Source of the DNA: Nitrosomonas sp.
Lineage (GTDB): Bacteria > Pseudomonadota > Gammaproteobacteria > Burkholderiales > Nitrosomonadaceae
Assembly: GCA_017994575.1 (NCBI GenBank)
Contig: JAGOKN010000011.1
Location: 1-48,485, forward strand
Direction: 5' to 3'
DNA: 48,485 nucleotides
Below, piece by piece: positions 1-48,485 of the stretch (the first letter of the stretch is position 1; each line of letters starts with the position of its first letter). Below the pieces are notes generated by a model. The model did no database searches. It was given only the letters and a program-made list of their open reading frames with translations, and had not been told where the DNA came from. The translations under genes and the position numbers were made by a program.

Positions 1-84
1 ATCTGCATGAATCTGAAAAAAGCAGCCAACAAAATCTTCGTAGATCAACCATTAAGGGGAGTAATCCGTCCAAATGTCACATAA
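1..84 (+). pseudogene. IS transposase, C-terminal end (partial at window edge)
   Basis: An open frame runs from the first base to a TAA at 82-84, giving 27 residues (begins ICMNLKKAANKI). The NLKKAANK-type ending resembles the C-termini of DDE transposases. It is followed by an A/G-rich stretch and, at about 194-208, by an inverted-repeat-like end whose reverse complement reads GACCTCTGCACAACC, typical of IS5-type termini. I infer the 3' end of an insertion sequence whose body lies outside the window. Family assignment is tentative because only the tail is visible, so intactness cannot be judged. Confidence 0.55.
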
Positions 85-208
85 GGGGGGAAAACTCCCC
101 TAAAAAAGGAGAAAAACTTCACTTTCTACCAAAATGACGTGCAATCAGCATCATTTGGAAATTTTTCTCTGTCACTACAGCTAAATTCTCGTGGTTGTGC
201 AGAGGTCT
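1..208. mobile_element. Right end of an IS inserted in the adhesin gene
   Basis: The transposase tail, about 110 bp of non-coding sequence and a terminal GACCTCTGCACAACC (read on the minus strand) form the right end of an IS. Beyond about 208 the sequence becomes the reverse-strand SdrD-like adhesin frame, so the element interrupts that gene. The left end and any target duplication are outside the window. Confidence 0.55.
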
Positions 209-1729
209 TAAATCGACGTTGCTGCCGGTGCTGGTGACAGTATATGTCCATGTAACGGCGCTGCCTTCCGATATGGACAATCCATCGCTGCCATTGGTGA
301 CTTTGTCTATGTTGATGACTGGTTTTGCACCAAAGTAATTGGCGTCGTCAGAATCGGTGGCAGTAATTACTTGCCCGCTTGAATTTTGCGCCTGATAAGT
401 GATCGTTCCCGTGTCGGTATGTTGTCCAGCCTGCCAGGTAGCGCCATCAAAAATTACTTCCTGGCTTGCACCAGCAGCAATGGAAGCGATAACGATATTG
501 GTTCCTGAGCTAGTACCATTCAGATCGAAGTCAGAATCCGAGAGGGTGATGTCGGTTGCTGCAAAGAGACCATTATTGGTCACTACGAATTTGAACTGCG
601 GATTGATGCCACTATTCACAACCGGACCGGTTGCTAAATCAGCATCCAACCAAGTTGTTCCGCCATCCACGGAAACAAGTTTCTGAATATCCAGAGAATC
701 GACCGGATTAACCCCTAGCCTATTACCGAAATTGACATTGAATTCGGTTGGATCTGCGGCTGTGATAGTAATCGGAGCAGGATTTGTAGAAGTTTGTACC
801 CACCCACTTTGATTAACTTCACGCACGATATAGGGATCGTTGTCAAGGTCAGATTTGATTGCATCGGGAGTAACAGAGAAGGTATATGTGCCATTAGCAG
901 CGGTAGTTGTCGATACTTCCCCTGCGTCCAATGTGCCGTCGTTGTCAGTGTCTAGAAATATGGTCCAGCCGGACAATCCAACCTCATCGTCGGCTGTATT
1001 GGCTACATTATCAACACCATCAGCATCGCGCGTGCCATCTCCGTTCTTGTCATTGAACTTCATTCCGCTGATTTCACCGGCAATGATCGCAGATGGTGCA
1101 AGCTGAATTGAAAGGCCCGTGTTAATTGAGGTCTGCAGAGAACCGCCTGTCCAAGCATTGGCGCCATCGGTGGGGCCTGCCCCTTGATTAGGCACTTCAC
1201 CAGGTTGGGCGATGCGCAGGCCATAGTAGATTTCAGCGATACCGCTCGTCGTCGTCTCACCGGTGTATACAAAGGTAACGGTGACATGACCGTCTTTAGT
1301 GCTTTGATTATTAGTGCCCGAGGTCGTATAAGTTACATTACTTACATTCGTAATATTGGCATCAACAGTATGGAAGACGCCCTGCGTTCCACCGCCATTG
1401 TTAAAAGACCCATCTTCCGTGGGCGTTATATACGGATCCGTCGCATTAAGTGGATCTGGCTGTCGACTAACATTGTAGGTTGTAATGCTGGTAAATCCGC
1501 CTGCATTCGTGTTTGCTTGATAGTAATTATAGTTAATAGTGAATGAATACTCCTGACCCTGAACTAACGGAGTGTTGTTAGATGCCTGATAAACGTATAC
1601 ATGAGGAATAACTTCTCCCTCGAAGTAATTTGATTTCTGATCTGAAAGAATATTGTTATTCCAGTCAGCGGATTGTGAATCACCGTCAGCCCAATGTATA
1701 TAATCTTTGTCAGTTGTTCCTGTTGCCAT
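119..1729 (-). pseudogene. SdrD-like B-domain surface adhesin, 3' part replaced by IS
   Basis: The open frame is 536 residues and starts at an ATG preceded by AGAGGGGG. It has no Sec signal peptide, as is common for giant type I-secreted surface proteins. Residues about 220-340 form a Cna/SdrD B-like domain: an F-x-D-x-N-x-D-G-x-x-D calcium-type motif, GLSGWTIFLD, then DTDNDGTLDAGE and an NFGNR end. Residues about 345-470 resemble DUF11-like repeats (VTNNGLFAATDITLSDSDFD), and a second DUF11-like unit begins at about 480. That unit reads into IS terminal sequence after GSNVDL, so the last 30 or so residues (from RPLHNHENLAVV) are not native. The original protein was probably much longer. Role by family: cell-surface adhesion or matrix protein. 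The truncated product is probably non-functional. Confidence 0.7.
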
Positions 1730-1877
1730 TTTAATACCCCCTCTTTCTCTTTGGTTATTATTGAGTTCTTGTTTTTTATGCTAATTTGCTAGCGTGTCAT
1801 TTGTCAGCGCGCTACTCTATCAGTAATCTTGGAAGCTAATAGGGTTAAATCCTCTGACACAGTTAGAAAAATATAAC

Positions 1878-1929
1878 CAGGAGAAATATCATGTCCGTGA
1901 TATACCTCCTGGGAGATTGTCCTAGGAGG
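1878..1929. promoter_or_regulatory. Two mutually exclusive hairpins
   Basis: CAGGAG (1878-1883) and ATATCA (1886-1891) pair with TGATAT (1898-1903) and CTCCTG (1906-1911), giving a two-segment stem with symmetric 2-nt interior loops. CCTCCT (1905-1910) can instead pair with AGGAGG (1924-1929). The middle arm is shared, so only one hairpin can form at a time. Function is unknown. Confidence 0.4.
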
Positions 1930-2070
1930 ATTGGTAAGTTTTTGAAAGCTGTTTTACTTTCTGCTGAGTACAAGCGAAGTAATTGTTAAATATGTCAGAA
2001 TAGACGATAGTGCCAGCATTATTTGATCTTGGAAGCTCGTGATTGATTGAATGTTACTGGCCGTGATTAT

Positions 2071-2099
2071 CAAGTGTTTGCGTGCACGCAAAGAACTTG
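2071..2099. promoter_or_regulatory. Perfect palindrome, operator-like
   Basis: TTTGCGTGCACGCAAA (2077-2092) is a perfect 16-bp palindrome. It is flanked by CAAGT at 2071 and ACTTG at 2095-2099, which extend the dyad. It lies about 230 bp upstream of the ROK kinase gene. It could be a binding site for a dimeric repressor, but no regulator gene is adjacent. Confidence 0.35.
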
Positions 2100-2324
2100 A
2101 TGCATAAAAGATTTAGATTCAGATAATTAGTCTATGTCTTATTTGCGCAATGAATCTGGTTTAATTCATTTCTGATCAATCCCATCCTTGAGCAAAGTGC
2201 ATATGATAGTAATCATTTATGGTGCAGGATTGAAGGTGAAAAATGAATTATCCTGTCGCCTCAAGTGTAGGAAAGTATGTATCACTTCAAACAAGTGTTA
2301 ATTTTAGGAGATTGAGATCAATTC

Positions 2325-3218
2325 ATGCGGATCGGTATTGATTTAGGGGGTACAAAAATAGAAGGCGTGGTGCTGGATGATGCCGGCAATGAGTTGTTGA
2401 GAAAGCGCGTTGATACGCGGCAGTCTGAAGGCTATCAGGCGATTTTGCACAGAACTGCTCAACTCGCCAGTTATCTTGAAGCTGAAATAGGGAGAAAATG
2501 TTCGATAGGCATCGGCACGCCGGGTGCGATTTCAGCGGTGACGGGTACCATGAAAAATTCTAATACCGTCTGCCTGAATGGGCAGCCACTGTTTGAAGAT
2601 TTGCAAACATTGCTGGATCGGCCGCTGCGGATTGCGAATGATGCCAATTGCTTTACTTTAAGCGAAGCGCTGGATGGAGCGGGACAAGGCTATGAAGTGG
2701 TGTTTGGCGTGATTATGGGTACCGGCGTGGGTGGAGGTGTCGTATTCAAGGGGCAATTGCATTCAGGCCGTCAAAATATCGGCGGTGAGTGGGGCCACAA
2801 TATTTTGGAACTGGATGGTCCGGATTGTTACTGTGGCCACAAAGGCTGTGTCGAGACGCTGATTTCCGGCCCTGGGTTGACCGCTGATTTTCAGCGCCAC
2901 GGTGGGAGCAGCACATGGGCAGCCAGTGATATCGTGGTATTGGCCGAGCAAGGCGATGTTTTGGCTGAGGCTGTCATGCAACGTTTTTTTGATCGTTTTG
3001 GCCGTGCCATGGCGATGGTGGTGAATATTCTGGATCCGAATGCGATCATTCTGGGAGGAGGCCTTTCCAATGTGGAACGACTCTATTCTGAAGGACGTGC
3101 AAGGGTTGCTCACTATGTTTTTAACGATGAGCTGATTACTCCGATTTTGAAAAATGTTCACGGCGACAGCTCCGGCGTACGGGGAGCAGCGCAATTATGG
3201 CGTAGTGATGAAATCTAA
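2325..3218 (+). CDS. ROK family sugar kinase (fructokinase-like)
   Basis: This 297-residue protein phosphorylates a hexose or amino sugar with ATP; by overall sequence it is closest to fructokinase/N-acetylglucosamine kinase members of the ROK family. The ATP-binding DLGGTKIEG motif is at residues 5-13, the ROK signature (GVIMGTGVGGGVV, GEWGHN) at about 128-158, and the zinc-binding CYCGHKGCVE at about 168-177. A C-terminal ILGGGLSN phosphate loop is at about 240. Length is normal for the family. ATG at 2325 starts directly with the conserved MRIGIDLGG core; AGGAG at 2306-2310 is rather far upstream. The gene stands alone, divergent from the adhesin. The exact sugar cannot be read from the sequence. 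Confidence 0.85.
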   Translation: MRIGIDLGGTKIEGVVLDDAGNELLRKRVDTRQSEGYQAILHRTAQLASYLEAEIGRKCSIGIGTPGAISAVTGTMKNSNTVCLNGQPLFEDLQTLLDRPLRIANDANCFTLSEALDGAGQGYEVVFGVIMGTGVGGGVVFKGQLHSGRQNIGGEWGHNILELDGPDCYCGHKGCVETLISGPGLTADFQRHGGSSTWAASDIVVLAEQGDVLAEAVMQRFFDRFGRAMAMVVNILDPNAIILGGGLSNVERLYSEGRARVAHYVFNDELITPILKNVHGDSSGVRGAAQLWRSDEI

Positions 3219-3284
3219 TTCAGTTTCAGTTGTTTAACCGAAAGTCATTAATTTGCAGCGGGTTTTTTGCGACTCAACGAAACC

Positions 3285-3436
3285 TTAAGGAAGCGCTGAT
3301 TAATTGACTGCACGAGCGAATTGCTTCGTTGAGCGGTACTCACTCCCTCGCCTATCAGATTGATATGTCTCGGTTGCTGCGTTCCGTGCGCCTCGCCCTT
3401 CATCACGTTCGTTGAATTAATCAGCGCTTCCCTTAA
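3285..3436. repeat. MITE-like element with 21-bp terminal inverted repeats
   Basis: The left arm (3285-3305) and right arm (3415-3436) are near-perfect inverted repeats containing GAAGCGCTGATTAATT, differing by one inserted G. Both ends carry TTAA, a possible target duplication. The 110-bp interior has no coding frame. It sits between the convergent ends of the ROK kinase and nnr genes, a typical landing place for a non-autonomous miniature element. Confidence 0.65.
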
Positions 3437-3472
3437 CCTATTCTTGTTAGCTGTGTAGAGATGGTTGCTTGA

Positions 3473-4999
3473 TCATCGCGAGAGATTGATCTTCGAATAA
3501 ATCCACTCATTCAACAAAGTGCGCGCGGCTACCATAATTTCTGATGCGGTCATGCCCACTGGGCCATGATTATGTTGCAGCACAAGATCGGCGGCGGCGC
3601 CATGCAGATAAACTGCCAGTGATAGCGCCTGACCCGGACCTAAACCTTGTGCGATCAATGCGCCGATCATACCTGCCAGTACATCGCCGGTGCCGGCGGT
3701 GCTGAGTCCGGGATTGCCGCTCGTATTGATATAGCGTTTTCCGTCAGGGAAACAGCAGATGCTGCCAGCGCCTTTCAGGACCACGAAGCAATTTAATTGC
3801 CGAGCGATTTGATGGGCAGCATTCATGCGGTCATGTTGCACGGCGGCGGTGTCGGTGTTCAATAGGCGGGCGGCTTCTGCGGGATGGGGTGTCAAGATGG
3901 CTGATGCGTTGCGTTGCTTGAGCTTTTGAGCCAAAGCGGGATGTGCGGCGATTAAATTGAGCGCATCGGCATCCAGCACTAGGTTGAATTCGGTGTCGAG
4001 CGCGCAATCCAGCCAGGACAGGGCTTCAGGTCCGCATCCCAAGCCGGGACCAATCACCAGGCAATCCAGGTGTTGTAATTGAAACAGTTCAGGGAGTGGG
4101 CGCAGCATCAATTCCGGTTGAAAAACATCTACCGACGGTGCATTGCACCCCAACAAACCGAGGTAAACCCGTCCTGCTCCCAGGTGCAAAGCCGAGCGTC
4201 CCGCCAGCAGCGCTGCGCCGACCATGCCGGTGGAGCCGCCAAGTATGGCGACATTACCGAATGAACCTTTGTGGCTGTTGGCGGAACGCGCAGGTGGCAG
4301 CAGCGATTGCGCCAGTTTTTGGTTGAGCAGCCAGATGTGCGGTTCGGATGGCAGGGGTAATTGAATATCCAAGTCGCATAGCACGATGGCCCCGCAGCAT
4401 TCAGATCCGAAGTTGGTCAGCAAACCGGGTTTTAATCCAACAAAAGTCACGGTCATGGCGGCGCGTATCGCAGTGCCATATATGCAGCCGTCATCGCTGC
4501 CGAGTCCGGAAGGAATATCCAGCGCCACGATCGGTACGTTCATTTGATTGGCAGTATCCACCCAAGCCCGGTATTGGCCGTCGAGTACGCGGTTCTGGGT
4601 TTGATCCAGGCCAATACCGAACAGACCGTCAATGATGACATTCCAGTTTTGATCGCCGGGAATGTTACTGGAAATATCGCCACCGATGGCGAACCAAGCT
4701 TGTATCGCTTGCTTGGCATCCGGCGGAACGCGCTGATGGTCGCCGGAGAATACTATCGTGACAGCATGGCTCCATTCCTTCAGATAACGCGCCACTACAA
4801 AGGCATCGCCGCCATTGTTGCCCGGACCGGCCAGCACCAAAACCCGCTGATGACAGCCCTTGAGCCATTGCTCGCGCACAATTTGCGCGGCAGCCAACCC
4901 CGCTTTTTCCATTAAATGCGGAGGATTGGGCAATGTGGCTGCCTGCTGCTCGATTTCACGTATTTCAGCGGTTAAAAAAATGGAATCGGCATTTGTCAT
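3473..4999 (-). CDS. nnrDE: Bifunctional NAD(P)H-hydrate repair enzyme (epimerase/ADP-dependent dehydratase)
   Basis: This 508-residue fusion repairs damaged NADHX and NADPHX in the cytoplasm. Residues about 1-215 are the YjeF_N epimerase, with GPGNNGGDAFVVARYL at about 58-73 and VALDIPSGLGSDDG at about 157. Residues about 230-500 are the ribokinase-fold dehydratase, with GNVAILGGSTGMVGA, VIGPGLGCG, LDADALNLI, ILTPHPAEAARLL and GNPGLSTAGTGDVLAGMIGAL near the C-terminus, all expected for ADP binding and catalysis. Length matches the usual E. coli-type fusion. It is divergent from purL with an 85-bp spacer. GAGAGA precedes the ATG at 4999. Confidence 0.93.
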   Translation of the reverse strand: MTNADSIFLTAEIREIEQQAATLPNPPHLMEKAGLAAAQIVREQWLKGCHQRVLVLAGPGNNGGDAFVVARYLKEWSHAVTIVFSGDHQRVPPDAKQAIQAWFAIGGDISSNIPGDQNWNVIIDGLFGIGLDQTQNRVLDGQYRAWVDTANQMNVPIVALDIPSGLGSDDGCIYGTAIRAAMTVTFVGLKPGLLTNFGSECCGAIVLCDLDIQLPLPSEPHIWLLNQKLAQSLLPPARSANSHKGSFGNVAILGGSTGMVGAALLAGRSALHLGAGRVYLGLLGCNAPSVDVFQPELMLRPLPELFQLQHLDCLVIGPGLGCGPEALSWLDCALDTEFNLVLDADALNLIAAHPALAQKLKQRNASAILTPHPAEAARLLNTDTAAVQHDRMNAAHQIARQLNCFVVLKGAGSICCFPDGKRYINTSGNPGLSTAGTGDVLAGMIGALIAQGLGPGQALSLAVYLHGAAADLVLQHNHGPVGMTASEIMVAARTLLNEWIYSKINLSR

Positions 5000-5084
5000 A
5001 TTTCTCTCACTGACCGGATGATCAACGATAAGTATATCTTCTCGTGTAAAATTGCAGTCTTTAAATTACTGATTTATTCCCCTA

Positions 5085-8000
5085 ATGCTCCAATTTCGTG
5101 GTGGACGTGCGCTTTCTCCGTTTCGTCTGGAAAAATTACTTAAAGAAATCAATGCGCTTAACTTGCAGGTTACATCGATTGATACTGAATACTGGCATTT
5201 CTGTTCAGTAACACGGGATCTACAGGATCATGAACTGAACGCGCTTAAAAAGTTGTTAAATGATGATCCAGTGCTGGAAAGCACTCAGCATCCGGGCGAT
5301 TTCTTTTTAGTATTGCCGCGCCCGGGCACCATTTCGCCCTGGTCCAGCAAAGCAACGGATATTGCGCGACATTGCGGATTGGATGTCGTCGAGCGCATAG
5401 AACGAGGCATGGCTTTTTATGTGCAATGCGCTGAAAAATTGTCGGCAGCAGGCAAAAACCGTCTTGGGGCATTGATTCACGATCGAATGACCGAGGCGCT
5501 GTTTGCGTCATTCGGTGATGCGAGCAAGCTATTCCAACATTTTGCACCGAAACCGCTCAATACCATCGATGTGCTCGGAGGCGGTATCGAGGCGTTATTG
5601 CAGGCTAATCAAACCATGGGATTGGCGCTGTCGTCTGATGAGATTGAGTACCTGATGCACCATTTCAAACAAATGGCACGCAATCCAACCGATGTGGAAT
5701 TGATGATGTTCGCGCAAGCCAATTCCGAGCATTGCCGCCATAAAATTTTTAATGCGGATTGGATTGTGGATGGGAAAGCGCAAGAAAAATCGCTGTTTGC
5801 CATGATACGCAATACGCACCAAGCGCATCCGCAAGGTACGCTGGTGGCTTATGCGGATAATTCCAGCATCATTGAAGGCGCCGAGATTGCTCGATTTTAT
5901 CCGGGTGATCAATGCGAGTATGGCTATGCACGCGAACAAACCCATTTGTTGATGAAAGTGGAAACGCATAATCATCCGACCGCCATTTCGCCTTTTCCGG
6001 GAGCGGCAACCGGTGTTGGCGGAGAAATTCGCGATGAAGGTGCAACCGGACGAGGTGCCAAGCCCAAAGCTGGCTTAAGTGGCTTTTCAGTATCCAATCT
6101 GAACATACCGGGTTATCGGCAACCGTGGGAAAGCAGCGCGGCTATTGCCGTGGAAACTCAATCGACCTATGGGCGGCCTGGGCGTATTGCATCCGCTTTG
6201 CAAATCATGCTGGAGGGTCCCATTGGCGGCGCGGCGTTCAATAATGAATTCGGGCGGCCTAATCTAGCCGGCTATTTCCGCACGTTTGAGGAGCGGGTTG
6301 CTGGTGAAATGCGCGGTTACCACAAGCCGATCATGCTGGCGGGTGGCATGGGGCAGATTTCGGCCAAACATGTGCGCAAAGAAAAATTTCCTTCCGGTAC
6401 CTTATTGATACAACTGGGTGGTCCAGGCATGTTGATCGGATTGGGCGGCGGTGCTGCTTCCAGTATGGATACCGGCACCAATCGGGAAGCATTGGATTTT
6501 GATTCGGTGCAACGAGGCAATCCCGAAATGGAGCGGCGTGCTCAGGAAGTGATCGATCGTTGCTGGCAATTGGAGAGAAGCGGTGTTAGCAACCCGATTT
6601 TGTTCATTCATGACGTCGGAGCGGGGGGCTTATCCAACGCTTTTCCGGAGTTGGTGCACGACTCGGGCCGGGGCGGGCGCTTTAATCTGCGCGATATTCC
6701 ATCGGAAGAATCCAGCATGTCGCCGATGCAAATCTGGAGTAACGAAGCGCAGGAACGCTACGTGCTGGCAATTAAACCCGAGTCATTGGAATTGTTTCAA
6801 AGCATTTGCGAGCGTGAGCGTTGTCCGTTTTCAGTGGTGGGTGAAGCTACACTGGATGAACAGCTGGTGGTGACTGATCAGCAGTCGTCAACGCCGCCAG
6901 TGGATATGGCGCTGTCTGTTTTGCTTGGCAAGCCTCCAAAAATGACCCGTAATGTGGTGCATGGCGACAAAATATTGCCTGCATTGGATTTATCCGATGT
7001 GAATTTGACGCAAGCGGCTTATCGGGTTTTGCGCTTGCCGGCGGTGGCGGATAAAACCTTCCTGATTACGATTGGCGATCGCAGTGTCGGCGGCATGACA
7101 GCGCGGGATCAAATGGTGGGTCCCTGGCAGGTTCCTGTTTCTGATGTGGCGGTGACGGCCATGGGTTATCAGACCTATTGCGGTGAAGCATTTGCCATCG
7201 GCGAGCGCACGCCGCTGGCTTTGATTGATCCTGCGGCTGCGGCGCGCATGGCGGTGGGTGAGGCCCTCACTAATATCGCTGCGGCGGCAATTGCCGAGAT
7301 CGGAAACATCAAGCTATCTGCCAACTGGATGGCGGCGACCGGACATCCAGGTGAGGATGCCGGCTTGTATGATGCGGTTCATACGGTGGGCATGGAGTTG
7401 TGTCCGCAACTGGGAATCAGCATTCCCGTAGGCAAGGATTCCATGTCGATGAAAACTGCTTGGGAGGAAATCGACGAAACGACCCAGGCAACAATCCGCA
7501 AAGAAGTCACAGCCCCGTTGTCACTGATCATTTCCGCATTCTCCAGCGTTACCGATGTGCGCAAAACATTGACGCCTCAATTACGCACCGACTGCGGTGA
7601 AACCGAATTGATTCTGATCGATTTGGGGCAAGGACAAAATCGTCTGGGCGGTTCGGCATTGGCGCAAGTGTATAAGCAGGTTGGCAATGGAGCGCCCAAC
7701 ATTGATGGCGCAGAGGGTGCGCGGAAACTGAAGGCACTGTTTGCAATTGTTCAGCGGCTCAATCAGGAAAACAAGCTGCTGGCGTATCACGATCGCTCAG
7801 ATGGCGGGCTATTCATTACTTTGTGCGAGATGGCTTTCGCCGGACACACCGGATTGACGATCAATCTGGATCAGTTGTGTTTCGATGCCTCCATCAGCGA
7901 TATCGATGGCTCTGAGTTGCAACCGGACAAACTGGGCAGTCGATTTCTGGAACGCCTGTTTGCTGTGCTGTTCAATGAGGAATTGGGCGTCGTGCTGCAA

Positions 8001-9101
8001 ATCAGCACGGCTCAGCATCAAGCGGTCATGCACATTCTGGCTGAAGCGGAGCTGCGCGATATCAGTTTTGTCATCGGACAACCCAATCAAACCGATGACA
8101 TTCGCCTGATGCGCAACAATAAGCCGGTGTTGTCAGAAAAACGCATTGATTTGCAGAGAGCCTGGTCAGAGACTACCTATCAAATGCAAAAACTGCGGGA
8201 TAATCCGGTTTGTGTGCAACAGGAATACGATCGTATTCTGGATAGCGCCAATCCGGGTTTGCAGGTTGCGTTGAGTTTTGCGGCTGATGAAGATATTGCC
8301 GCACCTTATATTCACACCGGAGTGCGTCCCCGCATGGCGGTGCTGCGTGAGCAAGGCGTGAACGGTCACGTGGAAATGGCTGCTGCATTTGATCGAGCGG
8401 GTTTTTCCGCAGTCGATGTGCATATGAGCGATATCATCGCGGGTCGTGTTGCATTGCAAGATTTCAAGGGATTTGTTGCTTGTGGCGGATTTTCCTATGG
8501 CGATGTGCTGGGTGCAGGGGAAGGCTGGGCTAAATCCATTTTATTCAATGCGCGCGCACGCGATGAATTTGAGGCTTTCTTTCAGCGCGACGATACCTTT
8601 GCGCTGGGAGTGTGCAATGGCTGCCAGATGATGAGTCATTTGGCCGAAATCATCCCCGGTGCAGAACATTGGCCGCGCTTTAAGCGCAATTTATCGGAAC
8701 AATTTGAGGCGCGCTTTGTCATGGTAGAAATACAGCGCAGCCCATCATTGTTTTTTGAGGGCATGGCAGGAAGCCGCATGCCGATTACCGTCGCCCATGG
8801 CGAGGGCAGGGTTGAATTTTCATCCGATCAACCTGAGAATGACGCTGCTTTGGTGACTGTGCGTTATGTGGATAATTACGGGCAGGTCACGGAAAGTTAT
8901 CCGGATAATCCCAACGGCTCGATCCAGGGAATAACCGGCTTAACCACGCCCGATGGCCGATTCAACGTGCTCATGCCACATCCGGAACGGGTGTTCCGGA
9001 TTGCACAGCATTCATGGCATCCGTTGAAGTCCGATTTGAATGCGCCGGAAGATGCTCCTTGGATACGGCTGTTCAGAAATGCGCGCAAATGGGTAGGGTA
9101 G
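5085..9101 (+). CDS. purL: Phosphoribosylformylglycinamidine synthase
   Basis: A 1338-residue large-type PurL, which converts FGAR, glutamine and ATP to FGAM in purine synthesis. Order of domains: N-terminal PurS-like (from [13 protein letters not shown]), linker, two AIRS-type ATP/FGAR halves (EVETHNHP-type motif [27 protein letters not shown] at residues about 290-316; second half from about 640), and a C-terminal class I glutaminase. The glutaminase shows [18 protein letters not shown], the Cys nucleophile in [11 protein letters not shown] (about 1175) and the His-Glu pair in MPHPERVFR near the end. The start at 5085 aligns with known PurL N-termini, although no clear Shine-Dalgarno precedes it. 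Confidence 0.97.
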
Positions 9102-9160
9102 TTCGTTAGTCAGTGTTGTGACTGTTGAATTTAATCGATTTATTAAAAGAAGACGCAAAA

Positions 9161-10390
9161 ATGACAAATTCTAGTGTAAGCCGAAACCATAGCGTTCTGG
9201 GTTTGACCGTTCTGCTACTGAGCCTGTGCGGCAATAGTGCATGGGCTGAAATCAAGCCTGTCAAGAAGCCGCAGTCCAAGCAGTGCGTGACTCTGGGGAA
9301 CTGGTCCATTCCAGGTGCTGATCAGACCACGCAAAAGGACGTGATCGCGCGCGCGGCGAAAGCATCGGTAGTGCTGTTGGGAGAAACCCATGTCAATGCA
9401 GATCATCATCGCTGGCAATTACAAACGTTGGTGGCCTTGCATGCTATGCGTCCCAATATGGTGATCGGCTTTGAAATGTTTCCACGCCGGGTGCAGGCGG
9501 TACTGGATCAATGGGTGGCGGGCAAACTGACTGAGAAAGCGTTTTTAAAAGCTGTTGAGTGGGATCGGGTCTGGAATACCGACGCCAATTTGTATCTGCC
9601 CTTGTTTCATTTTGCTCGCATGAATCATATTCCCATGCGGGCTTTGAATATCGAGAGCAACCTGCGCCGTCAGGTGGCGGAAAAGGGTTTCAACGGGGTA
9701 CCGGTGGAAGAGCGGGAAGGGTTGACGCGCCCGGCCGACCCAAGCCAAGCCTATCTGGATTATTTGTTGCCGATTTATAAGCAGCATGATCGCAAAGATA
9801 AGCAGCAAGGGGAAACTGGCGCGGATGATGCGGATTTTAAGCGTTTTATTGCCGGACAGCAGTTGTGGGATCGCGCCATGGCGCAAATACTGCAGCAAGC
9901 TTTGATGGAATCAACAGATAAGGATAAACCCCTGGTGGTCGGCGTCATGGGTGCGGGGCATGTGCTGCATGGTTTTGGCGTCACTCATCAGTTGCATGAT
10001 CTGGGGGTGAAAAATGTGGCTGCTTTGTTGCCGTGGGATACAGACAGATCCTGCCAGCAATTCGTCAAAGGAGCAGCAGATGCCGTGTTTGGCGTGCTGC
10101 CGCACATTTCCGATGCTATTCAGCCCCAGTTCCAGCGCTTGGGGATTCGCTTTGAAATAGCCCGGGGCGGAGCTTTGGTGCTGCAAGTCGAGAAACGCAG
10201 CATCGCCGAAGCCGCCAAACTTCAGGATGCCGACGTGATTCTTGAGATGGCGGGTTTGCCGCTCAAAAATACCGACGATGTGATTGCGATCGTCAAGCGA
10301 CAGGCGCCGGGAACCTGGTTGCCATTAAAAGTCAGGAGAGATGATCAGGAAATCGAGATCATTGCCAAATTTCCATCATTAAAGCAATAA
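9161..10390 (+). CDS. ChaN-family periplasmic protein with C-terminal PDZ domain
   Basis: The protein has 409 residues if started at ATG 9161, which has AAAAGAAGA upstream and leads directly into a signal peptide (VLGLTVLLLSLCGNSAWA). An in-frame start at 9125 would add 12 residues and lacks a good ribosome site. Residues about 60-290 match the ChaN/DUF399 fold: SVVLLGETHVNADHHRWQ, MVIGFEMFPRR, the VEWDRVW region and the GVMGAGHVLHGFGV segment. ChaN in other bacteria binds heme and is linked to iron uptake. Residues about 320-405 look like a PDZ domain (IRFEIARGGALVLQV, ADVILEMAGLPLKNTDDV). It is followed 18 bp later by the M1 peptidase gene, so the two are probably co-transcribed. Substrate is unknown. 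Confidence 0.8.
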   Translation: MTNSSVSRNHSVLGLTVLLLSLCGNSAWAEIKPVKKPQSKQCVTLGNWSIPGADQTTQKDVIARAAKASVVLLGETHVNADHHRWQLQTLVALHAMRPNMVIGFEMFPRRVQAVLDQWVAGKLTEKAFLKAVEWDRVWNTDANLYLPLFHFARMNHIPMRALNIESNLRRQVAEKGFNGVPVEEREGLTRPADPSQAYLDYLLPIYKQHDRKDKQQGETGADDADFKRFIAGQQLWDRAMAQILQQALMESTDKDKPLVVGVMGAGHVLHGFGVTHQLHDLGVKNVAALLPWDTDRSCQQFVKGAADAVFGVLPHISDAIQPQFQRLGIRFEIARGGALVLQVEKRSIAEAAKLQDADVILEMAGLPLKNTDDVIAIVKRQAPGTWLPLKVRRDDQEIEIIAKFPSLKQ

Positions 10391-10408
10391 TTTACTCTTG
10401 ATTCATCT

Positions 10409-12442
10409 ATGACCGATTACGCATTGTTCAAAAACAGCTGTTGTTTATTCATTGCTTGCTTTTTCACTCAACTGGCTGCTGCAGCCACTATTAAGCATGG
10501 CGAAATTGATTATGACATGACAGTGCGGATCGATCCTATCACTCGGTCGATCGAAGGCAAAAGCATCGTTACCGTGAAACAACCCAGGGAACTGATGCTG
10601 ACACTGGGTTCCCCATTTGAAGTAACGCAAGTGACCATTGATGGCCATGCATTAGGAGCCGGTCGTGAACAGGCCAATCAGCCTTATACCTGGCAGATCC
10701 CTTTTACTTTTCGCCAGCAGCATCAGTTTGAGATCCACTGGCGTGGCCAATTGGCGCAGCTTGATGCTTCATTGGATCACCAGCAAACATTGGGCAGACC
10801 GATCGCAGTCAGCAGCGAGATAGGTACTTTCTTGCCGGATGCATCCGGCTGGTATCCGCGCATTGCTGGCGAGCTGGCACGATATAAGGTCAGGCTGGAA
10901 TTGCCTGTGGGACAACGTGGTTTGGTGGCTGGTCGGTTGATAGAGGAAAACGAGTCCGAACAGGGCTACCGTGCTGTTTTTGAATTTCTTTTTCCGTCTG
11001 AAGGCATTGATTTGATGGCCGGACCTTATGAAATTGAAACGCAGGCGCATCAAAACATCAATCATCGATCCATTCAATTGCGTACCTACTTTCATCCGCA
11101 GATCAAAAATTTATCACATGATTATCTGCAGGCGGTGAAGCGCTATCTGGAAATGTATGAATCCTGGATCGGCGAATATCCCTATGCCGAATTCAGCGTG
11201 GTATCCAGTCCTACACCGACAGGGTTTGGTATGCCCACGCTGACTTATCTGGGCATCGATGTGCTGCAATTGCCGTTTATCCGTGACACTTCGCTTGGCC
11301 ATGAAGTACTGCACAACTGGTGGGGAAATGGGGTTTATCCGGATTATGCCAGTGGCAACTGGTCTGAGGGATTGACCACTTTTATGGCGGATTATGCGTA
11401 TAAAGAACAAGAAAGCAGTGAAGCTGCGCGTGAAATGCGCCTGGGCTGGTTGCGAGACTTTGCCGCTTTGCAGCCTGGACAGGATACGCCGCTGACGGCA
11501 TTCACTTCGCGCACTCACAGTGCATCCAAGATTGTCGGCTATAACAAAGCTGCCATGCTTTTTTTCATGTTGCGCGATCATCTGGGGGAAGCGGTTTTTC
11601 GTCTGTCCATTCAGGGATTATGGGGAGCGCAACGCTTCAAAATGACTTCCTGGCAACAACTACAGAAGATGTTTGAAATGGTTTCAGGAAAAAACCTGCA
11701 ACCCTTTTTCATGCAATGGCTGGAACGTTCGGGTGCGCCGAGTATCCATATGAGCCAGGTTAGAAGCACTCCGATTGAATCCGGCCATAAATTGTCGATC
11801 AACCTGAGTCAATCTGCGCCAGCCTATGATTTGCGAGTTCCGGTTGCGATTCAAAGTGAAGGAAAAACGGATATGCACTGGTTCGATTTGCATCAGGAAC
11901 AGCAGACTTTCGCGCTGACATTGCCGGAAAAGCCATTATCGGTTTCGCTCGATCCCGATTTGCGCTTATTTCGTCAGTTGGCGCTCAATGAAGCGCCTCC
12001 GATCTTGCGTGAAGTGATGGTCAATCCGGCCACGGAGACTGTTTTATTGTCAGATCATGCAGAAACGCGCAAGACCGCTGAAACCCTTGCCAGCAAGCTT
12101 CAGCAGCGCGCGCCCAAGATCATCCCAGCCAATCAGCCATTATCTTCGGCACCCACGCTGATTATTGGATTGCAACCTGAAATCGATGCCTGGTTGGTCG
12201 CCAGAAACCTGCCACCGAGACCCGAAGAAATCCGGGCGAAAGGTAGCGCACAAGCTTGGACGCTCGCACGTTCCGATGGCGCATCACTGGCGCTCGTGTC
12301 TGCGCAAGACGCTGCTTCTCTCGAAGCGCTGATTCGCCCGCTGCCGCATTATGGGCGGCAAAGCTATATTGCGTTTGATGGCCGGCAAGCGATTGAGAAA
12401 GGGGTTTGGCCGATGCGTGTGCAAAAAGTCATGATTGAGTGA
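10409..12442 (+). CDS. M1-family-like zinc metallopeptidase, secreted
   Basis: A 677-residue protein with an N-terminal signal peptide (CCLFIACFFTQLAAAA). The gluzincin site HEVLHNWW is at residues about 297-304, followed after 18 residues by the third zinc ligand in NWSEGL, the M1 spacing. The canonical GAMEN exopeptidase loop is replaced by FGMPTLTYLG, so classical aminopeptidase specificity is doubtful. Residues 25-200 form the beta-saddle domain. The last 150 or so residues are a separate C-terminal domain (VLLSDHAETRKTAETLASKL onward) that I cannot assign. It is downstream of the ChaN-like gene, suggesting a shared envelope role. Confidence 0.8.
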   Translation: MTDYALFKNSCCLFIACFFTQLAAAATIKHGEIDYDMTVRIDPITRSIEGKSIVTVKQPRELMLTLGSPFEVTQVTIDGHALGAGREQANQPYTWQIPFTFRQQHQFEIHWRGQLAQLDASLDHQQTLGRPIAVSSEIGTFLPDASGWYPRIAGELARYKVRLELPVGQRGLVAGRLIEENESEQGYRAVFEFLFPSEGIDLMAGPYEIETQAHQNINHRSIQLRTYFHPQIKNLSHDYLQAVKRYLEMYESWIGEYPYAEFSVVSSPTPTGFGMPTLTYLGIDVLQLPFIRDTSLGHEVLHNWWGNGVYPDYASGNWSEGLTTFMADYAYKEQESSEAAREMRLGWLRDFAALQPGQDTPLTAFTSRTHSASKIVGYNKAAMLFFMLRDHLGEAVFRLSIQGLWGAQRFKMTSWQQLQKMFEMVSGKNLQPFFMQWLERSGAPSIHMSQVRSTPIESGHKLSINLSQSAPAYDLRVPVAIQSEGKTDMHWFDLHQEQQTFALTLPEKPLSVSLDPDLRLFRQLALNEAPPILREVMVNPATETVLLSDHAETRKTAETLASKLQQRAPKIIPANQPLSSAPTLIIGLQPEIDAWLVARNLPPRPEEIRAKGSAQAWTLARSDGASLALVSAQDAASLEALIRPLPHYGRQSYIAFDGRQAIEKGVWPMRVQKVMIE

Positions 12443-12609
12443 TGAAGCAAAGCGCGTTTTGATTTTATACTCGGATAATCAATGCTATTACTTCGATGTT
12501 TGGGTATCCTTCCATGATTTATTCGACTCATTGACTGATCCGCTGCCGGACAAATTGTGCACTGTCATGATCGATGCCCGGTTTTTCAATAAATAGGAAA
12601 AGTATTGTG

Positions 12610-13893
12610 ATGACAGAACCAACGATTACCTGCCCGAACTGCAAAACGGAAATCAAACTGACCGAATCGTTGGCCGCGCCACTGATTGAGTCTACGCGCA
12701 GGCAATTTGAGCAACGGTTGGCGCAAAAAGACACCGAGATCATCCAGCGCGAACAAGCCATGCGTGACAAGGAAAAACAATTGGCGGAAGACAAGCGCAA
12801 GTTGGACGACCGAGTTGCTGATCAAGTAGCGGAGCAGTTGAAAGCGGAACGTGCGCGCGTGATTGCGGAAGAATCCCGCAAAGCCAAGCTTGCCAGCGCT
12901 GCTGAGTTGGAGAACAAAGCGCGTGAACTGTCTGAATTACAAGAAGTGCTGAAAGCTCGCGACGAAAAATTGGCTGAAGCGCAAAAGGCGCAAGCCGAGC
13001 TGATCAAGAAGCAGCGCGAACTCGACGATGCCAGGCGTGAACTGGAACTTACGGTGGAGAAGCGGGTACAGGATGGATTGATCGAAGTGCGCACACTGGC
13101 CAAGAAAGAAGCCGAGGACGAACAAAAACTCAAGGTGATGGAAAAGGAACAAACCATTGCCGCCATGCAGAAGCAAATCGAAGACCTGAAACGCAGGGCC
13201 GAGCAAGGTTCGCAACAACTGCAAGGGGAAGTGCAGGAACTCGAGCTGGAAAACCTGCTGCGCATGAAATTTCCTTATGATGCCATCGAACCGGTGCCCA
13301 AGGGTGAGTACGGCGGGGATGTCCTGCATCGTGTTTTTGCCACAGGCGGTCAGGCTGGCGGTACTATTCTGTGGGAATTCAAACGCACCAAAAACTGGAG
13401 CGATGCCTGGCTGGTGAAACTGCGTGATGATCAGCGCACCGCCAAAGCGGAAATCGCCGTAATTGTCAGTCATACTCTGCCGAAAGGGGTGGAAACCTTT
13501 GAAATGATCGAGGGCATCTGGGTTACGCACCCGCGCGTTGCCTTGCCGGTGGCTATGATATTGCGTCAATCGCTGCTGGAAGTTGCGCTGGCGAGGCAGT
13601 CCTCAGAAGGCCAGCAAACCAAGACAGAGATGGTTTATCAGTATCTTACCGGTCCACGTTTCCGCCAGCGCGTGGAAGCCATTGTCGAAGCATTCTCCTC
13701 TATGCAGGAAGATCTCGATAAGGAACGCAAAGTCATCATGAAACAATGGGCCAAGCGCGAGGAACAGATTGAACGCGTGATGGGGGCGACCGTGGGCATG
13801 TATGGTGATTTGCAGGGGATTGCAGGCAAGTCGTTGCAAGAGATCGATGGATTGGAATTTCCTGCCCTCGAAGCCGGAAATTCTGATGGATAG
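12610..13893 (+). CDS. DUF2130 protein with long coiled coil and nuclease-like core
   Basis: The protein has 427 residues from ATG 12610, preceded by AGGAAA; an in-frame ATG at 12574 is less likely. The N-terminus has a CPNC knuckle, and residues about 25-210 are a charged coiled coil rich in E, K, Q and A. Residues about 210-400 are the DUF2130 core: LENLLRMKFPYDAIEPVPKG, then GGDVLHRV and GTILWEFKRTKNWSDAW. The D...E-x-K arrangement resembles the PD-(D/E)xK nuclease superfamily, but catalytic function is inferred, not shown. Cytoplasmic. No partner genes are nearby, and what it cuts or binds is unknown. Confidence 0.8.
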   Translation: MTEPTITCPNCKTEIKLTESLAAPLIESTRRQFEQRLAQKDTEIIQREQAMRDKEKQLAEDKRKLDDRVADQVAEQLKAERARVIAEESRKAKLASAAELENKARELSELQEVLKARDEKLAEAQKAQAELIKKQRELDDARRELELTVEKRVQDGLIEVRTLAKKEAEDEQKLKVMEKEQTIAAMQKQIEDLKRRAEQGSQQLQGEVQELELENLLRMKFPYDAIEPVPKGEYGGDVLHRVFATGGQAGGTILWEFKRTKNWSDAWLVKLRDDQRTAKAEIAVIVSHTLPKGVETFEMIEGIWVTHPRVALPVAMILRQSLLEVALARQSSEGQQTKTEMVYQYLTGPRFRQRVEAIVEAFSSMQEDLDKERKVIMKQWAKREEQIERVMGATVGMYGDLQGIAGKSLQEIDGLEFPALEAGNSDG

Positions 13894-14308
13894 GTCCAAA
13901 GAAAACATCGCTTTCATAAGGATCAATAGTCACTTGGAATTTCACTGAAATACAAGATGGCAATCCAGTGTTGGATGATAAAAGCTGATGCATAAAGGTT
14001 TAGCGCAAATAATCATTTAACAGTGATTTAAGTCAATTGATTTCCGTTCTCGCTAGGCAATCGAAAACGATTTTCCGAGCCATTTGCCTAGCGCCAGTTG
14101 AGCAGTTTAAAAAACAAAGTGCCGGGAACAGAAGAATCCAATTCTCTCTATTTAACTCCAGCATTCGTCACAAAACAGTCACGAAACATTCATTTTCACG
14201 ACATCAACGCTTCATATTGCCACTCTATAGTTGCCGGGACGAAAAATATTAATCACAAATCGTCCTCAATTTTTGTCTCGTGCAACTTAATTCTTATGGA
14301 GAGAATTC
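13894..14308. other. Intergenic region upstream of the PhoX-like gene
   Basis: A 415-bp spacer with no convincing gene. A Pho-box-like tandem repeat is present at 14165-14182 and is listed separately. The only open frames are short, lack ribosome sites and overlap one another. Confidence 0.6.
14165..14182 (+). promoter_or_regulatory. Possible Pho box upstream of phoX-like gene
   Basis: TCGTCAC-AAAA-CAGTCAC resembles two CTGTCAY half-sites with a 4-nt spacer (5/7 and 6/7 matches). It is 127 bp upstream of the PhoX-like start. No good -10 is found 10 nt downstream, unlike the pstS and oprP sites in this window, so this is tentative. Confidence 0.35.
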
Positions 14309-15637
14309 ATGAAGAAATCGATTTTGGCATTACCGCTATGCGCCGTAGTGACCACACTGGTTTATGCTGATGCGGTGCTTGTTGATGGTCCAATGAAGTT
14401 CAAGCCGATTGCTGCTTCTGCGTACCAACAAACCACATCTGATCCACTCGTTCTCAATACTAAACCTTGGGTGATTCCTGAAGGCTATACGCAACGCATC
14501 ATTTCCGATGAAAGTGATCTGGATATTTATCCTAATTCTGGCGATTGGAATGACATGAATACGGTCAACGAGACGGGTAAGCTGGCGGGTCGGTATATGT
14601 ACCGTACTCATGAAGTGCGTCCTGGCTCAGATCCATATCTGGGAGGCGCGGTTTCGATAGTGGATTTAAAAACCGGCGAAGCCGAAGTTCTGGCGCAGCG
14701 CGCCGACTGGGAAGCTTTAGATGGATTGGTTTGGACGCCTTGGCAAACGCTACTTTTTGCTGAAGAAACCATTACTGCTCAATTGCCCGACCCTGATGCG
14801 CCGGCAGCGCAAAGCGGCCTGTTGTACGAATTGAAATTTGCCAACAATGATCCAACCAAGGTTGAAGAAATTAAAGTACGACCCAAGCTTGGTTCCTTAT
14901 CTCACGAAGGAATTGAAATTGATGACGAAGGCAATGTGTATGTTATCGATGAAGATAGAAAAGGGGCTATTTATAAATTTGTTCCTGATACCTATGGCGA
15001 TTTGAGCAGTGGCCAATTGCATGCGTTGAGAGTAAAGAATGGCGCCAAAACCGGTGAAGCCGAGTGGATTGCGCTGGATATGAATCAGGTTCAAATCAGT
15101 GCCAGAATCGCTGCCCAAGCAGTGAGCGCGACCCCTTTCTGTCGTCCTGAAGACCTGGAACGTATTGGAGATACGCTGTTTGCAGCACTGACTTGCGAAG
15201 ACGCGACTGATCCTGCGAATATCAGCGGCTCCGGTGCGATTCTCGCTGTGAGTCTGACAGCCGTCCCGAAAGTGAGTTATTTCGTTCAGCCTGGGGTGAA
15301 TATTCCTTTTGAAGTCAAACCGACCGACACTACTCTCGGTGAAACCGGTTTAAAGAGCCCGGATAATCTGGCAAAAGGGCCGGATGGTAAGTTATGGATT
15401 GTTGAAGACAATGAAAATAGTGATATTTGGGTTGCTTTACCGGATGAAAATGGTGACGGTTACAGTGATGGCGTGCATTTATTTGCCTCTCTGAAAGATA
15501 AGGGCGCAGAAGGTACCGGTATCTATTTTGGCAAGGACCCGCACACCTTATTCGTCAATGTTCAGCATTCTGAAACCGGCAATGACAAAACCATAGTTAT
15601 TACCAGAAAGAAACATGGAGAAAAATCTGAAGATTAA
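14309..15637 (+). CDS. PhoX-like (DUF839) secreted phosphatase-family protein
   Basis: A 442-residue protein with a Sec-type signal peptide (KKSILALPLCAVVTTLVYA). This differs from classical PhoX, which is exported by Tat. The body resembles the DUF839/PhoX beta-propeller: YMYRTHE at about residue 92, WEALDGLVWTPWQTLLFAEE, SHEGIEIDDEGNVYVIDE, CRPEDLERIGDTLFAALTCEDA and SPDNLAKGPDGKLWIVEDN. PhoX enzymes are calcium- and iron-dependent alkaline phosphatases, but the catalytic residues cannot be confirmed by eye. ATG 14309 has GGAGAG 8 nt upstream. It is monocistronic, ending before a strong hairpin terminator. A Pho-like repeat upstream would fit phosphate control. Confidence 0.7.
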   Translation: MKKSILALPLCAVVTTLVYADAVLVDGPMKFKPIAASAYQQTTSDPLVLNTKPWVIPEGYTQRIISDESDLDIYPNSGDWNDMNTVNETGKLAGRYMYRTHEVRPGSDPYLGGAVSIVDLKTGEAEVLAQRADWEALDGLVWTPWQTLLFAEETITAQLPDPDAPAAQSGLLYELKFANNDPTKVEEIKVRPKLGSLSHEGIEIDDEGNVYVIDEDRKGAIYKFVPDTYGDLSSGQLHALRVKNGAKTGEAEWIALDMNQVQISARIAAQAVSATPFCRPEDLERIGDTLFAALTCEDATDPANISGSGAILAVSLTAVPKVSYFVQPGVNIPFEVKPTDTTLGETGLKSPDNLAKGPDGKLWIVEDNENSDIWVALPDENGDGYSDGVHLFASLKDKGAEGTGIYFGKDPHTLFVNVQHSETGNDKTIVITRKKHGEKSED

Positions 15638-15785
15638 GTTGAGCAATCTGGATTTCTGCTAGCTATCTACGCTCCCCTCTAGACTGTGTAGATTAACCGC
15701 TTAACCCAAGCGCTTCTTGATTGGAGTGTCACAATGATCCCAGTGATCGTGGGCGTGTTGAATTGGGTTTGCTAATTTTAGGGAA

Positions 15786-15827
15786 AATATCCCGGTTAAA
15801 GTAATCTTTTAACCGGGATATTTTTTT
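15786..15827 (+). terminator. Intrinsic terminator (possibly bidirectional)
   Basis: A perfect 15-bp stem, AATATCCCGGTTAAA (15786-15800) with its complement (15808-15822), encloses a 7-nt loop and is followed by a T run to 15827. It lies between convergent genes; a shorter A run on the other side could serve the minus-strand PEP-CTERM gene. Confidence 0.85.
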
Positions 15828-15895
15828 GATGAAGTAATGATGCAAGTGAGAATTGGAGGGTATGGTTGCTTCACTACTGATCGAAAGGAACTGAT

Positions 15896-16384
15896 TTATT
15901 TGTAGCGCCTGCGTGTACTTGCCGCCAGCAAACCTATCCCCGATAGCAGTATGGTATAAGTTTCTGGTTCTGGAGCTGCTACCGAAGTACTGGATATGAT
16001 TTGTGACAGTTCAATACCGGGATATGTGTTATCTGCCCGGCTTGCTGATATTAAGTAATCATTCATTGTCAGATGATTTCCAGCGGGAACCCTAGGATCT
16101 AGCGATCCATGATTAGTCAGGCTAATGAGGTTGTCGATGATATTGCTGTTATAGGGGAGATCGATAGGGGAACAGATGTTGGCTGAGTTCTTGGAATCAT
16201 TATCGATTGCCCAATAATGCTGTGCCTTGAAAGAACCTTTAGCCTGATTTGCCGAGTTCAATGTATTGCGGATAATTACTGAATCCATTTCAAAGTGTTG
16301 ACTGGTGTTACCGACATTGGCTTCAACATTCAGTGAAGTTAGGCCAGCTAGAAGCAATGCATATTTTAGTGTTTTTTTCATCAT
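15896..16384 (-). CDS. PEP-CTERM sorting-signal protein
   Basis: A 162-residue exported protein with signal peptide KTLKYALLLAGLTSLNVEA. Its C-terminus is APEPETYTILLSGIGLLAASTRRRYK: a PEP-type motif, a hydrophobic helix and an arginine-rich tail, the hallmark of substrates of the exosortase/PEP-CTERM system. The central 100 residues have no recognisable domain. Two adjacent ATGs (16384 and 16381) could start it. Exosortase genes are not in this window. Likely role: surface or extracellular matrix protein. Confidence 0.8.
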   Translation of the reverse strand: MMKKTLKYALLLAGLTSLNVEANVGNTSQHFEMDSVIIRNTLNSANQAKGSFKAQHYWAIDNDSKNSANICSPIDLPYNSNIIDNLISLTNHGSLDPRVPAGNHLTMNDYLISASRADNTYPGIELSQIISSTSVAAPEPETYTILLSGIGLLAASTRRRYK

Positions 16385-16515
16385 TGTTTTCTAAAAAAGC
16401 GTTTTTAACAAGAATCGAGGTGTATTCAGTTCGCTTAACCTCCAGGTTAGTATCAGTCATGAATATTCATGGGTCAATGCGGTAAATTGTCGCAGTTGAG
16501 TGGGTTGTCTCTGAA

Positions 16516-16625
16516 ATGAGCGAGCTGACGTGGTTTACTGAGACCGGACACTCCAGTTAAGAGAAAATAGCTTAATTGGAGGAAGAAATGGTGACAAGAA
16601 AGCAATATACAAAAGAATTTAATTT
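16516..16625 (+). mobile_element. IS3-family 5' remnant (left end and first orfA codons)
   Basis: From TGAGCGAGCTG a non-coding IS-like leader is followed by GGAGGAAG and ATG 16588, encoding MVTRKQYTKEF. This is the typical IS3-family OrfA N-terminus (RKQYTKEFK). The similarity stops after about 11 residues and the frame ends at 16650. Only the left tip of the element survives, immediately upstream of the marR promoter. Confidence 0.6.
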
Positions 16626-16646
16626 TTCGACGAACTCAGCACGTTT

Positions 16647-16674
16647 TTGACAAATAAAAATAAGTGTATATACT
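16647..16674 (+). promoter_or_regulatory. Sigma-70 promoter of the marR-RND operon with overlapping dyad
   Basis: TTGACA (16647-16652), a 16-bp spacer and TATACT (16669-16674) form a near-consensus promoter 29 bp before the marR ATG. The palindrome GTATATAC (16666-16673) overlaps the -10 and is a plausible autoregulatory MarR operator. Confidence 0.6.
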
Positions 16675-16702
16675 CATTTATAAAATAATTTTGGAATTGA
16701 CT

Positions 16703-17167
16703 ATGCCCGATATCACTGAATTACAAGAAATACCAGATTTTCTCTGTTGCGTGGAGTGCGTAGGATTCAATCTCCGCAAGGCTACCCGGGCAGTAACCCA
16801 ACTTTATGACGAAATGTTGCGTCCGGCAGGTATTCGTGGAACTCAATATTCATTGCTTGTGGCTCTAAAGATCATTGGTCCTGTGTTGGTGACAGATTTG
16901 GCCGAGAAAATTGTCATGGATCGTACAACCTTAAGCCGCAATTTGGAGATCATGGAAAAACAAGGACTTGTTAGTGTTGTCCCTGGTGAAGACCGTCGTA
17001 CGCGACGGGTGGCGATTACCGAATCAGGTTCCGCCGTTCTGTTAGAGACTTATCCGCTGTGGCAACAAGCACAAACTAAGATCAAGGAAAACATGGGCGA
17101 GGAACGATTACAGGTTTTAATGGCGGATCTGTCCGCGTTGATTGAGATATCCCGCCATGTTGATTAA
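16703..17167 (+). CDS. MarR-family transcriptional regulator
   Basis: The protein has 154 residues starting at ATG 16703 (GGAAT upstream). An in-frame start at 16664 would lie inside the promoter. Winged-helix features: IRGTQYSLLVALKIIGPVLVTDLAEKI (helices 2-3), the recognition helix MDRTTLSRNLEIMEKQGLV at about residues 73-91, and the wing PGEDRRTRRVAITESG. It is 61 bp upstream of the efflux operon in the same orientation. By analogy with MexR- and EmrR-type regulators it probably represses the operon and responds to a phenolic or xenobiotic ligand. The ligand is not known. Confidence 0.85.
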   Translation: MPDITELQEIPDFLCCVECVGFNLRKATRAVTQLYDEMLRPAGIRGTQYSLLVALKIIGPVLVTDLAEKIVMDRTTLSRNLEIMEKQGLVSVVPGEDRRTRRVAITESGSAVLLETYPLWQQAQTKIKENMGEERLQVLMADLSALIEISRHVD

Positions 17168-17228
17168 TGTATCTCAAGCTACCTATTTTTAAGCAATTAG
17201 GTGTATCTACATCTATATAGGATGATTA

Positions 17229-18380
17229 ATGACTAAGCGTGATAAATTCAGTTTGTTCAGATCTTTGATGTGTCTGTTCTTTTTTGTATCCTTGTTGATT
17301 GGGTGTTCCCGCCAAGATCAAAAGGTTAAATTGCCGCCATATCCGGTAAAAGTATTTCGAGTTGGAAATAGCAGCATAGGGGCTGTTACGTCATATGCCG
17401 GAGATGTTCGGGCACGTTATGAAACAACTCTATCCTTCCGAGTGACCGGTAAAATACTAGCAAGGCCTGTCGAAATCGGAGATCGTGTCCGTAAGGGGCA
17501 GCTACTGGCAAGGCTCGATAACAGTGATTTTCAGCTTGCTGTGCAAACCTTAAAAGCTCAATTCAAGTCTGCGGTCGCAGATCAAAAGTTTGCCAAAGAT
17601 GATTTAGCTCGTTACCGAGAACTGTTAGACCAAAAAGTGATCAGCACCCCCGATTTTGACCGTCACCAAACAGCCTACACCAACGCACAAGAACGAGCCT
17701 CTGCACTCGAAGCCCAGTTAAAACAAGCAACGAACCAACTCCATTACACGGAATTATCGGCTGATCGTAATGGTGTCATAACAGCTTTGGATGCCGAAAA
17801 GGGGCAGGTTATTACCGTTGGTCAGCCGGTAGTTAAACTGGCGGAACTTGACGAAAAAGAAATTCACTTCGACATTCCTGAGCAGCGCATCTCTGAAATC
17901 AAAAAACATCAGATAGTGACTATCACTTTATTGACAGATAACAAGCGTAAATTCAATGCCAAAATTCGTGAAATAAGCGCCTCTGCCGATCCGGCTAGCC
18001 GTACTTACCGAGCTAAAGCGACAATGCTAGATGGAAAGGAAGAGGCGCATCTGGGGATGACCGCTACGGTGTGGGTCGCTTCGGATAAAGCTGAACATAT
18101 CGCCGTGCCGCTTGCAGCCGTGTTTACTTCTCATGCTCAACCCAAACAGCAGCAAGTGTGGTTAATTGATGAAATCACTCATACAGTCAAAGCCGTGCCG
18201 GTTCAATTGAGAACCGCATTACCGGGCGAACTTGTTTCAATTGAAGGCCTTCAGGTCGGACAATTGATAGTCAGCGCGGGAGTGCAGCGTTTAAAGGAAG
18301 GCCATGCCGTACGTTTGTCAGAATCACTTCCGCTTACATTGAAAAACCAAAGCATTGAAAGCCAAGGTAAACAGCCATGA
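17229..18380 (+). CDS. RND efflux periplasmic adaptor (HlyD/AcrA family) lipoprotein
   Basis: A 383-residue adaptor with a lipoprotein signal (FFVSLLIGC, Cys at about 26). It has a split lipoyl/barrel-sandwich domain (LSFRVTGKILARPVEIGDRVRKGQLLARLD and ELSADRNGVITALDAEKGQVITVGQPV), an intervening coiled-coil hairpin at about 105-175, a beta-barrel (IHFDIPEQRI) and a membrane-proximal domain. It links the inner-membrane pump to the outer-membrane channel. The stop overlaps the pump start by 4 bp (ATGA), showing translational coupling. Confidence 0.9.
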   Translation: MTKRDKFSLFRSLMCLFFFVSLLIGCSRQDQKVKLPPYPVKVFRVGNSSIGAVTSYAGDVRARYETTLSFRVTGKILARPVEIGDRVRKGQLLARLDNSDFQLAVQTLKAQFKSAVADQKFAKDDLARYRELLDQKVISTPDFDRHQTAYTNAQERASALEAQLKQATNQLHYTELSADRNGVITALDAEKGQVITVGQPVVKLAELDEKEIHFDIPEQRISEIKKHQIVTITLLTDNKRKFNAKIREISASADPASRTYRAKATMLDGKEEAHLGMTATVWVASDKAEHIAVPLAAVFTSHAQPKQQQVWLIDEITHTVKAVPVQLRTALPGELVSIEGLQVGQLIVSAGVQRLKEGHAVRLSESLPLTLKNQSIESQGKQP

Positions 18381-21300
18381 AGAATTTCAATTTAAGCAAA
18401 TGGGCGCTGGAACATCGCACTTTCACTGGTTTTGTCATGGTGCTACTGCTGCTGGGAGGGATATTTGCCTATTTCACCTTGGAGCAGCGGGAAGATCCGA
18501 AATTTACTTTTCGGTTAATGGTGGTTAAAACCCTGTATCCAGGTGCGACAGCACTTGAGGTCGAAAACCAGGTGACGGATAGGCTGGAAAAAAAGCTACA
18601 GGAAGTACCCAATCTGGACTATATCCGCAGTTATTCAAAACCTGGCGAATCCGTCATTTTTGTTACGCCACGGGAAGACATTCCCGCTACCGAAATTGCT
18701 TATCTTTGGTATCAAGTCCGCAAAAAGATTGCTGACATAAGACTATCAATGCCACCCGGCGCAATCGGTCCTTTCTTCAACGACGAGTTCGGAGACACCT
18801 ATAGCTTACTGTATGCCTTTTCCGGGGAAGGCTTTAATTACGCTGAGCTCAAAGAGGTGGTCGATTCGGCACGACAACAGATTCTGCGGGTAAAAGATGT
18901 TGAAAAAGCCGATCTCATCGGCATGCAGGATGAAAAAATTTATGTCGAATTTTCCGATAAGAAGTTGGCTGAACTGGGTTTGGATATGGCATCGGTTACC
19001 CAGATTCTACAAACGCAAAATAGCATGGTACCAGCAGGAACGGTCATCACTCCCCAACAGAATCTATCTATTCGGCTTACCGGTTCATTCGATTCGGTAA
19101 CCAGTGTGGCGAACCTTCCGATCCGTATTAAAGGACGAACTTTCAAGGTAAGCGATTTTGCCAAGGTCACTCGAGGCTACATTGATCCTGCCGAATTCAA
19201 AATGCGGTTCAATGGCAAGGATGCCATCGGCCTAGGCGTCACCATGAACAAAAAAGGTGATGTTCTGGCCTTAGGGAAACTACTGGAAAGCACCATGGCT
19301 TCTATCGAAGAAAACCTACCCCTTGGGGTTGATGTTGAGAAAGTGGCTGACCAATCCGAGGTGGTTCATACTGCTATCGGCGAATTCTTCCATACTTTCT
19401 GGGAAGCGCTGGCGGCGGTGCTGTTGGTAAGCCTTTTGAGTTTGGGCATGCGTACAGGCTCGGTCGTCGCCTTGACAGTACCGATTGTGCTCGCTGGGAC
19501 ATTGCTCTGTATGTTGCTTTTCGGTATGGAGATTCACCGAATTTCCTTGGGCGCGCTCATTCTCGCCTTAGGATTGCTGGTGGACGATGCCATGATTGCC
19601 ATTGAGATGATGGCACGAAAACTCGAAGATGGCTGGGATCGAATGCGTGCTGCAACTTATGCTTACCAGGCTACCGCATTTCCCATGCTGACCGGAACAT
19701 TGATTACGGTCGCAGGGTTTTTGCCAGTGGGTTTAGCGCAATCCTCGGCAGGTGAATATACCGTTGCTATATTTCAGGTAGTCGGCATTTCGCTTATTCT
19801 TTCCTGGCTTGGCGCAGTGATATTTACGCCCTATCTAGGCTATTTAATTCTCAAGGTTAAAGCTAACACTACCGAAACCAACCACGATCATTTTGCCACC
19901 CCTTTCTACAATCGTCTGCGTCACTGGGTAGATTACTGTCTGGAGCACCGTAAAACAATCATCATTGCCACCATCGCTCTATTCGGTGTGGGTGTGGTCA
20001 CATTGACTAAAGTTCCGCAACAATTTTTTCCTTTATCGAATCGGCCGGAACTGATCGTCGATCTATGGCTTCCGGAAGGCAGTGCCTTCGCGCAAACTGA
20101 AGCCGTTGCCAAACGGATGGAAACCCTATTCGCCCAAGATGAAGAAATAACGAGTTATGCGAGCTATATCGGCGGCGGTACCCCACGTTTTTTCTTGCTT
20201 ATTGTCCAACAACTGACCAATACCAATTTGGCTGAATTCGTTTTGGTAACCAAGGACAATAGCGCCCGAGAACGGGTCATGCAACGAATTAGACAGGCCT
20301 TAGCCACCGACTTTCCGGAAGTACGCGGGCGGGTAATGCGCCTCAACGTCGGGCCGCCCATGGATTATCCCATCGTATTCCGGGTATTTGGTGACGATGC
20401 CAGTAAGGTTAGGGTGATTGCCGATCAAGTAGCCGAGATTGTCCGTGCTAACGCCAATACGGTAGACGTGAATGATGACTGGCATGAGCGCATACCGTCA
20501 GTCCGTTTGGTTTTAGATCAGGATAAAGCTCGCGCGCTTGGGGTTTCGACCGCTAGCCTTTCGCAAGCATTGCAGGCTCATTACACCGGCATTCCTATTG
20601 GTCAGTTCCGGGATAGCGATAAATTAATCGATATTATCTGGCGGGCGGAGCATCAGTTACGAATCGGTGTAGATGAGCTACCCAATATCAATGTACCGAC
20701 AAGCCAAGGTAAATCGGTTTCCTTGTCGCAATTGGTCACCACCGAAACGGTCTTTGAAGACGGTGTACGTTGGCGGCGGAACCGTTTTCCAGCAGTATCG
20801 GTACGCGCCGATGTTGTAGAAGGTATGTTAGCCCCGGATGTTGCAGCGCAAATTGTTCCCAAACTAGAGGATATTCAAAAACAATTGCCAACCGGCTATT
20901 TCATCGAGACCGGTGCGGCAAAAGAAGATGCATGGATTGCCCAAAAATCGATTCTGATCTGGATTCCCTTGGTAGTCATTGCCACGCTTCTCTTATTAAT
21001 GATGCAATTGCAGAATTTATCACGAACCTTTCTGGTGTTTATGACTGCGCCGCTGGGTGTGATTGGTGCGGCGTTTGCTTTAATGCTATTCGGCGCACCT
21101 TTCGGCTTTGTCGCCTTATTAGGGATTATTGCCCTTGCTGGGATGATTATGCGTAATGCCGTCATTTTGGTGGATCAGATCGAGCAGGACGAAGAAGCAG
21201 GCATGGATACCTGGACAGCTATCGTCGAATCGACGGTTCGACGTTTCCGGCCCATTTTATTGACTGCCGCCGCCTCTATTCTAGCCATGATACCGCTCGC

Positions 21301-21484
21301 CCGTAACGACTTCTTCGGGCCGCAAGCCATAGCTATTATGGGTGGCTTGACGGTGGCTACGGTGTTGACAGTGTTTTTTCTGCCTGCATTGTATGCGACT
21401 TGGTTCAGAGTGCAACGGGTTCAGCCTGATATTGGCACAAAAGTAAACACCGAAGATCCTGAGCTGGGAGTTTCCCATGAATAA
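18377..21484 (+). CDS. RND efflux pump permease (AcrB-like)
   Basis: A 1035-residue inner-membrane proton antiporter. It begins with TM1 (TFTGFVMVLLLLGGIFAYF), then a large periplasmic porter domain (EQREDPKF, YPGATALEVENQVTDRLEKKLQ), TM2-6 with the paired aspartates of the proton relay in ALGLLVDDAMIAIEMM at about residues 400, a second half repeating this architecture from about 525, and a final helix FFLPALYATWF. The EQREDPKF start and PGAIGPFFNDEFGD segment place it with the VexF-like branch rather than AcrB itself; substrates are unknown. The stop overlaps the downstream channel start by 8 bp. Confidence 0.92.
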   Translation: MKNFNLSKWALEHRTFTGFVMVLLLLGGIFAYFTLEQREDPKFTFRLMVVKTLYPGATALEVENQVTDRLEKKLQEVPNLDYIRSYSKPGESVIFVTPREDIPATEIAYLWYQVRKKIADIRLSMPPGAIGPFFNDEFGDTYSLLYAFSGEGFNYAELKEVVDSARQQILRVKDVEKADLIGMQDEKIYVEFSDKKLAELGLDMASVTQILQTQNSMVPAGTVITPQQNLSIRLTGSFDSVTSVANLPIRIKGRTFKVSDFAKVTRGYIDPAEFKMRFNGKDAIGLGVTMNKKGDVLALGKLLESTMASIEENLPLGVDVEKVADQSEVVHTAIGEFFHTFWEALAAVLLVSLLSLGMRTGSVVALTVPIVLAGTLLCMLLFGMEIHRISLGALILALGLLVDDAMIAIEMMARKLEDGWDRMRAATYAYQATAFPMLTGTLITVAGFLPVGLAQSSAGEYTVAIFQVVGISLILSWLGAVIFTPYLGYLILKVKANTTETNHDHFATPFYNRLRHWVDYCLEHRKTIIIATIALFGVGVVTLTKVPQQFFPLSNRPELIVDLWLPEGSAFAQTEAVAKRMETLFAQDEEITSYASYIGGGTPRFFLLIVQQLTNTNLAEFVLVTKDNSARERVMQRIRQALATDFPEVRGRVMRLNVGPPMDYPIVFRVFGDDASKVRVIADQVAEIVRANANTVDVNDDWHERIPSVRLVLDQDKARALGVSTASLSQALQAHYTGIPIGQFRDSDKLIDIIWRAEHQLRIGVDELPNINVPTSQGKSVSLSQLVTTETVFEDGVRWRRNRFPAVSVRADVVEGMLAPDVAAQIVPKLEDIQKQLPTGYFIETGAAKEDAWIAQKSILIWIPLVVIATLLLLMMQLQNLSRTFLVFMTAPLGVIGAAFALMLFGAPFGFVALLGIIALAGMIMRNAVILVDQIEQDEEAGMDTWTAIVESTVRRFRPILLTAAASILAMIPLARNDFFGPQAIAIMGGLTVATVLTVFFLPALYATWFRVQRVQPDIGTKVNTEDPELGVSHE

Positions 21485-22970
21485 GTTCATTTCAATACTA
21501 TGTGCAGTATTAACGATCACTATCTTGAATGCTTGCACACCAACTCGCGTAAGCAATCACGTAAAACTGGCTGATATGGATAGTTGGCATCATAGGCCCA
21601 CCGATCCAATCGAAACAACTCGCACAGATCTAAAGTCATGGTGGAAAGGTTTCAAAGATCCCCTACTCAATCAATTGATCATTAAAGCCTTGAATGCTAA
21701 CCATGATCTTAGGATCGCTAAAGCGCGGGTTCGGGAAGCCGGCACCTTAGTGACCATCGCCGAGTCGGCGCTCTACCCCAGCATCGACCTGTTCTCATCG
21801 GGTGGTCGGGAAAAAAGGATCGATCGAATAATCGGCGTACCCGGTAAGCAAGGTATTGATCTGATAACGCCAACTGTTGATGTCATTACTGGTGGAGTGG
21901 CTGCCCGCTGGGAAATAGATTTGTTCGGTGGTAGACGATTAGAAGTGGAGGCCGCTATTGCACAATCGGCAGGCGTCGAAGAAGCCTTACGTGCCGTCCA
22001 GGTAGGATTACTAGCACAAGTCGCAACGAATTATCTGGAGCTGCGAGGCTTACAGAAGCGGATTAGTCTTCAGCAAGAAAATATAGTCGTCCAAAAGGAA
22101 AAGCTAAGGGCATTACAGCTTTTTGCAAAAAACGGCCTTGCTACTGAAGCCGATGTTGCCAATCAGAGTGCTTTACTTAAAAGTATCGAATCTGCTCTGC
22201 CAGCTCTAACAAGCACAGTTCTTACATTAACGCATCGGCTTGGGGTTTTATTGGGGGAACCTCCCCAAAACCTTGAAACCAGCTTATCCCAAGTCATACC
22301 GCTACCCATTGCTTTACCTGGTGTTCCCAAGCTTCTTCCTGCCGACTTGCTATCAAAACGTCCCGATCTACGTCTTGCCAAAACCGAGGTCACCGCCGCT
22401 GCTGCCAATCTGGGTGCTGCCCGAGCCGATTTGTTCCCTAAATTAATGTTATCGGCAAGCGGTGGTTTCGGCGCGCTGGCTGTTGGTGGTTTTTCCAGTC
22501 TTGCAGACAGCGTTTATGCGTTGGGGTCTGGTTTAACCATGCCACTATTTAATGCTGGCCGTATTCGGGCTCACATTGCAGCAGTGGATGCAAGACTCGA
22601 TCAATCGGCATTGAACTATGAAAAAACCTTTTTGCTGGCTCTTGAAGATGTTGAAAATGCTTTTGTCGCGCATACCTCGTCTAAAGAGCGCAAAGAGCAG
22701 CTTTCGGATGCCGAAAAGTCCGCTCAAAAAGCTTACCAGTCTACTGATGCTCTATACCAACGGGGCGTAAGAGATTACTTATCCCTGCTTGATGCTCGGC
22801 GTAATACATTGACTGTCGGTGACGAACGAATCAAGGCCGAAACCGCAATGTGTGTCTCAATCGTGTCGCTTTACCGAGCTTTTGGTGGTGGATGGGACAA
22901 CACCGCTACGGCTAAGCGAAGCAAAAATAGGGATATTAGGCCAATTTATCTGGAGAGTATTCAAAAATGA
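21477..22970 (+). CDS. Outer-membrane efflux lipoprotein (NodT/OprM family)
   Basis: A 497-residue outer-membrane factor with a lipobox (LTITILNAC, Cys at about 20). It shows the internal TolC-like duplication: SWWKGFKDPLLNQLIIKAL...NHDLRIAKARVREAG, RWEIDLFGGRRLEVEAA and RPDLRLAKTEVTAAAANLGAARADLFPKL, with AFGGGWD near the end. It forms the trimeric exit duct for the adaptor and pump encoded just upstream. The start overlaps the pump gene by 8 bp, and the stop overlaps the next small frame by ATGA. Confidence 0.92.
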   Translation: MNKFISILCAVLTITILNACTPTRVSNHVKLADMDSWHHRPTDPIETTRTDLKSWWKGFKDPLLNQLIIKALNANHDLRIAKARVREAGTLVTIAESALYPSIDLFSSGGREKRIDRIIGVPGKQGIDLITPTVDVITGGVAARWEIDLFGGRRLEVEAAIAQSAGVEEALRAVQVGLLAQVATNYLELRGLQKRISLQQENIVVQKEKLRALQLFAKNGLATEADVANQSALLKSIESALPALTSTVLTLTHRLGVLLGEPPQNLETSLSQVIPLPIALPGVPKLLPADLLSKRPDLRLAKTEVTAAAANLGAARADLFPKLMLSASGGFGALAVGGFSSLADSVYALGSGLTMPLFNAGRIRAHIAAVDARLDQSALNYEKTFLLALEDVENAFVAHTSSKERKEQLSDAEKSAQKAYQSTDALYQRGVRDYLSLLDARRNTLTVGDERIKAETAMCVSIVSLYRAFGGGWDNTATAKRSKNRDIRPIYLESIQK

Positions 22971-23071
22971 ACAAAGATATCATGCAGAGTGGACACCGTC
23001 TCGCTTCAATCGCTCTGACAATTCCAGTGTTCCAAAACTCATCTGCATCTTTTGCTCCAACTGTTTTTTAA
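22967..23071 (+). CDS. 34-residue peptide coupled to the efflux operon
   Basis: ATG 22967 overlaps the outer-membrane-factor stop as ATGA and has GGAGAG 9 nt upstream, the same coupling used throughout the operon. The peptide begins MNKDIMQSGHRLASIAL and ends at TAA 23069-23071. It has no recognisable domain; a short hydrophobic stretch (LASIALTIPVF) is present. It is either a genuine small protein or the stump of a fourth operon gene lost to rearrangement, since repeat debris begins about 170 bp downstream. Confidence 0.4.
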   Translation: MNKDIMQSGHRLASIALTIPVFQNSSASFAPTVF

Positions 23072-23414
23072 CTATCTCTATTTTAGTCGGTTATTGCACT
23101 GGCAGGGGAGGTTGTGCAGGAGTCTTTTGGATGCAATTTATAACGTATGACCAGGATCAGGTGTCGAATTGCAAATCCAAAATAGGTGATACGCATATCA
23201 CACAAGGCCTCTAAACAAAACTATACCTAATTCTAATTCATTGGCGATATTCTCAACTCGCGACCCTTATGTGTTCAGTGACCCCTTATGTGTTCACGAT
23301 CCAGTGGCGTTAAGCGTGTTCTTTTGTGTATATTCATGTCTACATCCTCTCAAAAAAATGTAAACAACGCTAATAAAAATCACAAATGACTGATGCCTTT
23401 TGGAGAATCGAAAA
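23072..23414. other. Spacer with repeat debris
   Basis: No credible gene. A 22-bp sequence at 23244-23265 recurs exactly at 27392-27413. It is followed by two near-copies of CCCTTATGTGTTCA, which suggests leftover mobile-element sequence. Confidence 0.45.
23244..23265 (+). repeat. 22-bp repeat, copy 1
   Basis: It begins GCGATATTCTCAACTC and is identical to 27392-27413. Both copies are followed by TTATGTG-containing sequence. It is probably the edge of a decayed element flanking this rearranged region. Confidence 0.6.
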
Positions 23415-23852
23415 ATGCCTAGCGTATATAACTCTATCATCGTTAACGCGCCCATTGAAGCGGTATGGGAGCGTATCTCAGATTTCCATGATTTTTCATG
23501 GGCACCGTCGATTATAAAACGGTGTGAAAACGTGGGAAGCAAAGGAGGAACAAGCGTCGGTGCAAAGCGGCTTTTGAACGGAAGTTTTCTAGATACTTTA
23601 ATTGCATATAGCTCATTAGATCATCGCATTACCTATTCGATTGATGATGCACATTTTCCAATATCTCCGGCAGAGATTAGTAATTATGTCGGTGATTTAC
23701 ATTTGCTACCGATTACTTCGGAGGGAAAAACATTTGTGGAATGGAGTGGCCGGTGGGAATCAAACGGAACAGAGGCCATAAAATTTATGAACGATATTTA
23801 CGTAATATTATTGAAGGATCTCGCTGCTCAATTCGATTCTCAGTCCTTCTAA
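23415..23852 (+). CDS. SRPBCC (START/Bet v1-like) family protein
   Basis: The protein has 145 residues from ATG 23415, with TGGAG 9 nt upstream; an upstream in-frame start at 23400 is less likely. It begins MPSVYNSIIVNAPIEAVWERISDFHDFSWAPSI, the classic polyketide-cyclase/SRPBCC opening (strand, then VWERISD helix). The internal pattern RITYSIDD...EGKTFVEWSGRWE also fits. Such proteins bind small hydrophobic ligands; this one has no operon partner, so the ligand and role are unknown. It is an isolated gene between repeat-rich segments, which suggests acquired cargo. Confidence 0.75.
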   Translation: MPSVYNSIIVNAPIEAVWERISDFHDFSWAPSIIKRCENVGSKGGTSVGAKRLLNGSFLDTLIAYSSLDHRITYSIDDAHFPISPAEISNYVGDLHLLPITSEGKTFVEWSGRWESNGTEAIKFMNDIYVILLKDLAAQFDSQSF

Positions 23853-23948
23853 TTAAATTTTCCTTCAGCTCGCGTAGGACGCAACCGTTATTGCGCCGAA
23901 TGAAAAATATTCGATGCAATACGCTTTACTGATTGGCACCCTACTTAT

Positions 23949-24058
23949 GAGATCTCTGCATAACTGTGTTTTTGAGCTTTTCTGTTCATTTCTATCATAA
24001 TTAAATCAAATGTTTACAGAGCTCACGCATTCGATAAAGCCAGTTATGCAGAAGTCTC
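23949..24058. repeat. 110-bp MITE, copy 1
   Basis: The termini are inverted repeats: the left end reads GAGATCTCTGCATAACTG and the right end complements it with two swapped bases. A second copy of exactly the same length, with 7 differences (about 94% identity), lies at 45798-45907. It has no coding capacity. The ends resemble IS5-type termini, so an IS5 transposase probably mobilised it. Confidence 0.75.
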
Positions 24059-24112
24059 ATCAATATTCCGCTGCATACCATCTGCGTGCATATGTAGTAC
24101 GTTTGCACGCAG

Positions 24113-24604
24113 TCAATCGGTATCGCGCGCTCGTTTCTTGTTCTTGGTCGAAGGAGGCGCTGCAATCAGCGTGGCATCAACCATTGTACCTTCGCGAAGA
24201 AATAGCCCGCGTTCAGCCAGATGGGCGTTGATCGTATTGAAGATGGATTCAGTCAGATGATGCGCTTCCAGCAAAGGGCGGAATTTCAGCAGGGTCGTCG
24301 CATCCGATGCCGCTTCTCGATTTAAGTCAATGCCGACAAAGCGGCGAATGGCTTGGCTGTCATATACGGCATCTTCGGTGCCTTCATCCGAAAAACCAAA
24401 GCATTGCTGCACAATGTACATACGCAGTATTCGTTCAAGACCAATCGGTGAATGGCCTCATTTACCGCTAACCGGATAGTGCGGGGCAATGACATTCAGC
24501 AGAGAGGGCCAAGGCGTTATCGCTTCAATTTTGGACAAAAAACAATCCCGTCGTGTTTGTTTCTTCTTTGCCGCATATTCCAGGTCAGAAAAACTTGATT
24601 GCAT
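24113..24604 (-). pseudogene. IS5-type transposase, N-terminal half with nonsense codon
   Basis: It starts at ATG 24604 (MQSSFSDLEY). The frame holds a TGA at codon 49 (24460-24458), where the second copy in this window reads CGA (Arg) in SGKRGHPPIG. It continues MYIVQQCFGFSDEGTEDAVYDSQAIRRFVGIDL as in IS5-family DDE transposases, then stops after KKRARDTD. The catalytic C-terminal half is missing. Non-functional. Confidence 0.75.
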
Positions 24605-24732
24605 CGCTCTATCCCATATTTATCAATATGATGTATTTTATCAAACCTCAGCGAGCCAAGTCGATGTGATCGAATAGATCGGTGTTTCCTAAAGTAAAAA
24701 ATTAGATATCCGTTGATATCTCAGAAACAGGT

Positions 24733-24752
24733 GAGGTCTCTGCAAAGACCTC
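24733..24752. repeat. Fused IS5-type end scar
   Basis: GAGGTCTCTGCAAAGACCTC is a near-palindrome equal to two IS5-type ends facing each other. The right arm matches the GCAAAGACCTC end at 46238-46248. It looks like the footprint of an element whose interior was deleted, about 120 bp upstream of the MCP gene. Confidence 0.45.
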
Positions 24753-24870
24753 TAGGTATAAAAGCAACTGAACTGATCAGAATTGTGATGAAAGACCATA
24801 ACCAAATGATATTGAAATAATAATTATTGGTTATTAGTAGAATTTAGCATAGTAAACAGGAGATAGTGTG

Positions 24871-26697
24871 ATGAGTTGGAATCTTAAGCAAATTTTTACC
24901 ACAATTGGCAGTTTGGTTGTAGTTCTGGTCGTTATTGCCGTGGCTAGTATCGTTATCAGTACCCACTACGGGGATCAAGTGAAACAGGCAGCGGTGAACC
25001 GCTACCAAATGTATCAATTAGCTGATGAAATGCGTCAAAGTTCGGATGACTTAACACGTCTTGCACGTACTTATGTCGTCAGCGGAGGTGATGCGAAATG
25101 GGAAAAACAATATTTTGAAATTTTGGATATTCGGAATGGAAAAATTCCACGTCCGAAAGGTTATGAACAGATATATTGGGATTTTCGCGCGGCTGATGTA
25201 GATCCCTCAAAAGGTGCTGGCGATACCATTGGTCTAATCGATTTAATGAAAAAACATGATGTTTCGGAAGTTGAATTAGCTAAGCTATCTGAAGCGCAAG
25301 CCAATTCTAACGAGTTGGTACAAACTGAAACGATTGCAATGAATATGGTGAAAGGGTTATATGCTGATGATAATGGCAAATTTACCATCAAAGGTGCGCC
25401 AGATTTAGCCAAAGCGCGCGAAATGATGCATAACCTGATTTATCATCAATACAAAGCCAAAATCATGAAGCCAATGAATGAGTTTTTTATATTGCTCGAT
25501 CAGCGCACGCAGGGTGAATTAATGGCGATACAAACGATACAAGAACGTTGGGAAATGGTAGCCATATCAGCTTCTGTGATCATGTCAATTATGGTTTTAG
25601 TATCGTTAGTATTTGTCAGGAAACGCACCTCAGCGTTGTTATCAGATGTCAGTAGGATTGCCGAAGGTATTTCCAGTGGTAATTTGAGTCAAAAGATTAA
25701 TACCTCTGATCACTCTGAAGAAGGCCGACTATTGACGATTCTGAACGACATGCAAAGTGAGTTGGCCAGTATCATTGGCACCATTCGTATGAACGCTGAA
25801 GGCGTCGCAACAGCCAGTTCAGAAATTGCACAAGGCAATACTGACCTGAGTCATCGCACTGAGGAACAAGCAAGCTCGTTGGAAGAAACATCTGCATCGA
25901 TGGAAGAATTGAGTACAACGGTGCAGCAAAATACCGATAGCGCAAAAAAAGCTAATGAATTGGCGATGAAAGCGAGTAACGTTGCAATGAAAGGTGGCGA
26001 AGTGGTCAGTGATGTGGTCAATACCATGAAAGATATTAATGAAGCATCACAAAAAATTGCAGATATCATTAGTGTGATCGACGGTATTGCGTTCCAAACC
26101 AATATTTTGGCACTTAACGCTGCAGTAGAGGCCGCTCGAGCAGGAGAACTAGGCCGTGGCTTCGCAGTAGTTGCCGGAGAAGTTCGCAACCTAGCGCAAC
26201 GAAGTGCAGAAGCTGCAAAAGAAATCAAGGGCTTGATCACCAGTAGTGTCGAACGTGTCGAGCAAGGAACCATACTGGTTGATCAAGCAGGTATGACTAT
26301 GAATGAAGTGGTAATCTCGATTCGTCATGTAACCGATATTATGAATGAAATCAACAGTGCAAGCAGTGAACAAAACGATGGTATTTCGCAAATCGGTCAA
26401 GCAGTGACGCACATGGATGAAAGCACGCAACAGAACGCGGCTTTGGTTGAACAAACTGCCGCTGCAGCAGAGAGCATGAAAAATCAAGCGCAACAATTGG
26501 TACAAACGATTGCAATGTTTCAGATCAATCAAGGTGAGAAAACACTTGATACATCTAGACAATCCGTGCCTGCTACAACTTCATCGGAAGTTGAGGTTAA
26601 AATTAATCGTCGTGGCCCGTATCGCGCCAAGAATGTAATACGTTCACTAGAATTAGGAGCTAAAACTGGTACTGATAGTAATTGGGAGGCCTTCTAG
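24871..26697 (+). CDS. Methyl-accepting chemotaxis protein
   Basis: The protein has 608 residues from ATG 24871, with CAGGAG upstream (a GTG directly before it is also in frame). TM1 is at residues about 10-32, followed by a roughly 200-residue periplasmic ligand domain with no cysteines. TM2 ([20 protein letters not shown]) is at about 230-249, then HAMP and a cytoplasmic signalling coiled coil. The hairpin tip is [41 protein letters not shown] at about 405-445. The final residues, NWEAF, resemble the NWETF pentapeptide that tethers CheR and CheB, so it is probably a high-abundance, fully adapting receptor. The ligand is unknown. It is isolated from che genes and flanked by direct IS5-fragment copies. 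Confidence 0.93.
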
Positions 26698-26779
26698 TAC
26701 AGAAAAATCTTTTATTTCATCCAAAGAACTGACCGCTGGATCAATTCTTTGGATTCTGGGGAATGTAAATAATTAATAA

Positions 26780-27385
26780 TAGGTAAACCCCTGGTTCTGC
26801 CGGGGGACTCCTGAAGGTTTGACCGCTACGGCAATCGTCGTACCGTTCTCGTCCCAACCACGAGACGAGGAGTCAAAGATGAAGGAGTGCCAAAGTTTGA
26901 GTCATACACGCTGGGATTGTAAATACCATGTGGTATTTATACCCAAGAGGCGAAAGAAGATGATATTTGGTAAGCTTAGGAAGCACATAAGGGCAGTGCT
27001 GCATGATCTTGCAAATCAGAAAGAAAGCGTGATTGTATAAGGACATTTGATGCTGGACCACATCCACATGTGCATAAGCATGCCACCGAAGTATTCGGTA
27101 TCACATGTTGTGGGTTTTATCAAAGATAAAAGCGCGATAGCAATAGCGCGTCAATTGGGAAGAAGAAAGAACTTTACGGGAGAAAATTTTTGGGCGCGTG
27201 GATATTTTGTTTCGACTGTGGGTTTGGATGAAGAAATGGTCAGAGCATACATACGAGATCAGGAAAAAGAAGATGAGCGATATGATCAGTTGAAATTGGA
27301 TATGTAGAGGCCGCTTTAGCGCCTCAAACAGCCCTTTTGAGAGGCTCCAGCTATAAGCCTCCGGCTCTGCCGGAGGTAATTTAAC
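26780..27385 (+). mobile_element. IS200-type element (defective)
   Basis: A HUH transposase pseudogene is flanked by terminal hairpins: CCCCTGG/CCGGGGG at 26788-26806 and CCTCCGGC-TCT-GCCGGAGG at 27358-27376. There are no terminal inverted repeats, as expected for IS200/IS605. Exact ends are estimated. The hairpins are intact, so it could still be moved by a functional copy elsewhere. Confidence 0.7.
26879..27307 (+). pseudogene. tnpA: IS200-type transposase TnpA with internal stop
   Basis: ATG 26879 begins MKECQSLSHTRWDCKYHVVFIPKRRKK, a standard IS200 TnpA start. Codon 54 (27038-27040) is TAA where relatives have a glutamate in the EGHLM motif; the frame then continues uninterrupted through DHIHMCIS (HUH motif), KYSVSHVVGFIKDKSAI and ARGYFVSTVG (catalytic Tyr). 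A single G-to-T change explains the stop. The total of 142 codons before the final stop is normal for the family. No longer active without readthrough. Confidence 0.85.
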
Positions 27386-27776
27386 TCATTTGCGATATTC
27401 TCAACTCGCGACCTGATCCTTTATGTGACCCCTTATGCGTTTGGTAATTTAACAATTCTGGATGGAAACTTTTCAACGCTGTTTCACCCAGAACCCTGGT
27501 AAGTTTTGCACGCTGATTTACAGCTTGGCTGTCATATACGGCATCCTCGGTGCCTTCATCCGAAAAACCAAAGCATTGCTGCACAATGTACATACGCAGT
27601 ATTCGTTCAAGACCAATCGGTGGATGGCCTCGTTTACCGCTAACCGGATAGTGCGGGGCAATGACATTCAGCAGAGAGGACCAAGGCGTTATTGCTTTGA
27701 TTTCGGACAAAAAGTGATCTCGTCGTGTTTGTTTCTTCTTGGTCGCATATTCCAGGTCAGAAAAACTTGATTGCAT
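27381..27776 (-). pseudogene. IS5-type transposase fragment, second copy
   Basis: It begins at ATG 27776 with MQSSFSDLEYATKKKQTRR and matches the copy at 24113-24604 for about 85 residues, with the intact arginine codon where the first copy has a stop. After AVYDSQA it diverges into unrelated sequence (VNQRAKLTRVLG...), so the rest of the transposase is gone. The matched DNA runs from about 27525 to 27866, in the same orientation as copy 1. Confidence 0.75.
27392..27413 (+). repeat. 22-bp repeat, copy 2
   Basis: Identical to 23244-23265, and lies just outside the right end of the IS200-type element. Confidence 0.6.
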
Positions 27777-27855
27777 CGCTCTATCCCATATTTATCAATA
27801 GGATGTATTTTATCAAACCTCAGTGGGCCAAGTCGATGTGATCGAATAGATCAGT

Positions 27856-27891
27856 GTTTCCTTAAAAAGATAGATCGATCTTTAAGGAAAC
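27856..27891 (-). terminator. Hairpin downstream of the cytochrome operon
   Basis: On the minus strand GTTTCCTTAAAGAT pairs with ATCTTTTTAAGGAAAC (2-nt bulge) around a 6-nt loop, 42 bp past the stop of the triheme cytochrome gene. There is no terminal T run, so termination is uncertain. The arms are derived from the IS5-type left end (GGAAAC) joined to a mirrored copy. Confidence 0.4.
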
Positions 27892-27932
27892 CAAACTGTC
27901 TACTAACGAGGAATTTATACAACAAGATTCCC

Positions 27933-29216
27933 TTAATAGCCCCCGCCTTTATTCCTGTCAACATCCAGTGCTGTCACCAGGCTCGCACGATTTCCCCAGG
28001 CATTGCGAATATATGACACCACGAGTGCTACTTCTTCATTCCGCAAAATCTGTTGAAACGGTGGCATTCCATAGGGTTTAGGATTTGCTGCCGTGGTGGG
28101 TGAATAACCGCCATTCAGCACACTGTGGATGGCATTTACTGGCGACTTCATCATCACACTGCGATTACCGGCCAACGCAGGATAAATGCCTGACGCACCT
28201 TTTCCGTCAGCACCATGGCAGGTTTGACAATACTCCTCATACAGCTGCCCACCCAAATCTAGATGCCTTCGCAAATTACCCGACATCACCGAAAAGCTGA
28301 CGCCAGGCACGGTACCACTTTCATTTGCTGTGAGTGATTTTAGATAAACTGCCATGGCGTGGACATCTGCTTGCGATAAATATTGCAGGCTCTGCCTGAT
28401 GACAGTCGCCATGGGACCTGATGCTACGGCGCGTTGGGCTATGCCGGTTGTTAGCAATGCAGCGATTTCTTCAATCGCCCAATCACCCACACCCGCTTCC
28501 AGTTGCGAAGACAAAGAAGGAGCGTACCAATTCATGCCCATAATCTGCCCACCCGTCAGCGCATCATCCTGACTGGCACCTAACACATTACGGGTGCTAT
28601 GACAGGCATTACAATGCCCCAATCCCTGCGTCAGATAAGCGCCGCGATTCCAGGCTTCACTTTGGGATTGATCCGGTTCATAGCTACCTGCTTTGAAATA
28701 TAACGCGCGCCAGATCGCTAGCAACGGCTTAAAATTATACGGAAAGAAGATATCATTCGGTGGATTGGATTGCGAAACGGGCGGTAGTGATTGCAGGTAA
28801 GCAAACATCGCATTGGCGTCTTCCCGCGTCACTTTGGTATATTCAGTATAGGGAAAAGCGGGGTACAGCAACCGCCCATCACGCGACTTGCCCTGATGCA
28901 GCGCTTGCCAGAAATCTTCTTCGCTCCATAGACCAATGCCTGTTGCTTTGTCGGGCGTAATATTGGGCGTCACAAAAATACCGAATGATGTCGACAAGCG
29001 ACGTCCACCTGCAAACGGCTGACCGCCTTTGATCGTATGACATCCCATGCAATTACCAACGCGGGTTAGATAAGCGCCATCTACTGCTGCTTGTTGCTTC
29101 TCGATAGCGCGTTTAGGTTCATCAGTAACCATATCTGCCGCAAATGCGATACACCCCCACAGCAAAGCGATGCATACCCAACTGCTGGTAATGAATGTCA
29201 TCGTTAAATGCCTCAT
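27933..29216 (-). CDS. Triheme cytochrome c (AdhB-like)
   Basis: The protein has 427 residues from ATG 29216, with a perfect GGAGG 7 nt upstream and a 4-bp overlap (ATGA) with the preceding gene. The signal peptide is TFITSSWVCIALLWGCIAFA. Three CXXCH sites occur: CMGCH (about 56), CNACH (about 205) and CQTCH (about 325), the spacing of the three-heme subunit of membrane alcohol and gluconate dehydrogenases. It passes electrons from a periplasmic dehydrogenase toward quinone or oxidase in those systems. No dehydrogenase catalytic subunit is adjacent here, so the electron donor is unknown. Confidence 0.88.
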   Translation of the reverse strand: MRHLTMTFITSSWVCIALLWGCIAFAADMVTDEPKRAIEKQQAAVDGAYLTRVGNCMGCHTIKGGQPFAGGRRLSTSFGIFVTPNITPDKATGIGLWSEEDFWQALHQGKSRDGRLLYPAFPYTEYTKVTREDANAMFAYLQSLPPVSQSNPPNDIFFPYNFKPLLAIWRALYFKAGSYEPDQSQSEAWNRGAYLTQGLGHCNACHSTRNVLGASQDDALTGGQIMGMNWYAPSLSSQLEAGVGDWAIEEIAALLTTGIAQRAVASGPMATVIRQSLQYLSQADVHAMAVYLKSLTANESGTVPGVSFSVMSGNLRRHLDLGGQLYEEYCQTCHGADGKGASGIYPALAGNRSVMMKSPVNAIHSVLNGGYSPTTAANPKPYGMPPFQQILRNEEVALVVSYIRNAWGNRASLVTALDVDRNKGGGY

Positions 29217-29932
29217 TGTGCACCTCCATTTTCCTGGATGTTTTGGCGGCAACGATGCACCAGCTTCGGTGAAAGCACATCGAGTGAGCTGGATTCTCCT
29301 GAAACAACGTGGTTCGCTAGCCATTTCGCAATCGCATTGACTTCCTCGTCAGTTAGCTGCTGTGCAATGTCAGACATGCAATCCGACGTCTGGCTTCGCA
29401 TAATGCCTCCATTGTGCCATCCGCTGAGTTGCGCCGTAATATAAGCGCGCGACAATCCCAGCAAACCCGGGATAGCAGGCTCCACACCCATCAAACTATC
29501 ACCATGACAGGTACTGCAAGCCGGAATATCCTGCTCCGGCTTCCCCGAATAGACAAGACGCTCTGCCAGCTTGATTTCTTCGGGTCGCATGTCAATTTGT
29601 TCAGGCGCTGGATAGGGCAATTGTAATGAAGAAAAGTATTGCGCTATTTCCAATAAATACTCATCGGACATGTTTTCCAATAGAATGGCCATCGGCTGAT
29701 AATAGCGCCTGGCATCCCTGAAATTGCGTAACTGATTAAACAGGTACCTGTGCGGTTTACCTGCTATGCGGGGATAATAAGCATCACGCCCTGCTTTGCC
29801 TTCAGCACTATGACAGATGGTGCAGGCTCGAACACGCTCTGTCATCGTATCAGGCACGATGACAGGTGTGCCACCATGCGCATTCGCTATCGCAGCGATA
29901 CCGAGAAACATCAATAGAATAAAATGCAACAT
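29213..29932 (-). CDS. Diheme cytochrome c (c4-like)
   Basis: The protein has 239 residues from ATG 29932, preceded by GAGGGGGG; a longer frame starting at 30037 would overlap the porin gene and lacks a signal at its start. The signal peptide is LHFILLMFLGIAAIANA. Heme sites are CTICH (about 36) and CSTCH (about 138) in two similar halves, with YYPRIAGKPHRYLFNQLRNF, a hallmark of cytochrome c4. Its stop overlaps the triheme cytochrome start, so both are made in fixed ratio. Likely role: periplasmic electron carrier partnered with the triheme protein. Confidence 0.87.
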   Translation of the reverse strand: MLHFILLMFLGIAAIANAHGGTPVIVPDTMTERVRACTICHSAEGKAGRDAYYPRIAGKPHRYLFNQLRNFRDARRYYQPMAILLENMSDEYLLEIAQYFSSLQLPYPAPEQIDMRPEEIKLAERLVYSGKPEQDIPACSTCHGDSLMGVEPAIPGLLGLSRAYITAQLSGWHNGGIMRSQTSDCMSDIAQQLTDEEVNAIAKWLANHVVSGESSSLDVLSPKLVHRCRQNIQENGGAQ

Positions 29933-29955
29933 TGAGGCCCCCCTCAATCTAATTA

Positions 29956-31608
29956 TCAAAAGCGGATATTGTACTGAACATAGAATAGATCCGGAGAGAC
30001 GCCTGGTGCTTGTTTTTTCAGGAAATCGCCACTCCACATTTTTGAGTATCCAACCAGTACATCTTGATGCCGATTTACGTGCAGATTTAGTCGGAAATCT
30101 ACTTCATCCCCAATATGACTGCCGGACTGACCGGTGACATCCCGGAATGTCGCCAAGCCCGCTGCGTTATACAGATAATCGCGTTCGTTCGCCAGGTAGA
30201 ATCGGTGGTATTGTGAAATAAAAGTAATCCATGGCATGGGATGCAAGGTAAATTGTGCATTAATGTCATGTACGTTCTGACGGCCTATACGATCGAGGAA
30301 ACCCATATAATAGTGGCCAAATGGGAACAACTGATTAAATGTATTGCTTCTGCCATCAGTAGAACTGCCATCGCCGGAAGCAAAATCATAACGTATCCAG
30401 CCTTGCGGATTCATTGGCATAGGTAAACGATAACCTACGCCAGTAGCCACGGCAAAGGCGGAGATATCCAGATTGGATCGTCGACCGAATTGATACATAC
30501 CTTCCAGTTCATATAGGAAATTGTCAAAATTTCCAGCAAAACGGCCACCGAGAGTATGAACATGGGAATTACCCTGCAGAATGTTTCCTCGCGCTATATT
30601 GGCCGGGGTGAGATTCCGGTCGTTTTCCAGGCTGAGGAAATAAAGATCGATCAAGTGACCGGGTTTAGGTTTGTGAGTAGCCCATAAGCCAAAGAAGTTT
30701 TGTTGTGTATCCCAATTATCAACATTACCTTTTTCGGTAATCATCGGGCGTGTCCAGAATGCATCAACATCCCATTCCGGCGTACGCCAGAAAGCTTTGA
30801 CACCTTGGAAGGTTCTACGGGTATTGACCCAATCCAGCGTGGAGATCAATCGCTGCGAACCATACATTAATTCCTGACGACCGACACGAATATAAGCAGG
30901 GCCGTTATTAACATTGCCCAGTTTGATATCGGCGAACAGATTAAGCAAATCGGCGTGATTCCTATCTGTGATCAACGGAGACAGTTCGGCACCAAATGCG
31001 CGCGCATCGAGTAACTCCGCAAATAACCGCACTTTATCGCGATACCACAGATCCGCATGGAAGCGGGTGCGTAACAGATGAAAGTCATTATTAATGCCGG
31101 CTGTATTTAAACGACTATCCGTTTCATGCGTATAGCGATACCAGAAACTACCCCCAAAAGAAAGTAACCAGTCGTCGCCTAACTGTATTCGCTTAACGGG
31201 GTCAAAAATATCTTTTTCATGTCCCGGTGTAGCCAAATAGCGAAAATCAATGTCGTATGCCGGAGTAGTCAAAAGCGCAAAAGGTGCGTATGGCGCGACG
31301 GGAGGTTTTTCACGTTTGTTGCCTGTGATCATGTCCCAGAATGAGTAATAGCCTGGTGTGGTCGGGGGCAGCATGAATAAACCGGGACGCGATGGTGTCG
31401 AGACAAAGGGTACTTTGGATTTATCGAAACCTGCATTGCCCGCACCGATTGCAGTTGCTGCTGCGGCGGGTGTTGCCACGGCAGGCATATTCGTATTTGC
31501 CGGAACTGCGGTTGGATTGGTCGCATGCGCCGTGCAAACCAGATATATCATCCCTATGAAACATAGACAAAATCTTCTTAGTCTTCCAAATATTCTTGCA
31601 AAAATCAT
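29956..31608 (-). CDS. Alginate-export-type outer-membrane beta-barrel porin
   Basis: A 550-residue protein starting at ATG 31608 (AAGGA upstream) with a signal peptide (LCFIGMIYLVCTAHA). A proline/alanine-rich linker follows to about residue 105. From about 120 the barrel matches the alginate_exp family: LGDDWLLSFGGSFWYRYTHE, HLLRTRFHADLWYRDKVRLFAELLDARAF, YIRVGRQELMYGSQRLISTLDWVNTRRTFQGVKAF, ending in the terminal aromatic strand YVQYNIRF. It is the first gene of the operon with the two cytochromes (23 bp gap) and is driven by a sigma-54 promoter. Family members move anionic polymers or small solutes. The substrate here is unknown. Confidence 0.85.
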   Translation of the reverse strand: MIFARIFGRLRRFCLCFIGMIYLVCTAHATNPTAVPANTNMPAVATPAAAATAIGAGNAGFDKSKVPFVSTPSRPGLFMLPPTTPGYYSFWDMITGNKREKPPVAPYAPFALLTTPAYDIDFRYLATPGHEKDIFDPVKRIQLGDDWLLSFGGSFWYRYTHETDSRLNTAGINNDFHLLRTRFHADLWYRDKVRLFAELLDARAFGAELSPLITDRNHADLLNLFADIKLGNVNNGPAYIRVGRQELMYGSQRLISTLDWVNTRRTFQGVKAFWRTPEWDVDAFWTRPMITEKGNVDNWDTQQNFFGLWATHKPKPGHLIDLYFLSLENDRNLTPANIARGNILQGNSHVHTLGGRFAGNFDNFLYELEGMYQFGRRSNLDISAFAVATGVGYRLPMPMNPQGWIRYDFASGDGSSTDGRSNTFNQLFPFGHYYMGFLDRIGRQNVHDINAQFTLHPMPWITFISQYHRFYLANERDYLYNAAGLATFRDVTGQSGSHIGDEVDFRLNLHVNRHQDVLVGYSKMWSGDFLKKQAPGVSPDLFYVQYNIRF

Positions 31609-31678
31609 ATCATTCCTTTTTCTTTAAAATTAGCTGATTTCATAAATTTTCTTACCGGAGCTGATCGCAAGGTTCTTT

Positions 31679-31695
31679 TGCATTAATCATGCCAA
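31679..31695 (-). promoter_or_regulatory. Sigma-54 promoter of the porin-cytochrome operon
   Basis: On the minus strand TTGGCATGATTAATGCA has the -24 GG and -12 GC separated by exactly 10 bp and matches the sigma-54 consensus at all but two key positions. The predicted start lies about 60 bp before the porin ATG. A dyad activator site is centred 93 bp upstream of the GG. Confidence 0.8.
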
Positions 31696-31771
31696 GTAAC
31701 AAGATTATGATTTATATGTATATTTTGTTTGTATATTAAAACAGAATTTTGATACTCTCAATATTCTGAGG

Positions 31772-31799
31772 AATAACTCGCAAAAAATTGTGAGTTATT
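31772..31799. promoter_or_regulatory. Enhancer dyad (UAS1) for the porin operon
   Basis: Arms AATAACTCGCAA and TTGTGAGTTATT are inverted (11 of 12 match) around AAAA. The core TCGCAA-N4-TTGTGA recurs as TCACAA-N4-TTGTGA at 32879-32894. Its centre (31785.5) is 93 bp from the -24 GG of the porin promoter. Probably bound by the adjacent sigma-54 activator. Confidence 0.7.
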
Positions 31800-31816
31800 T
31801 TGGAATGATCGATAAA

Positions 31817-32386
31817 AGTGTACCAATCTAAACCCTGCAAGCTGATGTGATGAGCATCAAGTGAAAGGCGATGAAGATGTATACAGTGGAACTATAGGTG
31901 AAGATTCGACGAGCGGTGATGGTAGAAGGCAGAAGCGAATGGGAAGCTGCGCGATATTTTGGAATTAACCGCAAGATTGTCAAGAAGATGTGTCAATATG
32001 CAGTGCCGCCGGTTATCGGCGCAAGCGCGAGTTCGTTTCACCTAAGCTTGCGGGATTCACTGGCATCATTGATACCATTCTGGAAGCTGACAGACAAGTT
32101 CATGTTAAGCAGCGACACACTGCGGTGCGAATATTGGAGCGGTTACGTGATGAACAAGTGTTCTCTGGGATCGGAACAATTAACCGGTGCGTTATTGGAT
32201 CGTTTAACTCACTATGTCCATATTCTCGAAATGAATGGCGAATCCTATCGCCTGGCCACAAGCAAGAAACGGCAAGAACAGACTTTACAAGCCCAGTCGA
32301 TAGACAAGGAGGATGCAAAACCATGAAGCCACCGGCTTTTAGCCGGTGGAGTGTTTACCTAAAGCTTCAAATAAAACCGATACACT
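31817..32386 (+). mobile_element. IS21-family internal-deletion remnant
   Basis: The ends are AGTGTACC at 31817 and the inverted TACACT at 32381-32386. Inside are the first 80 or so codons of an istA-like gene and, fused to it, the last 40 or so codons of an istB-like gene; a hairpin CACCGGC...GCCGGTG lies near the right end at about 32329-32347. About 2 kb of the middle is missing. It sits between UAS1 and the EF-hand gene, splitting what was probably a tighter cluster. Confidence 0.65.
31898..32326 (+). pseudogene. IstA-IstB fusion remnant, frameshifted
   Basis: It starts as VKIRRAVMVEGRSEWEAARYFGINRK, an IS21 IstA N-terminal helix-turn-helix. The frame is lost after CQYAVPP near 32010, where a neighbouring frame continues GYRRKREFVSPKLAGF up to LRDEQVFSG at about 32165. 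It then resumes in the first frame as LTGALLDRLTHYVHILEMNGESYRLATSKKR, which is the C-terminus of the IstB ATPase. The AAA+ part of IstB and the DDE domain of IstA are missing. Non-functional. Confidence 0.7.
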
Positions 32387-32391
32387 AGTTA

Positions 32392-32682
32392 TTATTTATG
32401 TTCAGAGTGCTCATGCATTTTTTTCACCATTTTGTGTAGGTTTCTCATTTCATCGGGATTAAGGTAACCGTCTTTGTTTGTGTCATTTTGATCAAACATC
32501 CACTCATGGTGTTTCACGAATTCTTTTTTACTGACACTGCCGTCTTGTTCTTTTGCCATCACAGAAGAATCACTTTTTCCTTCATTTCCACTTGCTGCAT
32601 TGGCACTAGTTGCGAAACTAGCTGTAGCCGTTAAAAAAAGAATGATTGCAATCATAAATCCCATTTTTTGTTTTTGTATCAT
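32392..32682 (-). CDS. Small periplasmic EF-hand protein
   Basis: A 96-residue protein with a signal peptide (GFMIAIILFLTATASFATSANA) and one canonical EF-hand loop, DTNKDGYLNPDE, with ligands at positions 1, 3, 5 and 12. A degenerate half-hand (KEQDGSVSKKEF) precedes it. The C-terminus is histidine- and lysine-rich (HKMVKKMHEHSEHK). It probably binds calcium or a similar ion in the periplasm. AGAGGC precedes the ATG. A perfect sigma-54 promoter lies 97-114 bp upstream, with the same enhancer dyad as the porin operon, so it belongs to the same regulon. It lacks the proline at loop position 2 seen in lanmodulin. Confidence 0.82.
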   Translation of the reverse strand: MIQKQKMGFMIAIILFLTATASFATSANAASGNEGKSDSSVMAKEQDGSVSKKEFVKHHEWMFDQNDTNKDGYLNPDEMRNLHKMVKKMHEHSEHK

Positions 32683-32778
32683 AGCGATGCCTCTTTAGTT
32701 TAGTTTTCATAAATCATTAAACGATTTTAAAAAATGACATTTCCTCATAGTGTATAAGCAACTGTCATAACCTCTTTA

Positions 32779-32796
32779 TCGCAACAATCGTGCCAA
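32779..32796 (-). promoter_or_regulatory. Sigma-54 promoter of the EF-hand gene
   Basis: On the minus strand TTGGCACGATTGTTGCGA matches TTGGCACG-N4-TTGC perfectly, with GG-N10-GC spacing. It is about 85 bp upstream of the EF-hand start once the transcription start is placed. UAS2 is centred 93 bp upstream of its GG. Confidence 0.88.
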
Positions 32797-32878
32797 TTTA
32801 TAATTTATTGATTAATAGATAATTTATTAATTATAGCGGTATCAAAAAGTTATGATTTCCAAATTTCTATGATACGAT

Positions 32879-32894
32879 TCACAAAAACTTGTGA
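32879..32894. promoter_or_regulatory. Enhancer dyad (UAS2), overlapping the regulator start
   Basis: TCACAA-AAAC-TTGTGA is a perfect 6-bp dyad matching UAS1. Its centre (32886.5) is 93 bp from the -24 GG of the EF-hand promoter. It lies immediately before, and partly over, the possible start codons of the divergent sigma-54 activator, so binding could also repress that gene. Confidence 0.7.
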
Positions 32895-32899
32895 TTTTT

Positions 32900-34744
32900 A
32901 TGATAATTAATTTTGATTTGTGCTTCCGCCATTCACCGTTGTTTGCGGCGATTATCGATGAAACATATGCCTGCCGTGATATCAATACGGTCTGGCGAAA
33001 ATATCTGGGGCTGCCGGGCACCGATGCTGTTTCATACCCGTTCGAGGCGTTATTCAACCAGCAGAACGATGCTGCGCTCGTCAAGGAGATTACACAGGTT
33101 ATACAGAACGGTATTGTGATGAGTGGCAGGCCGGTATCGCTGTCGCGGCTACAGTCGGAACAGGACCATACCGAAAGCGTTACGCTTCGGGGCATTCTGT
33201 CGGCATGGCGCATAGAACAAGCAGACGACAAACGACAATATGCGCTGCTAGTATTTACAGAAACAGCAGAATACAGTCGTGCGATCAATGAGCTCAATCA
33301 ATTGCAAAAGACGCATGAATTGATTCTTAAAGCGGTGGGAGAAGGGATTTACGGCGTTGATACGCAAGGCAATACAACCTTTGTAAATGAGGCAGCGACC
33401 CAGATTCTGGGATGGCGTGCCGAAGATGTCATTGGAAAGTCGCTGCACAACATCCACCACCATTCCCATCTGGACGGCAGGCCATATCCAAGTAACGAAT
33501 GCCCGATTTATCGTGCATTTACAGATGGTGAAATACACCAGGGAGATGATGAATTCTTCTGGCACACAGACGGCACGCCAGTTCCCGTTGAATATATCAG
33601 TACGCCTATTCGTGAGAATGGCGAGCTGAAAGGGGCGGTTGTTGTCTATAGAGACATCACTGAGCGCAAAAGAAACGAACAGCAACGTGAAGCGGCGTAT
33701 GAGCAGATCAAAATATTGAAAGACTTGCTGGAGCATGAGCGTGATTATCTACGTGATGAAATCAATATCACGATCAACTTCGGCGAGATTATTGGCGAAA
33801 GTCAAGCCTTAAAACGTACGCTTGCTCAGATTGAAGCAGTCGCCAAAATGCCGACCAGTGTGCTGATTCTGGGTGAGTCCGGTGTTGGAAAAGAAATGGT
33901 TGCACGTGCAATCCATGCGAATAGCGCCAGAGCTGACAAGCAACTGGTGAAAGTGAATTGCGCTTCTATTCCTAAGAATCTTTTTGAGAGCGAATTCTTT
34001 GGGCATGTGCGCGGATCGTTTACTGGTGCTCATCGCGACCGGGTTGGACGTTTTCATCTGGCAGCGGGCGGCACTCTTTTCCTTGATGAAATCGGTGAGA
34101 TCCCTCTGGATTTACAAGGAAAATTATTACGCGTTTTGCAAGAACATGAATTTGAGCGTGTGGGGGATGATAAAACAATTAAAATTGATGTCCGTATTAT
34201 TGCTGCAACCAACCGTAACTTAAAGGACGAAGTCGATGCCGGACGATTTCGTGAAGACTTGTTTTATCGCCTGAGTGTTTTTCCGATCGAAGTGCCGCCA
34301 TTGAGGGAGCGTATCAAAGATATCGGTCCATTAGCAGTCCATTTCCTGCAGAGCATCTGCACAGAACTGGGACATGAGCCTTTATCATTAACTCAACAAC
34401 AACTTGACAGTCTGAATAAATATCATTGGCCGGGTAATATCAGAGAGCTTAGAAATGTCATGGAACGGGCTGTCATTCTGACAAAAGGCAAGCGACTCAG
34501 ACTCGATCTCGCGATGCCCGGCAGCCATGAAGCCAAGCAAATATCGGCCTATATACCCATCGAGGAAACAGAATTCGTTACCGAGATAGTTTTTCGTGAG
34601 AAGGAAAAAGCAAACATGTATGCAGTCTTGCGGCACGCAAACTGGCGCATATCCGGCACGGACGGCGCCGCGGAATTACTGGGCATTAAACCGTCTACCT
34701 TTACTTACAGGATGAAATTATATGGCATTAAAAAATCTGATTAA
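32900..34744 (+). CDS. Sigma-54-dependent transcriptional activator (PAS-AAA+-Fis)
   Basis: The protein has 614 residues from ATG 32900; a GTG at 32891 inside UAS2 is in frame but less likely. There is no strong Shine-Dalgarno at either. It has an N-terminal degenerate sensory domain (1-120) and a PAS domain at about 137-255 (ILKAVGEGIYGVDTQGNTTFVNEAATQILGW, ending VVYRDITERKR). The AAA+ domain is at about 294-530 with Walker A GESGVGKE (about 324), sigma-54 loop GSFTGA (about 371, variant of GAFTGA), Walker B GGTLFLDEIGE and a Fis-type helix-turn-helix at the C-terminus (ISGTDGAAELLGIKPSTFTYRMKL). There is no receiver domain, so it senses a signal directly through PAS. It probably activates the two sigma-54 promoters next door. 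Confidence 0.92.
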   Translation: MIINFDLCFRHSPLFAAIIDETYACRDINTVWRKYLGLPGTDAVSYPFEALFNQQNDAALVKEITQVIQNGIVMSGRPVSLSRLQSEQDHTESVTLRGILSAWRIEQADDKRQYALLVFTETAEYSRAINELNQLQKTHELILKAVGEGIYGVDTQGNTTFVNEAATQILGWRAEDVIGKSLHNIHHHSHLDGRPYPSNECPIYRAFTDGEIHQGDDEFFWHTDGTPVPVEYISTPIRENGELKGAVVVYRDITERKRNEQQREAAYEQIKILKDLLEHERDYLRDEINITINFGEIIGESQALKRTLAQIEAVAKMPTSVLILGESGVGKEMVARAIHANSARADKQLVKVNCASIPKNLFESEFFGHVRGSFTGAHRDRVGRFHLAAGGTLFLDEIGEIPLDLQGKLLRVLQEHEFERVGDDKTIKIDVRIIAATNRNLKDEVDAGRFREDLFYRLSVFPIEVPPLRERIKDIGPLAVHFLQSICTELGHEPLSLTQQQLDSLNKYHWPGNIRELRNVMERAVILTKGKRLRLDLAMPGSHEAKQISAYIPIEETEFVTEIVFREKEKANMYAVLRHANWRISGTDGAAELLGIKPSTFTYRMKLYGIKKSD

Positions 34745-35089
34745 ATCCGCACCACTTTATTTTCTCCACAGATTGGTAGTGATTTAGTTTTTAGCAGGTG
34801 TAGCTTGTACCTTCGCGCTTATTTTTATCACCGCAAGCCGTCGACTTAACATTTTGTCACGTGAAGCGTCTTGCGAGCTAGTTCCATTCTAAGAAAACTT
34901 CATACCATCAGAATTGTGACATTTCTTCCTGGCACGCCCCACCACGGGTATATCTACCCCTTACTTGACCATGTCAAGCGGTGTCTGAGTAAATTCTCCT
35001 GAAAACGGATTTGTCATCATTCTGTCATGTGGAGCGCTTAAGATTTTCATCTAACTTATGTACGATATTTTTCGATAGGAGAACTTTAG
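34745..35089. other. pstS upstream regulatory region
   Basis: A 345-bp spacer. It contains a dyad CTTGACCATGTCAAG (34964-34978), a Pho box (35011-35028) and its -10. A TGGCACG at 34930 lacks the -12 GC and is not a sigma-54 promoter. No gene seen. Confidence 0.6.
35011..35044 (+). promoter_or_regulatory. Pho box and -10 of pstS
   Basis: TTGTCAT-CATT-CTGTCAT (35011-35028) fits the PhoB consensus CTGTCAT-N4-CTGTCAY. Exactly 10 bp downstream is TAAGAT (35039-35044) as -10, the standard PhoB-activated promoter layout. The pstS ATG is at 35090. Confidence 0.85.
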
Positions 35090-36139
35090 ATGAAGCTGCA
35101 ATTCGGTCCTGCGCTGTTGATAGCTGCGGCACTGCTTGTCCCTACGGTAGCCTCTGCTGCCGATATTACTGGTGCTGGTGCTACCTTTCCTTATCCGATT
35201 TATGCCAAATGGGCTGAGGCCTATAAAAAAGAAACCGGTGTGCGCATGAATTATCAATCCATTGGTTCCGGTGGGGGCATCAAGCAAATTAAAGCCAAGA
35301 CGGTTGATTTTGGAGCAACTGACAAGCCGCTGACCGTGCAAGAATTAGAAAAAGAGAGTCTGATTCAGTTTCCGACAGTCGTGGGAGGCGTGGTTCCAGT
35401 GATCAATCTGGATGGAGTCAAAGAAGGTGTGGTGAGATTAACAGGAGTAGTTCTGGCAGATATTTTTCTGGGAAAAATCAAACAATGGAATGATCCTGCC
35501 ATTGTCGATTTGAATCCTGGAATAACGCTGCCAGCAAGTAACATTACCGTAGTCCATCGTGCTGATGGCTCCGGCACCACTTTCTTGTTTACCGATTATT
35601 TGAGCAAAGTCAGTCCGGAATGGAAACAAAAGGTGGGTGCTGATGCTTCCGTGGCCTGGCCAATTGGCACGGGTGGAAAAGGTAATGAAGGGGTGGCTAA
35701 TTTTGTCAGGCAAATCAAAAATTCCATCGGCTATGTTGAAGCTGCTTACGTAAAACAAAGCAAGATGAACTATGTGCAGCTACAGAACCTGGATGGCGCC
35801 TATGTGAAACCTACGGAGAGCAGTCTGCAGGCTTCTGCTGCGAATACACAGTGGGACAAAGCACCGGGATTCTATGAGATTCTGACCAATAAAGCTGGAC
35901 AGGATAGCTGGCCCATTACCGGCGCCACTTTTGTTCTGATGCACAAATCTCAGGCCAATCCTGCTCAAGCGGCAGAAGTATTGAAATTCTTTGCATGGGC
36001 CTTTGCCAAAGGCGATGAAATGGCGCTGGATTTGGATTACATCCCGTTGCCCGATAGCACAGTGAAGCTGATCGAAGCTTCCTGGGGAGCCAACCTCAAA
36101 ACCAAAGATGGAAAAGATATTTACTCCGTTAACCAATAA
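35090..36139 (+). CDS. pstS: Phosphate ABC transporter substrate-binding protein
   Basis: A 349-residue periplasmic protein with signal peptide LQFGPALLIAAALLVPTVASAA. Phosphate-binding motifs: ITGAGATFPYPIYAKWAEAYKKETG at the mature N-terminus, GSGGGIKQI (about 60), DFGATDKPL, HRADGSGTTFLFTDYLSKVSPEWK (about 156) and the GNEGVANFV region. It delivers phosphate to PstCA. GGAGAAC precedes the ATG, and a Pho box is upstream. First gene of pstSCAB. Confidence 0.96.
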   Translation: MKLQFGPALLIAAALLVPTVASAADITGAGATFPYPIYAKWAEAYKKETGVRMNYQSIGSGGGIKQIKAKTVDFGATDKPLTVQELEKESLIQFPTVVGGVVPVINLDGVKEGVVRLTGVVLADIFLGKIKQWNDPAIVDLNPGITLPASNITVVHRADGSGTTFLFTDYLSKVSPEWKQKVGADASVAWPIGTGGKGNEGVANFVRQIKNSIGYVEAAYVKQSKMNYVQLQNLDGAYVKPTESSLQASAANTQWDKAPGFYEILTNKAGQDSWPITGATFVLMHKSQANPAQAAEVLKFFAWAFAKGDEMALDLDYIPLPDSTVKLIEASWGANLKTKDGKDIYSVNQ

Positions 36140-36158
36140 TCGTCGATTCAACCTATAG

Positions 36159-36234
36159 GGCTGCAAATGATTTTCGTGTTGTGCCTAATGTGAAGGTATG
36201 GGTAATGTGCGCTAGCGTAAGTCGCTTTGCAGCC
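36159..36234 (+). promoter_or_regulatory. Long-range hairpin between pstS and pstC
   Basis: GGCTGCAAA (36159-36167) pairs with TTTGCAGCC (36226-36234) around a 58-nt loop that itself contains the palindrome GCGCTAGC. It lacks a T tract. Such intercistronic structures often stabilise the pstS message or reduce pstC expression. Confidence 0.45.
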
Positions 36235-36303
36235 TTTGCCATATGGATTGAAGATAATTCTTAGAAACATAATTAGCTATTCTTTGGCTTGAAGAAGCAA
36301 TAG

Positions 36304-37266
36304 ATGTCAAAAGCACATTCTGAAGAAAAATTAAAGCAACAACGCCTGATTGATCTGATTTTTCGTAAAACCACTTGGTTTTTTACACTGGTCGTCTTCT
36401 CATTGTTGGCGGCTATCATAGGTTCTTTGTTAATAGGCAGTTTGCCGGCCATTAAAGCGTTTGGCTTTGATTTTATGGTTAGCGCCGACTGGAATCCTGT
36501 TACCGAAAAATTTGGTGCAGTGGTACCTATCATTGGTACGTTGGTTACTTCACTGATTGCTTTGTCGATCGGCATCCCGGTCAGTTTTGGCATTGCGCTG
36601 TTTCTGACGGAATTATCTCCTCCCTGGTTACGCCGCCCGCTGGGTACGGCCATTGAGCTACTGGCGGGCATTCCCAGCATTATTTATGGCATGTGGGGGT
36701 TGTTCGTATTTGCGCCTTTGTTTGCTAAAACCATCCAACCCTGGCTACAAAACACATTAGGACAGATACCGGGCATTGGATTGTTGTTTGAAGGTTCCTT
36801 TATGGGCATTGGTATTTTGACGGCCGGCATCATTCTGGCGATTATGGTGATTCCTTTTATAGCTGCAGTCATGCGTGATGTTTTCGAAGTGGTTCCTCTC
36901 ATGCTGAAAGAATCCGCTTATGCACTGGGGGCAACCACTTGGGAAGTCATCTGGAACGTGGTGCTTCCCTATACCAAGATCGGTGTCGTCGGCGGCATTA
37001 TGCTCGGTCTTGGCCGTGCCTTGGGAGAGACCATGGCGGTCACATTCGTGATCGGCAATGCGCATCAATTGCATGCCTCCCTATTCATGCCGGGAAATAG
37101 TATCGCCTCAGCGCTGGCAAATGAATTTACTGAGGCTGATGGCGAGCTATATACCTCGGCCTTGATTGAGCTGGGTTTGATTTTGTTTTTTATTACTTTC
37201 ATCGTATTGGCGTGCTCCAAGATTCTGTTGGCGCAACTCAAGAAGCGCGAAGGTAATATCACGTAG
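36304..37266 (+). CDS. pstC: Phosphate ABC transporter permease
   Basis: A 320-residue inner-membrane protein with six predicted helices. An N-terminal helix ([28 protein letters not shown]) is followed by the PstC motif [27 protein letters not shown] and the EAA coupling loop [50 protein letters not shown] precedes the ATG. With PstA it forms the channel energised by PstB. Confidence 0.95.
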
Positions 37267-37275
37267 AGATTGCTT

Positions 37276-38121
37276 ATGATTCCAATTTATACTCGTCGAC
37301 GCATCATCAATGCCATTAATCTGACTTTCTCGTTTCTGGCCATGTTGTTTGGCTTATTTTGGTTATTCTGGATTTTATGGACTCTGCTGGATAAAGGTTT
37401 GAGTGGCATCAGCTTGGATATATTTACCCAAATGACACCCTCACCAGGCAGTACCGGCGGCTTGCTGAATGCTATCGTCGGTAGTTTGGCGATGGTTACG
37501 CTTGCCACTCTGATCGGTACTCCGGTGGGTATCATGGCGGGTACCTATCTGGCTGAATTCGGCCAGCGAGGGTGGCTTGCGCCTACTACACGTTTTGTCA
37601 ACGATATTCTGCTGTCCGCTCCGTCGATTGTGATCGGCCTTTTCATTTATACCGTTTATGTTGCGAAAGTGGGACATTTTTCCGGCTGGGCAGGGGCGCT
37701 GGCATTGTCGCTCATTGTCATTCCAGTGGTCGTGCGAACTACTGAGGATATGCTGCGACTCATCCCTGACAGCCTGCGCGAGGCCGCTGCTGCTTTGGGA
37801 GCGCCGCAATGGAAAGTGGTCACACTGGTCACATGGCGAGCATCCAAAGTCGGCATTATGACCGGTGTATTATTAGCGGTTGCGCGCATCAGCGGAGAAA
37901 CGGCGCCCTTGCTATTTACTGCACTGAATAACCAATTCTGGAGCTCGGACATGGATCGCCCCATGGCTAATTTGCCTGTGGTCATTTTTCAGTTTGCCAT
38001 GAGTCCCTACGAGTATTGGCAAGCATTAGCCTGGACTGGAGCGCTACTCATTACGCTGAGTGTTTTGGGACTCAATATCGCGGCACGACTATTCATGCGT
38101 AAACACACGTTATCCAATTAA
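37276..38121 (+). CDS. pstA: Phosphate ABC transporter permease
   Basis: The protein has 281 residues from ATG 37276 (a TTG two codons earlier is in frame). It has six helices. PstA signatures: [43 protein letters not shown], the [12 protein letters not shown] segment and the EAA loop [45 protein letters not shown]. It starts 9 bp after the pstC stop, so it is co-translated. Confidence 0.95.
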
Positions 38122-38137
38122 ACACCGAGAACATCTT

Positions 38138-38902
38138 ATGCGAGCTAATGTATCCAAAGTCACCATTAATGATTTGAACTTCTATTACGACAAATTTCAT
38201 GCGCTGAAATCCATCAATATGGAGATTCTGGAGAACAAAGTGACCGCTTTCATCGGTCCCTCCGGATGTGGAAAATCCACGCTACTGCGCGCATTCAACC
38301 GCATGTATCAACTCTATCCCAGTCAGATGGCCAAAGGCGAAATCATGGTGGATGGTTCGAATATTCTTGATAATAAGCAGGATCTTAATATGCTGAGAGC
38401 CAGAATGGGCATGGTATTTCAGAAGCCGACACCATTCCCGATGTCCATTTTCGATAATGTAGCATTTGGCGTAAAACTGTATGAATCCTTAAACCGTCAT
38501 GATTTAGCCGAGCGGGTTGAGTGGGCGCTGCATAAAGCGGCCTTGTGGGAAGAAGTCAAGGATAAACTGAATCAGAGCGGCACCAGCCTTTCCGGGGGGC
38601 AGCAGCAGCGTTTGTGTATTGCGCGCACGATAGCAGTGAAGCCGGAAGTCGTTTTGCTCGACGAACCGACTTCAGCGCTCGACCCAATTTCTACTGCACA
38701 TATTGAAGACCTGATCTTCAAATTGAAAGAAGATTACACCATCGTCATTGTCACTCACAATATGCAGCAGGCCGCGCGGGTTTCCGACTATACGGCTTAT
38801 ATGTATCTGGGAGAATTGATTGAATTTGGTAACACCGATCTTATCTTTACCACACCCAAGCAAAAAGCCACTGAGGATTACATTACCGGCAAGTTTGGTT
38901 AA
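38138..38902 (+). CDS. pstB: Phosphate ABC transporter ATP-binding protein
   Basis: A 254-residue ATPase from ATG 38138; a longer frame from 38060 overlaps pstA and is rejected. Walker [10 protein letters not shown] (about 40), Q-loop [23 protein letters not shown] (PstB-specific), signature [12 protein letters not shown] (about 148), Walker [14 protein letters not shown] and the switch His in [26 protein letters not shown]. It energises PstCA. No phoU, phoB or phoR follows within this window. Confidence 0.96.
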
Positions 38903-39056
38903 CCGGTTACGCTCTTATCGGTAACGCTGCATTTCAAATAGGATAGATGCATTATCCTTTTTCAGACTGGTTGGTCGTGATGATTTTCTCTCGTTGCAAT
39001 TCCCAATACTCTACAATTGTTTTTGTTATTTCAGAATCAGATAGAGATCAGTTAAT

Positions 39057-39080
39057 ATAAAGCTTGCTTGCAAGCTTTAT
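39057..39080 (+). terminator. Perfect hairpin between pstB and uspA
   Basis: ATAAAGCTTGC and GCAAGCTTTAT form a perfect 11-bp stem with a TT loop, followed by TATT. The U tract is weak, so termination may be partial. It separates pstB from the universal stress gene. Confidence 0.55.
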
Positions 39081-39122
39081 TATTGGCATGACTTTATCAA
39101 ACATCACTTTTGAGGATGGATC

Positions 39123-39563
39123 ATGTATCAGAGAATTTTAGTACCGATTGATGGCAGCGCAACTTCAGAACGTGCGCTGGATGAAGCAATTAAATTTGCA
39201 CAACAACAGAATTCACGGATTGAACTGATTCATGTATTGGAAGATATTTGGTATTTTGATAATGAAAATTACCTGAACTATGTAGAATTAGTACAGACCA
39301 TGCGCTACAGCGGAGAAAAAATACTGGCGCAAGCTCAGAATAAATTTCTTCAGGCTGGCGTGATGGTCGATATCCGATTGCTGGAAACGCAAGGTGAGCG
39401 GGTAGCCAATGTGATTATCAATGAAGCTAAAAATAGCCTGGCCGATTTGATCATTATCGGCACCCATGGTCGATCCGGTTTTAATCGCATGTTGCTGGGT
39501 AGCATTGCGGAAGGCGTCATGCGCATGGCACATATTCCGATCTTGTTGATTCGTGGCGGCTGA
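39123..39563 (+). CDS. Universal stress protein (UspA-type, ATP-binding)
   Basis: A 146-residue single-domain UspA fold. It starts YQRILVPIDGSATSERALDEAIKFA and carries the ATP-binding G-2x-G-9x-G(S/T) motif in IIGTHGRSGFNRMLLGSIAEGVMRMAHIPILLIR. GAGGAT precedes the ATG. It is a cytoplasmic dimeric stress protein of the MJ0577-type. It follows pstB but is separated by a hairpin, so it may be independently transcribed. Confidence 0.9.
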   Translation: MYQRILVPIDGSATSERALDEAIKFAQQQNSRIELIHVLEDIWYFDNENYLNYVELVQTMRYSGEKILAQAQNKFLQAGVMVDIRLLETQGERVANVIINEAKNSLADLIIIGTHGRSGFNRMLLGSIAEGVMRMAHIPILLIRGG

Positions 39564-39676
39564 CAATCATCGGAATCTTGAGCTTGAGCATTGATGATCA
39601 GGTAAGAGGTTCCGCATAAATCTGTGTGTGGTAAATTTCAATGTCTTATTAACTCTTTTAATTAAACAGGCAGAAT

Positions 39677-40465
39677 ATGGAAAATTATGAAGCCTTAATA
39701 GCAACCGTTGCTTTAATGATGGGTGTTTCCTGGGCAAGTGGTGTTAATCTGTATGCCGTGTTGCTGGTGCTTGGCTTGGGGGGATCTACCGGTAATATCG
39801 ATTTGCCGACCGAATTGTCAGCGCTGGAAGATCCACTGGTGATTGGCGCTGCGGGTATCATGTATTTCATTGAATTTTTTGTGGACAAGATTCCCGGATT
39901 GGATTCGGCGTGGGATTCCATTCACACGTTTATTCGTATTCCGGCAGGAGCGATGCTGGCAGCAGGCGCTGTGGGTGATGTCACCCCCGCGCTGGAAATT
40001 GCCGCCGGAATTTTGGGAGGAGGAGTGGCGGCCACCAGCCATGCAACCAAAGCGGGTACCCGTCTGCTGATTAATACCTCGCCTGAGCCTTTCTCCAACT
40101 GGACGGCATCCCTGTCAGGGGATGTTCTGGTACTGTCCGGACTTTGGACCGCTCTGAAGCATCCGGAAGTTTTCCTGGTATTATTTGTTGTGTTCTTGAT
40201 GATTGCCATCTGGGCGTTGCCCAAGCTATGGCGCTTGTTAAAAATAATGCTCACTAAAATTGGCTGCTTTTTAGGTTTGGTGAAAGCGCCTCCGGTCACA
40301 GCGAATGACACGGATGCTATGGTTCTTGAGGTCGAACAGCAAAAGATTGATCACATTGTCGCCTTAGAACGATTGCAACAATTACGAGATAAAGGCGCAT
40401 TAACGGAAGCGGAATTTGAGCAACAGAAATGCAAAATTCTCAAAGCATCTGTCGATCAATCCTGA
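39677..40465 (+). CDS. DUF4126 membrane protein with SHOCT-like tail
   Basis: A 262-residue inner-membrane protein. Hydrophobic segments occur at about 5-30, 55-75, 90-120 and 150-180. The DUF4126 pattern is visible: LMMGVSWASGVNLYAVLLVLGLGG, IEFFVDKIPGLDSAWDSIHTFIRIPAGAMLAAGAVGD, and SHATKAGTRLLINTSPEPFSNWTASLSGD. The C-terminus is a SHOCT-like helix pair (ALERLQQLRDKGALTEAEFEQQKCKIL). Function is unknown for the family. Confidence 0.78.
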   Translation: MENYEALIATVALMMGVSWASGVNLYAVLLVLGLGGSTGNIDLPTELSALEDPLVIGAAGIMYFIEFFVDKIPGLDSAWDSIHTFIRIPAGAMLAAGAVGDVTPALEIAAGILGGGVAATSHATKAGTRLLINTSPEPFSNWTASLSGDVLVLSGLWTALKHPEVFLVLFVVFLMIAIWALPKLWRLLKIMLTKIGCFLGLVKAPPVTANDTDAMVLEVEQQKIDHIVALERLQQLRDKGALTEAEFEQQKCKILKASVDQS

Positions 40466-40873
40466 TTCCTGGAAAAGATTCGCACCAATCTGATTGCCTT
40501 CATTCATTTTTAGGAGGGATTCTTCACGCATGATCCGCTGGAGGCGGAGGAAAACCAAGGTTTTTTTCTGAAATAACCTATTGAATCCAGAATAAAGACC
40601 ACAACATCTGCATTAACAAAACAGGTTATATTTTATCTATTGCTGCTGGTAGAAACGTCCTGATAGGAATTGAATGCCGATTTCAATAACACCGGTAGCT
40701 AAATGCTTGTTCGTTTTTGCTAAAAAGGGAGGTTGAAATTGCCGTAATCGCGACTTTAAATATCCTGATTGTCCATTACTATAACGATTTATGAGTCACA
40801 GCATAAATCTCGTTCGTTTGACAAATAACAATCCACGACTGCGATGCTGCTTTCCAACCATTAATTATTACTT
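40466..40873. other. Spacer upstream of the TonB-receptor cluster
   Basis: 408 bp. It contains a 13-codon frame with a strong ribosome site at 40530-40571 and an AAAACC/GGTTTT hairpin with a T run at 40551-40567. No Fur-box-like sequence was recognised. Confidence 0.5.
40530..40571 (+). CDS. Putative 13-residue arginine-rich leader peptide
   Basis: AGGAGGG (40513-40518) lies 11 bp before ATG 40530. The frame encodes MIRWRRRKTKVFF and stops at TGA 40569-40571. Its 3' half overlaps an AAAACC-AA-GGTTTT hairpin with a T run, an attenuator-like layout. It is very short, so it may be chance. Confidence 0.3.
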   Translation: MIRWRRRKTKVFF

Positions 40874-40885
40874 GTGATTTCATTG

Positions 40886-40933
40886 CACAGCCCAAAAACG
40901 CTATTGAATCACAGCCCAAAAACGCTATTGAAT
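40886..40933 (+). repeat. Perfect 24-bp tandem duplication before the TonB-receptor start
   Basis: Two identical 24-bp units (40886-40909 and 40910-40933, beginning CACAGCCCAAAAACG) are directly adjacent and end exactly at ATG 40934. Read in the receptor frame each encodes HSPKTLLN. Such a repeat can slip during replication. Confidence 0.8.
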
Positions 40934-42964
40934 ATGAGGTGTTTACTCTTCATTATTTTCGGCTGCTTAGCAAATTGTGCGATGGCTGGCAGTAAGTCTG
41001 TGGGCGGTGCTAAATCTATCGATAATGAGTTGTTAACCATGAGTATCGAGGAGCTGATGAAAATTGAAGTTACCTCTGCATCGAGACGCTCGCAGAAACT
41101 TTCTGAAGTATCTTCCGCAATTTTCGTGATCACACAAGATGATATTCGCCGCTCGGGTGCGACCAGTATTCCCGAGGCTTTGCGTATGGCTCCAGGTGTT
41201 GAAGTCGCTCGTCTAGGTACGGATAAATGGGCGATCAGCGTGCGTGGTTTTAATGGTCGCTTTGCCAACAAGCTACAAGTGCTGATGGATGGCCGCAGTG
41301 TTTATACACCGCTATTTTCCGGGGTGATATGGAGTCAGCAAGATACCTTCATGGAAGATATCGAGCGTATCGAAGTAATCCGTGGTCCCGGTGCCACTGT
41401 GTGGGGGGCCAATGCTGTCAATGGGGTGATCAATATCATCACTAAAAAAGCCGCCGATACACAAGGCACTTTGTTGACCGGTGGCGGTGGTAGTTTTGAA
41501 CGTGGTTTTGTGGGCGTGCGTTATGGTGGCAAGCTTAATGAAGAAACGCCCTTTCGCGTGTATGCCAAAGCATTCAGTAGGGATCCGATGCATTCGCTAT
41601 CAGGAGTGAGCGTGAGGGATGACTGGCAGTCTGCCAGGGCAGGTTTTCGACTCGATCATAGCCGTGGGATCGATCAGCTAACAGTGCAGGGCGATGTGTT
41701 CATTAACAGCATCGGGGATAGCCTGCTACAACCTGCATTGGCCGCGCCTTTCACTCGTCTGGATATCGCGGATGCGAAAGAAAAAGGGGGAAACATCCGC
41801 TTGCGCTGGGATCGGAATTTCTCGGATAAATCCTCCATCATGCTGCAAACGTATTACGACCGGGTGCATAACCAGCTAGCGCCGTGGACAAAATACGCAG
41901 AAAGTTTCGATGTGGATTTTCAACACCGTTTGCCTCTTTTTATCCATCACGATGTGACTTGGGGTATCAATTATCGGTTATATAACAACAAGGTTCCAGA
42001 GACAGAACTGACGACTTTTACTCCGCAACAGAAAACCAATCACAATATCAGTGCATTTGTTCGCGATGAGATTACGTTATTACCGGATCAGTTACGGTTA
42101 TCACTGGGTACACGAATTGATCACAATGATTTTACCGGCTTGGAGGTGCAACCGAGCGGGCGTTTGATGTGGACTCCCAATGAGCAGAATTCGCTTTGGA
42201 TATCGGTATCGCGTGCAGTGCGCATACCCTCCCGCGGTGAGAATGATGTCACGATTGCAGGTAGAGTGATGCAATCATTCCCGGGTATGCCGACATTGCC
42301 GGTTCCGGTCATGATGGTGGTGCAGGGCAACAATCGTTTCGATTCCGAAAAACTAATTGCTTATGAGCTGGGCTATCGGCATCAATTTGCATCGAATGCA
42401 TCGATTGATATCGCCAGTTTCTTTAATGACTATAGCCAACTGCGGGATTTTAGATTTGGTCAGATGACCCAGGGTGTTGGCATTCATTCTCACCTAGTTT
42501 TGCCTATCTTTTTTGGTAATCAGGCTTCTGCGCATTCCTATGGCGTGGAAGCCTCGATTGATTGGCGACCGTATGAAAAATGGCGCCTGCAGGGTAGTTA
42601 TTCCTATCTGAACATTCATATGAATTCCAGTGCCGAATTCAAACAATTGGATTCAACTTCGGGAGGTGCGGACAAGGCCAATCCGCATCAACAATTTTCA
42701 TTACGCTCCAACTATGATTTTTCAGAGAGATTACAACTCAATCTCTGGTTGCGCTATGTCAGCGGTTTGACGTTCTACCATATTCCCAATTATGTCACGA
42801 TGGATGCCAAGCTCGCTTGGAAACCAATTAATAACACCGAAGTGTTTGTCGTTGGGCAGAATTTGCTGAGTCAGCATCATCAAGAATCGCAATCCGATTT
42901 CATTCCATCAATACCCGCGCGCATACCCAGAGGGATCTATGCCGGCATTGAGTGGCGTTTTTAG
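40934..42964 (+). CDS. TonB-dependent outer-membrane receptor, paralogue 1
   Basis: The protein has 676 residues from ATG 40934, which directly begins the signal peptide RCLLFIIFGCLANCAMA. A GTG at 40874 would add 20 repeat-encoded residues. No Shine-Dalgarno is obvious. Residues about 30-60 carry LLTMSIEELMKIEVTSASRRSQKLSEV, the pre-plug motif of the family linked to YfiR-type partners. Plug: AIFVITQDDIRRSGATSIPEALRMAPGV, IERIEVIRGPGATVWGANAVNGVINIITK. The barrel ends in GIYAGIEWRF. It imports an unknown substrate by TonB energy. The downstream paralogue is clearly homologous. Confidence 0.9.
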   Translation: MRCLLFIIFGCLANCAMAGSKSVGGAKSIDNELLTMSIEELMKIEVTSASRRSQKLSEVSSAIFVITQDDIRRSGATSIPEALRMAPGVEVARLGTDKWAISVRGFNGRFANKLQVLMDGRSVYTPLFSGVIWSQQDTFMEDIERIEVIRGPGATVWGANAVNGVINIITKKAADTQGTLLTGGGGSFERGFVGVRYGGKLNEETPFRVYAKAFSRDPMHSLSGVSVRDDWQSARAGFRLDHSRGIDQLTVQGDVFINSIGDSLLQPALAAPFTRLDIADAKEKGGNIRLRWDRNFSDKSSIMLQTYYDRVHNQLAPWTKYAESFDVDFQHRLPLFIHHDVTWGINYRLYNNKVPETELTTFTPQQKTNHNISAFVRDEITLLPDQLRLSLGTRIDHNDFTGLEVQPSGRLMWTPNEQNSLWISVSRAVRIPSRGENDVTIAGRVMQSFPGMPTLPVPVMMVVQGNNRFDSEKLIAYELGYRHQFASNASIDIASFFNDYSQLRDFRFGQMTQGVGIHSHLVLPIFFGNQASAHSYGVEASIDWRPYEKWRLQGSYSYLNIHMNSSAEFKQLDSTSGGADKANPHQQFSLRSNYDFSERLQLNLWLRYVSGLTFYHIPNYVTMDAKLAWKPINNTEVFVVGQNLLSQHHQESQSDFIPSIPARIPRGIYAGIEWRF

Positions 42965-42977
42965 AGAAGAATATAAG

Positions 42978-45071
42978 ATGAAGAAATTTCATGCGCTCAT
43001 GAGCACACTATGGTTTGAATTGATCTTTGAATATGTTCTGAAGATATTGAAACAGTTAATTTTCATTGCGATGGTTTGTGCCGCAAGTTTTGCAGTGGCC
43101 GGAAATCAATCGACAAATAATCAATTGCTCAATCTCAGTATCGAAGAACTAATGAATGTTAATGTGACGACAGAATCCAGACGCCCACAGAAGTTGGCAG
43201 AGATACCATCAGCAGTTTTTGTGATTACGCAGGATGATATCCGCCGCTCAGGTGCAACAAATATTCCAGATGCATTGAGAATGGCGCCAGGTGTGCAGGT
43301 GGAGCGTGTAGGCACAGATAAATGGGCTGTCAGTATCCGTGGCTTTAATGGTATCTATGACAATAAACTGCAAGTGCTTATGGATGGCCGCAGCGTATAT
43401 TCACCAGTATTTTCAAGCGTGTTATGGGAACAGCAAGATACGCTGATGGAAGATATCGAGCGCATCGAAGTGATTCGCGGCCCTGCTACAGTATCCTGGG
43501 GATCCAATGCAGTCAATGGCGTCATTAATATTATCACCAAGAAAGCCGCCGATACCCAGGGAACACTGCTTACCGCCGGGGGTGGTAGTTTCGAACAGGC
43601 TTTTGTGGGCGCGCGCTACGGCGGAAAAATCAACGAGGAAACGCCTTTCCGTGTCTACGCCAAAGGATTCACACGCGACCACACGCAATCGTTATCCGGC
43701 GCAAATACTCACGATCAATGGCATTCGGCTAGAGGTGGATTCCGCTTGGATCATAGTCGTGGCATAGATCAGTTTACGTTGCAGGGAGATCTTTTCTCCA
43801 ATTTTGATGGAAGTACTCTCGAAAAAAATGCTCTGAGTATATCGCCTACTTCAACAGGTGCGATACGCGGGCATAACGAAGGGGGGAATATACGTTTTCG
43901 CTGGGATCGGACTTTCTCTGAACATTCTTCATTCATGCTGCAAGCTTACTACGACCGCAATTTGGCGGTACTGCAACCAATGAGCAAAATGCATGCCGAG
44001 AGCTTTGATATCGATATGCAATACCGCTTTCCGTTATTCGATCGGCACCGTATAACCTGGGGATCGAATTACCGGCTTTACCATAACAAACTGTTTGAGA
44101 CCGGTTTGTCGACCTTTTCCCCTCGCGAGCGGACAAACCACCTGATCGGCACTTTCATCCGCGATGACATCACGTTGATACCGGATCGTTTGTTATTCAG
44201 TCTGGGCAGCCGATTCGAACATAACGATTTCACCGGGATGGAAATACAACCCAATGCACGCCTGATGTGGACGCCCAATAATGAGAATTCAATCTGGATG
44301 GCCGTATCCCGTGCGGTGAGAACGCCTTCTCGCGGTGAAATTGATGGCACCATTAATCTAACGCTAACACCACAATTTCAGTCTTTCCCTGGATTCTCTG
44401 GCTTACCGTTTCCTATCACCGTGTTAATGCATGGCAACAAAAACTTTCAAGCAGAAAAACTCATTGCTTACGAACTGGGATACCGGCATCAATTCTCCCC
44501 CCAGGCTTCCATCGATATAGCTGGTTTTATCAATGATTACAGTCAATTGCGTGACACAAGCTTAGGTGCGCTTTCACTCAGCGCAGGATTGCCGAGACAA
44601 CTCCTATTTCCTGTTGCGTTTAATAATCATGGATCGGCTCTAACCTATGGTGTTGAAACATCGATTGATTGGAAACCCAAAGATAATTGGCGCTTGCAAG
44701 GTAGCTATAGCTTTCTTAATATAGATTTTTCTTCTAATAGCGCCTTTAACAAACAGGATTCCTCCGCAGGCGCCGCAAACAAGGCGAACCCTCAGCATCA
44801 ATTGTCGGTTCGTTCAAACTACGATTTTTCTGAAAGATTGCAGCTCAATCTTTGGTTGCGCTACACCAGTGCCATCTCATTTTACAATATCCCGAGCTAT
44901 GTCACGATGGATGCAAAGCTGGCATATAAACCGACAAAAAATACTGAGCTGTTCGTCGTCGGTCAAAACCTATTTAGTCAACATCACAGGGAGTTTGCAT
45001 CTGACTTTCTTCCGATGGTACCCGTGTTTATTCCGCGTGGAGTTTACGCTGGAGTGCAGTGGCGCTTCTAG
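42978..45071 (+). CDS. TonB-dependent outer-membrane receptor, paralogue 2
   Basis: The protein has 697 residues from ATG 42978 (AGAGAAG upstream). A long N-terminal segment precedes the signal helix (LIFIAMVCAASFAVAG). The plug and barrel follow paralogue 1 nearly motif by motif: LLNLSIEELMNVNVTTESRRPQKLAEIPSAVFVITQDDIRRSGATNIPDALRMAPGVQVERVGTDKWAVSIRGFNG, ending GVYAGVQWRF. The best-conserved parts are the plug and the last 100 residues; extracellular loops differ, which suggests a tandem duplication followed by divergence of ligand specificity. It starts 14 bp after paralogue 1 and 10 bp precede yfiR. Confidence 0.9.
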   Translation: MKKFHALMSTLWFELIFEYVLKILKQLIFIAMVCAASFAVAGNQSTNNQLLNLSIEELMNVNVTTESRRPQKLAEIPSAVFVITQDDIRRSGATNIPDALRMAPGVQVERVGTDKWAVSIRGFNGIYDNKLQVLMDGRSVYSPVFSSVLWEQQDTLMEDIERIEVIRGPATVSWGSNAVNGVINIITKKAADTQGTLLTAGGGSFEQAFVGARYGGKINEETPFRVYAKGFTRDHTQSLSGANTHDQWHSARGGFRLDHSRGIDQFTLQGDLFSNFDGSTLEKNALSISPTSTGAIRGHNEGGNIRFRWDRTFSEHSSFMLQAYYDRNLAVLQPMSKMHAESFDIDMQYRFPLFDRHRITWGSNYRLYHNKLFETGLSTFSPRERTNHLIGTFIRDDITLIPDRLLFSLGSRFEHNDFTGMEIQPNARLMWTPNNENSIWMAVSRAVRTPSRGEIDGTINLTLTPQFQSFPGFSGLPFPITVLMHGNKNFQAEKLIAYELGYRHQFSPQASIDIAGFINDYSQLRDTSLGALSLSAGLPRQLLFPVAFNNHGSALTYGVETSIDWKPKDNWRLQGSYSFLNIDFSSNSAFNKQDSSAGAANKANPQHQLSVRSNYDFSERLQLNLWLRYTSAISFYNIPSYVTMDAKLAYKPTKNTELFVVGQNLFSQHHREFASDFLPMVPVFIPRGVYAGVQWRF

Positions 45072-45080
45072 CGAGGATAC

Positions 45081-45662
45081 ATGAATATGCATTTTCTAAA
45101 TCGACTATTCAGACCTCCTGACGACTTTTTAAAGCGAAGCGTTGGTCATTGCTTATTGGTTTTCTGGCTGAGTTTCGGTGTGCCCATTGTTCAGCCGGTG
45201 GCCATGGCTGATGATATGCTGGAATATCAAGTCAAGGCGGCATTCATTTATAACTTTATTGTCTTTACGCAATGGCCTGACAATACGAGTGAGACCATCC
45301 AACTGTGTGTTTATGGGGAAGATTATTTCAAGCACGAACTCGATAAGTTACATAATAGATCTGTTGGTAAGCGCCATATTCGAGTGGCGCGTGTCCAAAG
45401 CGCCGAGAAGTTAACTCAGTGCCAGGTAATATTTTTCTCAAAATCAGTGAGTAACAACCTATCAAGCACTTTGATTGATTTACAAGATAAATCAATTCTT
45501 ACCTTAGCGGATAGTCCCAATGCGATATCCCAAGGCATTGTCATTAATATGAGCGTTCTCAATGAGAAGATCGTTTTTGAAATCAACTTGGCGGCAGCGC
45601 GCAAGTCGGGATTGGATATCAGTTCGAAACTATTGCAATTGGCGGTCAAAGTGCATCAATAG
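45081..45662 (+). CDS. YfiR-like (DUF4154) periplasmic protein
   Basis: A 193-residue protein with a signal peptide (GHCLLVFWLSFGVPIVQPVAMA). The mature part shows the YfiR pattern: LEYQVKAAFIYNFIVFTQWPD, IQLCVYGEDYF, LTQCQVIFFSKSV, ILTLADSPNAISQGIVINM and EINLAAARKSGLDISSKLLQLAVKV. In Pseudomonas, YfiR represses the diguanylate cyclase YfiN from the periplasm. Here no cyclase or kinase follows; IS5 debris starts 136 bp downstream. GAGGAT precedes the ATG. It is the last gene of the TonB-receptor operon. Confidence 0.85.
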   Translation: MNMHFLNRLFRPPDDFLKRSVGHCLLVFWLSFGVPIVQPVAMADDMLEYQVKAAFIYNFIVFTQWPDNTSETIQLCVYGEDYFKHELDKLHNRSVGKRHIRVARVQSAEKLTQCQVIFFSKSVSNNLSSTLIDLQDKSILTLADSPNAISQGIVINMSVLNEKIVFEINLAAARKSGLDISSKLLQLAVKVHQ

Positions 45663-45797
45663 CGAATATTCGATGCAGCGATCAACGGTGTTGATCTCAT
45701 CAGAATGGTAGGGTACGTTACAATCGATAGGGAACTGACATTGAAATCAGGTGGAATATCATTCCTGCCTTGAAGGGTTTAATTTTTGAGTGTAATT

Positions 45798-45907
45798 GAG
45801 ATCTCTGCATAACTGTGTTTTTGAGCTTTTCTGTTTATTTCCATCATAATTAAATCAAATGCTTACAGAGCTAACACATTCGATAAAGCCAGCTATGCAG
45901 AGGTCTC
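45798..45907. repeat. 110-bp MITE, copy 2
   Basis: Same length as 23949-24058 with 7 differences, including the inverted termini GAGATCTCTGCATAACTG and the CAGAGGTCTC right end. Its right end abuts an IS5 transposase tail directly. Confidence 0.75.
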
Positions 45908-46122
45908 TGATCACAAAAGCCCGTTATGTGGTAGAGCGCACCTTTGGCAGCCAAGTACGTTGGTTCAATGGCAAAATTGTACGTTACCGCGGCCTAACCA
46001 AAGCACATGCATGGCACAGTCTACTGGCGATGGCGTATAACTTGAAAAGACTATCCAAACTCTTTTGCCAACAGTCGAATAATCACGTAAACACAGGGAT
46101 ATTGCGCCCTTTCAACCGGTAA
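45859..46122 (+). pseudogene. IS5-family transposase C-terminal remnant
   Basis: The frame opens within the MITE (MLTELTHSIKPAMQR) and then reads LITKARYVVERTFGSQVRWFNGKIVRYRGLTKAHAWHSLLAMAYNLKRLSKLF. This is the last 55 or so residues of an IS5-family transposase, including the E of the DDE triad (VVERTFG). The N-terminal and central parts are absent. Non-functional. Confidence 0.75.
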
Positions 46123-46248
46123 TAATCGGTTTGGCGTGATTCTTCCTGGATCATTTGCGGAAAAAGGGCTAAAAAATACCCGACCACTTACAAAAAATCC
46201 TAAATTGCGATAAGGTGAAAAATTTACGTGATTTTGCAAAGACCTCCC
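45898..46248 (+). mobile_element. IS5-family right-end remnant
   Basis: The transposase tail continues through about 120 bp of non-coding sequence to a right terminus TTTTGCAAAGACCTC at about 46234-46248. The left end has been replaced by the 110-bp MITE. It sits between yfiR and the oprP-like porin gene, whose stop is only 7 bp further. Confidence 0.6.
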
Positions 46249-46254
46249 AGTAGC

Positions 46255-47940
46255 TTAGAAATCTACCTGAACGCGTGTCAAGAAAGAAGTAATATTGGCA
46301 TCATGAAAACCTTGGCTGCGATCATTTGCAATAGGCTCTCCTGCTGCGTTGTAGTTGACGACACCAGCTGTGTTGAGATTCAACACATGATTAACATTAG
46401 TCATTACGCGAACATGTGTATGCGGATACCAGTTTAATGCAAACCGAATCATGTCGGCTTCACCGCCGCGAATTTTCCCGTTATTCATGTTGAGGTAGTC
46501 ATAACCGACAGCGAATTCCCAAGCACCTAAGCCAGTTCCATTCCAGTGAAAAGATTTATTGGGAACAATTCTATTCCATGCACCATTTCTAACATGATAA
46601 GCGCGGGACTCGCCGGTTAAAAAATAGCTTAAATAGCCATAGTAGCCAGTGAGATGTTCGCCACTATAATTCAATCCATTGATATTGGTGCGTAAATACT
46701 CTGCTTGTGCTGAGAATGGGCCATATACTAACGCTGTTTCAGCACCATATCGATCATAGCTATCGATTCTGCGTGCATCAGGTGAATCACTGGAGCCCGA
46801 AGTCAGGTTGCCTGTATTTAGCACGTTGGTGCGATCAACGTTTGTTCCGAGGAAGCCGACAAACGACATGCCACCAGAATTTTGACCCGCAGTTGCATTG
46901 GCTTGAGAGAACGTACCATCAGCCCGGTATTGATTATTGACGGTAGTATGACCTGCTGAAACACCGAAGTGCCAGAATTTTGTTTCATCAATCATCCATG
47001 GTCTACCGGAGATGCGTCCGATACCTTGCCAGCCGATATCGCCAGAACCATTATTGCGGCTTTGGTTGCCATTGGCGTTAACCGAGCTGACTGACTGACC
47101 AAATCCACCCACCGGTTCGGTTTGGAAAGCCAATCCTGTTTGCCATCGAGGAACCGCATAATTGATCCCGATACCTGTTTTGTAAGTATTGGGGTTATCT
47201 ACAAAAGTGTTGACGGACATATGACGTTCGATGAACGTATAGAAACGGTTGCTGGTGGCTTCTTCCAAACTGAAAGGTTCCTTGAACGAGCCAATTTTTA
47301 ATGAAAGCGGACTGTCAAAGTTATAGCGAATAAAGGCGTCCGTTATACCGGCAGCAACGGTACCCGCACCACGGCTAAAGTCGTATTCAAATTTATAGTC
47401 CCAGTTCTTGTAGAATGAGCCTTCGACACCAAGGCGAGCACGGCGAATGTTGGCGCCACTATTTAATTCATTGGGTAAATGTGCGCCGGTTGCCGGTAAC
47501 ACTTCATTGATGACATTTGCTTGAGAGTCAATTTGAATCCGTCCGTCAAGGGATGCAGTGAAATTTCCATCTTTGGATTCGTAGTGTAAACCTGGAACTG
47601 GCTTCATTTTAACTTTTTCGGCTTGCTTAACGCGCTCTTCCAGTGCTTCAATTTTGCTGGCTTTTAATTGCAGATCTTCGCGAATGGTATTTAATTCAGT
47701 CGAGTTGGCAATAGGCTGCGGTACGACGGGAATAGTTTGCGCGTTGGAATCTGCGGTTTCTTTTTTAGCAGATGTTTTATCAGATTTTTCGAATGTGCCC
47801 ATATGCACCCTACCAGGCCCTGGTTCAGCAAAAATTTGCTTGGTTTTGGTATCAACATAGAGATCCAACGCATAAGCGCTGGATAGGGTGAGTGCATTTG
47901 TAGCAGCGACAACCGCCCAAGTAAGTCTGAATAATTTCAT
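46255..47940 (-). CDS. Phosphate-selective porin (OprP/OprO family)
   Basis: A 561-residue outer-membrane porin. Signal peptide KLFRLTWAVVAATNALTLSSAYA, then a lysine-rich region and a predicted coiled coil (REDLQLKASKIEALEERVKQAEKV, about 88-111), typical of this family. The barrel starts PGLHYESKDGNFTASLDGRIQIDSQ, with INSGANIRRARLGVEGSFYKNWDYKFEYDFSRG and FIRYNFDSPLSLKIGSFKEPFSLEEATSNRFYTFIERH, the classical Porin_O_P core, and ends in LTRVQVDF. It would admit phosphate or pyrophosphate. A Pho box with a well-placed -10 precedes it, supporting phosphate control. The 3' end is 7 bp from an IS5 end. Confidence 0.88.
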   Translation of the reverse strand: MKLFRLTWAVVAATNALTLSSAYALDLYVDTKTKQIFAEPGPGRVHMGTFEKSDKTSAKKETADSNAQTIPVVPQPIANSTELNTIREDLQLKASKIEALEERVKQAEKVKMKPVPGLHYESKDGNFTASLDGRIQIDSQANVINEVLPATGAHLPNELNSGANIRRARLGVEGSFYKNWDYKFEYDFSRGAGTVAAGITDAFIRYNFDSPLSLKIGSFKEPFSLEEATSNRFYTFIERHMSVNTFVDNPNTYKTGIGINYAVPRWQTGLAFQTEPVGGFGQSVSSVNANGNQSRNNGSGDIGWQGIGRISGRPWMIDETKFWHFGVSAGHTTVNNQYRADGTFSQANATAGQNSGGMSFVGFLGTNVDRTNVLNTGNLTSGSSDSPDARRIDSYDRYGAETALVYGPFSAQAEYLRTNINGLNYSGEHLTGYYGYLSYFLTGESRAYHVRNGAWNRIVPNKSFHWNGTGLGAWEFAVGYDYLNMNNGKIRGGEADMIRFALNWYPHTHVRVMTNVNHVLNLNTAGVVNYNAAGEPIANDRSQGFHDANITSFLTRVQVDF

Positions 47941-47991
47941 GGTCTATTTTTGATCCAGGGATTAGAAAGTAAGCGATTTAAGATGGCGATC

Positions 47992-48025
47992 TTTATATAA
48001 TAGAAATGTTACAGTTTTATGACAG
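47992..48025 (-). promoter_or_regulatory. Pho box and -10 of the oprP-like gene
   Basis: On the minus strand CTGTCAT-AAAA-CTGTAAC (48025-48008) matches the PhoB consensus in all but one of the key positions. Exactly 10 bp downstream is TATAAA (47997-47992) as -10. The start codon is at 47940. Confidence 0.85.
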
Positions 48026-48126
48026 ACGTATATTTGATACACGGATGGGTGATGTATTTCTGATTTAGGCAGTCATCTATGGATAGACTAACTATCTGTA
48101 ATCGAATTTATTTATTTCCAGAACAT

Positions 48127-48165
48127 AAAAAATACTGTTCTGAATCTAAAAATGCAGTATTTTTT
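48127..48165. terminator. Hairpin in the amoC upstream region
   Basis: AAAAAATACTG (48127-48137) pairs with CAGTATTTTTT (48155-48165) around a 17-nt loop. The A and T runs at both edges make it a possible bidirectional terminator or attenuator. It lies about 150 bp before amoC and may insulate it from the divergent porin promoter. Confidence 0.5.
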
Positions 48166-48230
48166 CCGTATGGAGTTGGTCTTTATTGATTTTCTGAATT
48201 GATGGGAACTTTCCTCGAGGAAGTGTCTGT

Positions 48231-48287
48231 CTAATAAATAGTGTTTAGTTAGCGGCTGTTTTCTATACTAAACACTTGTTCTATTAG
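48231..48287 (+). promoter_or_regulatory. Structured amoC leader hairpin
   Basis: CTAATA (48231) pairs with TATTAG (48282-48287), and AGTGTTTAGT (48240-48249) pairs with ACTAAACACT (48267-48276), giving a two-part stem 18 bp before the ribosome site. A separate palindrome TTCCTCGAGGAA lies at 48211-48222. These are likely leader-RNA or operator elements of the amoCAB transcript. Confidence 0.6.
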
Positions 48288-48317
48288 CTAACATAATAAT
48301 TAATAGGAGGTAACAAA

Positions 48318-48485
48318 ATGGCAACAACCTATGGCACAACGAGCGCGAGTTCGAGCGATAACTACGACATGTCGCTGTGGTACGATTCGAAGTACTACAA
48401 ACTGGGCATGGCGACCATGCTGCTGGTAGCGATATTTTGGATCTGGTATCAAAGGACATTTGCATACTCACACGGTATGGATTCG
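48318..48485 (+). CDS. amoC: Ammonia monooxygenase subunit C (partial)
   Basis: The window ends after 56 codons. It starts [13 protein letters not shown] and continues [18 protein letters not shown], then the first membrane helix [23 protein letters not shown], matching AmoC of Nitrosomonas. AmoC is a membrane subunit of the copper enzyme oxidising ammonia to hydroxylamine. A strong AGGAGG precedes the ATG at 48318. The rest of amoC, and presumably amoA and amoB, lie beyond the window. Confidence 0.95.

Follow-up and report, generated by a model that had tools for sequence, protein, structure and literature searches.

The window, which denotes the whole analysed stretch of 48,485 nucleotides, comes from a 2.86-Mb Nitrosomonas genome of 85.8% completeness in which rpoN was found. 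An activator gene on the plus strand (32900..34744) encodes 614 residues from the ATG at 32900; an in-frame GTG at 32891, an alternative start, would fall within the first enhancer dyad described below. Two units lie on the minus strand. The nearer consists of a gene for an EF-hand protein of 96 residues (32392..32682), whose N-terminus resembles a signal peptide by eye. The farther comprises an outer-membrane porin of the alginate-export family (PF13372; 29956..31608; 550 residues) and two c-type cytochromes, CYT1 (29213..29935; 240 residues, two CxxCH motifs) and CYT2 (27933..29222; 429 residues, three CxxCH motifs). Between the units is an IS21 remnant on the plus strand (31898..32326), recognised by Pfam as the C-terminus of IstB. 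Transposase remnants were found in all at 26819-27307, 27381-27776 and 31898-32326 (IS200-like by eye, DUF772 and IS21 by Pfam), and their position, flanking and splitting the porin-cytochrome and EF-hand units, suggests movement.

Our guess is that porin and cytochromes serve electron transfer in the cell envelope as an accessory module. We make no claim of extracellular electron transfer, for CYT1 scored only 43.2 bits against the NCBIfam PdsA model (cut-off 330; PMC8805035, in part). The unit may be a mosaic: outside the near-identical genome G083, the window porin and CYT2 were nearest to copies in G069 and G027, but the identities of the window activator to its relatives (74% to L050, 77% to L048 and L049, 79% to L034) single out no donors. 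Among these near porins, the one in G069:C28 is an unlinked paralogue. Porin matches occurred in 81/85 Nitrosomonas genomes; 20 unlinked copies (L096-L115) have no adjacent CYT1 or CYT2, dyad cassette or activator, among them one in the source genome itself (L096, G000:C75:8540-10168), which is 82% identical.

The domain search bore out the PAS-AAA+-Fis order that an earlier, sequence-only reading of this DNA had assigned to the adjoining gene: a PAS domain is followed by the sigma-54 AAA+ domain PF00158 (242.6 bits) and the Fis-type helix-turn-helix PF02954 (24.5 bits, cut-off 22). We take GESGVGKE and LFLDEIGE to be the Walker A and B motifs, and GSFTGA to be a variant of the GAFTGA loop. 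With the AAA+ domain and its motifs, the Fis-type helix-turn-helix, -24/-12 promoters at the targets and rpoN in the genome, the protein has these sequence-level attributes of a bEBP. Its score against the NorR equivalog model was 361.8 bits (cut-off 476), and a GAF domain was not among its listed domains, PAS being found instead. Scores against PrdR (the best, 377.8 bits, cut-off 795) and NifA (364.8 bits, cut-off 528.85) were likewise low, and no cut-off of the other NCBIfam bEBP equivalogs (PrdR, NifA, NtrC and others) was passed among the 25 of 47 matches listed.

Two enhancer-promoter cassettes in the window

Each minus-strand unit is preceded by a cassette on the same strand. In cassette A, beside the activator, site 1 (32879..32894; TCACAAGTTTTTGTGA, its dyad listed as TCACAAAAACTTGTGA) is followed at +22 bp by site 2 (32857..32872; TCATAGAAATTTGGAA), degenerate in the window and near-perfect in many orthologues, at +39 bp by site 3 (32840..32855; TCATAACTTTTTGATA), and then by a sigma-54 -24/-12 promoter (32781..32796; TTGGCACGATTGTTGC) before the EF-hand gene. 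In cassette B, site 1 (31778..31793; TCACAATTTTTTGCGA, dyad TCGCAAAAAATTGTGA), site 2 at +22 bp (31756..31771; CCTCAGAATATTGAGA) and a weak site 3 at +39 bp (31739..31754; TATCAAAATTCTGTTT) stand before a -24/-12 promoter (31680..31695; TTGGCATGATTAATGC) that precedes the porin-cytochrome operon. A pattern search of the window found both dyads and both minus-strand promoters where the sequence-only reading had placed them, and the 93.0 bp that it gave from GG to dyad holds at both. The two dyads, which it had called identical, have only the frame TCRCAA-N4-TTGTGA in common; their 4-bp cores differ, and the lower one departs from a perfect palindrome at one position. It had also counted one dyad per enhancer, and there are three, at 0, +22 and +39 bp, some of them degenerate.

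Dyads with up to two mismatches occur in the window at chance level (11 found, against a mean of 11.02 in shuffled sequences), so it is the exact form, its association with promoters and its conservation that give the observation weight. In the genome the exact dyad occurs just twice (mononucleotide expectation, 0.83), each time with a -24/-12 element 93 bp away. When two dyads 22 bp apart were sought as a doublet, with up to three mismatches, the genome matched only at the two window cassettes, the six rows obtained corresponding to strand and overlapping frames of these two places. At 85.8% completeness, the assembly could lack a further target.

Conservation and specificity in Nitrosomonas

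The first 287 residues of the activator were searched against 125 genomes of the family, with matches in 34. Clear orthologues, 57-100% identical over nearly the full query, were present in 22 of these (the window's own included), all in the genus; matches in the remaining genomes were weaker. Together with the window, 21 wider loci were read for cassettes, several of them cut by contig ends. The sequence-only reading had proposed a search of related Nitrosomonas for the dyad and promoter about 93 bp apart, and had named lack of conservation beside orthologous genes as its refutation; the prediction survived, the cassette being present at 21/22 activator loci. In total, 23 cassettes were found, with the spacing at 93 bp in 17, 92 in four and 94 in two. 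The strict promoter form GG-N10-GC fits both window promoters, but in relatives TTGA frequently takes the place of TTGC at the -12 element; the strict pattern missed many true promoters for this reason and was replaced by TGGCAYR-N5-TG.

Gene content around the cassettes varies. The EF-hand gene is present at six loci, and L033, L039, L041, L044 and L046 have homologues in the corresponding position; L034, L040 and L042 have cytochromes and no porin match, and in the part of L045 that was read the porin stands without the others. The exceptional locus L052 (G072) carries the activator and dyads 23 bp apart without a -24 element (L052:9200-9850), and no porin, cytochrome or EF-hand match was found nearby. 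At L034, the enhancer beside the activator is an orphan whose promoter was lost, and a cassette stands before the cytochromes instead. Displaced cassettes, namely those of the window porin unit, L033 and L034, are still at 93 bp.

Specificity was assessed over 85 genomes of the genus with a composite pattern fixed at 93 bp, which leaves loci at 92 and 94 bp uncounted. It gave 17 matches in 15 genomes, all at activator loci, and its reversed control gave none; the probability of all 15 genomes falling among the 22 carriers is P = 9.5e-12, phylogeny ignored. A pattern with one half-site (TTGTGA-N{81,85}-TGGCAYG-N5-TG) was rejected as too unspecific and replaced by this composite pattern: of its 22 matches in 18/85 genomes, 13 were at activator loci and nine elsewhere, with five in the reversed control. 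Hand-picked from longer lists, 20 CYT1-CYT2 loci without the activator and 20 unlinked porin-paralogue loci were read as controls. No cassette was found upstream of the former in the 19 informative cases (L212 is cut by a contig end), with best matrix scores of -27.6 to -63.6 versus 65.7 to 92.5 for the training cassettes, nor in any of the latter. The matrix was trained on 19 of the 23 cassettes, and the offset scan reported below used 19 of the 22 Nitrosomonas loci, with the near-duplicates L033, L037 and L049 dropped. In three of the genomes without activator and cassette, an activator fragment of 41-42 residues (about residues 511-552) lies divergent from CYT1 (L195:3700-4300, L201:3700-4300, L203:3650-4250), which indicates that activator and cassette were lost there together.

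Conservation, the activator-free controls and the lack of any further copy in the genome support the proposal of the sequence-only reading that one activator would serve both units as a self-contained regulon; very probably, a single regulator gene turns on both adjoining gene sets by way of one three-site element, repeated at a fixed distance from each promoter. We think it improbable that only the EF-hand promoter is live and that the porin cassette survives as the decaying remnant of an operon that has recombined. The IS21 remnant that separates the porin unit from the activator, the weak site 3 and the linker without a -10 hexamer would fit such decay, but sites 1 and 2 and the -24/-12 promoter are intact, the spacing is still exactly 93 bp, the reading frames of the porin and both cytochromes are open, and in L034 the cytochromes are preceded by a displaced cassette similar in sequence.

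Relatives outside the genus and the three-site geometry

A sample of 274 genomes of the class contained five closer orthologues of the activator (L158-L162), 57-64% identical, that of L162 aligning only from about residue 130. All five loci have the cassette, at 93-95 bp; with 92-94 bp within the genus, the claim of a common helical phase is upheld within those limits. These loci were not in the training set and scored 14.8 to 39.6, the largest shuffle reaching -28.3; with 20 mononucleotide shuffles for each locus, this null is a weak one. No match to the porin, the cytochromes or the EF-hand protein was found near L158-L162. A divergent DUF1348 gene was identified by Pfam in the three loci tested (L158, L159 and L161); in L162 one was seen by eye, second in line, and in L160 other genes come first. 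After the DUF1348 gene of L159 (L159:4541-6541) are two genes resembling di-haem cytochrome c peroxidases, one by Pfam and one by eye, which hints that redox genes may turn up repeatedly among the targets. Genome G320 (contig C217) carries the three-site cassette twice, at L160:9102 and L160:16940, about 7.8 kb apart and nearly identical, and an IS21-like transposase frame was seen by eye between them.

More distant homologues in the class are 45-54% identical, and 12 of the 14 were read (G201:C136 and G263:C1 were left out). The TCACAA cassette was absent from all 12 loci. Ten of them (L163-L171 and L173) have dyads of the form TTACGA-N4-TCGTAA instead, mostly at 0/+22/+39 and weak in L173, with the -24 element 115-121 bp from site 1. 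Cyanase genes adjoin six of these ten activators, by Pfam in the four tested (L165, L166, L169 and L171) and by eye in L168 and L170; at the other four, the part that was read showed none. In a midpoint-rooted tree, which took 20 of the 22 Nitrosomonas activators (L046 and L051 are cut by contig ends), proteins of the TCACAA type form a clade of 25 rows (support 100/100) and those of the TTACGA type a clade of ten (92/87). The recognition helix reads S-T-x-x-Y in 25/25 of the former and T-T-x-x-S in 10/10 of the latter. The half-site TTACGA of the sister clade would thus match its changed helix, which supports the pairing of protein and site; since helix and half-site changed in a single evolutionary event, this does not amount to proof.

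The geometry was examined by a scan in which only the offsets were free, the half-site patterns having been chosen after the sites were seen. Among 360 pairs of offsets, (22,17) came out best for the 19 Nitrosomonas loci, again for the five loci outside the genus and again for the ten sister-clade loci, the last scanned with another half-site. Some loci fitted poorly: L052 has no real triple, L165 was better at 21/17 and L170 at 22/18, and L173 was poor. Site 3 is weak in several orthologues.

Equal spacing might be a mere inheritance from an ancestral promoter, phase being under no functional constraint, an explanation to which we give little credence. It is favoured by the homology of the genus cassettes by position and by spacers that within the genus are in many cases still 40-65% identical, reaching 74% (ungapped). 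But the stretch from enhancer to -24 is only 44% identical between the two window cassettes, which also rules out a fresh duplication as the source of their equal spacing, and identity is 18-50% where one partner lies outside the genus (ungapped and right-aligned, hence understated where lengths differ; 17 of 27 cassettes listed, L162 omitted), yet the distance stays at 92-95 bp and (22,17) is best in the TTACGA clade too. That spacer sequence diverged and length varied by no more than 3 bp points to selection on length.

The half-sites TTGTGA and TCACAA superficially resemble those of CRP/FNR. That the dyads serve another factor, such as a global regulator of the CRP/FNR type, and the sigma-54 promoters a different activator, is very unlikely, as the site of a global regulator should recur and the doublet is confined to the two window cassettes in this genome, the composite cassette occurs genus-wide only at activator loci and is missing from the 19 informative activator-free operon copies, and a different recognition helix goes with a different site.

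Proposed mechanism and relation to known systems

We consider it highly likely that the window encodes an undescribed sigma-54 activator (bEBP), sister to a clade that mostly adjoins cyanase genes, which with a NorR-like layout controls a local regulon of two promoters. Putative binding by this activator is inferred from co-occurrence, co-loss and covariation of the recognition helix. The protein would bind three dyads with the consensus TCACAA-N4-TTGTGA, centred at 0, +22 and +39 bp, and the three bound dimers would, by analogy with NorR, template the AAA+ hexamer. The hexamer would then loop onto sigma-54 polymerase at the -24/-12 promoter, 92-94 bp separating its GG from site 1, with cassette A beside the activator driving the EF-hand gene and cassette B the porin-cytochrome operon.

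Cassette A may also act on the activator gene. A putative -10 hexamer on the plus strand (TACGAT, 32873..32878) coincides exactly with the linker that joins sites 1 and 2, and a weak putative -35 (TTATGA, 32850..32855, plus strand) lies 17 bp before it, poor at 3/6 positions of the consensus. The linker reads TANNAT in 18/20 activator-proximal Nitrosomonas cassettes, and in many of these a weak TTRTGA is found 17 bp upstream. These elements look like the activator's own promoter, which occupied sites would block; a sigma-70-type -10 hexamer filling the linker would thus make cassette A a repressor of the activator gene. We lean somewhat towards such autorepression through the activator-side cassette. 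TANNAT is absent at the linker register in L040 and L053, from the three displaced cassettes (those of the window and L033 are near-identical) and from the four loci tested outside the genus, and with its absence from L040, L053 and the outside loci, autorepression may be genus-specific or wrong.

The sequence-only reading did not recognise a described system here. In the open-licence literature, we found no description of the activator family, its site, the 22/17 geometry or its Nitrosomonas targets, nor any described sigma-54 regulon of this sort for Nitrosomonas; the layout, for its part, resembles NorR and CynF, and the system belongs to the known kind in which a bEBP gene diverges from its operon, as in NorR-norVW and cynF-cynABDS. 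In Pseudomonas pseudoalcaligenes CECT5344, according to the part of PMC6627978 available, CynF is essential, and putative promoters of the sigma-54 type at cynA and of the sigma-70 type at cynF were assigned; no CynF binding site is given in that part. The likeness consists in a Fis-type sigma-54 activator divergent from an operon, with a putative sigma-54 promoter at the operon and a putative sigma-70 promoter at the regulator (PMC6627978, in part). The nearest relatives found, the cyanase-linked sister clade (45-54% identical), largely share the 22/17 enhancer geometry; we infer from gene context that this clade is CynF, and TTACGA-N4-TCGTAA is possibly the CynF site. The window clade differs in its TCACAA sites, against TTACGA in the CynF-like clade, in an enhancer about 22 bp nearer the -24 element (92-95 versus 115-121 bp to site 1) and in its neighbours, which are porin, cytochromes, EF-hand and DUF1348 genes, unlike the CynF context. 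The window activator itself adjoins no cynABDS operon, its neighbours being the porin, the cytochromes and the EF-hand gene, and it falls outside the cyanase-linked clade, in the separate clade of 25 rows (100/100, midpoint root).

Three enhancer sites in the gap between regulator and operon are common to the window system and to NorR-norVW of Escherichia coli, where, as far as the consulted part of PMC2941729 goes, they are essential for activation and scaffold a higher oligomer. With three such sites upstream of a sigma-54 promoter, the window activator works like NorR in layout without being a member of that family: NorR is under an NO-responsive GAF domain, and the window protein has PAS. 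In autorepressed sigma-54 regulators of the XylR type, enhancer sites overlap the regulator's own sigma-70 promoter; a putative overlap of this kind is the likeness in cassette A, and the sensor domain and targets differ. Overall, the observation of the sequence-only reading was right and its inference largely so, the finding being richer than it described and of a known kind.

The layout is kept in distant relatives though the controlled genes and, in the sister clade, the DNA letters read differ. On a broader reading, for and against which the balance is about even, an unrecognised clade of sigma-54 activators would carry an ancient and inflexible template for three dimers (22 + 17 bp) plus promoter as a portable cassette, the template being kept while the half-site (TTACGA, TCACAA), two recognition-helix positions (T-T-x-x-S, S-T-x-x-Y) and the controlled genes (cyanate use, DUF1348, an ammonia-oxidiser porin-cytochrome envelope module) changed. 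The cassette tracked the activator and not the structural genes, which makes this a plain example of a regulatory module whose targets change. Nitrosomonas gains a predicted local regulator with a binding site, promoters and a regulon, and the 22/17 geometry, kept with two half-sites, is a natural experiment on DNA recognition by bEBPs and on the templating of a hexamer by three dimers. If the portable-cassette reading is true, the two clades would provide two orthogonal, geometry-matched enhancer systems for testing how DNA-bound dimers template the hexamer.
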